From Rhizopus arrhizus (lineage: Eukaryota; Mucoromycota; Mucoromycetes; Mucorales; Rhizopodaceae): 64,000 nucleotides of DNA. Made by a program: the position numbers and the translations under genes. Below are positions 1 through 64,000 of the stretch, piece after piece. The notes below the pieces were generated by a model, which saw only the letters and a program-made list of their open reading frames with translations, had not been told where the DNA came from and made no database searches. The stretch covers positions 496,001 to 560,000 of the forward strand of contig JAKZZE010000012.1 of the NCBI GenBank assembly GCA_024220505.1, given 5' to 3'. Position 1 is the first letter of the stretch. Each line of letters begins with the position of its first letter.

Positions 1-128
1 TAATCACACGTGCAAAAGCATCTTTAGATTCTATTTCCATAAAAAAAAGAGGGAGAGAGAAAAGAGGAAAAGAGACTTTAAGCTTTTTATTTGGATTCAC
101 TCTTTTTCTATTCGCGTTCTGTATTTTA

Positions 129-177
<49 letters not shown>

Positions 178-487
178 CTCCTAAAAAGAAATACGTGTTG
201 AATAAAGTCATAGAAAGATTTGCTTTCTTTTATTATGCATTTCTTTATAAACAAACGACAACAAGCCTCTTTTGTTATACACGAGAAAAAGAACGGACAG
301 CTATTAAAGATGAATAGTATTTGCTTATCTCAAGTATGAGATTATCAACTAAACTGCCATTTATGAAAAAGAATGCTAAATGTCTTGCAAAAATAAAGCA
401 ATTATACGCTACATAGTCTAACCAAAATATGTTATTTTCCATCTGAATGATCTTTTATGTCCCCCCTCCAATTGAAAAGGAGGTATT

Positions 488-518
<31 letters not shown>

Positions 519-575
519 GGTTTTTAATAGATTGATTCGTCGGCTTTTTCTTTCTTCTTTTTATCCCTTTTCTTA
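1..575. other. Intergenic, AT-rich, no gene seen
   Basis: No supported coding sequence. It contains a run of about 41 A residues near 134-174 and a second A run near 489-511 just before the kinase gene. The latter and the pyrimidine-rich 545-575 stretch may be promoter and 5' leader of the kinase, which is inference. Confidence 0.6.
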
Positions 576-1631
576 ATGAAAGAGCAAATTGATGATGACG
601 TTAATGATACAATAACCATGACAACCAATCTAGAAACCTTGATCAACGATGATTCATACAGCATATTTAAAGAACTCAATTATCCACACATGAGAAGACG
701 ACGGTTTTATTCAACAGAAGTGACATCATCTGCAGAAAAGAGCATGATCAAATCACCTCCTATCACCACAGCAGCTGCATTTCTAGCGAACCTGATGTCA
801 CCCGTAACACCACCAAGTAATCGAATCCAAGATTACGTCTTGGGTCCCGTCATCGGCTACGGAGGATTTTCGGTCGTTCACAAAGCACATCATCATCTAC
901 GCATCAATCATGTTAGGGCGATCAAGGTCATTAATAAATACGCCATGTCTGATGTAGATTTACATCGATTCAAACGAGAGTTAACCATCTGGAAATCACT
1001 CTGTCATCCAAGGATTGTTAACCTTCAAAGGATCCTCAGACGGACGAACAATAACAAGCATGAGATTTATCTTGTCTGTGATTACTGTCCTGGTGGTACC
1101 CTACTTCAGCTTCTCAACAAACTCACTTGTTTACCTGAACATCATGCAAAGCGTATCTTTAAAGAACTCTGTCAGTGTGTTCACTATTTACATATCGACC
1201 GCAAAGTATGTCATAAAGATTTGAAGTTGGAAAACGTCTTGCTGGATGAAAACGGACATGTCAAACTATGTGATTTCGGTTTGGCTGTCTATCAACGGCC
1301 TCGAGAGAACAAGAGAGGGACAAGGGAACCCGTCGGTGGATCCTTGGCTTATGTTGCACCCGAACAGCTTCAAGTGGCTGTGCCACTGGCATGTCCCAAG
1401 ACAGACATCTGGTCCCTCGGCGTTATCTTGTATGCATTGGTGGTAGGTCAATTGCCTTTTATGGATACCTTTGACTTGAGATTGATTCAAAAGATACAAG
1501 ATGGCCTATTTGAGATGCCCACCTTTCTGTCTCTTCCACTTCAGCAGCTCATTTTGAGTTGCTTAGAAAAGGATCCAACCAAGAGACCAAGCATTGATCA
1601 ACTGCTTAAATACCCTTGGTTGCAATTATAA
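576..1631 (+). CDS. Serine/threonine protein kinase, CAMK-like
   Basis: Intronless 351-residue protein. An unstructured N-terminus of about 85 residues precedes a complete kinase domain (about 86-351). Visible motifs are the glycine loop GYGGFSVV, the ATP-binding lysine in RAIKVI, the catalytic loop CHKDLKLEN (HKD in place of HRD), DFG in KLCDFGLAV, APE in VAPEQ, and DIWSLGVILYAL of subdomain IX. The layout and the KLEN/DIWSLGV wording fit CAMK-group kinases of the SNF1/Nim1/Kin4 type (family knowledge). The orthologue cannot be decided. The start is the first ATG of the frame, after a pyrimidine-rich leader. The protein stops right after the domain, so there is no C-terminal regulatory region. 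Confidence 0.9.
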   Translation: MKEQIDDDVNDTITMTTNLETLINDDSYSIFKELNYPHMRRRRFYSTEVTSSAEKSMIKSPPITTAAAFLANLMSPVTPPSNRIQDYVLGPVIGYGGFSVVHKAHHHLRINHVRAIKVINKYAMSDVDLHRFKRELTIWKSLCHPRIVNLQRILRRTNNNKHEIYLVCDYCPGGTLLQLLNKLTCLPEHHAKRIFKELCQCVHYLHIDRKVCHKDLKLENVLLDENGHVKLCDFGLAVYQRPRENKRGTREPVGGSLAYVAPEQLQVAVPLACPKTDIWSLGVILYALVVGQLPFMDTFDLRLIQKIQDGLFEMPTFLSLPLQQLILSCLEKDPTKRPSIDQLLKYPWLQL

Positions 1632-1771
1632 AAAAGTAAATAAAATTGCGTTCGGAGTTCATTAAAAAGGATTATGATTGGATCATATCATGTATGCCCG
1701 GACATACTGTTTCCTTTCTCCTTCACCATCCAAAAAAGTCCTTTCTCTTTCCTCACAACATAGTTATAGAC

Positions 1772-2368
1772 ATGGGATCCGATCGGTAAGCTCTCGTTTT
1801 TTTTTTTGTTTGGAAAAAAAAAAAAAAGAGACATCCATCCATCCATCCATCATGAAATAGAAAAAAACAACAACACAGAAAAATAAAAAGAGAAAGAAAG
1901 AGAGAGAGAGATTTGGAAATGGAAAAAAAGATAAAGATTGAACAGTGAAGCATGTCAATTTTGGATGGATGTCTAACTAATAAGACAAAAAACTAAAAAT
2001 GAATCTATAGTCTTTACAGCAAGGGCCGTGTTTTGGGCTACGAACGTGCCAAGCGTAACCAAAACCCCAATGTTTCTTTGATTCAAGTGGAAGGTGTTCA
2101 AACTACCAAGGATGCCCAATTCTACCTCGGTAAGCGTGTTGCTTATGTCTACCGTGCTCAACGTGAAATCAACGGTTCCAAGATCCGTGTCATCTGGGGT
2201 CGCATCGCTCGTACTCACGGTACCAACGGTGTTGTCAAGGCTCGTTTCCGCAAGAACTTGCCTCCCAAGGTCTTTGGTGCTTCCGTCCGTGTTGTAAGTT
2301 ACTTTATAGTGTGTGTATGACGGATATTAACGATCTACATCTAGATGCTCTACCCTTCCAACATTTAA
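1772..2368 (+). CDS. RPL33: Large-subunit ribosomal protein eL33 (Rpl33/L35Ae)
   Basis: Cytosolic 60S protein of 106 residues in three exons: 1772-1785, 2011-2293 and 2345-2368. Exon 1 encodes only MGSD plus two bases of an Arg codon. After splicing the protein starts [20 protein letters not shown], the expected eL33 start, and ends in MLYPSNI. The core contains [23 protein letters not shown] and THG, all typical of the family. The first intron (225 nt) is far longer than most introns here, a common feature of fungal ribosomal protein genes. Exon 2 prefers C-ending codons (AAG, GTC, TTC), unlike its AT-rich surroundings, as expected for a highly expressed gene. All phases agree. Confidence 0.95.
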
Positions 2369-2832
2369 ATATAAGACAACTCTAATTTTTTTTTTTCAAT
2401 AAAAGATTGAGATTTTATATAAAAAAGGAAAAGAAACAGAAAATAGATGTGTGTGTGTGTTGTTTTATTGTGGACTTGTAATTCAATCATCGTGAGAAAA
2501 ATAAGGATCGGTCCTTAGGAGATTACAACCTTCTTTTTTCTCTTAAATTTTTAAGAGTAAAGAGAACGAAAAGAGATAGAATTTAATGCTTGATAATCAA
2601 AATGATGTCAATTGAGGTCACAATGTTCTGCATATAATCTCCTTATGTCCTTTTTTTCTTAATTGAAAGATAGCCATTCGGCTCTCAGCATTTAAGATTT
2701 TTTTTTTCTGTGTATTAATCGTGGGAAACACGTTTTACTTTTGGCCAAAGGGTGATGGATATAAAGAGAGACCTCTCTTTCTCTTTCTCTTTCTCTTTCA
2801 ACCTATTTTTTTTTTTTCTTATATTTTCTTCA

Positions 2833-4118
<1,286 letters not shown>

Positions 4119-4779
4119 TGTTTTTTATCTTGTTTATATATTTTGTTTAATAAAAAAAGTAACCATTAAAAGTAAAAAGCTTCTGAGGATGATTAAATAA
4201 ACCTCTCCTTCTTTTTAATATCATCACACTCAACCTACTCCATCTTTACCTTCAGAATCAATTCATTAATAGCAGATAGAAGGGATAAAGTAAGCAGAAA
4301 GCACCTTTGATCTTTATTTCCACTGGCTTTATTCAATATCTCAACAGTCGTCATCTTTTCTAACTTTTGTAAATCAATCCTTGTCATTTAGAACAAGCCT
4401 TTGATCCCTTCAAGACTTTAACTGCTTCACATCATTCTCTACTTGATCTTCAAAACTGTCAATGCTATAAAAACCTTGGTTTGAAAGAGTAAAAGAGACA
4501 AAGAACCCATATTGATTGAGATGATAACTACTATCATTTAATACACTGTATTATTAACAGTCTACTTTAGTCTGTGGAAATAAGCACGTCAAGTCTACTT
4601 TAAAGACGCCAGTGAACTCCGAAAAGTGCACTTCAAAGGACAGTTTAAGCTGTTTCATGTGCTCTCTCTCCCTCCCCCAATTTTTTTTTTTCTCTCTTTT
4701 TCTAAATAAAATTTATTTTTCTTCTAGTCTCTCTTTTTTTTTTTTTTTTTCTTTTTTTCTTTGTTATCTATTTATTGTT
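4119..4779. other. Intergenic, no gene seen
   Basis: Spacer between the dioxygenase and the tetraspanin. Long T runs at 4681-4760 precede the next start codon. No RNA gene or ORF with family-like features was found. Confidence 0.5.
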
Positions 4780-5878
4780 ATGGAAGAAAGAGCAATGTAT
4801 ACACATTCACAAGGAAAGAGATTAAGAGGATATATGACGACTGTTCATCTGTTCACAATGGTATTTATATATACTTTAAAGCAAAGACTAAACATGTTTT
4901 ATAGTTTATTGGTCTCTTTATAATATCAATAGGTAACATAATAAATAAATAAAATTAGACTAACAATCATATTAAGGTGCTTATCATATCAATTCAACAA
5001 CAAGTTTAACTCTATCTTTATTATTCATGTGCTTGGGTGGAATGATGACAATGATCAGTTTTATTGGATCATTTGGAGTACAACTTGAACACATTGGATT
5101 TTTAAATACATACAACACAATCACAGCTATTTTATTATTATTTGAAATTGGTAAAAGAATATTAGCTTTATTCTATTTATTTATCTTTATTCTAGTGATT
5201 ATTTCTATTATATATGATTATAGATCAAAGGTAATTAATAGAAAATGACAGAAAATGAAAAAGTTGGTTAAGTTCAAAATAGATTGATCCTTATGCAAGT
5301 AAGCTGTGGGATTTTTTCATAAGACATGATCCACAGTTCATAAAAGATTTAGAAGAATTGTAAGCAAGAGAGAGAGAGAATATGAGACACATAAAGGGGG
5401 AGGATTAATTACGCCTATTTAGATCACAATGCTGCGGATATGATTCAGTTATAGATAGAGCTGTGCCTGCTAATTGTTCCTTGTCACTCAGTGTAAACAT
5501 AGGCTGTAAAGAGTCTGTGATATCACGAGTACAGGAATGGCATCATTGGATCATTCTCGTTCTCACATTTTTACTTGTGCTTCAGGTAATCAGGTCAAGG
5601 CATAATAAAAGTAATTAAACTCTTTATAGTTCTTTTTATTAATACTATCAGTCATAATGAGCTTAATCGTTAATCGTCAATTACGTGAAGAAGAAACTTA
5701 TATTTCATTATTGAACAACAATCATTATTATCACCATCGTCCTTTGCTAAATGAAGGACCTAGTACAAACAGTGGATACTTTGGTAGACATCGAGCTAAT
5801 TTTCAAATACCAAAAAGTCACTTTATACCAAAATATGGATCTACACCTTCTACTTCTTCAGCTACACATTTTGGTTAA
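4780..5878 (+). CDS. Tetraspanin-like four-pass membrane protein
   Basis: Supported exons are about 4977-5230, 5283-5359, 5423-5585 and 5630-5878. Translation gives two hydrophobic segments (around SLLFMCLGGMMTMISFIG and LFYLFIFILVIISII). A large extracellular loop follows with the tetraspanin hallmark CCG (SQCCGYDS) and two later cysteines (ANCSL, IGCKES). The last membrane span starts WIILVLTFLLVLQ and a short cytoplasmic tail ends ATHFG. Fungal tetraspanins such as Pls1 act in polarised growth and appressorium function (family knowledge); orthology is not shown. The first exon is uncertain: ATG at 4780 is the best start, but the junction to 4977 needs an AAG acceptor and a weak donor, and the first membrane span is poorly defined. 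Confidence 0.75.
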
Positions 5879-5987
5879 TATCTGACATCAAACTACTACT
5901 ATCATCTATTTTTTTTTTTTTTTTATTATTACTATTCATTTAAAACTCCTCATCATTTCGTTACTTTAATATTTTACATTTGTGCTT

Positions 5988-6022
<35 letters not shown>

Positions 6023-6069
6023 ATATTTCTCTCTTACTTTCTTAAATACCCCTCATTAATATAACGACA

Positions 6070-6816
6070 ATGTCAATATCTTTAGGTCCATACTGGGCCT
6101 CTATTACGACTTCTTTTATTAGTATTGTTGGACTTTATATGGTTTTGACTGGTACAGGTGAAGAGTTTAATGTTGGTAGAATACTTCAACTTCTCCCTAC
6201 GTTTGGGCTCTGACCGGTATGGGCCTTTGTATTGGTCTTTCTGTTACGGGTGCAGCTTGGTAACATGAGTAAATGAATAGATATTATTTATTTTAATTTG
6301 TTCCTCAGGGGTATCTTTATTACAGGTTCAGCACTTTTAGGTGGTGCGGTAAAGACGCCTCGTATTCAGTCTAGAAATTTGATTTCTATCATTTTCTGTA
6401 AAGTAATCGCTATTTACGGTGTCATCATGGCCATTGTTTATTCTGCTAAATTAAGTGATGTGCCTGCAGATCAACTATATACCACTTCCAACCTTTTCAC
6501 TGGTAATTTAGTGTGATGTCAGCTTATATTTATGTGAACACGTCTATAGGCCATGCTATCTTTTGGGGTGGATTGACTGTCGGTGTCTGTAACTTATTGT
6601 GTGGTTTATCTGTAGGCGTAACAGGATCAAGCGCTGCTTTAGCTGATGCTCAAAACCCTGAATTGTTTGTAAAAGTATTGGTTGTAGAAATATTTGGTTC
6701 AGTACTCGGTCTATTTGGTCTAATTGTTGATTTATTGATTGTGAGTTCTTTATCAAAAAAGATACAATTACTTACCTCTTTATCATTAGACTGGTAAGAC
6801 TGCTGATTTTCGTTAA
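6070..6816 (+). CDS. VMA16: V-type ATPase proteolipid subunit c'' (Vma16), frame broken by 1 nt
   Basis: Proton-translocating membrane subunit of the vacuolar ATPase. Exons 6070-6259, 6309-6502, 6550-6740 and 6790-6816. Recognisable parts are [40 protein letters not shown] with the proton-binding Glu position occupied by Lys (yeast reads FCEV), and [12 protein letters not shown] with the second-hairpin Glu kept. Exon 1 is one base short: the frame reads FNVGRILQ, then SPYVWALTG only after a +1 shift near 6190, and exon lengths total 602 instead of 603. Restoring one base would give the conserved TSPYVWA start. Either a sequencing error or a recent mutation. The Lys at the Glu position should also be checked against reads. 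Confidence 0.88.
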
Positions 6817-6825
6817 AAGATTGTC

Positions 6826-6877
<52 letters not shown>

Positions 6878-7981
6878 TCAGCTTTTTTTCATTCATTTGT
6901 TTGGTGAAACCTATTACTGGCATAAAGTCTCTGTTAGGGGCATAAGAATTTATTTGCTGTTGTAAATAACAATTCTGTTCTGTAGTGATATTCAGAATCA
7001 TACAACAGAGTCAGTACCATACAGATAGAGTATCATGATATACTTCAGTCGATCATTGATCTTGAAGCCTGTACATAGAGTGTATCATTTAAAGTTCCTT
7101 TTACTTTCAGCTTTTCAAAAATCAAGTTTTTTTTAAAACTATATCATCTCCTATGCTCCACCCCCTTCAACATTCCACATACTTTGATGTATTTTTTTTT
7201 ATCTGTAATAGATTTTTTACTACTTAACCAATATGAGTCAAGCGATAAGCAACTTTTGTTGGTTTATCTGTTGACAGTAAAATGCATCAGTAAGCATTTG
7301 ATGCCTGTTTTGAATAAACATGCTTTAGATCCTCCTCTTGTGTAATACCAAAGGGCTTGTTAATGTAAATATGCATAGACCGTATCTTAATAATACATGT
7401 GAATGTCTGCAATTCACATTCAAACTTTAAAGTAAGCTTATATTCTCCTTGTAGTGTTCCTGGTTGCTTGGACCAGTAGTTTGTGTAAGTAAAAATTGAA
7501 TTTCCGCCCAATATCTTCTGCAAATCTTTTTTTTTCTGTGGATCGCCGTCCTTTCACAAAATTGTTTCTAAAAAAAAATATAGTGGATGGAACGGACTTT
7601 TAACATACTGTCCAATAAGCACAAATTTCCTAATTAACACGTATGCTGCAAAAAGTATATAATACAAGTCGACTCAAAAGGAACACGGGGTGTTATTTGG
7701 GAAAGAAGGAGAAAGAAAAGGGAGTGAATAGAGAGTATCACAGTACAGGAAGAGATTCAACCCAGAGTCAGTTACTTCTGCAAACAAAGCAAATATGATG
7801 GTTACAATTATTGTTCGTAAAAAAACAAAATTCCATTGAATTAAATATCCGCTTTCCTATGCATTTCGTTATGAACTCCCCCCCTTTAAATCACTGTGAA
7901 TATATGCACATTTATAAAATGGTTATTATTTTTATTTTCTTTTTTCTTTTTCTTTATTTCTGCTGTAAACAAGCCAAAATA
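6817..7981. other. Intergenic; poly-A tract; no supported gene
   Basis: Holds a run of about 45 A residues at 6830-6875. A 78-codon minus-strand frame (7287-7523) has no recognisable features. The last 300 bases are probably the promoter and leader of the Pumilio gene. Confidence 0.5.
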
Positions 7982-10137
7982 ATGAAAAGCAATAATTGTA
8001 CTCAAGAATTACACATGTTGGATCAAGATATTCATAATCAAATAGCAACACTCAATAGTTTAAATATACATGACCATCCTATCATTGATACGTAAGTTTT
8101 ATTTGTAACAAAGGAAATTTAAGGAGAAAAAAAGAAAAAAAAAAAAAAGAGAGAGGTGATTAAAATTTCTATAGGAGATCGCTTGGTAGTCCATTATTCC
8201 CTGAAAACACAGCCTTTACTCCTCAATTATCAGATATTCATTTACTAAGAAACAATACGAGTAAAACAATGCTATAAAAAGACTTTTGTTTGTTTACATA
8301 ACGTAACTTTATAGATCGTAGTACAACGCCAGATATACTAATGCGACATCCACTTCAACAACATGATGAAATCGCTCATCAATTGATACGACGTGAAAGT
8401 TATCCTAACCTTGTAAGTCCACATCACTTTGCTAAAAGAACAGAGCGTACTTACAAAAAATAGAATACTTCCTATGTACAGCACGGTTATTCAGCTTACT
8501 GGAACGATTTACAATTCGCTCCAGAACAACAACAAGCAAGCAATTTATCTTTTATGCAATCTTCTAGTTTACGCAAACACTCTGTTGACACATTAAAGCG
8601 ATTTGATTACTTTAAATCATCTATCAATCGATTATCACCTTCTTACTCCAATCCAGACCTTTCTACTGCACGAAGATTAGCTAGTGTGGATTCAGGCATG
8701 CCAAGATCAAATTTGACAAAATATGGCAATATGGATTATAACACTCCACTAATGGCTCCTCACTTTATGAGACAAACTTCCAGTCGACCTCCTTCTCCTC
8801 CAAGTAGAAAGAGCTCAATTGGCATACAAAGAAGAGCGAGTTCAACTTCAATGATGGATGATGCTCGATTTGCTTCTCTTAAATTGGAGGACATGAAAGA
8901 CGAAATCTATTTACTTTGTAAAGATCAAAATGGTTGCAGATATCTACAAAAAAAGCTGGAAGAAACTGACTTGCAGCAAAGAGAAGTTATATTCAATCAA
9001 GTCTACCCTCACTTTGTAGAGCTAATGACCGGTAAACATCTTCAAAGCAAGCAAATACCTGTTACTTATAAAAAGTAGATCCTTTTGGTAATTACCTGTG
9101 TCAGAAATTATTAGAGCATTGCACAGATGCACAAAGAACAACGCTTGTTGAACAAGTATCAAGTTCTATTTTAGAAGTTTCATTAAATATGCACGGTACA
9201 CGAGCTGTTCAAAGGATGATTGAATTAATTAGTTTGGATGAACAAGTAAGGAGCTCTTGTAAAATAGATAGGAGACTATGCTAATTAAAACTGCAGATAC
9301 AAGCCATCGTGAAAGCATTTTCACCTATTGTAGTCACACTTATTAAAGATATCAATGGAAACCACGTCATTCAAAAATGCTTACATCGCTTTACAACCAA
9401 GCATAAGCAATTTATTTATGACGCAGTCAGTGAGAATTGTATTGAGGTAGCCACTCACAGACATGGTTGCTGTGTATTACAAAGATGTATTGATTATTCT
9501 GCCAACAATCAAACTGTAAGCCTTGAAGGTTATCATGTGCTTGCATCTAATAATATACATGTAGAAACAGTTGGTGGATGAAATCATTAACCATGCCTTA
9601 ACACTTGTACAAGATCCTTATGGCAACTATGTTGTTCAATATGTGCTAGAATTAGGTGACGCTCAATTCTCGAATCGATTGATTCGTCAATTTATTGGAA
9701 ACCTTAGTAAATTATCAACTCAAAAATACAGTTCAAATGTCATGGAAAAGGTATACAAGGAACTGGAAAGAAGTCCTGTACAGAACCTTATTTTTTTCTT
9801 GTAGTGCATTCGGGTCGCTGAAGAAGACACACGTCATGATTTGGTTCAAGAAATGATGAACAAAGATCGCCTCGAGAAGTTATTAAAGGATTCGTACGCT
9901 AATTATGTTGTACAAACAGCCCTTGATTATGCTAGTGAAAGTCAACACCGGCAATTGGCTGAATACATTCGTCCTTTATTACCAACCATTCGAAATACAT
10001 CTTATTGTAAACGTATTCAAGGTAAGTTAAATAAGCAACAACAAAAACAGTTTGGACAAAACAACAACCTTTTGGGATATTCTCTTGGTTTTCATCCTTT
10101 AATGACTTCTTTTCCTAATTTCTCAACAAGTCCATAA
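7982..10137 (+). CDS. Pumilio/PUF-family RNA-binding protein
   Basis: PUF proteins bind UGUR-containing 3' UTRs and repress or localise mRNAs. Eight exons (7982-8091, 8175-8260, 8315-8412, 8482-9031, 9079-9245, 9297-9515, 9571-9750, 9805-10137) give 580 residues in one frame. The N-terminal half is Ser/Pro/Gln-rich. The C-terminal half has eight PUF repeats, seen by their recognition helices: NGCRYLQ, FGNYLCQ, HGTRAVQ, NGNHVIQ, HGCCVLQ, YGNYVVQ, SSNVMEK and YANYVVQ. These are close to the canonical tripartite codes of Puf3/PUM1-type proteins, so UGUA-type targets are likely (inference). Start ATG 7982 is the simplest; the frame is open further upstream through a hydrophobic, low-complexity stretch that is probably leader. 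Confidence 0.92.
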
Positions 10138-10267
10138 TATTGTAAAACACACCTCTCTATAGCATGAATCCGTAGCATTTATGTATAATATTTTTTTACT
10201 GTACGTTAATGTTTCTTTTTGGCTTTGTTTTATTTATTTACTTTGTATTACATAAATTAAAAAAAAA
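10138..10267. other. Short convergent spacer
   Basis: 130 bp between the ends of the convergent Pumilio and F-box genes; shared 3' UTR/terminator space. Confidence 0.5.
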
Positions 10268-11851
10268 TTAAGGAAATAAGATCTTGACGAGATTATACTT
10301 TATTGTCATCCTGTACTTTCCTTGTATGTTTTTTGTTGATAAGCAAATATTATTCAAAACAAGCTGCTGAGAGTCCAAGAACGAAAAGCACTCTTTAAGC
10401 AAATCGTCGTTATCTAAGCATGCATAATAATCATGTGTTAACTGTGAGTGAGCAATAATAAGCTGTTTGAGTGCAGGGGCTTTGGCAGAGAGCGTCTTTA
10501 GGGTCGATATATTCAAGCAGACTCGTTTCAGTTGAATTCTTCTCAAGTTAGCATGTCGATAAGTTGAGTCCTGAAGAGCCCACGCATCATGAAATCCTCT
10601 TGATGACGATGATTCAAGAGAAAGTGTGTGCAGCGAAGGACAGGCACGAAGGATGGTGTCTATGTCAGGATTATTGAAGTAGTTTGTGATATTTAGTTCA
10701 GAGATAGTGTGTCCCTTGCTACTTAAATAGCGAAGGCAAGGATGATAAGGGTTGTTTTGCGGGTTCCAGGTAACTTGGTATCGAATCTCCTGTCTCTTAC
10801 CCTCCTTATGAAGCTCCATCTGAGTTCTCTCGTACCTTGACTCGGACACATCCAATTGTGCAACCGTATTTCCCTCGAACCATTTTGCAATCGATGCTTC
10901 TATCGCCTCACACCCGTCTTCCATGTCAAACTTGATTGAGTAGGTGGAAATTGAACGGAAAAAGGGAATCAGTTTTGTTTGAAGGTAATTTGTTTTCTCT
11001 GGACTCCATTCATGATTCTGTCCGTGAAATAGTTTTAATGTCAAACGATGAAGGTGGCTGAATCGTTTTTGAATATAATCAAAAGATGAGATGGAAAAGT
11101 TGGGCAAATAGATATCAAGCTCTCGCAGTGAAGGATAGCTTGTCATCACACTGTCAACATCATTTTGGGATATAAAGGGATGGTCCAAGTGAAATACAAG
11201 ATGTGTCAACTGTGAACATACTTTAAGGATATCATGAAGGTAGATAATAGAGCTTCTACTTCCTGCAGCGATCGTCAATTGCCTCAGATAGGGAAATAGA
11301 GCCAAGTAATGGGTGAGATGACCAAAGGAGGATTTTATCCAGTGATCACACGAACAGTGGATAACAAGGCAAGTGAGGTGAGAGCTAAATCTTTGGAGGG
11401 ATCCATAATAACTGATGGCTTTTTCTGGTATTTTTCTAGGGACTTCAGGGCATAGCAATCGCTGAAGACCCCTTAGCTTGATACTCGGGCTAGTCCAAAG
11501 ATAGTCCCAGTAGACTGAGTTGAGCGCGATTGAAAGTTCCTCTAGATTTACACAATATTGTATAAGCCGAGTGAATTCTTCTTTGGTTAAATGACGTTGG
11601 CTGTTAAAATAGGGATAGTAGTGAATGGATATAGCCTTGGTATATAAAAATGGACAAAATTGATTAGAATCAAAACAACGTAAGAGTGTCAATGCATTTG
11701 TGTTGTTGATCTTGATATGTTGGTAACATATCTGTCTGGCTGAAGTAAACCATGCTTGGCATATGCGCTGGCAAGTAAATTGATCTGCTTGAGAAAGTAA
11801 TTCAAACACGGACAAAAGTACCTCGTTTGGCAATTGTATAGCAGAACTCAT
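10268..11851 (-). CDS. F-box/leucine-rich-repeat protein
   Basis: Single-exon, 527 residues from the start at 11851 (MSSAIQLPNEV). The frame is open to 11911, but the added 20 residues are just a translated T/A-rich leader. An N-terminal F-box (about residues 5-45: LPNEVLLSVFELLSQADQ, then CQRICQAWFTSA) would bind Skp1 in an SCF ubiquitin ligase. The rest is a series of irregular Leu-rich repeats (LRQLTIAAG, LTHLVFHLDH, LRELDIYLPN, LHRLTLKLFH, LHTLSLESSS, LRRIQLKRVC, LKQLIIAHS), the likely substrate-binding surface. Mucoralean genomes carry many such divergent F-box/LRR genes (family knowledge). No substrate can be inferred. Confidence 0.88.
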   Translation of the reverse strand: MSSAIQLPNEVLLSVFELLSQADQFTCQRICQAWFTSARQICYQHIKINNTNALTLLRCFDSNQFCPFLYTKAISIHYYPYFNSQRHLTKEEFTRLIQYCVNLEELSIALNSVYWDYLWTSPSIKLRGLQRLLCPEVPRKIPEKAISYYGSLQRFSSHLTCLVIHCSCDHWIKSSFGHLTHYLALFPYLRQLTIAAGSRSSIIYLHDILKVCSQLTHLVFHLDHPFISQNDVDSVMTSYPSLRELDIYLPNFSISSFDYIQKRFSHLHRLTLKLFHGQNHEWSPEKTNYLQTKLIPFFRSISTYSIKFDMEDGCEAIEASIAKWFEGNTVAQLDVSESRYERTQMELHKEGKRQEIRYQVTWNPQNNPYHPCLRYLSSKGHTISELNITNYFNNPDIDTILRACPSLHTLSLESSSSRGFHDAWALQDSTYRHANLRRIQLKRVCLNISTLKTLSAKAPALKQLIIAHSQLTHDYYACLDNDDLLKECFSFLDSQQLVLNNICLSTKNIQGKYRMTIKYNLVKILFP

Positions 11852-12298
11852 ATAAAAGTAAAAGAGAAAGGGAAAAGAAAATAAATAAATAAAAAAAAAT
11901 GTACTCAACATTTTTATTATGCTTCAGTATTTAATGCATCAATCTGCGGTCCTAGTGCAACCGGCTTCTTTTTCCCTCTCTTCCTTTCATTATCTGAGAA
12001 ATCATCTAGTTCATATTGCTTATCACATGAAATTAAGCATTCTACAGAAATTTATCTATAAAAGGGAATGCAAAAATTTTTGGTGTAAAAAATTTAAAAA
12101 AGATAGAAATTTTTGGGTCTCATACTTCTCTGTGAACTGTCGATCTCTTTTTTTTGTTTACTTCTAAACACATTAGCACTGCTGCAATACTTTGAAGACA
12201 TGTTTATTTTGACTTTAAAATTTGCGGATTTTAGTTTACTCATTAATAGTTTATTACTATTTTCATTAAAACCAATGAGTAAAAAGTTAAAACTTTTA
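11852..12298. other. Intergenic, no gene seen
   Basis: AT-rich spacer upstream of the F-box gene. Two short plus-strand frames (11919-12364) have no domain-like sequence and are interrupted by T runs. Confidence 0.4.
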
Positions 12299-12313
12299 TC
12301 AACAATTCATTGC

Positions 12314-12518
12314 TTTTTTTTTTTTTTTTTGTATGAGGATTTTATTCGGATGCCGCATTTTTAGCTGGTCATCATAAGAAACATTTTTTTTTAATAACAG
12401 GGCTTAAACCCACGAACAAACAAACAGAAAACGACCATGGAGATTGGAACTTGTGCTGTCAGACGAGAGACTAATCCAGCAGAAAGGACTTGACCACTTC
12501 GCTAGGGGCCTTTGCCCC
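12314..12518 (-). mobile_element. SINE copy 1 (tRNA-related head, poly-A tail)
   Basis: A 205-bp element whose sense strand is minus. It begins with a perfect GGGGC-AAAG-GCCCC hairpin, followed by a Pol III A-box-like TAGCGAAGTGG and a B-box-like GGTTTAAGCCC, and ends in an A run of about 18. It is flanked by a perfect 15-bp direct repeat TCAACAATTCATTGC (12299-12313 and 12519-12533), the target-site duplication expected for L1-type retrotransposition. A second copy lies at 53451-53650 in the opposite orientation with a different duplication, which proves independent insertion. Confidence 0.88.
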
Positions 12519-12659
12519 TCAACAATTCATTGCAATACACTTTTTTCATAAATTATTGGCACACTTTGGGAAATTAAATTACAGGGCATTATTTTTAGAT
12601 TTCACAACTCTGAATTTTTATCTTTCACAAATGCTTAAAAGCTAGAAGGCATACTCTTT

Positions 12660-12965
12660 TCAAATAGACTTCTCAGTCTCATCATACTTACACATTTAAA
12701 GCGAAAATGAGCGCATGATTTTTCTACGAAAATGGGAAAAGTGATTTTGTAGATAAGAATGGAAATGGATATTTCGAGATGGATATTGATACTGAAGCAT
12801 GTCCTATCGACTACATCGCAAATTATGATGAACATTTGGATTGTAACCCAATTGAGAAAGCTGTGAAAGGGAAGCCTCACAATAAAAAATGAAGTTTAGA
12901 TGAGAAATCTACTAAAGAAGAAGAAAACGAAGTTCGCTCATATCGGAAACATGGGGATACTGTTG
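12660..12965 (+). pseudogene. Decayed fragment, possibly N-terminal part of a Tc1-type transposase
   Basis: On the plus strand a partly open frame reads DKNGNGYFEMDIDTEAC, then NPIEKAVKGKPHNKK, a stop, and more acidic residues. The NGxGY motif followed by an acidic stretch resembles the N-terminus of the Tc1-like transposase at 52915 (KENGQGYIFDEAG). No helix-turn-helix or catalytic region follows. Assignment is weak; it may be any decayed multicopy gene. The opposite-strand 81-codon frame (12635-12880) is a shadow. Confidence 0.25.
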
Positions 12966-13499
12966 AATAGCAAAAAAATTGAAATAACTAATGGTTTCCT
13001 TCGACACTATTGAAAAAAATAATTTCAAAGACACAAATAATGTACGAGCAAGTAAATCAATAAAAACAATAGCTGATCATTTTCTTTTTTTTCTTCTACT
13101 CTGTTTGCTTTTAAAATCTTCAGTTCATTTTAAAAAGACTACGCTATTTATTTGACATGATAGAGTATGCAAATGGAATACATATTGGCATGCAGTATCA
13201 TAATTATATATCATACATAACTTTGGTGTTCTTTATAAAGCTTTGAGTACATCCCAAGTCAACTTTACAAACTTATGTTGTTTAAAATGTTACTTACTAC
13301 TACAGTATTATCTAGCTTTGATTATTTTACTCGATTTTATTACGTAATACAATATAGCGAAATTCAAGTGCATAGTTGATATAATAGCATAGAAAAAGAA
13401 AACTTAAAGAGTACTGGAGAATGATGAGGTATCAAAGGTGCATTTGGGAGAAGATGTATTGCTATCATCATTATACAAGTTTGCTTCATTTTCAATCAT

Positions 13500-14100
13500 T
13501 GCATCATGCCAACCAAACATTTTGGGTACCTAAGAGAGAATACCTTGTATCTCCTCTGGACTTGCTGGAGCCCTGATTTTCGCATGGTTTATTCGTATAT
13601 AAGTGCAATCGTCTATTAATTTTAAGCCTTTGAGTCGCAATTTTGCTTGATGAAATAATACTATAAAGACGTTTGGGACTTGACCATTCTTTGTTTTGGC
13701 AGCCAATTCATTTAATACTCTGTAATCATTTCTGTATAATTTAACAGTATCTTCTTCAATCGTCTTATTGTTACATAGTGAATCACTAAACTCGGCAAGC
13801 ACAATTGGTTAAGGTTTTTTAAAAAGAAATGCTGTCAAAAAGATGATTGTTTGTATAGTTAGATTGTATCTCGAACCATTTCGCTGACAATTCGATATAA
13901 TTCATAAATAATGCACTTGAATTGGGACAACAACTGAAATGGTGCAGGTATGCACTGTGCCTCTGGCGAACTCATTGAAAATATGTTTTTGATGGATCGC
14001 CCTTTTGGCCAAATGAAGCAGCTGCTAGAGCTACTATGCTCCTCCGCAGAATGCATCAAGAAAATCTTTATCAGAAAGAATTCCAAGACAGTAATCAGAT
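13500..14100 (-). pseudogene. Remnant of a dispersed gene of unknown function
   Basis: A 90-codon minus-strand frame at 13530-13802 (starting MLAEFSDSLCNN, with LYRNDYRVLNEL and VFIVLFHQAKLRLKGL) and further open stretches in other frames at 13859-14086 look like pieces of one broken gene. The style (hydrophobic strand, then KLIDDCTYIRINHAKI) is like the C-terminal parts of AT-rich multicopy hypothetical genes in this window. No start, intron set or domain could be fixed. Confidence 0.3.
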
Positions 14101-14345
14101 ATCACATTAATTTTATACTTTTATTCTATCTATTTAAATGCTTTCTTACAGCATACGTTTAAAGGCGGCACAAGAATAAACTCCTAGTACATAAAAAAAA
14201 AACATTCCCAATAAGGAATACCACAGAAAATATATGCGGAATCTGAAAACGTACAAGAATAGGAATTTCATAATATATTTAATCTCCATTCATTCGGAAA
14301 AACTGAATAAGCTTTTTCCCTTTTTTTTATTCATCTTTTTCTTCA

Positions 14346-15431
14346 ATGAATTCAACTTATCAAAAGGTAGATTTTTACTCAAAAATATCTTCTCTCAATA
14401 TATGGGAAGATGAAGTAATGGCTATTTGGGTACCTATCACTGTCTATTGGGTACAATGCACTTTATACGAAATTTTAATGAAGTTGAACATTCCGTTTTT
14501 TGAGCAATATCGAATTCATTCGCCAGAGGATCAAAAGCGTAACAAGGTTTCCTTTATAAAAGTCTTGGTAATGGTAGCTCTTCAGCACGTAGTTCAAATT
14601 ATACTCGGTATTGCTCTTTTCAAAGGAGTGGATCATGCTGCAGACCAGTTAAAGTATGAAGAAGCTGTTATGAAGTATTCTACGCTTGTTCTTCCTGTCG
14701 TGAATCAATTCACCCTTGATAAACAAGGATATATAATAGCTAACCAAATTGGTTTATTTATTCAAAACTTTCTTGTACCTACTATTCAATTCTTTATTGC
14801 CATGTAAGATGAAAGACAAGTACTTTGGAAAAACAGGCTCATGTTTTTAATAGGTTTATTGTTGACACGCACCAATACGTACTTCACCGTATGGCACATA
14901 CTGTTAAATTTGTTTACAAATACATGCACTCTCATCACCATCGTCTTTATGTTCCCTATGCTTTTGGTGCACTTTACAACCATCCCTTGGAAGGCTTTTT
15001 ATTAGATTCTTGTGGTGCTGCTCTTGCATTCGAATTGACAGGCATGTCACCTCGTCTCGGCATGTACTTTTTTACTTTTTCTACGTTAAAAACAGGTAAG
15101 CAAAAAAAAGTAAAACTGGATTTTGGGATGATTAATTCAGCTTTTCCAATAGTAAACGATCATTGTGGTTATTACTTTCCTTGGGATCCTTTAACTGTGT
15201 GCTTTGGGAACAATGTGGTTTAGTAAATATTATCAAACGAAGTGATTAGCATGAAATTAATCTTTGCATCGTAGTCATGATATTCATCACCAACCACACG
15301 GCATCAAAACTAACTTTGCTCAACCTTTCTTTACATTTTGGGATAGACTTTTGAATACAGAATATCATCAAGTCGTTAAAGCTAAAGCAGAAACAAAGGC
15401 AAAGACAAAAGCAGCAGAAAAAAGTCAGTAA
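14346..15431 (+). CDS. SUR2: Sphingoid-base C4-hydroxylase (Sur2-like fatty acid hydroxylase)
   Basis: ER membrane di-iron enzyme that hydroxylates dihydrosphingosine to phytosphingosine. Exons 14346-14803, 14854-15095, 15153-15222 and 15275-15431 give 308 residues. The histidine clusters of the family are all present: HQYVLHR, HSHHHRLYVPYAFGALYNHP and, across exons 3 and 4, the segment that ends VYHDIHHQPHG. KTNFAQPFFTFWDRLL is strongly Sur2-like. Several N-terminal hydrophobic stretches serve as membrane spans. The Lys/Ala-rich tail (KAKAETKAKTKAAEKSQ) resembles the lysine-rich tail of yeast Sur2. Splice phases agree at each junction. Confidence 0.93.
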
Positions 15432-16027
15432 CTCTCACTGCTCTATTCATCTTCATTTTTGTACAACATCTCTTTTCACTGCATTCTTTTTTATTTAATA
15501 ATTTACAGCACAGTAGTACTAATCCCTTCCCTCTTTTATTATTAATATTTAGAAAATAAAACTATCATGTAAACCATGCTTGTCCTATAAGAAGTGCTAA
15601 AAAAAATCTAAATAACTATATATGTTTTAATCCTGAAAGCGAAATGATTTTAGATAAGAAGTAGCTTTCATCAATGTGCTCCATATCTTTCAAAACAATG
15701 ATATTTAGCAATAATAAGTAAATTAACATGTTTACAACAGGGCAAGCATCTTCCCTTCAGGGATCATGCTAATAATGCAAATATTTGATAGTGTATTTAA
15801 GTAAACGACAACTGATATTATATGTTAATTAAAAAATTCAATGCTTACAATCAAGCAACTCTAAAGGGAAAAAATGATAATTTTTTATCATTTCTGGTCA
15901 CGTTCAAAGGTAGATGGCTGAATGCTCAACAAGAAGAGGGGTTTTTATAAAAAAAAAAAAAAAAAGATCCGGTATTTCATTTCGGTCATAATATTTCCCT
16001 AAAACTTTTTTTCTGTATTCTTTCCAA
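15432..16027. other. Intergenic, no gene seen
   Basis: AT-rich spacer between two plus-strand genes. No ORF or RNA-like structure was recognised. Confidence 0.5.
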
Positions 16028-17121
16028 ATGCCACCTAAACGCAAAGCAACATCTACAAATGGAGAGCTTACTTCGATCACAACTAAAAAAACAAGAACCA
16101 CCAAGAAAACACAAAAGACGAGGTAAAGAAAGATCATTTTAATGAAGGAACGATTGTACGAAATCTAAACATACATTTTGCTTTATATTCAACATTATGC
16201 AGCAAAGATCAGGTATAAAAGAAGTGTGTTTTTACAGTAGATACGTGCCGTCTAATGGTTTATTTATTAGAAATCATTTGATAAAGTCTGCCAGAATTGG
16301 TTTAACAAATACAAAGATCAAGACAACACAAATATCATTGGTCCCGACGGCTGTCAGACTTTCTTTTCAGATATTGATGTATCGCTTGAGAGTGTAAGTG
16401 TTTTGCTATACAACAAAGAAGCGATACGTACTAACTTTTTATTTATTGTAGATCTTTCCGATATTAATAGCATGGAAAATGAATTGTAGTAGAATGGGTT
16501 ACATAACTATTGAAGAATGGAATCATGGCATGAAGGAATCAAAGTGAGTTTCCTTATTAGGATATTCCACTACTCATCCTTTATAAACAGCATTGATAGT
16601 GAAAGCAAGTTAAAGAAAGAATTGAATTCATTAGAGAAGCTGGTGGAAAAAGATGAGAGTTTATTCAAAAAGATATACCTTTATACTTTTCCCTATGCAA
16701 AATCAGAAGGTCAAAAGAGCATGCAAACAGAGGTATGGTCATGAATTTTTTGTTTTCGAACCTGAGCTTATCTACTATTCAAGGTGGCTGTGGCCCTTTG
16801 GCAAATACTTTTAGTCAATAGATATCCTATCGTTCAGTCATTTATACAATTTATTGAGGTAAACACAAAAAAAAATCAAACATCACCATCTCACAATTAC
16901 AAAAAGGAGAAAAAACCAGTAAAGGTGGTCAACAAGGATCAATGGGCAAGTCTACTGGATTTTTGTAAAAGCATACCTGAAGATCTTTCAGGTTATGATG
17001 CAGTTTCATCCTGTAAGAAAATGAAATTTACTATAAAAAATCTTAGCTTATTTATCTTTTCCTTACGTTAGGGCCAGTATTATTTGATGAATTTGTAGAA
17101 TGGAAAAAAAAAAGTCCATAG
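16028..17121 (+). CDS. DCUN1D/Dcn1-like cullin neddylation factor
   Basis: Promotes NEDD8 transfer to cullins with Ubc12. Seven exons (16028-16122, 16203-16212, 16271-16393, 16452-16543, 16591-16732, 16784-17012, 17072-17121) give 246 residues. A basic N-terminus (MPPKRKATSTN, KKTRTTKKTQ) takes the place of a UBA domain. The potentiating-neddylation domain follows: VCQNWFNKYKD, IIGPDGCQTFFSDI, AWKMNCSRMGYITIEEW, NKDQWASLLDF and the diagnostic WPVLFDEFVEWKK at the end. The layout matches human DCUN1D4/5, which also lack UBA and have a nuclear-type basic N-terminus. Exon 2 is a 10-nt microexon needed to keep phase. The stretch 16858-16918 looks like a small intron but stays in frame and splicing it would create a stop, so I keep it as coding. 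Confidence 0.88.
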
Positions 17122-20100
17122 AAATGCAATTGAGCATAGAATAGTAAATGACTTTTGATATAGCTTTGTGTATAGATCTTATAAATACATTTAAATATTT
17201 CACGAATATGAGTAACTTTTCCTTCTGCAAATATCCACTTGTTTCTTTTCGTGAACTTGGGGGCCATCCTTAGGGTTTTACGCGTTGAAATTTAATAATA
17301 TCTGTAAATAGGATTCTTAATCAAGGAAAAGCTGAATCACAATATAAGTATTGGCTCTGACTTTGACTTTCCGAGCTTAGTCTCTTAAGAATTGCACAAA
17401 TAGGATTTTTAGGTGTAGTTTGCAGGTGATATCTAAATGAGATTAGGTTGGTTTAGTTCTCTTAACCTATCGGCCACCACATATTGTAAATAAGTCGATT
17501 TATAGGGAATAGTAAAGTGATTTATGTAAAATAAATAACAAACATAAAAAAAGGACAATAAAAACATTTGCTTTCAAGAAAATTAAATTTGGATTCATAA
17601 TGGAATATTGAAGCTTTCATAAAGACAATCTGTATTTATTCAAAAATAAATAAAGATAGAATTTAATTATGAAAGTGAAATTTTCAAATTATAAGCTGGT
17701 ACATTATGAGAATAAATAGGGTCGGTTTAAAAAGAATTTTGTTCCAAAGAAGTATAGCTTGTGGTAAGTAACCACCGGTTGCTATAAACTAGGTCAATCT
17801 GTGCTTTAAGTAAAGTGAAATAAAAGGGATTACAATGTTATTTTTATCCACCAAGTGGCTCCTTGTTCTTGCTAATGGAAAAAAGGACAAAAAGAAAAGG
17901 TTATATTTTGTTGATAAAAAAACATGATTCGTTTTTAGGGATAATAATGAAATCTATTATATATATCTGATTTCTGTAAGATTAGGTGGAATTGCTCAGG
18001 GTCGTAGTATATACGCTATAATAGCTTGATTTACATTTTAGTCTTGCATAAACAAGTCTTTTCTAGACAGGAACTACTACCAAATCCTGTTTGAAGTACA
18101 TCGGTTCTGTAAAGATAATAATTATAATTTTATTTGAGTTTTTAAAAGATACAATGAACATAATTGGTTTCAAAGTATTTGATCCTTAGTTGTAATAAAA
18201 AGGATTGATGAACTTTCAAAAGATGCAAGAGAAGTAGATAATTTTTAGTTATATTACAATTTTCATAGATTTTATGAATGGCTAAAAGATTGAAATGACT
18301 TTTGCTTTTGGCACATGCTTTATTTTTAATGCATATTTCAACTTTATGCTATAACGTCTCTGATTTCCTATTCAAACTCTACATGAGCATAAGGGTTTCT
18401 TGTATAAAATAAGAGGTTATAATGAAAGTAACTTAGTTTCAAGGGAATTGCATGTAATTGTAAAGGGAATCAAAAGTCTTTATAAAAATCACTTGATTTA
18501 TTTTAAAAGATAAGAAAATAAACGGGTTCTTCAAATATCAAAAGGCTAAATGCTTACCTGTTTTCGAATCTGTACATGGCCTTGAAGTTAACGGTTGATC
18601 TGTGGAAAGCAAATCTAAATCTGTAAATAATAGGATTTTCCAAGCAAAAAGAAAAAGTTGTAAAAGGCAAGGCCAAATTCTTTACAATACCTTATAATTA
18701 TATGTTTCTTCAGTAAGCCAAGAATCAAAGACTGTACTGTTACAGTATAATAATCAAGCTTTAAGTGTTGCCGAGCTTAATAATAAGTATAAAAATAAGA
18801 TTGATAAAATAAATATAACTTGTGCTGAGTGCTTGGGTGACCATCAGATCTGTATAAGATCAAATTTAACTGGATAAAATGAGAAACATGTATAAAGATT
18901 TTACGAACATGTGAATACTTCAAGTGAGTTTGTAAATAACACAATAAAAATAAAAGAACAATAAAGTATAATAAGCTATGCCTGTTTATTTATGCATACA
19001 AGCACTTGGGTGTATGTGCTTGATCTTCATTCCTTTGGAAGTTTGTTTCTTATTGAGTTCGTTACAACAACAATGGTTTTTTATTGATTAATGTTGTGAT
19101 AACGTGTTGCTATTAGGTATTTGTAGTGTGAAATAGAGTAGTTTTGGAGTATGTTTGACATATGATCAAATATTTATGTAGAGTTTGGTTCCAGAAATTG
19201 TAATATGTTTTAGTATAAGTTCACTTGTAAAAACTGACCACGAAATTCTGTCAAATATATTAAACTGTTTTAAATAAAACAAAAGAAAAACATTAAAGAG
19301 ATTATAATGAAGTATATTAGCTTCAAAGAACTTCTTATTTTTTATGTTAAAATGAAAAGAAAAATAAGAGATAATTTGTCTTTCAAAAGAATGTTTATTA
19401 ACAAAAAGGATAAGTTGAGAAAAATGTGAAAACAGAAAATGAGATTTTGAAAAGAGATAACAACATAGTGAGTCTTCATAAATTTTTAATTTTTAATTCC
19501 TGTATGATAAGTTCGTGATTGTAAAAAAGTATCTTTCATTGTATTATTTTCAAAAGACTATAGTTCGACTATTTTATTGTTGTTCATATATGCTATACAA
19601 TACATATGCTTTACAACATTGGGTTATGTTCGATTTGTGAAATAAACTTCTGGACCATTCATTTGAATTGTAGAATTGGTAATACAGCTAAGTCTTTAGG
19701 TTTAAAAATATAAGTTTTTTTAATAGAGTTTGTGTATAAAAGGATTGGGAGTAAAGATAGTAGTAAGATCCGTTAGTTACTTATAATTCGCGAATCTACT
19801 TTAAGTATACCAAGCTTGTTTTGAAAGATAAAGTAATTTGATTCGAGCAAAAAGGGATACAATGATAATTTTTGACTTCAATGAAGTAAAAATCAAAAAG
19901 TTTCAATAATAAAACACATTTAAGATTTGTTTGAATAAGGTAGGATATTAGTAGTTAAAAGTGAAGTGGAAGATGAAAAGATTACATATTTTTATATAAT
20001 ATTTGAGTGCTGTATAAGAGAAAGGTAGAATTACTACTTTTGTATTGGCTTGTAAGCTAAGGGTTCTAAAGGGATTAATTTGCTTGATAAAATAATTATA

Positions 20101-21600
20101 AGGTTAAATTTGCCTTATAAGGGGTTGTATGTTGTAGAGTTTAAGCAAGCATTTAAAATAAATAGTGTTACATTGTAATATTGTGTAGATTTATTGGATA
20201 AGTAGATATAAAGCTTGGTCTTAAGGTTAAGATCGCTTTGTAAGTTATTGTTCAATATAGAATTTAAGCGGAAACTTGATAAAGTAGTGCCCACCAGATT
20301 TTATATGTAAAATAATATAAAAGAAAAGTAAAATAAGAGATCAAGAACTTTATATAAGTAAAGTTAATCCTGTTTATTGAGTAAAGTATAAGGATATAAA
20401 AGAATTTGCTTGAAGATTTTATATTGATTTGACAATGCTGAGGATATTTATATAACTTTTTTTTTTTGACTTCTTTCATTTTCTAACAGTGCTCGTTTAT
20501 CGATCTAGCTAGAAACTGTGTGACACTGTAAAGTTTGTAACTTGGTTAAGTTTGTAGACCTTGAGATATGAAATTTTGATAGAATTTGAGTATAAAAGAG
20601 GTTGAGGATAAAGATAATAAAGTAGATTCGCTTGTTATAAGTGACCATCAGACCTTGTTGAGTTGATCAAACTTGTTTTAAAACGTAAAGTAGTTTGATT
20701 TGAATAAAGAATGTGATACAATGAGTATTATTGACTTCAAGGGACTTGACTTGTTTGAGTCAAAGGTGAAGATCAAAGAGTTTTAATAAAAAAAAGCTAC
20801 TTGAGGTTTATTTGGACAAAAGGTGTTTCAAATTTATGTAAAATAAAAGATTTATAGTCAAAAGCAAATCGTATAAAAATTGAAAAGGATAAACCCTTTT
20901 TATACAAATAATAAAAGATTATAAAAATAAGAAAATGTTATTTGCATAACAAAAGTTACACATTTAACTTTTGGATACGAGTTTATCGAAAGTTTCTTGG
21001 TTCAACAGAATTATTTCCCAAACCTTGATTACGACTGTACTGACCACCAGATGGTAAAGTAATCAATTTGAGACAAAATAATGTTATTTTAAATCTGGTT
21101 GTGGGTTGGGTGAGTGTTTTATATAAAAGTTTCTTGAAATTTTAAAGTAAAGTACTGTAGTGACCACCAGATCTTGTTAAGTAGATCAAACTTGTTTGTA
21201 ATAAGGTAACTTGATGAGAGTTTTTAAGAATGTTTACAATGAAGATAATTGGCTTCAAGGGACTTGTCTTGCTTGTGTTTTAAGAGTGTCATACCAAAAG
21301 ATTCAGGGATAAAGATACTTGATTTATTGGATAAAGTATATTTAAAATAAGTAAAGTTAAGATATGTAAGTCAAGAGAAGAGTAGTAAAATAAAAATAAA
21401 AACTTGTCTATTTTATAGACAAAGAAAGATCAGGTTTCATTTTGATATAAAGTTCAAAAAAGAATAAGGTACAAAATTAAAAAAAATCACAAATCGCAGC
21501 CATTGCTGGTGTTAATGCTGTAATTTTTGTTACAACAATATAATAGTTTTTTTTTTTTTTTTTTTTAGCTTCTTTGTTAAAACAAAATAATAGAAACAAA
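17122..21600 (+). repeat. 4.4-kb ORF-free tract with diverged head-to-tail two-box modules
   Basis: No coding sequence is visible on either strand. Instead a module recurs on the plus strand. Box A resembles TGACCACCAGATCTTG...GATCAAACTTG and box B resembles ACAATGAAGATAATTGG followed by CTTCAAGGGACTTG. Clear A boxes start at 18838, 20642, 21041 and 21161, with weaker ones near 17770, 18073, 19235, 19783 and 20288. Clear B boxes are at 18151, 18419, 19304, 19859, 20718 and 21236. A-to-B distance is about 69-78 bp in five modules (75 and 76 bp in the two best). A TATAAAAG-like stretch often lies upstream of A (19733, 20588, 21121). Much of the tract has G exceeding C on the plus strand. Function unknown. 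Confidence 0.7.
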
Positions 21601-21643
21601 GGTAAACCTTTACAATGTAATGTTGCTCAGAATGAAAAAATAA

Positions 21644-21714
21644 TGCGTCCTCGGGGAATCGAACCCCGGCCTTCACCTTGGAAGGGTGAAATTCTACCAT
21701 TAAACTAAGAACGC
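21644..21714 (-). tRNA. tRNA-Gly(TCC)
   Basis: On the minus strand the 71-nt sequence folds as a cloverleaf. The acceptor stem GCGTTCT pairs with AGGACGC (one G-U), the D arm is TTTAATGGTAGAA, the anticodon stem TCACC pairs with GGTGA around loop CTTCCAA with anticodon TCC, and the T arm is CCGGGGTTCGATTCCCCG. Discriminator A; CCA is not encoded. A run of six T follows the 3' end on the minus strand, a Pol III terminator. No intron. Confidence 0.95.
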
Positions 21715-22057
21715 TTTTCAGTTGAAAAGTTGAATTTTAAAACCATTTTATTCATATAAAATTACTATATATAGTAGCTTCGTGAACGGAGTTGCGTTTG
21801 TGTCATCCAATAAGATGTTTGTTCGTCGAATTCAATACCCAAAAATGGAGCGTAGCTTTTTTAGTTTGTGGAAAATACGGTGTATGATTTGTTAGTGCGT
21901 ATTTATGAAATCTTTGAGAAGCTCAATGTTTTAAAATTATCTTAGAAAATGAATTATTATTTTTTTAAATAAAAATAATTTAATAAAGAAAAAGAGTTTA
22001 TGCGTTGATAAACCATACCATTGTACTCTATTACAAATATTTTCATGAGATAGTTTT

Positions 22058-23300
22058 CTAAATATTTGAAAATAATGTGGACGACCAGGCTGCATCAGCA
22101 AGAATACCTGACCAAAGGATTCCGCCTGTCCAAGTATTACTCTTGAATTTTGCCCAGCAATCAGTAGGGTTGTTGTAGTTGACAGTTTTTAATTGCCATG
22201 CTAAATGGCAAGCGGTTCCCAATACGCTGATTGCATAAAACGGTAATCCTTGTCCATTCATATACCCAGATAGAGCTGTGAGCGACACGAATGCAGTTGA
22301 AAATCCTGTCAACCATTGAGGTGTCTTTTCTCCAAATCTTAAAGCTGTTGATTTAACACCTACTTTGATATCATCCTTTTTGTCTTGATGAGCATAGATT
22401 GTGTCATATACCAATGTCCAGCAAACACCACCCAAGTAAAGAGGGCCGGCTACAGAGAGATCAAGAGAGCCTGTCATAGCAGACCAGCCTAGTAAAGCGC
22501 CCCAATTAAATGCTAGCCCCAAGACAGTCTGCGGCCAGTAAGTAACTCTTTTCATTAACGGATAGGTAACAACAAGTGATAATGAGCTTGCTCCTAATAA
22601 AATGCTATACATATTCAATTGGGTCAATACAGCCAAACCAACAGAAAGTTGTAAGCCAAGAAATCCAACGGCTTGCTTAGGGGTGATCAATCCTGCAGCA
22701 ATAGGTCGAATCTTTGTTCTTTCTACTTTATCATCAATATCTCTATCCCACAAGTCATTAATTGTACATCCAGCACCCCTCATGGTCAGAGCACCTGTAC
22801 CAAACAAGGCAATCATTGATGCAGCATCTACAATAGAACCGCCTGAATGATAAGCTGCCATAGAAATACTCCAAGCTGTAGTTAACTAGTTAGTTTACTT
22901 GAATTTACCAAACACACTTTTTTTTTTTTTTACCACATGGCCAGAACAATAACCAAGTACCTATAGGCTTGTCTATACGAGTTAAAAAAGCATAGGGAGC
23001 TATTTTGGAAGGCAAGTGATCAAGCCAATTGTTGTAAAGTACTCGAGGCGATTCTTTTGATCCTTGATTATTGTCTGTTGCAATTGAAGAAGTCCAATGT
23101 TTTTGATGATAGAAAACTGGTAAAGAACAGAGTTTTTGCTTGAAATGCTGCTGCAGTGGTGCTAAATCTTTGTAGTTGATTAGTCTATGCACTGTGGATA
23201 AATTGCGTGATCCATTTTTTCTAAAAGGTTGGGTAAGATTTATATTACGATAACAAGCTGCTCTATTGAGTACTGAAATGAACTTTGCTTGTGTCAACAT
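22058..23300 (-). CDS. COQ2: 4-hydroxybenzoate polyprenyltransferase (COQ2), mitochondrial
   Basis: Inner mitochondrial membrane UbiA-type prenyltransferase that joins the polyprenyl tail to 4-hydroxybenzoate in ubiquinone synthesis. Two exons, 22934-23300 and 22058-22875, with a 58-nt intron, give 394 residues. Splicing yields [15 protein letters not shown], the usual start of the UbiA domain. Both Asp-rich motifs are visible: [10 protein letters not shown] and the second near AHQDKKDD. An Arg/Ser/Asn-rich N-terminus of about 100 residues fits a mitochondrial presequence. It lies 73 bp downstream of the CLPB stop on the same strand, and both proteins are mitochondrial. Confidence 0.95.
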
Positions 23301-23373
23301 TCAAGCCAGAAAAGAAAAAAAAAAAAATAAAAAAGGGAAAAGATAATTGACGGGGGTGGAAATCTAGACTTTA

Positions 23374-25749
23374 TTAAATTTTGCTTCCAAACCAACCGCC
23401 AGACTTCTTTTTATCATCACCCCCGCGCTCAGGGATTTCTATTTTACAAATACGTGCTTTTACATCCAAATTTTTCTCAACTACAATATGAACACGTCCA
23501 CCATCCAATACTTCATCATTTTCATGAGCTTTTGCGATCAAATTCACTACCTTTCTTTCCACTTCATATTTAATACTACGAGCACCATATCTAATGTTGT
23601 ATCCATCAGCTAAGACATCGACTACATCTGCATCCCAAGTCATCGTAATACCATGTCTCTTTCTGGACTTTTCAGCCCACTTGGAGAGTTCTCGAGACGT
23701 GATTTCCCTTAATTCATCATCGCTAAAGGGCAGAAAGAAAAGCACTTCATTAATACGACCCAAGAATTCATCTCTTTTAAAGTGTTGATACAAGATAGGA
23801 TAAATAGTGTGCTCAATGAACTGACGAGACAAGGAGATCTGGCCCTGCTTCAGTTGTTCTTCTTGAAGTTCACTCAATTTTTTTTGACCATTTGGTCCTG
23901 AATCTGTTGGTGCAACAGTCGCGACGCCTGTGGTTTGAGCATCAGATGATACAGAAGCTTCAAGTCGCAAGAGTTCTGCTTCATCAGCAATTTCATGTTG
24001 CGCTAAATTAGAAGTCATGATAAAGATGGCATCCTTGCATTCCACTGTTGTGCCTTTTCCATCTGTAATTCGTCCTTCATCGAATAATTGAAGCATGATT
24101 GTTAAAACATCTGGATGTGCTTTTTCAACTTCATCCAATAACACAACAGCGTTAGGGCCTATAGAAAGAAAGAAATGAGTGTCCATAAAGTCTTTTCTTT
24201 GTCCTAATTTATTCGTACATTCCTTGAGCTTCTCTGTCAATTGTCCACCTTCGTCATAACCCTTTTTTTTATTTTAATGGTAAAATTAAGTACAACCTTT
24301 ATATATTATACTGTTAGTCTTTTAACTTACAACATAACCAGGTGGTGAACCAATAAATCTAGACACATCATGTTTATGCTGAAATTCACTCATGTCAATC
24401 CGAATAAATCCTTTGTCTAATTGTTTTCCATGCAAATTTTGTGCCAATGCTTATTTGAAACTAAGTGGTTGAGCTTTATAAAGAAAATAAAAAAAAATAC
24501 CTTTGGCAAGTTCTGTTTTACCAACACCAGAAGAGCCACAGAACAAAAAGACAAGTGGATGTTCTTCATCATGCCAGCCATTTTGTTTACGGCGAATGGC
24601 ACTAGCTAAAGCATAAATGGGTCCTAATTGTCCAACAATACGGCTTTTCAAGGCATCTTCTAATGGGTGCTTTTTACGATATTCTTTTTCTTTTTGTAAT
24701 TGTGCTTTACGTACACGATCATCATGTTCTGCTTTATCCTTTGGATATGATGCTTCCTTTTCTATAAAAATATAAACAAAACCATTATTCTATTATTCAT
24801 CAAGCGAGTACTTACTATACAACATTTCCTCAATTTCTACATTTTGTTCTCCAGTATATCTCTCCACATAATACAAATATTCTCGAGCTGTTAGACCGTG
24901 TGAATTACGTGCGAATGGATCAGCCATGTAATTCAACAACAGACTGACGATCTGCGGATTACAAATAATCACTGCATAATGAAGAGCTGTGTATTCTCTA
25001 TAATCTCGGTACGGTAATAAATCTTCAGAGAAATCCACTTGTCGTGTATTAGCAGCTTGATGAGATCTAGGATAATATTGGTCTTGTAAATTCGGATCTT
25101 TTTATTTTGATTAGTGTATAAAAGGTATTATTATTATTATTATTATTAATATTATTTGTGTCTACCTGCTCCTTTTTCAAGTAAAAACTTGACCATTTGA
25201 TCGTTGTCCTGAATAACAGCTACTTGCTACACAAAAATTAAGTTGCATATTTTTTACGTTGCTAATTTTTTCTTTTTACCAAAGGAGTCCAACCATATCT
25301 ATGATAAACATTTGGATTGAAGTTTGGATGCTCTGCCATTCTTTTTATTCATTAGCTTAGTCTTTGCTTCCATTATCTGCTACTCACCGTTTTAAGGCCT
25401 TAAAATCGTTTTGAACAATAGCTTGACAAATGATATCTCCTGTCGCTAAAACAATTAAAGTTCAGTTTCTTTCATATTAAAGTCGAAATGTCTTTTTTTC
25501 TTTACGCTCATTTTCTTCTAAAGCAAAAACTTGTCCTACACTTGTTTCATTAACTAAAGCTGCAGTAGTAATAAACGCGGTTGCTTTCCAAATAAAAGAA
25601 AATTGATTTTGGTGGCGTCGTGTCGCAACGCAAATGGACGCTGCCGTTGTCTTTGTTGGACTCAAGCATTTGGTTGATTGAAAACTACTTAATCGAAGTA
25701 GCGTATTTCGTGAAGGTACTTTTGATTTTAAGGCTGATAACCTTAACAT
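23374..25749 (-). CDS. CLPB: Mitochondrial ankyrin-repeat AAA+ chaperone (Skd3/CLPB type)
   Basis: Protein disaggregase of the Skd3 type. Nine exons (25506-25749, 25388-25445, 25280-25340, 25166-25226, 24816-25097, 24501-24761, 24331-24449, 24219-24261, 23374-24158) sum to 637 residues. Order: a mitochondrial-type N-terminus ([10 protein letters not shown]) and a hydrophobic stretch, two ankyrin repeats ([35 protein letters not shown]), a charged linker, then one AAA+ domain with Walker [13 protein letters not shown], pore-loop region GSPPGYVGYDEGG, Walker [14 protein letters not shown], sensor IMTSN, and a ClpB D2-small C-terminus. Only one ATPase domain is present, unlike Hsp78/Hsp104. The 60-nt intron 24159-24218 is stop-free and in frame; removing it restores [12 protein letters not shown]. 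Several introns end in AAG. Confidence 0.92.
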
Positions 25750-25889
25750 GGTTAAAGAAAGAAATAGAAAATAAAGGGAAAAAAAAGAAAAGAAAAAAAT
25801 AGAAGAGAAAAGAAAAGGAGCTGCAGTCACTTTAAGTTTCCTAATTTTATTTTTATATGCAATGAAGAAAAATAAAAACAAAATATTCA

Positions 25890-27050
25890 TTAATCATCTT
25901 CGTCTGTAATACCTTGTTCATGAATAGCAAATACGCAATCAGTTTCAGGTAAAGAAGGAGAATCGTATACTTTGCATATTCTCGTTTCACCACGTCCCTT
26001 TTTAAAGTACAGCCGAGTGCATGAAGCGTGTGCAATAATGTTTCCACCTGCAGGCTTCTTTGGATCCGGATTAAACATAGACGCACTGTTATCTACTTGG
26101 GCAACTACCTGGTTGGTAATGATCACAGCCACACCAAACTCATCAGCTAAACGTTGGAGCCGACGCAAAAATTGTGCTAAATGATTTTGGCGGGCTGCCA
26201 ACTCACCTCGACCTACATAGTCTGTACGATAAAGAGCTATGGCTGAATCGACAATCAATAGAGCAAATCGAGTTTCGGCCATCATGGCTGCTGCTTGGAC
26301 TAAAAGCGATGTCTGTTGGTCGGTATTGTAGGCACGAGCATAGGCAATGTTATCTAGCGTATCTGGCCCATTCAAAGAATAGCGTTGAGCGATGGAAAGG
26401 ATACGGTTGGGCCGAAAGGTATTTTCAGTATCAATGAATAAACATTTACCTTGTGCACCGCCCATCTCCAAAGGTAACTGGGATGTTACTGCCATCGTGT
26501 GGCAGAATTGACTTTTACCTGTCCTGAATTCACCAAATATTTCCGTGATAGATCCTGTTTCTACACCACCTATTAGATAAGAAAAGTTTGTCACCAATAA
26601 GTACAGCTAAACAAATATTCTATATTCTAACCTCCTAATAAACTATCGAGTGCTTTGGATCCTGTCGTGATCGTGATGACATCTTGTCGATATTTATGTA
26701 CTTCAGTGGCTGTTGTAAATCCTAAACCAATAAGTTTGGCAGCTAGAAAAAATAGTGTAAGTTGCCAAAAAAAAAAAAAAAAAACATGTACCTTCAATAA
26801 TAATTTTGTCTGCTTTTGCTTCAGATATGCCCTTGATATTAAGCAAAACTTTCTTCGGCACATAGACAATGGCTTCAACTGTATAATAACCATTTTCTCG
26901 TAGTTTTTTAACATCTGCAGCTGATATGCCACAAACCTGTACAAAAACAACTATTAATCTCTACTATACTTTCTCACAAAGAAAAACCTCTAATTTAGAA
27001 ATAGGAAAAAAGTTTCCAGATTCATCACTTCTAGACATTTCTTGTACCAT
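25890..27050 (-). CDS. RAD51: RAD51 recombinase
   Basis: RecA-family strand-exchange protein of homologous recombination. Exons 26988-27050, 26792-26936, 26632-26742 and 25890-26569 give 332 residues. The N-terminal helix-hairpin-helix domain starts [17 protein letters not shown]. Walker A is GEFRTGKSQ, Walker [16 protein letters not shown], then [25 protein letters not shown] and [16 protein letters not shown], all Rad51/Dmc1 hallmarks. Loop and C-terminal wording ([13 protein letters not shown]) favours Rad51 over Dmc1. Some usually invariant positions differ, for example [11 protein letters not shown] where IDTEGTFRPER is usual, so it is a rather diverged copy. The stop lies 141 bp from the CLPB start on the same strand. 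Confidence 0.92.
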
Positions 27051-27361
27051 TTAATCTTGATAAAATAATAATAATAATAAAAAAAAAAGGGTTTTTTTAT
27101 GAAAGCATCAAATTTAAGAGATTCTTAAACTGCTTGTCTCATAAAATTAATTATTACTGTGGCAATCCCACCTTACTAAAATTTATAGCATTTATCATTT
27201 TTATTTTGAAATAATATGTTTAATTAAAAAGTGATAAAACTATATTATATTAAGATAAAGAGTACGTGTTAAAAGAGGGGTATTTAATTTTTACTTGATG
27301 AACTGAAAGATGAGAAGTGTGTGTACAGTCAAATGTTTTTTATAACCAAAAAAAAATCGAA

Positions 27362-28819
27362 TTATCTTTTTGTAGTCTTTATCCATGGATGATTAAGTGC
27401 TTGCTCTGGTGTCATCCTTTTTGATGGCTCCCATGTAAGACATTTACTAATGAAATCGCCAAAATCTCTATCAAATGTATCATAATCCGATCTTTTTAAA
27501 GCCTCTGTGAATGTAAGAGAATTAGGCTTTCTCTTTTTCCCTTTTGAATTGATCGCTTTCCTTGGATGATCATATCGATCTTTTTGTTTGAAGGATTAGC
27601 AAAGCATAAAAAGAAAGCTTTTATTCTTAATTACCAAAGAATTGCTTTTTTCTTGAGCATCTATCTAAATACTGCTTACTGGGTACACCTAATAGTTGCA
27701 TAATACATGCTAATTGATCAAGTTCATTCTCTCCTGGAAATAAAGGTCGACCTGTGTATAATTCCGCTAATATGCATCCTGTACTCCACATATCTATCGG
27801 CAATCCATATTCTAGTCCCAATATAACCTCTGGTGCACGGTAAAATCTGCTTTGAATATAAGAGTAAACTAATAAAAAAAGTTTTTATTTTTATTTTTAT
27901 TTTTTTGTATACTAAATATGGCTAAAGCTTACCTTTTTCATTCACAAAACATGAACTACCAAGATCAATCACGCGAATACCACTCTTATCAGGTTGTTTT
28001 AGTAAAATATTCTAATACAATACGAGTTAAAACTTTAGCTGACAAAATCCTACTATTCGGCTTTTCAATGTACCTCAGGTTTTAAATCGCAATGAATAAT
28101 ATTATGTTCGCTTAGTAAGTTTAGAGCAGTTAGTATTTGATGTGCAAATCTAAAGAATGACCGAGACTTCAGGTTATTGACGTTTGTCACTGTGTTTTTC
28201 AAATATACCTCTTTACTAATCCCATGCTGAATCCTTGATATGAATTTTGCTGTAATATTTCAAACAGATTTAAGCTTAGACATTCAAAAGCTATACAGAG
28301 ATGCTCTCTAAAATAGAAACTATCCAAAACCCTCACAATAAAATGTTTATTGTGAGGATCCTATAGACAACAGTCGTTAATTTTTATTTTTCAAAAGAAA
28401 ACTTAACTGACCAGTTGCATTAATTTCTCCAATATTTTAATCTCCGTTAAAGCCTGAGCATGATACTTTTTTTTATTGCGAATGATCTTGACTGCAACAA
28501 TGTTACTTGATGAATCTGCTTCTTTAGGTTGCGGCTTCATGTCCCTGCATTTCACAACTTGGCCAAAGGATCCCTTTCCAAGGCTTTCTATAATTTCGTA
28601 ACGATAATTTAAATGGTCTCTGATGACTATCTTGTAATCTCCATTTTCATCATCATATCCATAATTTAATGAGCTTTGATCCATAGTCGCCCAATGTTTT
28701 TTGGCGTGGGACCCAACACAGTAGACTGAGTGATACCTTAATATTTCTGTTTGCTCATAAGGTGAAAGAAATGGTTTGAATCGGTGAAGAGCTACTATAT
28801 ATACCAAAAATTGCTTAGC

Positions 28820-28866
<47 letters not shown>

Positions 28867-29924
28867 ACTCACTTTTGGAGCTTACGACTTCTGTGATTCC
28901 TTTTTCCTTTCTGTTCTGAGTCTTTCCTCCTTCCACGAAAAAATATGATTGATTATACGATCTATTCTTACGGTTAGGTTCACTAGAATGCTTGAGAATT
29001 GCTTCTTCATCTGGTTGACTGATCACACCATGTGCTGAGACATAGCTAGCACTCGGCTTTATTAATCTCTCTTTTGCAATTTGATCTAGCGTCATCTCTT
29101 GATTGAAATGAGAAGATAAACTTTTAACAGATTTTGAAGTGAATATTTCTGGTCTTCGAAGCTTTGTATGTGTCATGGGATCTTCTTTCTGCTTATTATG
29201 TATTTCACATTCATTTTCGCTATTATCATTTGAGCTTTTGGATTTTCCTTTACAAAGTACAGCTGAACTTTTATTTTGAATGGGTATAGGCAGTCTAGTG
29301 TTATTATTGTTTGCTAATTTCTTTTCTTGTTTCATTGATTCATCCAGCTATAAAAAGGTGTGAAAAAAGGAGCACATATACACAAAAATGATCCTTCCTC
29401 CTTTCATTTACCTCATTTTCCGTTTTTATCGATAAATTAGTAAAAGAAGCCAAGGGGTCCAGCTTATGGGGATCAGACTTTATCGGTGATATCAAAGGGT
29501 CAAATTCAGCCAATTCTTGGTTTGCTTTTCCGCTAGATTCCTTGTTTGTTTGCAATTTTGAAAGCCGAGCAATCGATGTTTGTCTCACTCTTCTGCTACT
29601 TCCTCCCGCAGGTGAAGACGGTGGCGTGAGTTGGGCTACTGTAGATGGCTGTTCGGTCGCGTTTTGTCGATGAGGAGGTGCAGGCAATCGAGTAGGGATC
29701 ATTGGTTTTTCTAAATCCACTTTTTGTAGTGAGTTAACTTTAGGAGTTCTCGTTGGTATGTTGCTGTTTTCTTTTAAGGCTGATAGTTTTACAGAAGACG
29801 AAGTATCTTTCGATGAACTGCAAGTATTCGATTGTAATAAAGACGTATCTACCATGTCTTGTAAATAGCTTCTTCTTGATGATTCTCCATAATTAGTAGA
29901 TTTTCTTGAGCTGTCGAAAGACAT
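27362..29924 (-). CDS. DYRK-family dual-specificity protein kinase (Pom1/DYRK2-like)
   Basis: Eight exons (29412-29924, 28873-29347, 28412-28794, 28209-28360, 28074-28149, 27933-28011, 27635-27868, 27362-27579) sum to 709 residues. A Ser-rich N-terminal half leads into the DYRK-homology box ([15 protein letters not shown], then [14 protein letters not shown]). The kinase domain has [30 protein letters not shown] in place of DFG and the activation loop [14 protein letters not shown] with the autophosphorylated second Tyr. DYRKs act in polarity, cell-size control and stress. The intron 28795-28872 contains about 36 A residues on the coding strand and is stop-free. Read as exon it would insert poly-Lys, but splicing it rejoins SSK to [10 protein letters not shown]. 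An ATG right after an intron acceptor (29925) marks the start; a noncoding 5' exon is likely. Confidence 0.92.
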
Positions 29925-30739
29925 CTGCAAATGACTAAAACAATTATATATTTACAGCTGACGCATTTTAGATATACTCACACTTTTTCTATCTGTAAAT
30001 AGCAAACTTGTAAAACAAAAAAAAAAAAAAAAAAATGCTTTTTATGAACTAATAAAGAGTAGCTTTTTTAATAAAGCGGTTCTTGCAATGGATGCGGACA
30101 ATATTCATTTTCTTATTTCGATTTTTCCACTTAAAATTCAGACGAAAATAAAAAAATTCAGACGTTTCGTAGACAAATTAAGAAATATATTTTCTGTAGT
30201 CAACTCAACACAAAAACATCTTTCGATCAAGTTTTGCCGTAATCTGAATATAGTAGCTGTTCTTATATATCACAAATTTTGTGAAATTAATTTATTTCTT
30301 CAAATGTTCACAATTTAGGAGCCTACTAGTCATTGTTACTTACTGACAAGCCATTTCTTGACAAGTTTCTTATATTGGCTATTTGTTAGAGCTATAATAT
30401 GTTATAAAACATAACTACACTTTGTTCCAAAATCATTGCTATATTTTTGAGAAAAAAATCCATGCAGAAGTAAAAGAAAAATTGGTGCAAAAGATAGAAT
30501 AAGAATAATAGCAATAATGAGTACATAAAGGAAAAAAATTAATGTATAGAGAATAGATAATATATCAATAACATGAACATTACCGATAACTCGAAATCTA
30601 CATTCAATGATAAAAGGTGCAACAATTAAATGTTAATGAGCACAGTGTCAATTTGTTTAAATTCAAGCTTACCAAAGTGCATCTAAGATAACACAGCGAT
30701 AACTGTATTGGAAAGTTACAGGATTTTAGGTAAAGCCCG
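29925..30739. other. Intergenic, no gene seen
   Basis: Probable promoter and 5' UTR of the DYRK gene (possible leader exon near 29985). The rest is AT-rich spacer before the Fanzor-like pseudogene. Confidence 0.45.
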
Positions 30740-32286
30740 TCATTTTTCATTCTTTACAGATCTTTGTCTTCTTCTAGTTGGACCTCTACTTTCAGCCCCA
30801 GCACGCTGAAACCTCTCTGGTATTTTGCCATTTAAACGAAGGCTGCGAACAGTATGAATCATATTTAGGCATGCTGCCAAATCTCGATTCCATAAACTTT
30901 CACAAAGTTCTTCAGCATCTGAGCTATTTTGCACGACCACTTTGCAACGTTGATTTGTACGTAAGTCAAAAAAACAAGTTAGCGAGCAATTTTAATACTT
31001 ATTATCTAGAGTATTTGATTACCTAAGTAAACCATGACAAATAACTTTAGGATTATTTCGTCTTTGATATGACCGTAGATACGGTATTCTCTTGAAGTTT
31101 GTAAGGCTGCGATGTTCACAAAAGGGGCAACACTGACTTTTTCGAAACTCATCAATTGAATACACTAAAAATCCATGTTTTTGTAGCAGCCTTCTGAATT
31201 CGACGCCTCTCAGAGGTTCTTGATGGGTATTTGGAGAGGAATAGTTACCCATGACAAAAACAGTACCGTTTTCGAACTTATTTTTCAGTTTGACAACCAT
31301 ATTCTTGCTAGCATTCTGCCTTCTATGTACTTGGACGGTTTCAATTTTCGATGCAAGGGATACGTAATCAAGTGATTGGTTATAGTTTCTGTAATTATTC
31401 AGTAACCAGTTCGCAGTTTCTAAGGTACTCTTCAAATTTTGTAGATCCAAAGATCGAGAGTTTACAAGAGTATCTTCAGCACTTTGTACTTGTTGTTTAA
31501 CGACTTCACATATATGACAGTACTTCTTTGTTTTTTCCATCTTATTTTGACAAGACTTGGTGTATCTATATGTGCTCGGTGCATCAGCAATAAAATCTTT
31601 ATGTACACAGTATAAAAAGTCTCGTCTTCCCGAGTCAATAGTAAAACAGCGCCTAGTAATTTCCCCATGTTATTGAGCATTGAGATCTGTTATGTAAGGC
31701 GCGGATTCTACAGATGTAATTTGAAGACGAATGTATCGATGCTTTCTATCCCATCTTTTTTAAGGACTGTGCCGCCCACACCATCTGCTTGGATTGTTCC
31801 ACAAAATCGAAGCACACCAAGTCCTTGAGATTACAAAGCTGCAGAATTCATGCTGATCATCTCGGTCCAGAGGTTTATTTTATTGACACTATTAGTTCAC
31901 TGACGGCCAAGGATATCTTGACAAAGGGATTTACTATCAGTTATTGCATAACCAGGTATATAAGTTCTGCGAAGAAGAAAATAGTTGAAAATAGATAAGA
32001 CGAAAACTTCAAATAAGCGAGCAAGTTGATAGAAAGCTATCATATGTTCATATGGGTTGGATTTGGCATCATAATAAGTATTATTCTGTTTGAATGTGTA
32101 CCGGATGGGATATGAAGTCAAGGTAGACGTTAGCCTTTGCAAAGACTGACTGTAAATAGGGCCTTGAAAAGGAAGTACGATAGAAAATGAATTAGTAATT
32201 CTAGAAGCTAAGATTTTTTTTTTGAATTGTCTTGCAGGAGGCATGATTTGTTCATATATTTCGTTGGAGGTTGCTTCGTTGTCCAC
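30740..32286 (-). pseudogene. Broken Fanzor/TnpB-like RNA-guided nuclease gene
   Basis: Pieces of one protein read in order along the minus strand. The N-terminal part (31897-32286) contains TYIPGYAITDSKSL. Then comes FCGTIQADGVGGTVL near 31740-31812. A RuvC-I-like strand TIDSGRRDFLYCV near 31612-31655 follows (DSG where DPG is usual). In 31019-31540, IDEFRKSQCCPFCEH combines the expected catalytic Glu with the first zinc-knuckle Cys pair. Finally NQRCK and WNRDLAACLNM (RuvC-III Asp, about 30860-30905) complete the TnpB signature. Stops and frame changes split it after ILGRQ and near 31700. The last intron (from 31022) has lost its acceptor, so the gene is dead. Fanzors are eukaryotic TnpB relatives (established); membership here is my motif-based call. 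Confidence 0.75.
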
Positions 32287-32949
32287 GCCTTCTTTTTGTC
32301 TGTCTAATCAAGTCTTCTTTTCTTTGGCGAATTTATAATAAGGCATTGATTGCGCGACTAAAATGATAAAAATAGTCGGATGCTTATATAGTGCTGTGAT
32401 CTTTCTAAGGTGGTGCAAACTCATAACAGAAGCTATAAAGCCTTTTAGATAGAAGAAGAAAGATTCCTTTATTAAATGTGTTCTTTGTGTATATTTATAT
32501 ATTCTATTGTAAGGGGCTTAATCATAATTTCTTTGTCTTGAGATGCAGGATAATCGGAACTTCTTTTGGCTTGGGTTTTAGCTTGGAATCGATTATTTAA
32601 AGGTTCACTTACGTATTTTATATTTGGATGGCCTATTATATTGTGTTTCTGTTGAATCATTTTTATATTTAGTTTCTATCCTTTTGTTTATAGAATTGAT
32701 GCTGACAATAGCATTACTTGTTCTTTGCTATGGAATATATTATAATAAACCTAATTGCTATACATAATTATGAATGCACCAATAAATGAATAGATCTAAA
32801 TGAACATGAGGCGCTCTGCAGTATGATAAAAAAAGGGAAATTATGCTTTTGCATATGTACTTAAGACAAGGGCCAAAACAACAATTGTTTTGAGTACTAT
32901 TTCTCTTTATGATGTAATAAAAACCAAAGTAAAAAGACCAAGAGCACCT
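32287..32949. other. Intergenic, no supported gene
   Basis: Lies between the divergent Fanzor-like and transposase remnants. A 62-codon minus-strand frame (32472-32660) has no recognisable features. No terminal inverted repeat around the pair was found by eye. Confidence 0.35.
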
Positions 32950-33382
32950 GTACCTTAGAAGGAGAGAAACATAATAGGTAGCGCTCAGACTGCTAGAAAT
33001 GCTAAAGACGAAACTGTTACTGAGTATTATAACTTTATTATAAATGCCCTTGATACTTTGTATCAGCATGATTAATCTAAGGACAACTACATTGTCACAG
33101 ACAATACTCCCATTCACAAGAATGCTAATATCAGAGAGTATTGTGAAGGGTGGTTAAGGTTGTGTTTACGTTCCAGTTTATTCTTCTAAACTCAGCCCAT
33201 TGAATAATTTTGATCAGCGTGTAAAAGCAAACTTAAAGGATAAGTGTTTTTTTTGCAGGAAGAGACATTGTTATCTAGAATTGGGGAGGCATGCAACAAA
33301 AATCCTTTTGAGCGACCTTCAAGGGCTCTGTAGATATTCAGCTGCTAAATTTGAAGATGGTTTGAATCGTAAATTGACGTAG
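32950..33382 (+). pseudogene. C-terminal fragment of a Tc1/mariner-type DDE transposase
   Basis: The plus strand reads DTLYQHD, a stop, then NYIVTDNTPIHKNANIREY (second catalytic Asp in VTDN), a degraded stretch, TQPIE, a stop, and SACKSKLK, corresponding to the usual SPELNPIEQFW...K motif with the third catalytic residue. It continues with LLSDLQGLCRYSAAKF in another frame. At least four stops and one frameshift. The spacing between the second Asp and the Glu is about 33-34 residues, as in DD34E elements. The N-terminal half is missing. Confidence 0.7.
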
Positions 33383-34209
33383 TTCTGTCTCTTTTTTTTT
33401 TTAGGATGATTTATCTATACAAGTAAAATCTAAAACTTCATCTTGTGCCGACAGTATCAACGGTGTTAACATTGAAACTGAGAGAGGGCTGGGAAAGAAG
33501 AACACTAAGACAATATTAAATAATAGAAAAAAATATGAAGTACACTACATAAAACTTTTTTTTTGTTCAATATCAAACGCAAAAAAATGTATGATAAATG
33601 TTCAAAAACTTGAAAAGGTAAGTCTTGTTTCAAGTTTCTTTTCCTATTTGAATTGTTTTATCAAAAACTTCATGTCATGCGAAACTTGGTTAAAAAAAAA
33701 GCCATCTCTTTGCTTCTTTGCCAAGATTGTAGAAGAGACAGACGTAGTTTTGAAATTTAATGAGAGAGTTACATTTATACCTTATCATCTTTTTGCATAA
33801 GTTGCTTCAAGCAAATGTTAAAGAACAATCAATACTTGCATCATAATTGACTTGGTAAGATAAAAAGAAAAAAAAAAGATATTTAAGAAGAATGAATGGA
33901 GGTCTTGCTTTGTTTATTCATCGTTTTTTCCCTTTTAGTTTAAAAACAACATGCGTAAAAAAAAACTCTATTATCTCACTCTCTGGTCCTCTTCTTTCGC
34001 GGACATGGTCATACTCCTGGCTTTATTAAGCCTTTCTAAACTACAGTCACTTCCACACTGTCAACAAAACTATTGTCGTTCTCTTCTGAAAAGGAAGCAG
34101 AACTAGGCTGCAATTGATGATTACTTTACTTTTCGGAGGTAAGCGCTTTTATTCTTATATTGTTTATGTCTTGATGACTGAGACTGACACTTCATACACC
34201 CTGTCAGTA
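33383..34209. other. Intergenic, no supported gene
   Basis: AT-rich. A 69-codon frame at 33591-33800 has no domain-like content. Confidence 0.35.
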
Positions 34210-34465
34210 TATTATATTGAATGCTTCAAGATCTTGTAATAACAAACGAAAACAAGTTTATGTCCTTGGACAGATATGCCTATATCTCATTGGTAAATCT
34301 GCTAAACCTAGCTTCTATATGCTACAGCAATTGTTTAGCCTATTAAAAAGTCATGATGACATAGAAGCCTTTGAAGCTTTAAATTTTCTCTCCGAGCTCA
34401 AATTATGCTTTTTACGCTTATTCAATGCCTGCCTTAATAAACACTATGCTTGTAAAAATGGATAG
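34210..34465 (+). pseudogene. Possible exon of a decayed dispersed gene
   Basis: A stretch after a plausible CAG acceptor near 34206 reads through LHKH-like helical sequence (KRKQVYVLGQICLYLIG, FYMLQQLFSLLKSHDD, ALNFLSELKLCFLRLF) and ends in a stop. The Leu-rich helical pattern is protein-like, but no start, further exons or family could be fixed. It may be a remnant of a multicopy gene. Confidence 0.3.
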
Positions 34466-35241
34466 AAGGTACATGTCTCCAGATAAAAAAAATGCTTCAA
34501 TGTCTTAACATGGACAATCCTTTGAACTTGAAGGGATCAAACAAGCCTGATTGACGTTGCATGACGTAGGACTTCCTCTCTCCACAGGTTTTGTGGGGAG
34601 TACTTGCTGATTTCTGACAGAATGCATTCATTCTTCCTCAAAACAATTCATAAAGCAAATCCAGTCAGGAACAAGCAAATGAATATCATTGATTGATTCA
34701 AACTCGTCGTATGACAAGTGGACAGGCTTCATGCCAACACCCTTACCTATACAACCAGAAGGCTTTAATTTATAACGAATTTTTTATAAAAAAAAAGCGA
34801 CATCGTTTAATTTTTCTTTTGGCTTGAATGTTGCATCATAAATACTGCGAAAGATGGCATTAAATTTATAACCATGGCCAGTAAGAATAGATGATGCAAT
34901 CATATACCACAGTAGTGTTCTAGAATACAACTATATGTCCATAGCTAAAATGAGAACAAACTCAGACAGCTGAAATAGTTGTATTAAAAATCCAAAGTTA
35001 TAAATTCATGATTGACTATGTAACAAGAACACAAACCTAATATCTCACACTTGTGCCTGATCTTTATCTCTTCTTACGCTTAATTTTTTTTTTTTTTTTT
35101 TTGAGAATCAAGTGGTTTTTGCATTTTTTTAGAGGCAGCTTATCAAACTCTTACTATGATGTATAAACAAGGTCACGCAACACAATTGTCATACCATTCA
35201 AAGCAAACAAGTATAGTTTAAAGATATTTTTTATTGTCAGT
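34466..35241. other. Intergenic, no gene seen
   Basis: AT-rich spacer with a T run at 35085-35102. Nothing recognised. Confidence 0.4.
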
Positions 35242-35595
35242 TCAATTAGCTAAGACTTCACCATCGTGGACATTGTACTTTGATGATGTTTTTGGTTTCT
35301 GTTTGCTTTGAGTAAAATAACAATATAAAGAATAAATTAATATAGCGAGTCCAGATGTAAGAAGTGAAACAATCAATAAAGGGATTAATAACATCAATGT
35401 AAATCCAATAATTGTTAAACTAATTGCTGTCCCTACAATGCTAAGTAAAGTGGTTGTTACAAGAATGGTGACTATACTGAACAATAAAAATAGAGCAATT
35501 GGAACAGCAGATAGTAAAGCAAAGATATAAACGCCCAGCCTAAACTCTTCACTATATAAATAATTAGTACTTGATATTGTAGTAATATTTGTCAT
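35242..35595 (-). CDS. Small hydrophobic membrane protein, promethin/LDAF1-like
   Basis: 117 residues if started at 35595 (MTNITTISST); the frame is open 15 codons further. A short N-terminus with YSEEFRLGVYIFALLS leads into a hydrophobic core of about 75 residues made of long Val/Ile/Leu stretches broken by single glycines and prolines (VPIALFLLFSIVTIL, IGFTLMLLIPLLIVSLL). A polar tail (QSKQKPKTSS) follows. Promethin/LDAF1-type proteins, which help form lipid droplets at seipin sites, have the RLGVYxFALLSxxPxxLFL entry and such a hairpin core (family knowledge). The functional call is inference. Confidence 0.6.
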   Translation of the reverse strand: MTNITTISSTNYLYSEEFRLGVYIFALLSAVPIALFLLFSIVTILVTTTLLSIVGTAISLTIIGFTLMLLIPLLIVSLLTSGLAILIYSLYCYFTQSKQKPKTSSKYNVHDGEVLAN

Positions 35596-37687
35596 TTTAC
35601 AATTGCCAAAGTGTAATGTATGTTGCCTGTAGTGTATCACAAAAATTTAAAAGTTGAATATAAAACACCAATGCATACTCTTTTAAGCATTTTATTTTCT
35701 CATAAAATTGCAACTCGAATTGTGTAACGGATGAAGACTTTTGCATTGTCATGAATAAATTTGTAGAAAATAAAAGAAAAAGAAATGAAAAATATTTTTA
35801 TTTATTTATTTTAATAAAATTACAACAGGAATCGGTCTAGTGATCTCCCATGAAATTCTGGGTTTTGTGTACCATGTAATTACTATGTTTTTTTTTTAAA
35901 AGACTTTTGAAGAAACGACAAATAACGAGGTTTGAGAAACTTTTTAAAGGGTTAAAAAAATACATTGTGTTTTCATATTCATTAAATCATAATATAAGCA
36001 AAGATCAGGACTAACACTAAAAACCCTTGTTCATATACAAACTAGCAGTTGTCAACTGTTTCCTTTCCGCTCACTTGTTTGTTTTTTAATCGAAGAAAGA
36101 GCATGTACAAAGAAAAAAGAAAGACGCATATTTGCACAGCTATGCCTAAAAATCATAAACACAATAATAAATAAGAATGCTTTAGTTTTGCTTATTTTAG
36201 TAGAATTAAAAAGACCAAAGAAATATACGAGTTGTTGACTTATAGAATTAGCTCCAAACAGTACAAGACAAACCAAAACTTTGATTTCTAAATAGGTTTC
36301 TGTAATGCTAAATCTAGAGTTTTTTTATTTCTTTGAAAAACACTGAGGGTTTAGAAATTATTTTTCTTTTACTTCCTCTCTATTACATCACAAGCTTTTC
36401 TATTGTCAACCTTTGCCGTAAATAGCATACACAGCTATTGTTTTGAACCTAACACTAAGATGGCTTCTAAAATTACAATTTATTAGTATCACGGTTAAGC
36501 TTTTCTTTAGTAAAATTATAGATGAGAAGATGAGATTCAGATTTATTAAACCGCATTTGCTTTAAGTTTTATCGGCAGCACATAGAACGCTCTTTTGCCT
36601 TTGCTTCTATTACTCTTCTTTTGTGATGAAGCTGATCTTGGTATATATATTTGATATTTCTTTGCTGATCTAGCACCTGTTCCTTGTAAACTAAGGTAAT
36701 TTATATATATGCACCAAATAAGGTTTCAAAAGAAAGGAGACTCGACAGTTCTCACCACGATATGCGAGCAGCTCACAAAATGAGATGCTTGAGCTTAAGG
36801 CAGAGGCTCTAAAAGTTATTACTCGAGGAGATATTTTGTTTACAATTTCCATTTGAAATCAGTAATAGTACAAATAGACTACCAATTTATATTAACTATG
36901 CCTCAGAGGTGCTGGCAATTTCACAATCGCTTTAAAAACGCATGTAATAAAACCAATAAAAGAATACTCTTGACAAAAGATATGTAATCTTGTATGATTT
37001 TGATACTCTAAAGTTATTAAGCTAGCTTATATATTTCAAGGACTGGCTAATTGCTTGTATTATAAGCTGATAACTGTGGGCAAAATGAGAAAAAAAAAAG
37101 CTATCAAAAAAACATTTATAATTTTTTTATATACTGTGATATTTGGCTATAATGTCTATTCAGTTAAGTCTTTTCTTCTTTATTTATTTTAATCAAGTCA
37201 TTCAAAATGTCTTTTTCTTGCAAATCAATTTCTTTTTGTCAACCAATTCGCTAGCGCCAATACCATACTCCTTATCATTACAACTATGCGTAAAATGAAA
37301 ATTGTTGCTAAGAGTTTTTATGCTCTTATATTCAACGATGTTGATTGTTCGCTTTTTAGGTTGCCAGTATTGTTTTTTATTGTTAGTAAATTATCTAAAA
37401 GAATTAATTCAATTTGTATAGATCAGCTTGAATCTCAATTTCTTTGATAAACCTTTTAATAGTTTTTTTTTTTAAAAAATATATATCCTTTTGAGAAAGG
37501 TAGCATTGTAATAAAAGTGAAAAAAGAATACAAAAATTGCTGTTATTTTTGTAGAAGAATGTGTTTGCTTTTCATTTAACACATTAGTGTAACTGTTTGC
37601 GGAATTTAATTCAGCCGCGTTTGGACTGCTAAATTTAATGACAAGGACTTGATCTTTAGTTTTTGTTTTTTTCTTTTATATACTACT
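35596..37687. other. 2.1-kb intergenic stretch, no gene seen
   Basis: AT-rich. A 74-codon minus-strand frame (36052-36276) is hydrophobic and featureless. The last 150 bases are the likely promoter of the cyclophilin gene. No RNA gene was recognised. Confidence 0.45.
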
Positions 37688-38502
37688 ATGGCTGCTAAAA
37701 ATCTTCCCAAAGTTTTCTTTGACGTTGCTGTTAATGGTAAACCTTCTGGTCGCTTAACTTTCAAGGTAAAGCACACTACCGTATGAGGAATAGAATGCTT
37801 ACATAAATTTTAGCTTTTCTCTGATACTGTTCCCAAGACTGCTGAAAACTTCCGTGCCCTTTGTACTGGTGAAAAAGGTACTGGTGTCTCAGGAAAGCCT
37901 TTACATTATAAGGGCAGCCACTTGTAAGAAGAAAAAAAAAAAGCAATAATTCCTTATTTGTCATACTAAAATGCTGGTTTATATAGCCACCGTATCATTC
38001 CCGGATTTATGGCTCAAGGTGGTGGTAAGTCTTAAAAAAAAAAGTTATAATAAAAATATTAAAACGGGGGTTTTTTTTCTAGACTTCACTATGGGAAATG
38101 GCCGTGGTGGTGAATCTATTTATGGTCATAAATTTAATGAGTAAGAGAGATAGAAAAAAAGAGAAAGAAAGAGGAAAATATTGGTTTTAACTTTGTTTGA
38201 AGTGAAAACTTTACTCTGAAGCACACCGGTAAAGGTGTTTTATCTATGGCCAATGCTGGTCCTGTAAGTTTGTAACAGAAACAAAGGAAGGGAATAGCTC
38301 ACATTTTGGAACATAGAACACCAATGGTTCTCAATTTTTTATCACTTTTGATAAGACACCTTGGTTAGATGGTAACCACACTGTTTTTGGTCAGCTCGTT
38401 GAAGGAAACCAAATATTAGAAATTTTGGAACAACATGGTACCCAAAGTGGTATGCCAACTGCAAAAATTGAAATTGTTGATTGTGGTGAAATCAAAAATT
38501 AG
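37688..38502 (+). CDS. Cyclophilin A-type peptidyl-prolyl cis-trans isomerase
   Basis: Cytosolic proline isomerase and cyclosporin target. Six exons (37688-37765, 37814-37923, 37987-38024, 38083-38140, 38203-38263, 38317-38502) give 176 residues. Motifs: [41 protein letters not shown] with the catalytic Arg, [20 protein letters not shown], and [13 protein letters not shown] with the Trp needed for cyclosporin binding. The protein is a single domain with no targeting sequence. The intron before exon 5 ends in GAAG; protein conservation (HKFNDENFTLKH) fixes this unusual acceptor. It is convergent with SLA1, 162 bp away. Confidence 0.96.
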
Positions 38503-38664
38503 AAAAATAAAATAAGAGTGTTTGTATGAATGGTAATGTAGTAATCACTCTATTTTTATTTATTTCTCTATTGGCGCTGTTGTTGTGCGTTCATATAGAT
38601 TGGGTTATTATATTGTGATTGTGATTGTAAATAGCCAGGTTGAAAAGAAGCAGCTAAGAAATGA

Positions 38665-41517
38665 TCAGATAAAGTACACTCTATTTACAGTATTTCGTTT
38701 ATTACTTGGTTTTAATATACTTGGTGCAGAAGTATCAATTGTCTTGAATATAGCATATTTGTCAGTAGGATCTATTACATTTACTGAATGATTAGTTTGT
38801 GAATTACTAAAATTTTGTTGAAAAAGATGATTGTGAGGTATCGGCGTGCTGTTACCATTAGTAGTTCTATGACCAAATGGGTTATCTGGTGCTATTATTT
38901 CAGTTTTACATTTAGTATTACTTTAATAAACATCGTGTATGCTTTATATACTTTACTTGCCGCTGCCCAATTTCTATCTGATACAGTCGTTTGAGACTGT
39001 ATAGGATTTGAATTGGGAGAAGATTGAGGGACAAGAGGTGGGGGCAAGACTGGTTGTACAGTATGCAGTGTGGAACTGCTTGTAAGACGCTGTTGTGAAG
39101 GTGGGGATGTAAAATGTGCTGTTGGCTGATGGTGCTGAAAAGAAACTGAACTACTACTAAAGCTATGGCCATCTATCACCGAAGGGGCAGGTCGATAATG
39201 GCTTGCTTGTTGTTTTTGCTGAAACGTTTGGAAACTGTTTTGAAAAGAATTTGTTTGGTTGGATACAGATGGATTGCTAGATGAAGCAACAGAAGGGTTT
39301 CTTTCCCATTTTGCCAGTAGTTGGGGGTCTACTGTATTTTGTTGGGATGTTTGAGGAGAGGGCCTCGGTCGAGAAGGCAGCTGTGGTTGTGTATTATTTG
39401 CAATCGGATTCGAGAAAGATGGGTTAAAGGGAGGCGGTTGATTAGGATGATTAATTCTAGCTGTCCAAGCGTCATCATTAAAACCAACTTGCTCGTTCAT
39501 TTGTGCTGAATTAGATTGTACATATGAAGGTAATGGATGAGATGAAGTGTATTGTGTAGAAGGCTGAAGCATCCCCCTATGTGGTTCTTGTTGTGTACTT
39601 GTGGATGCTACAGGATAAGCATTGCCTGAGTCTGAGTGAGATAATGTAGGTTTCCCGGTGCCTAAAAGGACAGTTTGATATATAGAATGAATTTATAAAA
39701 AATGATATATCTAACTTACCTCTTCTTTGTAAACCTTGTGTAGATACTTGTCCTATTTTACTTTGCTGATTTTCTTGTTCTTGTAATTCTCTAGCTAACC
39801 TCTCATCTTGTTCGATTTGCCATTGAGTGTTCTGTTGACTATATCCCGCATCCTCTTCATCGCTAACTTCAATAAAAGCATGGTCATTTATATAACTAAC
39901 AGACCCAAAAGTAACGCTTTTCTTCATCTTCAACTTTGGTGCTTTGTTTTCGTCATCTGATGGCGGCTCAATTTTCCTTGTTTCAATGAATCTTTGCAGT
40001 CGTCGAATGTGCTTCTCTGTCATTCCAAGTGATTTCATTTTTCCATATGTAAGTCGGTCTATATCTTGTTCACCTAAACCTCCCTTTTCAAATGATTTTG
40101 CGTATCTAACAGAGGCATCATTTGGTATGTTAATCCTTTTGAAATAGTCAAGCCAAGGAAATTTTTTGGTAAGGTGGGCAAGTGGTAAATTTTCTATTAG
40201 TTTTTGGCCGGTTTCTTGTTCAATGTATTTTAAATCATCCATACACATCTTTTCCATGGGAACTTCGATTTTAACCCCATTGGTTTTGAAAAGTCTGATC
40301 TTGTCCTGGCTACATCCAATGAATTGAGCTTCTACTTTGAAGGTACCCGTACTATCCGTCCACCATCTGGTCTTTACAGGGTCTGGCCCTATAAAAAGCA
40401 TAGATTAGAAAAAGAATTAAAAAATCTTCTTATATGATGTACTGTTGGAATCAATAGCCGTGGCAGACTGATTTTGTACTAGAATTGCAGATTAATTTCC
40501 CAATAACTTTGTTTAGCGTTTAATGCAAATGAATACCTATTGATGAATCCACTGGAAGTGGGACAGGTATATCACTTTTTTCTATAAAGTAATTATAAGT
40601 TTAATATTTAATCGAGAAAGCTTATGCCTTTAATGTTCTCTCGTACTTGGTAAATGACTTGCTGATTGAATTTGTAACGATTGTGTGACCAGTGGAGCTT
40701 GCTTCTTGGCCTCAATCTCTTTTTGTTTTGTTTGCGCTATTTTTCTTTTTTCAATCTCTGCTTGTCTCAGCTTTTCTTCTTCATCTTTACGGTGAAAAAT
40801 ATGCTTTAAATCTTTTTCTTCTCTTTTAGTTTTTTTATCTGCCGCTTTTCCTTCCTCAAGTTCAATTCCATGCTCATCACAGAACTTGACATAAGTTGCA
40901 GGAATAATTCCCGATACGCCATCCGTATGTTCTATTGTCCACCAATCTGCATTATTAGTATAATCTGTGACGAGCACATGCTCATGCTCCTTTAGATATG
41001 TTTCCTCTTTATCTTGAGGATTAAATTGGTAGAGGGCAATAGCCCATTTTGGCTGATGAGTTGCGTTATTACTGTTTACTGATTGAGTTGATTCCTCTAC
41101 ATAGTTGCTGGGTATCAGACCCATATCACCGCTACTTAATTCTGCAATGTACCAATCCTGATCATCTTTTTCATATACTTTCATTAGATCGTTTTCTTTA
41201 AAGGAGAGTTCTTCTACTGAATGTGCCTGATAATCATAAAGCGCTTTTACTGAACCAATTGGCTTAGACTTTAAGTATATATAAAAAAGTAAGAATATAT
41301 AATTTCTTGAAAACTTAATGATGCCTACTTTCTCTATGTAGTTTGATGGAACTAAACCTACTGTCCCACCACCATCATTTGACTTTAATTGTGCTTTATA
41401 CCAATCGGAATTATCTTTATTGAGAATATAAAGAACATCATTTGCTTTAAAACTAAGTTCTTCATTATCTTGTGAATGATAGTCATAAAGAGCGACACAC
41501 AAATCAATATATTTCAT
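38665..41517 (-). CDS. SLA1: Sla1-like actin cytoskeleton/endocytosis adaptor
   Basis: Endocytic coat adaptor linking cargo to actin assembly. Six exons (41329-41517, 40647-41268, 40537-40581, 39720-40388, 38957-39661, 38665-38891) sum to 818 residues. Order: three SH3 domains, each with ALYDY or ALYQF and a closing P-x-x-Y (VPSNYIE, IPSNYVEE, IPATYVKF); a charged coiled region; SHD1 (TRWWTDSTGTFKVEAQFIG, NGVKIEVP), which in yeast binds NPFxD cargo; a SAM-like SHD2 (PWLDYFKRINIP, GLGEQDIDRL); then a Pro/Ser/Gln-rich tail containing NPFG. The 60-nt intron 41269-41328 is in frame and stop-free. Removal rejoins YIEK to SKPIGSVKALYDY. Confidence 0.93.
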
Positions 41518-41789
41518 AAGTAAGCCTATCCAAATAAAATGAGAAGAAGAAAAAGAAAAAAAAGAATGAAAAAGAAAACAAACGGGAGCATTTTAAATGT
41601 TTGCGTAAAACTGAGCATGAACGAATTTAGCTTTATTCGGGATTTCAATCTGGGAGCAATTTATTACCATTATCCAATAGAAATTTTTGCAGTAAAGTTT
41701 TCTTAAGCAAACATTTTTTTATTAAGTGGTCAATAAAATGAGCACGGAAAATATTTTTGGCTTTTTTAAAATTTTAAATTGTTTTTTGT
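41518..41789. other. Spacer between SLA1 promoter and LINE remnant
   Basis: Contains the SLA1 start region and the 3' end of the LINE fragment; no other gene. Confidence 0.4.
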
Positions 41790-42757
41790 GGGGTTTTGTG
41801 TTTTATGTTTGCTTTTGTTGTAAGTAATGTGAGAAACACGAACACCATGGCAATAATCCCTGAGGCGAAGGTTACGGCAGTTGTACGTGAGGAAGAGGCA
41901 AAGGAGAGACTCTGTTGGAAAGCAAAGATTCTTGAAGAGAAATAAACAGCAACTGTTTAGCTGACGCAATGACTCTATTGGCCAGAAAAGGACGACCATC
42001 AAAAACGAAGGACCAGTGATTACGCCATAAAGCCAATAAGAGAGTTTCGAAGAAAATAGAGGGTATGGTAGACGTATTGGAATGACAGTTGGGGAATTCA
42101 AGAAGAAAAATTGCACAGCGCAAGGAATACGTCGAGAAAGGCAATTCAAACTGTGAGTCCCAAAGAGAAGACCAAACAGCAAGCTTTTGAGAACATTCAA
42201 AGAGAAAGTGTAAAGGTGTTTCTTCATATCCAGAGCAAATGGGGCAGATTTTGGAAGGCATATACAAGTTGGATCGACAAGGCAACTTGTTGTGGAGCGT
42301 ACGATACCAAGTATTCCGACTCTGAGGATGAAGAGAAGAACGCCACAATTCCGTCCATTTGGTAGAAGGAAGAAATGGGTAAAGAGATGACGAGGAGACA
42401 GTTGGACTGCATAACTGTCGATAAATTTTGGATGTCAGAATGGAGCTACCATCAGTAATTCCATATAGTAAAAACCGTTGATCAGAATCAGGTAATCGAA
42501 GAGTCTCTGGAAGGGAGGAGGGAAGATCTTCAACAGCCTCGGAATCAATCGGTTCAGGAGAATACAAGTTAGAGTAGAATCCAACAGCCGCATCTAAAAG
42601 TTCATCAGAGGTGGAGCATATCGCTGAGGTGACTGGATGAACCAATCATTTCATGGTTTGACGTGTCTGGCGCTGAGCAACTGTGCGTTTCAAATATCCA
42701 GCAGAGATTTCACCTTGTTCCCTCCAACGGATACCCGCTCGCAAGGCTAGCACATGC
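41790..42757 (-). mobile_element. LINE (non-LTR retrotransposon) remnant with the reverse transcriptase deleted
   Basis: Minus-strand translation begins LRAGIRWREQGEISAGYL and KRTVAQRQTRQTMK, a stop, then FYSNLYSPEPID, the linker normally found just before the RT domain of LINE ORF2. It continues directly into a C-terminal region with SLHPQSRNTWYRTLHNKLP and a zinc-knuckle CPICSGYEETPLHFLFEC, which belongs after RT. No FADD box or any RT motif lies between, so roughly the whole RT was removed by an internal deletion joined near ETLRLPDSD. Endonuclease and 5' parts are also missing. The 3' end trails into an A-rich tract. A dead copy, related in type to mucoralean L1-like elements (inference). 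Confidence 0.75.
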
Positions 42758-42771
42758 CACACACTAGTTTA

Positions 42772-42773
42772 CC

Positions 42774-42813
<40 letters not shown>
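42772..42813. repeat. C10/T31 homopolymer junction
   Basis: About ten C residues run directly into about 31 T residues, between the LINE fragment and the next broken gene. It marks the boundary of two inserted or rearranged pieces; such runs are also prone to length error. Confidence 0.7.
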
Positions 42814-42814
<1 letters not shown>

Positions 42815-42829
42815 AAAAAACAAGCCTTT

Positions 42830-43922
42830 ATGTCACATGGATCCTTTCTGAAAATGACATATCCTGGTTACGAAGAACTTAAAAACTATTTACATGATAA
42901 CAATAAGCCGTCATTTATTAAATTCGTAAACAACAATATTGATATGCTTCCCATGTGGTCCATAGAAGATAATGCAAATACAGGCCCTGCTTTATTTGGT
43001 ATCTGGTATGAAAGATATAAACAAACTTATGGTGAATGTAATCAAATCTCAAAGAAGTTAAAAAAGCCACAATACAATTATCTCATTTGGAATTCAATCA
43101 TTGATAAAAGCAGAAGAAGAAAACGACTCAAATCAAATTATCATGAAGGCGCATTAGACTTGTTAATAGAAGCACAACGCTCCGCCACTGAAGAAGGAAG
43201 ACATTTACTCAATCCTGGTACTGTGGCCTCTCATTCTACTGATTCTGGCAAAATTGCAGCCGATGAAAATGCCTAAGTGATTGATGAAGCTGATAAAGGC
43301 GATTCTTCCTCTGAAGCAACTCAAATATCAACTGAAAATCATGAAATTGACGTTTCACTTGATTTATTGTATCCATTTGGTACAAAGAAGATATTAGGCA
43401 AGCTTACTAGCGATGATGTGCAAAAAATTAAGTCTTTTGAAATTAAAGAGAGTAGCATAGTGGCCCGTATGAAAAAGCATGTGATAACTCTTTTATTAAA
43501 GAACTCATTAACCCCAACAGAAACAGAAACAATGAAACTATTATTATCAAGCGTCATAAACTTTGTGGATAACTTAATTTACGTAGAGATAAGACATATG
43601 TTCTTGACACGACAGTTAAATGACCTTGAACGAAATACAATCTTTGATAATATTACCTTTGTTTTGGACTTACCCACACTCCAGTTGCTTGATAAAACAG
43701 TTGATAAATATCATGATTTGAATACATTGCTCATTAGAATCACAACAACAATGAGTGGACTGCTAATTGATAATAAGCGTAAATCAGATAGTTACAAGAT
43801 GCTCAAGGTTTTGGATATAGTGTAGATTCACTTTTACCAGATGGAACACTTATTGCTTCTTTGAATAATATAAAAGACTGTTTTTATACAAAAAAGGTTC
43901 ATAGAAAAAGACATACTAAGTA
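42830..43922 (+). pseudogene. Dispersed gene of unknown function with one stop and one frameshift
   Basis: From ATG 42830 (MSHGSFLKMTYPG) a frame runs to a TAA at 43274-43276, then reads straight on in the same frame to 43825 (VIDEADKGDSSSEA, LTPTETETMKLLLSSVINF, RQLNDLERNTIFDNI). A single-base shift opens a third piece (SLLPDGTLIASLNN, YTKKVHRKRHTK) ending at 43922. Read as a whole it is a helical, acidic to neutral protein of about 360 residues with no domain I can name. Two lesions in an otherwise intact frame suggest a recent loss. I infer it is one of the multicopy genes that travel with mobile DNA here. Confidence 0.6.
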
Positions 43923-44744
43923 AAAAGATACTAAACGAATACATAAGAATTACAAAATTGATTCAAGCATTATTTAGAATTTTTTCTTCTACATTGAATG
44001 AAGCAAAACTTTTTAAATAAATAAAGTTACTATTTTTTAAGTATAATGTTGATTATCACATCCTCATGCTAATAATTAACTATCTAATAATTTTTAAATC
44101 AAACTTATTTTATTAATTCTATTGAGGGACTGATTGGTAATTCCCTAGTTCGCGCAGAACATATCAACTATGTCAGTACAAATGAACTGAAATCTCCTTT
44201 AAGGTCAAGGATAAACCATAGAAAAATATTTAAAAAACGAAATCATGATTTCTGTTAGAGAAATGAATTCAAGCTGCTATTGTTATTATTAAATCTAACT
44301 TGCTTCGGTTTACTCTCTCTCCTTTTTTTTATTTTGCAAATAAAAGAGAAAAAGAAAGGAGGACGGAAATTCTAAAAAACATATTGACTACTGAAAAGTT
44401 GGGATATTTAAACTTCTTGAACTGCTGTATGACGGATCTTTATTTTTTTCTCCTTGGCAAAACGCTCCTCTTTAAAGTCTTCCATTTACCCGAATTAAGT
44501 GGATGAAAAAAAAAAAAAAAGAGAGCGACAAAATATTTGTATTGTAATTTGATGCTGCTTTTTATTGTAACTGTGATTTATCAGTTTTTATGACCCACAA
44601 TAGGTGACAACTGCATAAAACCATAATATATTACATAAAAATAGGGATACAATGTTTTATTTTGAAAACTTATGCGATATAATAATATACAAAAGAAATG
44701 ATTTGATATACAGTAGAAAGAGATAATTTTTAATAGGATATCCT
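43923..44744. other. Intergenic, no gene seen
   Basis: AT-rich spacer; a 68-codon plus frame at 44300-44506 is featureless. Confidence 0.45.
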
Positions 44745-45686
44745 TTATACACGTCTCCAACCAGCACGGTAAGGATAACGTTCATTCCATCCTCTATAAA
44801 CAGAGGAATCACGACGGATCATACACCATTGAATCAAACTACCAACAATGGTAAGGCCTAAACAACCGGCCAACATACCTCTCAAGGTAGGTGTTGCATC
44901 TACTAGAATATCCAAGTTCTTTGCGTGTATGAACTGATTTACGAGTTCCAAGAAACCTGATTTGACATAAACATCAACACCGCACATGATGGCAAATGAA
45001 CCGATAAATGCAGAACCCACTATAAACACAGGTCGTTCAAGGAATGCCATCAAGAGAACACCTGCGATCACAAAACAAATAATCAAAACAGCACGGCCCC
45101 AGTTGGATTGAATAAGGCCGTTCGTGCTCCAGGATAATAACCAAAGGGCAGCCAAGTAACCAAGTAAGGCACCCAAGAGATAAACAGCCAAGAAAAAGCA
45201 GCAGCATAATAAACCACCGCATAAAATACCGGCAACGATACTAACAACTAATAAAATTGTATCTGTGTTGGACCCATAGTCTGCTTTAGCGTTTGATAAG
45301 ACAATGTATGCTATATTTGCACCGACATAGAATCCAATAATAAACATAGTAAAGTTCTGGAATACACCTATTATGATGTCAGTTATTCTGTTTAATAAGC
45401 AAGTTTATATATTGTTTACCTCCAAGGAAGCATAGATAACCACCAGTTACAAATACAATTACACTAAAGACAATACCATGTACTGTGACAGTGTGACCAG
45501 CGACTACATGCAAGTTGTTAATAAATTACGAGCTTGTATATTTCATCGTTCTTTACATGTTAATGTGGCTGAATTTCCATCACCACTTATGATGGGAGCA
45601 GCCGTGACAAAGTCACCTAAATAGGTACCAAGGATCGATAATAATAAAAATAAATATAGTGTTTTGTTTCGTTTGGAAAGAAACAT
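44745..45686 (-). CDS. DUF4203-type multispanning membrane protein
   Basis: Exons 45557-45686, 45420-45503 and 44745-45367 give 278 residues. An N-terminal signal peptide (MFLSKRNKTLYLFLLL, cleavage likely after VTAA) is followed by about seven membrane spans with the Gly-rich, small-residue pattern of the DUF4203/TM7SF3-TMEM198 group (GIVFSVIVFVTGGYLCFLGG, FIIGFYVGANIAY, GILCGGLLCCCFFLAVYLLG, FIVGSAFIGSFAIMCGVDVY). It ends in a basic/aromatic tail (RGWNERYPYRAGWRRV). The molecular function of this group in fungi is not known to me. Splice phases 1 and 1 are consistent. Confidence 0.85.
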
Positions 45687-47000
45687 TTTTTTAAGGGAAA
45701 AATTTAATAAAAATATAAGAAGAAAAAAAAAAAAATGAAAAAAAATAAAAAAGTTTGATATTTTTATATAATATTTTTGGAATCTAAATTTTGACGTTAC
45801 GCCAAGACCAGTTTATAAATAAATTGGTACTCAATTCAGGTCATCACCTTGTTATCAGCCACACATTTACTTGGACCAGCCAAATGCTAAGTAGACCAAG
45901 AAAGAATAATTTACGGCATTATACTATTCTCGTTCTCTCTCACGCATGCTTCCAGTCTGTTGAATTCACAATTAAAATTATTTGCGTATAATTCATGTAA
46001 ATAAGAAAACTTTTAATGAACTTGTTGGATAAACTAGTATTCATGTGCGCTTTTATTCTAAAAAGACAGCACTGTGTGGATCAGTTTGTGCAAAGTTCAA
46101 ACTTTTCACTCAGATAGTGTCACCTTTTGATGGCTATATTAGTTCCATTTAATCAGTTGAATGCTTATTCTCCTTTATTTTATTAAACACATTTTTTCAT
46201 TTATTTTAATATACAAATGTGTACAAATTATTTAAATAGTTATCTTCTATAGGCTTGTTCCTTTTGCATGACTTTTGATGATACAATTGAATATTGTTTA
46301 AAGTACCTGATCCAATTGCGTTAATTCATTACGGCAGCAAACCATCTTGTACAGCTTTATACTCCGAATAGCCGTCGTTTCAATTTCAGCCACAGAGGCG
46401 CCAAATGTTTGTGTAATCTAAGCAACGACGCATTTGATGCTTCTTGTTTTACACTTAGTAAAGGAGAACTTGTGTCTAATTTACCTACTATAAAGTATTA
46501 TAATAGATTTTTTATTGTTTCCAAATGCAAAATCTAATACCAAGCTATCTGAATATACGTGTCTAGTCCTAGTGAAAATTTTCTGCTTTGTACTACAGTG
46601 CTATTGTTTTAGAAATTCCTTGTTCTCCATTATTTAAAAAACTATAGGCATCCGCCAAGAAAAGAACTATTTTTAAGAAAGAAAAACGGTATTGAGAAAG
46701 TTATGGCTGCAAAAGATTCTTTATATTAAAGATCTGTTTGATTCTGACCAAGTGATGAATTGTGCTTAACAAAGCATATCTCAAAGTGTGATATGCTTTC
46801 TAGCTTTTTTTTTTTTTCTCTTTTACCTTTTATTTTGTTTATTTATTTATTTTTTTTGAATTTTTAGCAAAGATATTATTTTTGCTTTATTTGAGTCAAG
46901 TTATAAGAAAACATTAATTTTTGTAGCAAAAAAAAAAAAAAAAAAAAAGAAAAAAAGGAAGACCAACTACATATAAACAGTAAATATCAATTAAAAAAAA
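45687..47000. other. 1.3-kb intergenic stretch with a possible gene remnant
   Basis: Mostly AT-rich with A/T homopolymers (46807-46820, 46927-46948). The only protein-like piece is the minus-strand stretch at 46298-46417, listed separately. Confidence 0.45.
46298..46417 (-). pseudogene. Possible last exon of a decayed multicopy gene
   Basis: After a plausible TTAG acceptor the minus strand reads ITQTFGASVAEIETTAIRS then IKLYKMVCCRNELTQLDQ to a stop. The helical pattern with Glu/Thr and Cys-Cys looks like a genuine C-terminal exon, but no upstream exons were identified. Low confidence. Confidence 0.3.
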
Positions 47001-47659
47001 TTAAAAGAGCTGTTGGGCAACTACAGCAGCCAAACCAACAGCAACAATAGCTTGACTAACACCATTTTGGCTTGAAGCAGAGGAGGCGTGAGAAGTGCCG
47101 GCACTTTGAGAAGTTTGGCTATTGGTAGAACCAGAGGAAGTAGCAGGAGTAGATGCAGATCCTGCATTATTACTGCTACCAGAGCTGGAAGAGGAATTAG
47201 ACTCTGAAGAAGAACTAGTAGAGTTTTGAGAAGGAAAGGAGGTACCAGTTCCACCTTCGATTGTGAAAGCACCAGTAAAGGCAATATCAGGGGAACGACC
47301 TAATTCAAAGGCATCTACGATAAAAAGTTTTATGAATAAAAATTTATCAATTTGACAATTTATAACTTACAGTCATCACCAGAAGGAAGATCCTTGGGAA
47401 TCTTCCAAACATACTTCAAATCATCAGCATTCACTTCTGTAGCAATTGTCATGACAGGTTGAAGAGAAGTAGATGAACCTTTGGCCAAAACAATTTGAGG
47501 AATAGTCTTGACTGCAGGGTTGACCCAAGAAATGATGGCTTCAGATCCAGCCTTATAATGAGTATTAGCCAAAGGAGATGTAATTGAAACGGGAGGCTTT
47601 TGTGCTAAAACAAGGGAGGCAAGATAAGCCGCAGAAATGTAAAGAGTAACAAACTTCAT
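47001..47659 (-). CDS. GPI-anchored Ser/Thr-rich cell-wall protein, Kre9/Knh1-like N-domain
   Basis: Exons 47371-47659 and 47001-47314 give 200 residues. A signal peptide (MKFVTLYISAAYLASLVLAQ) is followed by the Ig-like Kre9/Knh1 N-terminal domain (SITSPLANTHYKAGSEAIIS, IVLAKGSSTSLQPV, YVWKIPKDLPSGDDYAFELG, AFTGAFTIEG). A Ser/Thr/Asn-rich stalk of about 70 residues suits O-mannosylation. A hydrophobic C-terminus (AIVAVGLAAVVAQQLF) after small residues fits a GPI-anchor signal. The family is linked to beta-glucan or general wall organisation; the exact role is unknown. Confidence 0.9.
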
Positions 47660-49117
47660 GTTTGTAATTAAAAGATATTTTAAAGGGAAAAAAGTATCAA
47701 AATTTCTCTAAACGAGATGTGATTCAATTACTATTTATATTCATGTTATACTAAAGGAGATAAAAAGGGAAAAATAGAGGTGATAGAAAAGATGTGTTTT
47801 TAGTTCAAGGAGAGGCGAGGCTTTCCTAGTTTTATGGAACAAAAGAGGAGTCTATGATCTTGTCGTGTTTATTCCTATTTTTCTCCTTATGTCATGCATT
47901 TGCATATATCCTTTTGTATCTCCCACAGTAATACTCCCTAACTATTTACTCCTAATATTTTGTGTATTTTACTTGATCTATTTGCCCTCCTTTTTTCTTT
48001 TTGACAGAAAAAAAAACTCAACGTTTCATTCCTTTTTCTACATTCATCAATGTATATTTATTCTTTAGTAATTTACTATTTCACTCCTTATATTTTTGCC
48101 TTCATATCTTGCTTTATTAAAAATAAGTTTCATTAAATATAAGTCAATAATAAATAATTAGGCGGTAATATACCAAGTAAGAACACTAACCAAGAAATAA
48201 ATAGTAGAAGGAGGTAATAAATAAGTCTTCTTCAAACGTCATTGCATGTTACAATTTTGCAGATCAGAATCCCCTTTTCAATTCTTTTTTAAATATCGAA
48301 ACTAAATCATACAAGTAAAAGAGGATATCAACGGCTTAAAAAATACATTCTCTTTATTTTTCTTTTAGTTGTGTTATATTATTATTTTGTCATGATTACT
48401 TGTCACATTCAAATTTTTTATGAGCATTACCAGCATAATCATCAGGAATAGTTGACAGTCCGATAGACAGGGTCAGATGTTAAAGGGAAACAAATCAAGG
48501 AGTCATTATACAAATATGATCTAGTTAATATCGGAAGAGAGAAATAGATAAAGTATCTAGATTGGTTATTTGAAATTAAAATAAACTTTTATTCTTTGTA
48601 ACATTTCAACATGTACAAATCGTTTATAATAACGCTTTCTCTAGATTAGTATGCTTGTAGTGGTCATGAAACACTTTGCTAACCTTAATCTCAATCCACC
48701 GATCAGGGTAGCAAAGCTTTAGTCTACGGTTAAGTAAAAACCTTAAATGGTTATGGACACGTGAGTCAATTAGGATTTTAAGGGTATTTTGTATAGCCCT
48801 TTATTTGTTTTTTTTAGACTTCATCCAAATTTTAGCATGTTGTTTTATATGATCCACAACATGCAAAGACCTGGAAAAGCTGCCACCTTATTGACTTGAG
48901 TACAGCTTTCTAATCATCGTGTGCTTCTTTAGCAATGCCTTATAAAAACAGTTTATCGCAGTTACCTAGTACTATTGCATGTGGCTTTCCATGGACTGCT
49001 ATTCTTTTAGTTTCTATGCAATTGATGACACCTCACTACATGTAACTTTTAGTAATTCAAGAAAGGCACATAATTTTAAGTCAATCAATGAATTGAGTTA
49101 TGTTGTAATATTAAGTA
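47660..49117. other. 1.4-kb intergenic stretch, no gene seen
   Basis: Begins with the promoter of the Kre9-like gene. Two plus-strand frames (47865-48068, 48979-49248) lack domain features; the second runs into the mobile element. The TA target duplication of that element is at 49116-49117. Confidence 0.45.
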
Positions 49118-49757
49118 CAGTCAAACCTATGGAATTTGGCGTAAATGAAAAAATAAATGTCGAATTTCCAAAAATGATTGGCCTTTCTCATTTTTTACCC
49201 TTGAACCAGAAGGGGTTTTTTCTTAACACTCACTTCCAAACGGATTGAACTGGTCCGGGCGGACACTTATTTGTTATATATTTTTTAGCGCTCAAATGGA
49301 TCATAAATAAATAAAATATCATGTTTAAACAAAAATGATTGGCTGAAATAAAAAAGTAATCGTCGCTAAGCTTAATTTTTTTGTCACTTAGGTCAAGACT
49401 GATTGTCCCACAATGGCTAAATAAAATTGGCGGAAGGGATGTCATTTATGTTTGGCGTTAAAATTATATTTTTATTTGAATGAGATATATGTACTGATAC
49501 TTTGAAAACTTTAACCATTTTTTTTTGAAAAAGCTTGCTCGTATGTGTGAGGTTAAATTGGCCCAAAAAAAGAAACTAGTTTGGTCAACTGTTTGAACTT
49601 AAATTGCCCAGCTTTTCGAAAGTCTTCAATAGGGTTAACAATACTTTATTATTTTTTTTAAGCCCGAATGGGGCAAGTTTAAAAACTGTTCTTAGGATTT
49701 ATGGATGGCGGTGCGAAAGAGAGTAACGGCAGGTGAAAAACATACTAATCTAATAGA
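49118..49757 (+). repeat. Left 640-bp terminal inverted repeat
   Basis: Matches the reverse complement of 54055-54694 with no length difference, including homopolymers (a run of nine T against nine A) and a 71-codon frame identical on both sides. Within it AAAAATGATTGGC occurs twice about 160 bp apart (near 49171 and 49333), possible subterminal transposase-binding repeats (inference). The match ends at TAATAGA. Confidence 0.92.
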
Positions 49758-51564
49758 GCAATAGAGGAGGAGATAAGCTAAATCATTAACTATATGGTAG
49801 TGTGGGTTCATGTTTATTTCAATTTCAACTGTTACTGCAATTATTCATAATTTATTTTATTCAATGTTCTACAAATCTATTTGTAAGCACTCGATTGAAT
49901 TGTAAGAGGATAGTGTTAACTTTAATTTTTGCTATGTATCGTGTTTGTTTAGTATAGTGATACATTTAATCTTCAATATTTTATTACATATTTTATATTT
50001 TTAGAAATAACAATACTGTATTTCTTTCCAATATACATTTTTATCTTGAATTATATTTCTTCATCGGTACTGTCTTCATTTTCATCTTCTTTTTCGTTTG
50101 TTTCGAACGTAAGATCAGAATCAAAATATGATTTTACAGCTGAAATATATTCGTCAATATTAATAATCTTTTCTTTCGATGCGTTTTTCTGTCCTTTCTT
50201 TATATTGTCCATTTTAGAGCTAGTTGTCTTGTTGTATTCCGTTAATATTGTGTCAATATTATTAATCATTGACTAGCAAATTAGAATGAAAAAGATCAGA
50301 AAGAGAAGACAAAACAAAAAGCTAAGTAAACGCCCTCTAAAGTAACTAGGACAGTTTTAAATGGTCTCACTTACCTCAACTAAGCCAAATGCATCAATCA
50401 ATGCTTTTACTCCTCCGTTCTTAACTTCACGGTTTGTACTTGAATAATTAAATGATGCTAATTTTTGGATAGTATATACTTTCTTGTCAATAATATTCAT
50501 ACCATACACATTGCAAGTTAGACCCATAATCTGTACAAAAGGAAAAATAAAAAGTTTAATAGCAGATGGCGGGATGTATGGCAGGCGTCTTAAAGCAGCG
50601 TTCAAATGAGCCTTGGTTGCTAAAGCAGACTTCAGAAAGTCGAAATAGACTTTGTGAGGCGCTATTGCAGATTCGCGAGCAAGTTCTCCAGTTAAAGTGT
50701 CTAAGGCTTCGGTATTGATATCTTTAATAACAATTCGAAAATTCAAGTTAAAATGTAAGTGCAACAACGATAAATGAGGAGACGTTGTATCGCCCCTATA
50801 TGAGTAGCTTTCATTAGCGTGTATGAATTTAGTTATTGAGTGCAGTTTATAACTTACCACTGAACAAAGTATTGATTTGGATCAAAAAATAACTCTATGA
50901 TTGGAGCCCAGAACTTTGCAAAAAAAGACATTTCAGAAAATTGCTTTTGAGATGCTGGAGTGAATAAGACCGGTTTGTTTACAATTTGATCTAAACTATG
51001 TAGTGTAAACAGTAGGTTATTATTTAGATTAAATGATTCAGTATTACAGCTTACATATGGACGTAAATCATCTTTACTCCTCTTTCAGAGTTGCTGGTAT
51101 ATTTGAATGCCTCTATATCCCCTAAAACTTTTTTTAAGGTAGTGTGATTATGGGCCTAGAACGTGTGTTCAGTTTTATACAAGTTCATTTCTAGTACCTT
51201 GTATTATATATTTACATTCTTTGTGAGTTTATTCAAGGAATCAAGATCTCTGACCACTTTTTCAGTTTTCAACTCGAATCTGCTTTTTAGTCGGTCCAAG
51301 GGTATTCCAATCAACTTCAGTTGGCTTTTGTTACTAAAATCAATAATTCCATTGCGTGACAAATACGAGATGCACTTATTCTTCCAATCATTTAGCTCCA
51401 CCTCTTCTGCAACTTCCAATACACGAGAGCCTAATGTGCCTTGTAGGCCTGCAAATATGATACAGTCGTTCCACTTCCAATGTGAGGATTTTATAAAGAA
51501 AAATACGGACTTTCAAGTAAAAATTGGGGGACTTACCAAATAAAATTCACTGATTGTTTGAAGT

Positions 51565-52915
51565 TCATTTCGTGGATTGTGAGAAAATCATTTCACACTC
51601 TATTTTAAATAAGCAATTATTAACTTGGCTCTTTGAATGTTGAATTATATTTTCAAGGTGTTGAATAGGAACTTCATTCGCAGTATCAACAATTCTTTCT
51701 TGTAGAGTTTCGGTATCTTTGAGCTTTTGACGTCTAACTTTACGTTTAACTAATGCCCAAAATTACTCGATGGGATTGAGCTCTGGCGAATATGGGGCAA
51801 GATACACACACTTATAGTCTTTATTTCTCTCATTGAGAATAGCTTCTATTTGTTTATGAATTGGTGCATTATCCATAATGAATTAATACCCTCTCATTTG
51901 GTCATACTTATCTAAAATATCCAAGGTTTCTCGCAAGAATCGCATGTAATGACCAGCTGTTGTGCCTTTTGGACCATCTTCATTAGAGGCTGCAGGATTT
52001 TTTCTTTTTTTACCCCTCTGTATCTTTCTTATTTTTGGAGGTTGCTTTGGTACACGAATACTTAAGTTTATCACTCCTACAGAAGATATAGCACCAAGAA
52101 TAGTATGAGAAGGTGCTTTTGTCGTAGGAGTGGTGGTCACTGCCATTTGTCCCTAGTAGCCCAGGCTCTATTTGGTTTCAGATTAATATCAAAACCAGCT
52201 TCATCAATAAAAACGCAATTTTTGGAAAAATCCATATCCGTATTGCTCTATTTGACGACCCAGTCATAACGGCTTTGGATATTATCCACGTTTGCTCTTG
52301 CCTCCGGCCAACATGTAGTTTGCTTCAAGCTAAGATTACAATCATCTCTCATAAACTCGTGTACTCTTGACTTTTAATTTCGAGACCAGCAAATTTGTTT
52401 GTGAGCATGTCGACAGCATCCTGAATGTAAGCATTTGGATCATTGTCAAAAAATTCAATTAGACTTTGCTTATGCTCATCCTGCAACTTATTTTTAGGTC
52501 TGTTTTGACTATTTGTTTTCTTCTCAAGAGTAAAAGAATCTGGATCTTCTTGTAGCTTCTTCCACCAAGTGCGAGCAGTGCTTTCTTTGACATCAGCTCT
52601 TCGGGCAGCTGCAGCAATTGACATTACATGTTGGATTTTGTAATGAAAAAAAAAGCTCTTTCGAGGCTAGCGTATATTCCATATACTTCTTTGATCGGCT
52701 GGCTCTTACATCCATGACGATGTCTTTGCTTTGTTTAGATTGTTTTTGATCCGTGAGTGCACTAGTCTTTTTTTTTCAAGGTACGAATCGGGATTAACCA
52801 ATTGCCTTACAGCAAAAGGGTCTGGTTTCTCATCCACAACGTCCATAGCTTCATGTCCAGCCTCATCGAAAATATATCCTTGGCCATTTTCTTTCAGGAA
52901 TACTAGTTTAGACAT
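51565..52915 (-). pseudogene. Tc1-type transposase, inactivated
   Basis: Cut-and-paste transposase. N-terminus MSKLVFLKENGQGY; helix-turn-helix MSIAAAARRADVKESTARTW; first catalytic Asp in FIDEAGFDINLKPNRAWA; second in FIMDNAPIHK; Glu in YSPELNPIE. I count 34 residues between the second Asp and the Glu, the DD34E spacing of Tc1. Lesions: a frameshift after FAGLEIKSQ, stops after WVVK and DKWQ, a stop before FIMDN, and a stop where the Gln of PIEQFW should be. The C-terminus (FSQSTK) lies inside the left inverted repeat. Confidence 0.88.
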
Positions 52916-53054
52916 TTCACAGTTTTTTAAAAATAAAGTGTGAAATGATTTTCTCACAATCCACGAAATGAACTTCAAACAATCAGTGAATTTTATTTGG
53001 TAAGTCCCCCAAATTTTATTTGAAAGTCCGTATTTTTTTTTATAAAATCCTCAC

Positions 53055-53106
53055 ATTGGGAGTGGACATTGGGAGTGGACATTGGGAGTGGACATTGGGA
53101 GTGGAA
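53055..53106 (+). repeat. 13-bp tandem repeat, four copies
   Basis: ATTGGGAGTGGAC repeated four times (last copy ends AA) inside the right inverted repeat of the nested Tc1 element. The left repeat has one related copy (CCACTTCCAATGT), so the 39-bp length difference is a local expansion. Not CRISPR: no spacers. Confidence 0.92.
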
Positions 53107-53450
53107 CGACTGTACTATCATTGGAGCAAACTTTAGTTTTTCTTTTCGGTAGTATTCGTGAGACAGATCGTAATCTCTTATATCTGTCCCTCTAAATGCA
53201 GTTCCAATAGCTGCCTTTCTGAGTTGGTCTGTTCTAATTGATTCAGTATTTCTTCGTCTGTGGCCATATTGAAAACCTGCTTGCAACAAGTATTTTATTT
53301 TTTAGCAAGTTCAAAATACAAAAACGAAATAACAAGTATAATTACAAAAAAAAAAGTGTGGCGTAGACGAAACGTCTGTATTAACGTCATCATTTATTTT
53401 GAAGTAGGCGCTGAATTTTTCACAAGTTTACTACTGCTAATGCTCATACT

Positions 53451-53650
53451 GGGGCAAAGTCCCCTAGCGAAGTGGTCAAGTTCTTTCTGCTGGATTAGTC
53501 TCTCGTCTGGTGGCACTAGTTCCAATCTCCATGGTCGTTTTCTGTTTGTTTGTTCGTGGGTTTAAGCCCTGTTATTAAAAAATGTTTCTTATGATGATCA
53601 GCTAAAAATGCGGCATCCGAATAAAATCCTCATACAAAAAAAAAAAAAAA
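53451..53650 (+). mobile_element. SINE copy 2 (inside the long-TIR element)
   Basis: About 200 bp, sense on the plus strand. Head GGGGCAAAGTCCCC, A-box-like TAGCGAAGTGG (53465-53475), B-box-like GGTTTAAGCCC (53559-53569), tail of about 14 A. Flanking direct repeat GCTAATGCTCATACTG at 53436-53451 and 53651-53666. It differs from copy 1 at roughly ten positions plus A-run lengths. It interrupts the element's internal gene. Confidence 0.88.
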
Positions 53651-54054
53651 GCTAATGCTCATACTGATTTTATAACTACTACTTTTACTATTAAACATCC
53701 AATGAGTACTCCTAGGCGAAAGGTATGATCATCATAGCATACTTGCTTAGGCACAGAAACTAGCTCTGTGTGAAACGATCGATGGATAGTACTTATGGCT
53801 CTTCTATGTGGTTCTCTGCATGGTTTGCACAACCTAGAATCTGTAACTTGGAAGATGATGCTAGCTTTCAAGTGAACACCGCTAGAAATGGTGACCATTA
53901 CGATCGTTAATGGGCAGATTCTGTAACCGCTCTTTTTAAAGTGATATGTTTTATTAAAGCTTCAGCTCAAACTTGTTAATGCAATAACATTCACGTAACA
54001 AGCTAAATTCATTGGTCAGAAAAACTGCTCAAGATCTACACTCTCAATACACGT

Positions 54055-54694
54055 TCTATTAGATTAGTATGTTTTTCACCTGCCGTTACTCTCTTTCGCA
54101 CCGCCATCCATAAATCCTAAGAACAGTTTTTAAACTTGCCCCATTCGGGCTTAAAAAAAATAATAAAGTATTGTTAACCCTATTGAAGACTTTCGAAAAG
54201 CTGGGCAATTTAAGTTCAAACAGTTGACCAAACTAGTTTCTTTTTTTGGGCCAATTTAACCTCACACATACGAGCAAGCTTTTTCAAAAAAAAATGGTTA
54301 AAGTTTTCAAAGTATCAGTACATATATCTCATTCAAATAAAAATATAATTTTAACGCCAAACATAAATGACATCCCTTCCGCCAATTTTATTTAGCCATT
54401 GTGGGACAATCAGTCTTGACCTAAGTGACAAAAAAATTAAGCTTAGCGACGATTACTTTTTTATTTCAGCCAATCATTTTTGTTTAAACATGATATTTTA
54501 TTTATTTATGATCCATTTGAGCGCTAAAAAATATATAACAAATAAGTGTCCGCCCGGACCAGTTCAATCCGTTTGGAAGTGAGTGTTAAGAAAAAACCCC
54601 TTCTGGTTCAAGGGTAAAAAATGAGAAAGGCCAATCATTTTTGGAAATTCGACATTTATTTTTTCATTTACGCCAAATTCCATAGGTTTGACTG
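54055..54694 (-). repeat. Right 640-bp terminal inverted repeat
   Basis: Partner of 49118-49757. The outer end reads CCATAGGTTTGACTG then TA. Near-perfect identity between the two repeats contrasts with the decayed interior. Confidence 0.92.
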
Positions 54695-54710
54695 TACATG
54701 AATATATTTA

Positions 54711-56280
54711 TTAAATTTTAGCAAATACATGGCCGTAAGCTATATCCATTCGTAAAGCGAGTAAAAACAGAGCTGCAGCCATATTCGCGGAACCCGCAAA
54801 TTGAATGGCGGCCGTCCAATCAAAAGTATCACGTAATAATCCAACTATTGGTGTACCGAGCAAATCGCCTGCTACAGTGGCCAGATAAACCATACCGATC
54901 CCTCGCTGAATGTTTTCTACGCCTACTATATCTCCTGTGATCACGGGTAATAACGATACAAAGCCACCAGCTGTCAATCCAAAAAGGATACTAAAAGTGA
55001 TAAATGAGCCAGGACTTGAAGAGAATTGCCACAGAACCATGGTAAGTATAGCTTTTTTTTTTAAAAAAAAAAAAGATTAGATTAAAAAGATGTTGCGTTT
55101 TGACTTTATTATTATTTTTACCTCCCACAAATGTACATGACAGTAGAGCATTGAGCTTTCCAAACTTATCAGCAAGGTATCCTAAACTAATACGGGCGAA
55201 TGCATTAGTCGCTGACATGACAGAGATCATTGCTGCTCCTGCAGAGGTACTCATGCCAACATGTTGAGCATACTGAGGAGCCAAGAAAAAGGGCGCTAAA
55301 TAGCCAAACCCTGCAAAAAAGGCATAAATAAAAAGCAAAATAAACCGCAGGTTAATGAGGCCCAAGTCAACAATGTGATACCATTTTCCTTGTCCGTTAT
55401 TGGAAAGTGGTGGCCTATACCGGGATGTGGCAAGTGCAGTAGAAATGCAGAGTAAAGTAAACGAGATGGCACCCAAGACGCGTAGTGAGTCACGATAGCC
55501 GAGGCTATCAATCAAGTATTGAGCCAAGGGGGCAAAACAGACACCACCGACCCCTGACCCACTGATGGCCAGACCGGTCGCCAGCCCTCTTCGGCTCGTA
55601 AACCATTGGGATGGTAGTGTGATAGCAGGCGTAAAGACAAAGGCACCTCCAATACCAGCCAAGATGCCTTGTGTCATGTAAATTTCCCAAAGGTTCGTAG
55701 CAAAGCTAGCGAGTATCAGGCTAACAGGACAAAGTATTGTACCAATCATCATCGTTCCTCGAAATCCTAGCTTTTGAATCACAGGTGTGATGAATAATCC
55801 AAAAGCTAGTGAGAGTGCGCTTGATGACGTGCCTACAAATGCGATCTTGAATAAATCCGTTCGTCCAGCAAAGATATCTTCTACATAACTAATATCATTT
55901 ATTCATAAATTTTCCTTATGCACCAACTTGCTTCATTTCACTTACAGCTTTTGATAGTTTCCCCAAGAGTACATGATTCCATAAACAACAAATGTCCCCA
56001 GAAAACAGGATATGACAGCAAGCCATCCAGGGTTCCGTAAGCCTTCTGTGTGATATGGTTGCTGTCTAAATACTTCAATTTCTTTTTCATCTTTTTCTTC
56101 ATCAATGCTGTGATGCGTCCTTTGCCTAGACATTGTTCGAGAAGCTATTTCAAGAGATTCTAAAGTAGTAAGTGGTGCAGATTTCGATGCAAGTAACTCT
56201 TTCTCTTTATTATGTGATTGTACAGTCTTTTCATCTGTTGTTTCTGATGCTAAAGAGTTGCAGTCTTTATCTTTTTCCAT
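54711..56280 (-). CDS. MFS monocarboxylate-type (MCH/MCT) transporter
   Basis: Twelve-span plasma-membrane transporter of the monocarboxylate porter family. Exons 55946-56280, 55122-55888 and 54711-55051 give 480 residues. A hydrophilic N-terminus of about 80 residues (start MEKDKDCNSL; an upstream in-frame ATG at 56445 is discounted because the added sequence is leader-like) precedes GWLAVISCFLGTFVVYGIMY (span 1). Then come GLFITPVIQKLGFRGTMMIG, GLATGLAISGSGVGGVCFAP, the large mid-loop (SRYRPPLSNNGQGKWYH), LGYLADKFGKLNALL and the C-terminal half with GFVSLLPVITGDIVG. The yeast relatives Mch1-5 include a riboflavin carrier; the substrate here is unknown. The inserted element ends 16 bp beyond the stop. 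Confidence 0.92.
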
Positions 56281-57812
56281 TGTAAGTTCAAAAGATAAGA
56301 CAGAGAAGGAGCAAAAACAAAAGAAGATTCTAAAATAACGCAAACGATTTATATAGTGTATTTTCAGTAGCTGGTTTAGGAAAAATGTTCTGGGTTGATG
56401 CTTCGGATGCATAGAATAAAGGCATATGAGACTTAATTCAATCAATTTGTTTTCTTTAACAAGTCTTATTTAATTTGTATACAATCAGTTTTGAGTAAAA
56501 AGTTAATGTCTATTTCCTGTAAAAATAAAAAATTGTTTGAGATTTCAATTTATCCAAGTATGCTCAATTCTTTCCATCCGAGAAAATTCAATGTAAAATT
56601 ATTTATATGTAGGGGGGGGGGGAAAGAGTTTTTGTTGTTATTTTGAAGCAATGCAACCTGTAATAATAATAATTTTTTTTTTGCTATAATCAGTCATTAA
56701 TCGAAACAATCATGCGTTATTACTGCACCTTTTTTTTAAAAAAAATATTTTATAGAGTCTTGTATTAAATTTGTATACATATTATAGGTTAAAATCATTT
56801 TTTTATGTATTGTACGCTCAAGAATCATTTTTTATAGATGAATGAGAGATAATGCAAAGTGTTAAAGTATGAAAAGATCGACCCTGAGAAAAAATTGCTT
56901 TTTACTTATTATAGTAACCTAGTTATTTTTCTCACCCTTTTATTGTAATGCAATTGGTTTATTTTGATTTGTTTACAAGTACTTATTGAATAATAGGGAT
57001 AGCGCATTGTATGGCAGATCATTTCTCGAATGCATTTGATACAGAAAAAAGAAAATTAGTCTTCACTGCGGTTTCTTTCTTTTTTTCTTGTTTATTTTCC
57101 TTTTAGACAATAAAAAAGCTTTTGATAAAAAGTGAATCTTTTGCTCTTGTCAAAAGTAGACTTTCATGATTAAAACCTAAAAACAGTCATAAAACATTAA
57201 ATTCAGCCCAGACTTCTTTCATGTATAGAACTTTTAGCTTAATTTACAAGCAAGCATTCAAGATTTAAGAACATTGGAATCAAACAGAAAACTTATTTGC
57301 CTGTTGAGTTAACAATAAAACAAAAAGTGCTATTTACCGAATTCTTTTTTTAAAAATGAATAGCAATACAAATTCGGAATTAAAAACTGAAAACACAACA
57401 GTAGACACAGTGTAGAAGTAGGATATTGAAATTTAAAAAAAAAAAAAAGCCGAGAGCAGAACTTGAAATTCAGTGAAGCACTGCTTTGAAGGTATAATGA
57501 GATACATACGTTTGTCAACAGTTTTGTAAGCTGGTTTAATCATATATTCTATATACTGCAGATGGATTGTAAGTGATACATCATCCGAAACGAAGAGTGG
57601 GAACCCACTACGAGAAAATTAATATACTATTTAATCGGAGTAACATTATCCCACAACTTTCCTCATTTGTATATCTTTTCTTTGATGCTGATGATCATTA
57701 GAGTAGTACAAGCTTTTGTATCTGACAATCAATTTAAGTTCTTTTTTTTTTTTTTGGGCTATTTTTTTTAAAATGCTCTCTTTTTCTCCTTTCGCTTTTA
57801 TACAGTTAGTCT
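56281..57812. other. 1.5-kb intergenic stretch, no gene seen
   Basis: Divergent promoter region of the MFS transporter and the SGNH-like protein. AT-rich with short homopolymers (G9 near 56613). A 62-codon minus frame (57330-57518) is featureless. Confidence 0.45.
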
Positions 57813-59933
57813 ATGGTAGCGTACACTCTACTTGAACAGCCTATATCTAGACGGATAACAAAAAAGCAATACCAAATTGCTGGCTTATTGGTCACTTGTC
57901 TTTTTTTATCCTCCATATTTTACATCAAAACAACACAAAAGTCAGAGATAACGTTACCTTATGACAAAAGCGCAATTCCTATTCATAATATCAACTTTAC
58001 AATTCCAAAGCAAAAAGAATTATTTTATATTGATTTAGATAAATACCCCATTGAAGCTAACTTGGTTCAACTCTTTGCTGGATCAAAGGATGCTATTCGA
58101 TCATTTACTATAAATAAATTAGAACAAACACCGCCATCTATCTGGATGAATCCACCAGCACATATTCAGCCAGACACCTACGCTTGTGATAATCAACTAC
58201 CTCCTTATTCCATATTACGTCGCTTAGTCAAAGATAATCTCCCAATCACTGACGAAAGTACTTATTTTGAACATGATGCTGGCCTTGATTTCTCCAAACC
58301 ATTTGTATTTTTACCGTTCCAAAAGCAGCCTAGCCTGAAAAAAGGTTACCGTCTATGCATTAGAGCCCTTGTTCCCTTTAAGGGAAAGGGTGATCATGAT
58401 CCTTACAAGTCATTCTATCGTCCTTATTCAAAGAATCATGAGGAAATTAGTTATCCTTGGTGGGATACGATGATGACAACACTCAAAAATACTCGTACAG
58501 ATGAAATTATATCATTGGAGATGAGACCTTGGTCTGGACATAAGGCTTTAAGAACAAAGGCGAGAGAATTGAAAGGGATCAGCAGTGAAATGCCAGAATG
58601 GGCTCAATTAAGAGATGAAATGCTTTATGAAAGAGTAAAAATGCACCTGTATGAGGCCGAAGTGGTTTTACCAGTCGATGAAGGAGAATACGAATTATCT
58701 ACTTTATTGGAATTTGTAGAAGGACGATACAACTTTGATTTTGGACCAGTCACAACCTATGAACCACTCCAATTACCTGTTGTTCCATCCAACACGATAA
58801 TTGTAAAAAAACAAAACCTCAAGCAATCAAAGGAGGCACTTGCTGAAAAGTTATTAAAAGAGCATCTTAAACTCCCTCTCTGTACAGGCTCAGACCATCC
58901 TGGACGCTGGTTACCTTGGCCTAATTCAACCACTCGTTACACAACACAAGATGTCGCAGCCATCACTCGACACGGAAAATACTGGGCACCCTATGAATGC
59001 CGATATCGTCACATTACTTATGAACAATTCAATCGCTGTGTGTCTCAAATATATCCTCGTGGCTTAGACATCTATGGAGATTCTAATATGCGTCGATCCG
59101 TTAAGAAATTCATCAGTCACGGACAATGGTGCAAGGATTGGCATAAACACTTGACAGGATCTGTAGTACCTGAAGAAAAGATACCAACCATTTTACATAA
59201 GCGACAGGATGATGGAGAGCCAAAGGGTTACATGTCACCGCAAGAATACAAGTTTATCGTGCCTGAACAAACTCGAAGTTGTTATTGCGAAGACTTTTTT
59301 GAGCCTTACTGGAATTTGGACTGGTTTAGTGGAGGTGCAAGAAGGTTTTATTTGGAAATACAGAATTCGCCAGCTCAAGTAAAAACAGTCGGAAAGACGG
59401 AATGGGACAAACAAGATATCAGAAAAGCAAACCCAACAGATAAATTCAAGATAAACTCTTATAAATGGGATGGATTAACTTACTTTAATGAGCCCAGTTG
59501 GAAAGCTGCGGTTGGTGAAAACAGAGAAATATCAGATGTTGCTATTTTTTCTCTTGGAAATTGGGATAGCGCCTTTTCTACACTTGAACCTTACTTGAAG
59601 GACGTAGACTACTTAGTTGAACAGATAAAGAATCATTATGATCTGAACAAGACCTTGATTATTTACCGTACACCCCAATATTATTGCTGCCGTTTAGACT
59701 ATGATCATAGACAGCGTCAGATAAGTGGACCCAAGTTGGACGTTTTCGATATGGAAGTGCGTAAGAAATTTCAAGATGTGTTGAAGGCAGTAGTCTGGGA
59801 TACAAAAATACTAGGAGAAGCAAGAACCTGGGAAGAAAAGCTAGAGAGTATAGATTGCTCTTCCAATCATGTTGCTGCTGATCTTGTAGATGTAGAAAAT
59901 CAAGTATTCATGAATGGTCTTTGTAATAAATAA
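57813..59933 (+). CDS. Type II membrane protein with SGNH/PC-esterase-like domain
   Basis: Intronless, 706 residues. Short cytoplasmic N-terminus, one membrane span (about 22-41: QIAGLLVTCLFLSSIFYI), then a large lumenal region. The C-terminal half begins CTGSDHPGRWLPWP and carries GDSNMRRSVKKF (block I nucleophile Ser of the GDS motif), FSLGNWDSAF and a terminal CSSNHVAADL with a candidate catalytic His; an Asp may lie near IDC or DLVD. This arrangement resembles the PC-esterase/NXPE and plant TBL O-acetyltransferase group in the Golgi (family knowledge). A role in acylating cell-wall polysaccharide or glycoprotein sugars is inference. The N-terminal 350 residues are unassigned. It lacks the multispanning acyltransferase half found in Cas1. 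Confidence 0.82.
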   Translation: MVAYTLLEQPISRRITKKQYQIAGLLVTCLFLSSIFYIKTTQKSEITLPYDKSAIPIHNINFTIPKQKELFYIDLDKYPIEANLVQLFAGSKDAIRSFTINKLEQTPPSIWMNPPAHIQPDTYACDNQLPPYSILRRLVKDNLPITDESTYFEHDAGLDFSKPFVFLPFQKQPSLKKGYRLCIRALVPFKGKGDHDPYKSFYRPYSKNHEEISYPWWDTMMTTLKNTRTDEIISLEMRPWSGHKALRTKARELKGISSEMPEWAQLRDEMLYERVKMHLYEAEVVLPVDEGEYELSTLLEFVEGRYNFDFGPVTTYEPLQLPVVPSNTIIVKKQNLKQSKEALAEKLLKEHLKLPLCTGSDHPGRWLPWPNSTTRYTTQDVAAITRHGKYWAPYECRYRHITYEQFNRCVSQIYPRGLDIYGDSNMRRSVKKFISHGQWCKDWHKHLTGSVVPEEKIPTILHKRQDDGEPKGYMSPQEYKFIVPEQTRSCYCEDFFEPYWNLDWFSGGARRFYLEIQNSPAQVKTVGKTEWDKQDIRKANPTDKFKINSYKWDGLTYFNEPSWKAAVGENREISDVAIFSLGNWDSAFSTLEPYLKDVDYLVEQIKNHYDLNKTLIIYRTPQYYCCRLDYDHRQRQISGPKLDVFDMEVRKKFQDVLKAVVWDTKILGEARTWEEKLESIDCSSNHVAADLVDVENQVFMNGLCNK

Positions 59934-60214
59934 TACTGAGACATCGACCTGCTTTAAAGAGATTGTGTCGCATGCTCAAGTTTGTATACAAGCTCTTTTG
60001 TTTTGAATTGCTGTACATGCTTTCATTAATAGAAGCAATATTTAATAAGTAGTGTTATTACATGTATTTTTTTATTTATTTAAAAAAGGTATACAAGTAA
60101 ATATAAAATCACTTATTTTTGCAAAACTTATTACAACTGAGGAAAGAAAAAAAAAAACACATCGTACACATAAAAAACTAATAAGGTATCCACCAGGGAA
60201 TATAGATGAATGAC
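59934..60214. other. Convergent 3' spacer
   Basis: Between two convergent genes; nothing else seen. Confidence 0.4.
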
Positions 60215-61638
60215 TTATTCATCTTCTTCCTCTTCCCCATCGGCATCGTTACTTGTATCATCCAAAGGTGTCACATCAAAAGAAATATGAGAGCCAGCAG
60301 AGCTTTCTTCAGCAAGGCCTTCTTCACTGATTTCACCATGGTAGCTATCCTTATCCTCGTCCTCGTCCTCATCCTCATCCTCATCGGTATCGGTATCAGT
60401 GTCAGTATCTGTATCAGTGTCTGTGTCCGTATCAGTGTCAGTATCAGTATCTGTCTCGTCCTCATCTTCATCATCATCCGAGTCAGTATCCGAGTCAGTG
60501 TCATCATCATCATCATCATCGCCATTGTTTTCGAAACTAGTGTCAGATATCATACCATTAGGATTTTCTTCTAAGCTGTTATTAACTGAACTATCAGCTG
60601 AGCTTGTAAGATCTATATCGTTGGCTGTGGATTCGATTGGACTGATACCATTTGCAACATCTGCTGTAGGTTCGGTTGTATCAGTGAGATTAGTGGTGTC
60701 GACTACAGGTTCGGTTGTATCAGTGAGATTAGTGGTATCGACTAGAGGTTCGGTTGTATCAATGAGATTAGTGGTATCGACTAAAGGTTTGGTTGTATCA
60801 ATGAGATTAGTGGTATCGACTACAGGTTCGGTTGTATCAATGAGATTAGTGGTATCGACTAAAGGTTCGGCTGTATCAATAAGGTTAGTGATGTCAATTG
60901 AGCTTTTGGAAGTGTCAATAAGCTTAGTGGTATCGACTCCAGGAACATCTATGGTATTTGTAGAATCATTGTCAGCACTGTATTCAGGATATTCTTTGTT
61001 AAGTTCAGCAATATCTGATAAATCAGGACTATAATCGTCGGTAATTTCTGTAGTATTTGAATCGCCATTATCAGCAATATATTCAGAGTACATGCCATCA
61101 CCATTGGCAGTGTATTCAAGATATGCATTGTTGGTATTAGCAATGGTTGGGTCATTTTCGCTGTCATCTTCAGCAGTATCATCCTTTGTTGCACTATCTA
61201 CATTATTATCATCTCCCATATTATCTTCTTTTTTAGCACCTTCTTTTTAGCATCGTCTTTTTTAGCATTGTCCTTTTTATTATTTTTAGCATTGTCCTTT
61301 TTGTTATTTTTTGCATTGTCCTTTTTTTTAGCATCGTCTTTCTTAGCATTGTCTTTTTTGTTATTTTTTGCATTGGTGTCTTCTTCATCTTTGGGTTCGT
61401 CCTTATTCTTCCAATGACGGCGAGCCAAATTAGAAGAATTTGCAGTTACTCTTTTTTTGTTTATTGATTGTGCAAATCGTCGCTGTAAAGAAGAATTTGA
61501 TAGAGAAGCAGTAGAACGGATAGAGCCTGTATCTATAACGGATCTTTCAACTAGCTCTGGTACCGGAATAGCACGACCGGTAATAGAAGCAATAAGAGTA
61601 GTAGCAATAAATCCGAGAGATAGTATACTATAACGCAT
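60215..61638 (-). CDS. Secreted, repetitive acidic protein; frame broken by 1 nt
   Basis: Starts at 61638 with a signal peptide (MRYSILSLGFIATTLIAS, then GRAIPVPEL). Next is a basic stretch of KKDNAKNN-type repeats, then in the shifted frame a long acidic part ending at 60215 (DVTPLDDTSNDADGEEEEDE). It contains 13-residue TEPVVDTTNLIDT-type repeats and a (DT)n/(DE)n block. The two parts are in different frames. At 61244-61248 a T5 run (A5 on the coding strand) should have six bases to make DAKKEGAKKEDNMG continuous; neighbouring copies of the same motif have six. Joined, the protein would be about 470 residues. Function unknown; charge-segregated, low complexity, secreted. The reverse-strand frames here are shadows of the repeats. 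Confidence 0.75.
60355..60500 (-). repeat. Hexamer-type simple repeat coding (DE)n and (DT)n
   Basis: Runs of CCTCAT/CCTCGT and GTATCA/GTGTCA hexamers encode alternating Asp-Glu and Asp-Thr. Expansion-prone coding microsatellite. Confidence 0.85.
60669..60902 (-). repeat. 39-bp tandem repeat, six units
   Basis: Units start at 60669, 60708, 60747, 60786, 60825 and 60864, each encoding a 13-residue Asp/Thr-rich unit. Differences between units are mainly single bases, so unit number is likely variable between strains. Confidence 0.9.
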
Positions 61639-62189
61639 GCCGTTTATTTCTAAAAAATAAAGCTTTAATTCTGTTGAAGTGCATAAAAAGGTATGTTATG
61701 TATATTTATATATGTTTTTGGTAAAGAGGAGGGAGATAAAAATGATCAATTTCGGTCGCTCCTTTTCTCATTATATTCTTTTACATCTCCCCTAAATAAT
61801 ATATTATGAAGATCATACACATAACTTATATACTCTTGCTCGTTATTTTTTTCAGTTGCTACAAAAGAGAATCGAACTTTTCTATGCTATTTTATCGTGA
61901 TTCATTCAAAATAACTTCCACTAGTATTTAATGATTCAAATTCAATAAAAATATATAAAATGACTGACATAATTTAATCGCTGCAAAATTACTTTAAATA
62001 GTAAAATGCATACGACTATTTCATTGTTATTCTCCTGATTATCTTACATAGCCAATCTTTTGAAAATTACTATTTTTAATTTATTTTGTCTTGATTATGC
62101 AGTCTTTCAAATAAGATGGATCGACCAAAAGCCTAACATGTTTCTTATTGCCCCTTTTTGTAAAAGCAATCATTTACTTGTCCTTTTTT

Positions 62190-62229
<40 letters not shown>

Positions 62230-62606
62230 ACAATGTGAACACTATTTCTATTAAACAGCTACTCCTTGTATTGTTCACTGGCTTTTCTCTCCCTGTATTC
62301 AATTGTGTGTTACTTGGAGTAGGTTTTCAAAGAGGGGCAAAAAATTAATAAGCAACAAACTCCTTTTATTTTTTTAATTTGTTTTTTATATGGTGATACT
62401 CTTGGAGACATCATTATCTTTTTGGAAAGGTTCCCGATGATTACAAGAGGATTTATAATTAAAAACAAGTTTAAACTATATAAATGTGTTGTATTAATGA
62501 ATATAAAAAATAAAAGTGACAATTAAATAGAAAAAAAAAAAAAGTACCATACATCTATTAACAAAATACAAAAATAAGTTAAAAAAGGTATATGAATAAT
62601 AGTATA
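61639..62606. other. Intergenic, no gene seen
   Basis: Promoter of the acidic secreted protein, then AT-rich spacer with a T-rich tract at 62183-62229. Two small frames (62148-62348, 62310-62522) are featureless. Confidence 0.45.
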
Positions 62607-64000
62607 TTATATGTTTTCAATAACGGGGTCTGCCATTTTACGTCTGCGAAGATAACTACATTGTTTCATAGAAGTGAGTAATCCGCATATGAAATCTTAT
62701 TGCCTTATTACCTCTTTGGTTGTGGTTGACACAGGATTTGGACCATGTTTTTAAAGGGATTCTTTTTGTTGTATGGATTCACACCCAAATCAGGGTAATT
62801 TAATTTCATAATATCACTACGCAGCTTTTATAAAACTCAGTGATAAAAAAGAAAAGAAAAGAATACAAAAAAGAACACTGTATATCTTGAAGTTACTTAC
62901 TTGTTCATGCGTAGTTACACCTCGGACGATTAATGTGCAGTGGTATACAGTTAAACCTCCTACCATCCACAACAATATAAAACAATAAACGGTCAATACA
63001 AAACTAACAGGTGCCTGAATGAATACAAAGCCAAAGCCTTCTTCTGGATTATTTCGAGAAATCAGAAATAATTGGTAAATATCAAAGGAAATGACAAAAA
63101 CACATAGTATCACACACACTACAATAAATGTAAAAAAAGGACGATAGTTTCGTTTACCAACACAATTATTTAACCAGATACAGTGATGGTCTTCAAACTC
63201 TTTTTTTTTTTGGTTAATGTATTCAGTCAGCTTAAGATATATCATTGTTTTACCAACACAATTATCACATTGTCTACAGTGACTTGCTCTTGGTGGCCGA
63301 TATATTTTACATGTCTCACAATACCTCAAGAACCAAGTGGTATTTTTGATTTGAACATCTTTTTGAACGTATCCAGATATGACTGATGAATTAATAACTG
63401 ATGAACTTTCATTTGACGTCTCATCCTCGAGTATGTCTAGATTTCTCGGAATGATCTAAAGAAGTGATAATTAAGATGTAAACAAAAAGAAAAGGTTCTT
63501 TTATCACATTTTACCCCTGGATCAGTCCAAGATGTCTTTAACATAGAAGAAAATGCAATTAAAAATAAATAAGCAAATATAATGGGTATCGCTGGATGAA
63601 CTTCTTTCCATAAAAATGGACATCTATAAAAAAAGAAAGGCTGTTGTTAGTAATCTCCCTTTTCCCCTCATCCCTAATACATATGCTCTCCTTCACTATA
63701 AAAATTATATATTTTACGTGAATATGAAAAATAAGATGACTGGCGTAATAAACAAAAGCAAGGCAACTAAAAACCCTCGATAGTCTTTACTGGTCACAAA
63801 TCGACCTCCACATAAAAATCGTGTGTTTCCAGGAAAGATTTGATAATTTTTTACTGTTCTCTCCTTGAATACTATTTGGCGCGTTTGGATCGATTGAAGG
63901 TCTTGTTTCTCTATTGTTATCTTCGATTGTGTTTTTTGCTTGTGATTTAATATAGGCGTAGAACTTGCATAACTAATGATACCAGCTGAATGGGAAGTAA
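62607..64000 (-). CDS. DHHC palmitoyltransferase (Erf2-like), 5' end outside window
   Basis: Protein S-acyltransferase, four membrane spans. Exons seen: 63718-64000 (continues past the window), 63515-63623, 63254-63455, 62901-63199, 62712-62824 and 62607-62655, all in phase. Motifs in order: RFLCGGRFVTSKDYRGFL, WTDPGIIPRN (the DPG box), the Cys-rich domain YCETCKIYRPPRASHC and DNCV-EFEDHHCIWLNNCVG with the catalytic DHHC Cys, and TTHEQ corresponding to the TTxE box. The end is MADPVIENI. The N-terminal FPGNTRFLCGGRF wording and the IIPRN segment favour Erf2/ZDHHC9-14-18 (Ras palmitoylation) over other DHHC classes. The intron before FEDHHC is 54 nt, in frame and stop-free, and ends in AAG. 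Confidence 0.93.

Follow-up and report, generated by a model that had tools for sequence, protein, structure and literature searches.

Structure of the element

The window analysed here, a 64,000-nucleotide stretch of the Rhizopus arrhizus genome, contains a mobile element that is bounded by TA target-site duplications, assigned to neither strand, at 49116–49117 on the left and 54695–54696 on the right. Its ends are terminal inverted repeats (TIRs), or arms, of 640 bp, the left at 49118–49757 on the plus strand and the right at 54055–54694 on the minus strand, with a spacing of 4.3 kb between them. Alignment of the left arm with the reverse complement of the right gives 640 identities in 640 positions. 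The 643-nt arms returned by the inverted-repeat tool are these 640 bp together with the flanking TA and one base shared by chance. Both termini read CAGTCAAACC, and the two outside flanks are unlike each other. An earlier note on this DNA had described inverted ends of equal length with TA on each side and Tc1-type termini, all of which hold; it had called the repeats near-identical, and their identity is complete.

The interior is occupied by a cargo gene of unknown function, at 50048–53267 on the minus strand, with limits drawn by eye from the reading frames and the relative P0015. The gene contains introns, as the earlier note proposed, and is in pieces; the largest gap in it is due to a nested Tc1-like insertion. 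It has no Pfam match. There are 22 homologues, 12 of which are named, and these 12 all come from Mucorales. For the cargo relative P0002, structure prediction from the 22-row alignment gave a mean pLDDT of 47.5. The nested element that splits the gene is decayed and 1650 bp long (51463–53112, minus strand, with TA at 51461–51462 and 53113–53114). It has a 143-bp TIR at 95% and a transposase match with two stops, from a candidate search in which 150 of 1270 candidates were scored. Between the cargo gene and the right arm lies a dispersed repeat of 213 bp that ends in poly(A) and looks SINE-like on visual inspection (53438–53650, plus strand).

No intact transposase was found in the interior of the outer element, in agreement with the earlier reading, and transposase remnants are confined to the nested element. 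Because only these remnants are present, the outer element is filed as non-autonomous. The evidence supports describing it as a non-autonomous element of Tc1 type, flanked by TA and carrying a cargo gene.

Anatomy of the arms

Each arm is a mosaic composed, in order, of a Tc1-like terminus, a 5'-truncated LINE between two copies of the 13-mer AAAAATGATTGGC, further Tc1-like sequence, and part of a repeat from a second Tc1-like family. The terminus, which begins with CAGTCAAACCTATGGAATTTGGCG and is assigned to family A, spans 49118–49168 (plus strand; right copy 54644–54694). It matches the terminus of element C3 at 84% over 51 bp and that of C7 at 87% over 68 bp, and it carries an unoccupied copy of the landing motif, AAAAATAAATGTC, at 49149–49161 (plus strand; right copy 54651–54663). 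The first 13-mer, the target duplication on the 5' side of the LINE, is at 49170–49182 (plus strand; right copy 54630–54642). The LINE fragment follows at 49183–49330 on the plus strand, 92.6% identical to about positions 4671–4817 of the LINE reference, and the fragment of the right arm (54482–54629, minus strand) has the same truncation point. The 13-mer on the 3' side is at 49331–49343 (plus strand; right copy 54469–54481). The family-A subterminal region then continues at 49344–49436 (plus strand; right copy 54376–54468), colinear at 74% with another terminus in the genome, L052. This terminus lacks a LINE at the corresponding place and represents a paralogous empty site of the LINE.

Farther inward, 49489–49680 (plus strand; right copy 54132–54323) resembles a TIR from family B, which is also Tc1-like, an assignment based on short matches of 68–90%; the terminus of family B itself is absent. 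The symmetric position of the family-B pieces inside family-A arms would be expected if a family-B element had simply nested precisely in the middle of a palindromic family-A MITE with the LINE already in both halves. This account is unlikely, as both arms lack the family-B terminus at one and the same point, a feature not expected of plain nesting, and the MITE would itself require copied arms. The long identical ends most likely arose when the LINE inserted into one of them and the lengthened arm was afterwards duplicated at the other. The arm owes its length to the addition of the target-specific LINE and of the piece of another transposon's TIR, and to the copying of the arm.

Distribution of the terminus in the genome

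The earlier note had proposed searching the genome with the TIR and looking for a Tc1 transposase bounded by the same ends. A whole-arm search (40 of 106 candidates scored) gave 42 matches, of which two are the arms of the window, one covers arm positions 1–42, and 39 cover only positions 64–270 and are LINE 3' ends. The 640-bp TIR was dropped after this search as the mark of one dispersed family. The 12-base pattern TACAGTCAAACC has 25 matches across the genome, including two in the window element, versus 3 for the reversed control. TA is included in the pattern, so its presence at these 25 matches is by selection. Six matches without visible similarity past the 12 bases were set aside by eye (L031, L032, L040, L046, L048, and L049). 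A 31-bp terminus allowing up to three mismatches has 24 genome matches versus 0 in the control; the window ends are too diverged to be among them. TA starts 21 of the 24, and two of the three without it are the C6 pair, with ends that carry GA and TC instead.

The two patterns combined yield nine convergent pairs. One of them, the 1.8-kb pair C7, has the terminus in common with the window element and encodes a DDE_3 transposase (PF13358, E 6.6e-20) in a gene that is in pieces. A search of its own genome with the joined flanks of C7 found no empty site; besides C7 itself, it matched satellite-like repeats located on C7 and C9. Elements of the Tc1-like group reach 19.3 kb in this genome and hold accessory and captured genes.

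The earlier note had raised the prospect of a distinct class of long-TIR, cargo-carrying transposon, in which the 640-bp repeats would be the functional termini. The TA-flanked identical arms with a gene of unknown function inside agree with such a class, but it is very improbable. In pairs that share the terminus, the matching ends can be as short as 37–46 bp (one limited by the stretch compared), the arm holds pieces of a LINE and of another family's TIR, and TIR positions 229–640 have no full-length copy elsewhere in the genome, with partial matches of at most 133 query bases. The distinct class is rejected, given the terminus held in common with DDE_3-encoding C7 and the short-ended pairs.

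The LINE and its target motif

The full LINE encodes ORF1 and an ORF2 with RVT_1 and an AP-type endonuclease, and it is similar to L1 ORF2p chains in the PDB (E 9.7e-24). It is target-specific, inserting at one motif, AAAAATRAWTGKC, with a target duplication. Among LINE matches of at least 90% identity that reach the 3' end, the motif is found (at least 11 of 13 positions) at 17 of 21 visible 5' junctions against a random expectation of 0.6%, with the highest score among twelve positions around the junction taken for real and random sequences alike; L003, L007, L023, and L030 fall below the threshold. The 3' flank reaches it in 28 of 31 rows (random 0.055%), with L007, L017, and L020 below. 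These counts include both window arms, and when the arms are counted once they become 16/20 and 27/30. Taken by itself, the 3' count does not distinguish the target from the tail of the LINE, so the target claim rests on the 5' flanks together with the match between motif variants. Within a copy the variant is the same on both flanks, and in 20,000 permutations the observed sum was never reached.

The same motif marks Tc1-like transposon ends. The comparison took the first 100 motif sites in a list of 273 (C1–C10) and 150 of the 152 transposase matches. Transposase matches no more than 5 kb away lie inward of the motif in 25 cases and outward in 2, with 1.7 at random; motif copies flanking LINEs are included, and the lengths of C8 and C10 in the random control are guesses. 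Neighbouring sites among the same 100 of 273 are convergent in 13 instances, divergent in 0, and on the same strand in 8.

Copying of the arms

The identity of the two window arms extends across the LINE truncation point, the LINE's 92.6% match to its reference, and the family-B piece. As the mosaic is the same in both, one arm was copied onto the other after the mosaic had formed. Other loci have long arms of differing lengths at 99.2–100% identity. Locus C41 has inverted arms of 4152 bp, 100% identical, with the LINE and an equal internal loss of ORF2 in both, and C40 has arms of 3021 bp, 99.8% identical, also with the LINE in both. In C2a and C3 the LINE is at the right end only and the matching ends are 44–45 bp. 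In C2b each end carries a LINE piece, and the two pieces differ.

An assembly product such as a hairpin read or collapsed repeat could yield arms that match perfectly over 640 bp, as in the window, or over 4152 bp, as in C41; we give this explanation hardly any credence. The differing outer flanks, together with the 25 versus 3 occurrences of the 12-base pattern, make chance or a simple hairpin artefact a poor explanation, and a simple palindromic artefact is rejected on these flanks, the TA on both sides, the 4.3-kb spacing, and the other long-armed loci. Least probable is that two LINEs inserted independently at the same motif in TIRs that were already long; the motif is on offer in both arms to a motif-directed LINE and C2b has two different pieces, but the independent insertions are refuted by the private differences common to both window arms (truncation point, departures from the LINE reference, and family-B junction) and are opposed by the ORF2 loss shared within the identical arms of C41.

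Comparison with known systems

Tc1/mariner–IS630 elements typically have CAGT-type ends. The window element resembles them in these ends, in its TA duplication, and in the DDE_3 transposase of a member with the same terminus; it departs from them in its long mosaic arms, and its group in sizes up to 19.3 kb with accessory and captured genes. Members of the P superfamily have a P-type transposase and a longer target duplication, whereas the window element has TA on both sides and a relative with DDE_3, which places it outside that superfamily. Within the P superfamily, Galileo of Drosophila willistoni offers a close parallel: another transposable element inserted in one TIR was transferred to the other and so belongs to both, and coding sequence was recruited into the TIRs (PMC4168063). 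The window element likewise has a foreign fragment in both TIRs with shared junctions; unlike Galileo, it is a Tc1/IS630 element with a TA duplication, in a fungal host, with a LINE directed to a TIR motif. KolobokP is a DNA transposon whose ends are likewise extended and composite-like (PMC9587614). It differs in having direct repeats and a homing endonuclease, where the window element has inverted arms with a LINE. The finding suggests that arm extension of the Galileo type also occurs in the Tc1/mariner–IS630 group.

Transposon-targeting LINEs are known. Tx1L/Tx1D of Xenopus laevis, a LINE with an AP-type endonuclease targeting a DNA transposon, is similar to the Rhizopus LINE in both respects. 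The Rhizopus LINE differs in its fungal host, in targeting a short subterminal motif common to more than one Tc1-like family, and in being present in both arms by copying. Grem-LINE1 of Mucor is a two-ORF LINE of Mucoromycotina with an AP endonuclease and reverse transcriptase (PMC7377519). It is like the Rhizopus LINE in these features, compared by description only, and unlike it in being described as pericentric, with transposon-end targeting not mentioned in the part of the report available (PMC7377519). Among titles and abstract openings, with subscription literature mostly outside, no report was met of Tc1 ends serving as LINE targets in Mucorales; nor, in the literature searched, was TIR-to-TIR transfer combined with a transposon-targeting LINE in Mucorales Tc1-like elements.

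Proposed history and significance

The element is very probably a non-autonomous transposon of the Tc1/mariner–IS630 type presumably moved in trans by a DDE_3 transposase of its family, its arms being lengthened and then made identical. Family-A termini may first have come to lie at either end of a family-B element with the cargo gene inside. The LINE, directed to subterminal AAAAATRAWTGKC, would next have entered the motif of one arm as a 5'-truncated copy with a 13-bp duplication. Gene conversion, or template-switching repair of an excision gap, would then have copied the mosaic arm to the other side; the two pathways look alike in the window sequence. The nested Tc1-like element split the cargo gene in a step that may have come before, between, or after these. 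The recent move in trans or gene conversion suggested by the earlier note is borne out as to equalisation of the arms by copying or gene conversion; the move in trans we infer.

One genome holds a series that runs from a LINE at one end, with a short TIR, to a LINE in both arms, with a long, near-perfect TIR. It could explain why some transposon inverted repeats extend for kilobases and are nonetheless identical. It is possible, if rather doubtful, that the LINE belongs to a lineage living in transposon ends, with an endonuclease that would have evolved to recognise a subterminal motif putatively bound by Tc1-like transposase. If this were true, the outer terminus would stay working and the LINE would be carried along by cut-and-paste, and arm copying would double the LINE to two copies per element. 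DIRS-type elements, located at the same motif, would on this reading make it a shared landing pad. The finding points to a retrotransposon specialised on the ends of DNA transposons, with one mobile element parasitising another.

Termini of the Element

Equal-length inverse repeats had been claimed in an earlier note for both ends of the window element (49118..54694), and its arms, 49118-49757 and 54055-54694, match without a single difference (640 of 640 positions). The TA-flanked, Tc1-type ends also proved correct, with TA on either side and termini that read CAGTCAAACC. Genome-wide searches covered 50.26 Mb in 41 contigs. The 12-base terminus TACAGTCAAACC, a pattern of which the TA forms part, occurs 25 times versus 3 for the reversed control. 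The 31-base terminus, at up to three mismatches, has 24 matches versus 0 for the control and starts with TA in 21 of the 24, which exclude the window element's own ends as too diverged.

Both searches combined give nine convergent terminus pairs. The window element is the pair on contig C4, with an end match of 640 bp at 100% (642 including TA). The others are C2a (C2:1478950-1498268, 19.3 kb; end match 44 bp, 97.7%), C2b (C2:1625245-1629378, 4.1 kb; 46 bp, 97.8%), C3 (C3:1052338-1063410, 11.1 kb; 45 bp, 100%), C7 (C7:626578-628393, 1.8 kb; 127 bp, 99.2%), C41 (C41:1185596-1199620, 14.0 kb; 4152 bp, 100%), a pair without TA (C6:713119-715622; 42 bp, 90%), and two pairs whose end matches are bounded by the stretch compared (C37:2024464-2030160, at least 37 bp, 94.6%; C37:513404-521449, at least 197 bp, 99.5%). 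The C7 element contains transposase pieces (DDE_3, PF13358, E 6.6e-20). Because the terminus recurs in convergent pairs elsewhere in the genome, the element withstands the objection that its TIR might never be found at other TA-flanked loci.

An MFS transporter gene, with PF07690 in 54991-55902, occupies the minus strand at 54708-55902. Read by eye, the frame stops roughly a dozen bases past the right TA, which places the element directly downstream of the gene. G+C is low (0.26-0.28) at window positions 18001-22000, where GC skew rises to as much as 0.38 and a tRNA-Gly lies at 21644-21714. A separate 5.1-kb Tc1/IS630-like family, with copies 94% alike at C7:1247001-1252700 and C2:768501-774300, codes for pieces of a transposase along with an ORF of 821 aa; this ORF is Fanzor/TnpB-like by eye and scores below the cut-off against Pfam PF07282 (E 0.028). 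A passage of PMC3627910 describes Fanzor1 in Mariner elements.

Composition of the Arm

Judged from its sequence, the arm is a mosaic. The family terminus takes up TIR positions 1-51, and the 13-mer AAAAATGATTGGC stands at positions 53-65 and 214-226, enclosing a LINE fragment with 92.6% identity to the LINE 3′ end. Along its positions 31-138, terminus L052 aligns with TIR positions 213-319 at 74% and, being without the LINE at this colinear place, is a paralogous empty site of the LINE. At about 372-563, short stretches (68-90%) match the TIR of a second Tc1-like family, found in L096/L097 on C1, L057 on C40, and L059 on C12; that family's own terminus is absent from the window arm. The cargo gene of the interior probably belongs to the second family, since its relatives adjoin the second TIR in L057 and L059. 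The cargo relatives in L058 and L060 gave no match to this TIR piece within the stretch compared.

Target Specificity of the LINE

The reference LINE is the 4.8-kb C3 copy, with ORF1 and a 1098-aa ORF2. In the near-identical C2a copy, the 1098-aa ORF2 contains RVT_1 (E 7e-28) and the AP-type endonuclease Exo_endo_phos_2 (E 3e-14), and is similar to L1 ORF2p across both domains. LINE copies share a common 3′ end and vary in 5′ truncation.

The flanks indicate that the LINE is target-specific. The 13-base 3′ flank agrees with AAAAATRAWTGKC at 11 or more of 13 positions in 28 of 31 rows (random window positions, 0.055%), as does the 5′ flank in 17 of 21 (0.6%). Both flanks within a copy carry the same motif variant (212 of 260 positions in 20 copies), a sum reached in 0 of 20,000 permutations. 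The 3′ misses are L007, L017, and L020, and the 5′ misses are L003, L007, L023, and L030. L023, the right member of the C40 pair, still counts among the misses; since the bases preceding its LINE recur in the left end, L072, a deletion of the 5′ LINE part seems likelier there than a different target.

Genome-wide, the motif has 273 occurrences versus 73 for the reversed control. Of the first 100 of the 273 sites, 25 have a transposase match within 5 kb on the inward side and 2 on the outward side (1.7 expected), and pairs of adjacent sites are convergent in 13 cases, divergent in 0, and same-strand in 8. This inward excess and convergent pairing argue that the motif marks Tc1-like element ends, and of more than one family, since near-full LINE copies in L072 and L076 sit behind a different terminus, TACAGTG.... 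Among 19 classified family termini, six others having been set aside beforehand, LINE sequence lies within 1.5 kb of 12; four have a transposase match without LINE, two DIRS-like sequence, and one none of these.

DIRS-like sequence starts directly at the LINE's subterminal motif in C3:1052338-1058.6k, C2:1478950-1483k, L087, and L089. The C3 copy matches RNase H and, weakly, phage integrase; the others were assigned by similarity and eye.

Probable Copying of the Arms

The arms read as copied. Those of the window element are identical through the LINE truncation point, the LINE's differences from the reference, and the second-family junction. The C41 arms, 4152 identical bases each, share the same internal ORF2 loss, where the match jumps from residue 695 to 934. 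LINE sequence is present in both inverted arms at C40 (3021 bp, 99.8%), a locus with provisional outer ends. In C2a and C3, this LINE is at the right end only and the matching ends span 44-45 bp, so that, set against the window element, C41, and C40, they read as a before-and-after series. Either gene conversion or template-switching repair would fit the observed arms.

Outside this family, L096/L097 show 99.7% identity for at least 290 bases, up to where the compared stretch stops, reaching by eye the apparent transposase frame start; a 32-aa piece of that frame has no Pfam match. Inspection of the 150 transposase matches listed found eight inverted equal-score pairs on the same contig, 1.7-28 kb apart, and no direct-order equal-score pair within that range. 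The matches at C6:1061257/1064695 are nearly equal in score and in direct order.

Cargo and Other Loads

The cargo gene runs from about 53267 to 50048 on the minus strand and has no Pfam match. Its 22 homologues, 12 of them named (Rhizopus, Thamnidium, Backusella, Sporodiniella, Mucor), are led among the named by P0007 of Rhizopus arrhizus (98%, covering 43% of the query) and P0015 of R. delemar (95%, covering 29%), which makes a host from the R. arrhizus/delemar complex most likely. The predicted fold of a cargo relative was too poor in quality for use. A nested, decayed Tc1-like element of 1650 bp (51463-53112) splits the gene, and P0015, continuous across the insertion point, is a protein-level empty site for the nested element.

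At the nested element's right end (53053-53104), the 13-mer ACATTGGGAGTGG is repeated four times in tandem. A 213-bp dispersed repeat with a poly(A) end (53438-53650), SINE-like by eye, also occurs in L026 and the C2a element; ARAGORN (bacterial code) found no tRNA in it. The C2a element further carries a second LINE-like ORF pair with a zinc knuckle in the first ORF. The C41 load includes part of a histidinol dehydrogenase (PF00815, E 5e-45), probably a captured piece of a host gene. This C-terminal fragment lies at C41:1191.9k-1192.5k, positions 6350-6856 of the 14-kb element.

Relation to Known Systems

The Xenopus elements Tx1L/Tx1D exemplify a LINE targeting a DNA transposon. In Galileo, a P-superfamily transposon of Drosophila willistoni, an element that inserted in one TIR is passed on to the other and ends up in the two of them (PMC4168063). 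Transposons are listed among non-LTR retrotransposon targets in a passage of PMC5035012, and, according to part of PMC4640811, target-specific families belong mostly to the early-branched, Tx1, and R1 groups. The single steps, insertion into transposons and arm extension, are thus already known from published systems; the literature searched yielded no Tc1-like elements that combine these steps, with a LINE that targets the TIR motif. In R. delemar, a single gene model (P0119, 771 aa) fuses a DDE_3 transposase end with LINE reverse transcriptase, hinting at a transposon-LINE association in another strain. L033, L045, L051, and L054/L055 contain diverged LINE relatives, with protein identity of about 52-76% and junctions read by eye only, and the association with transposon ends therefore spans LINE lineages.
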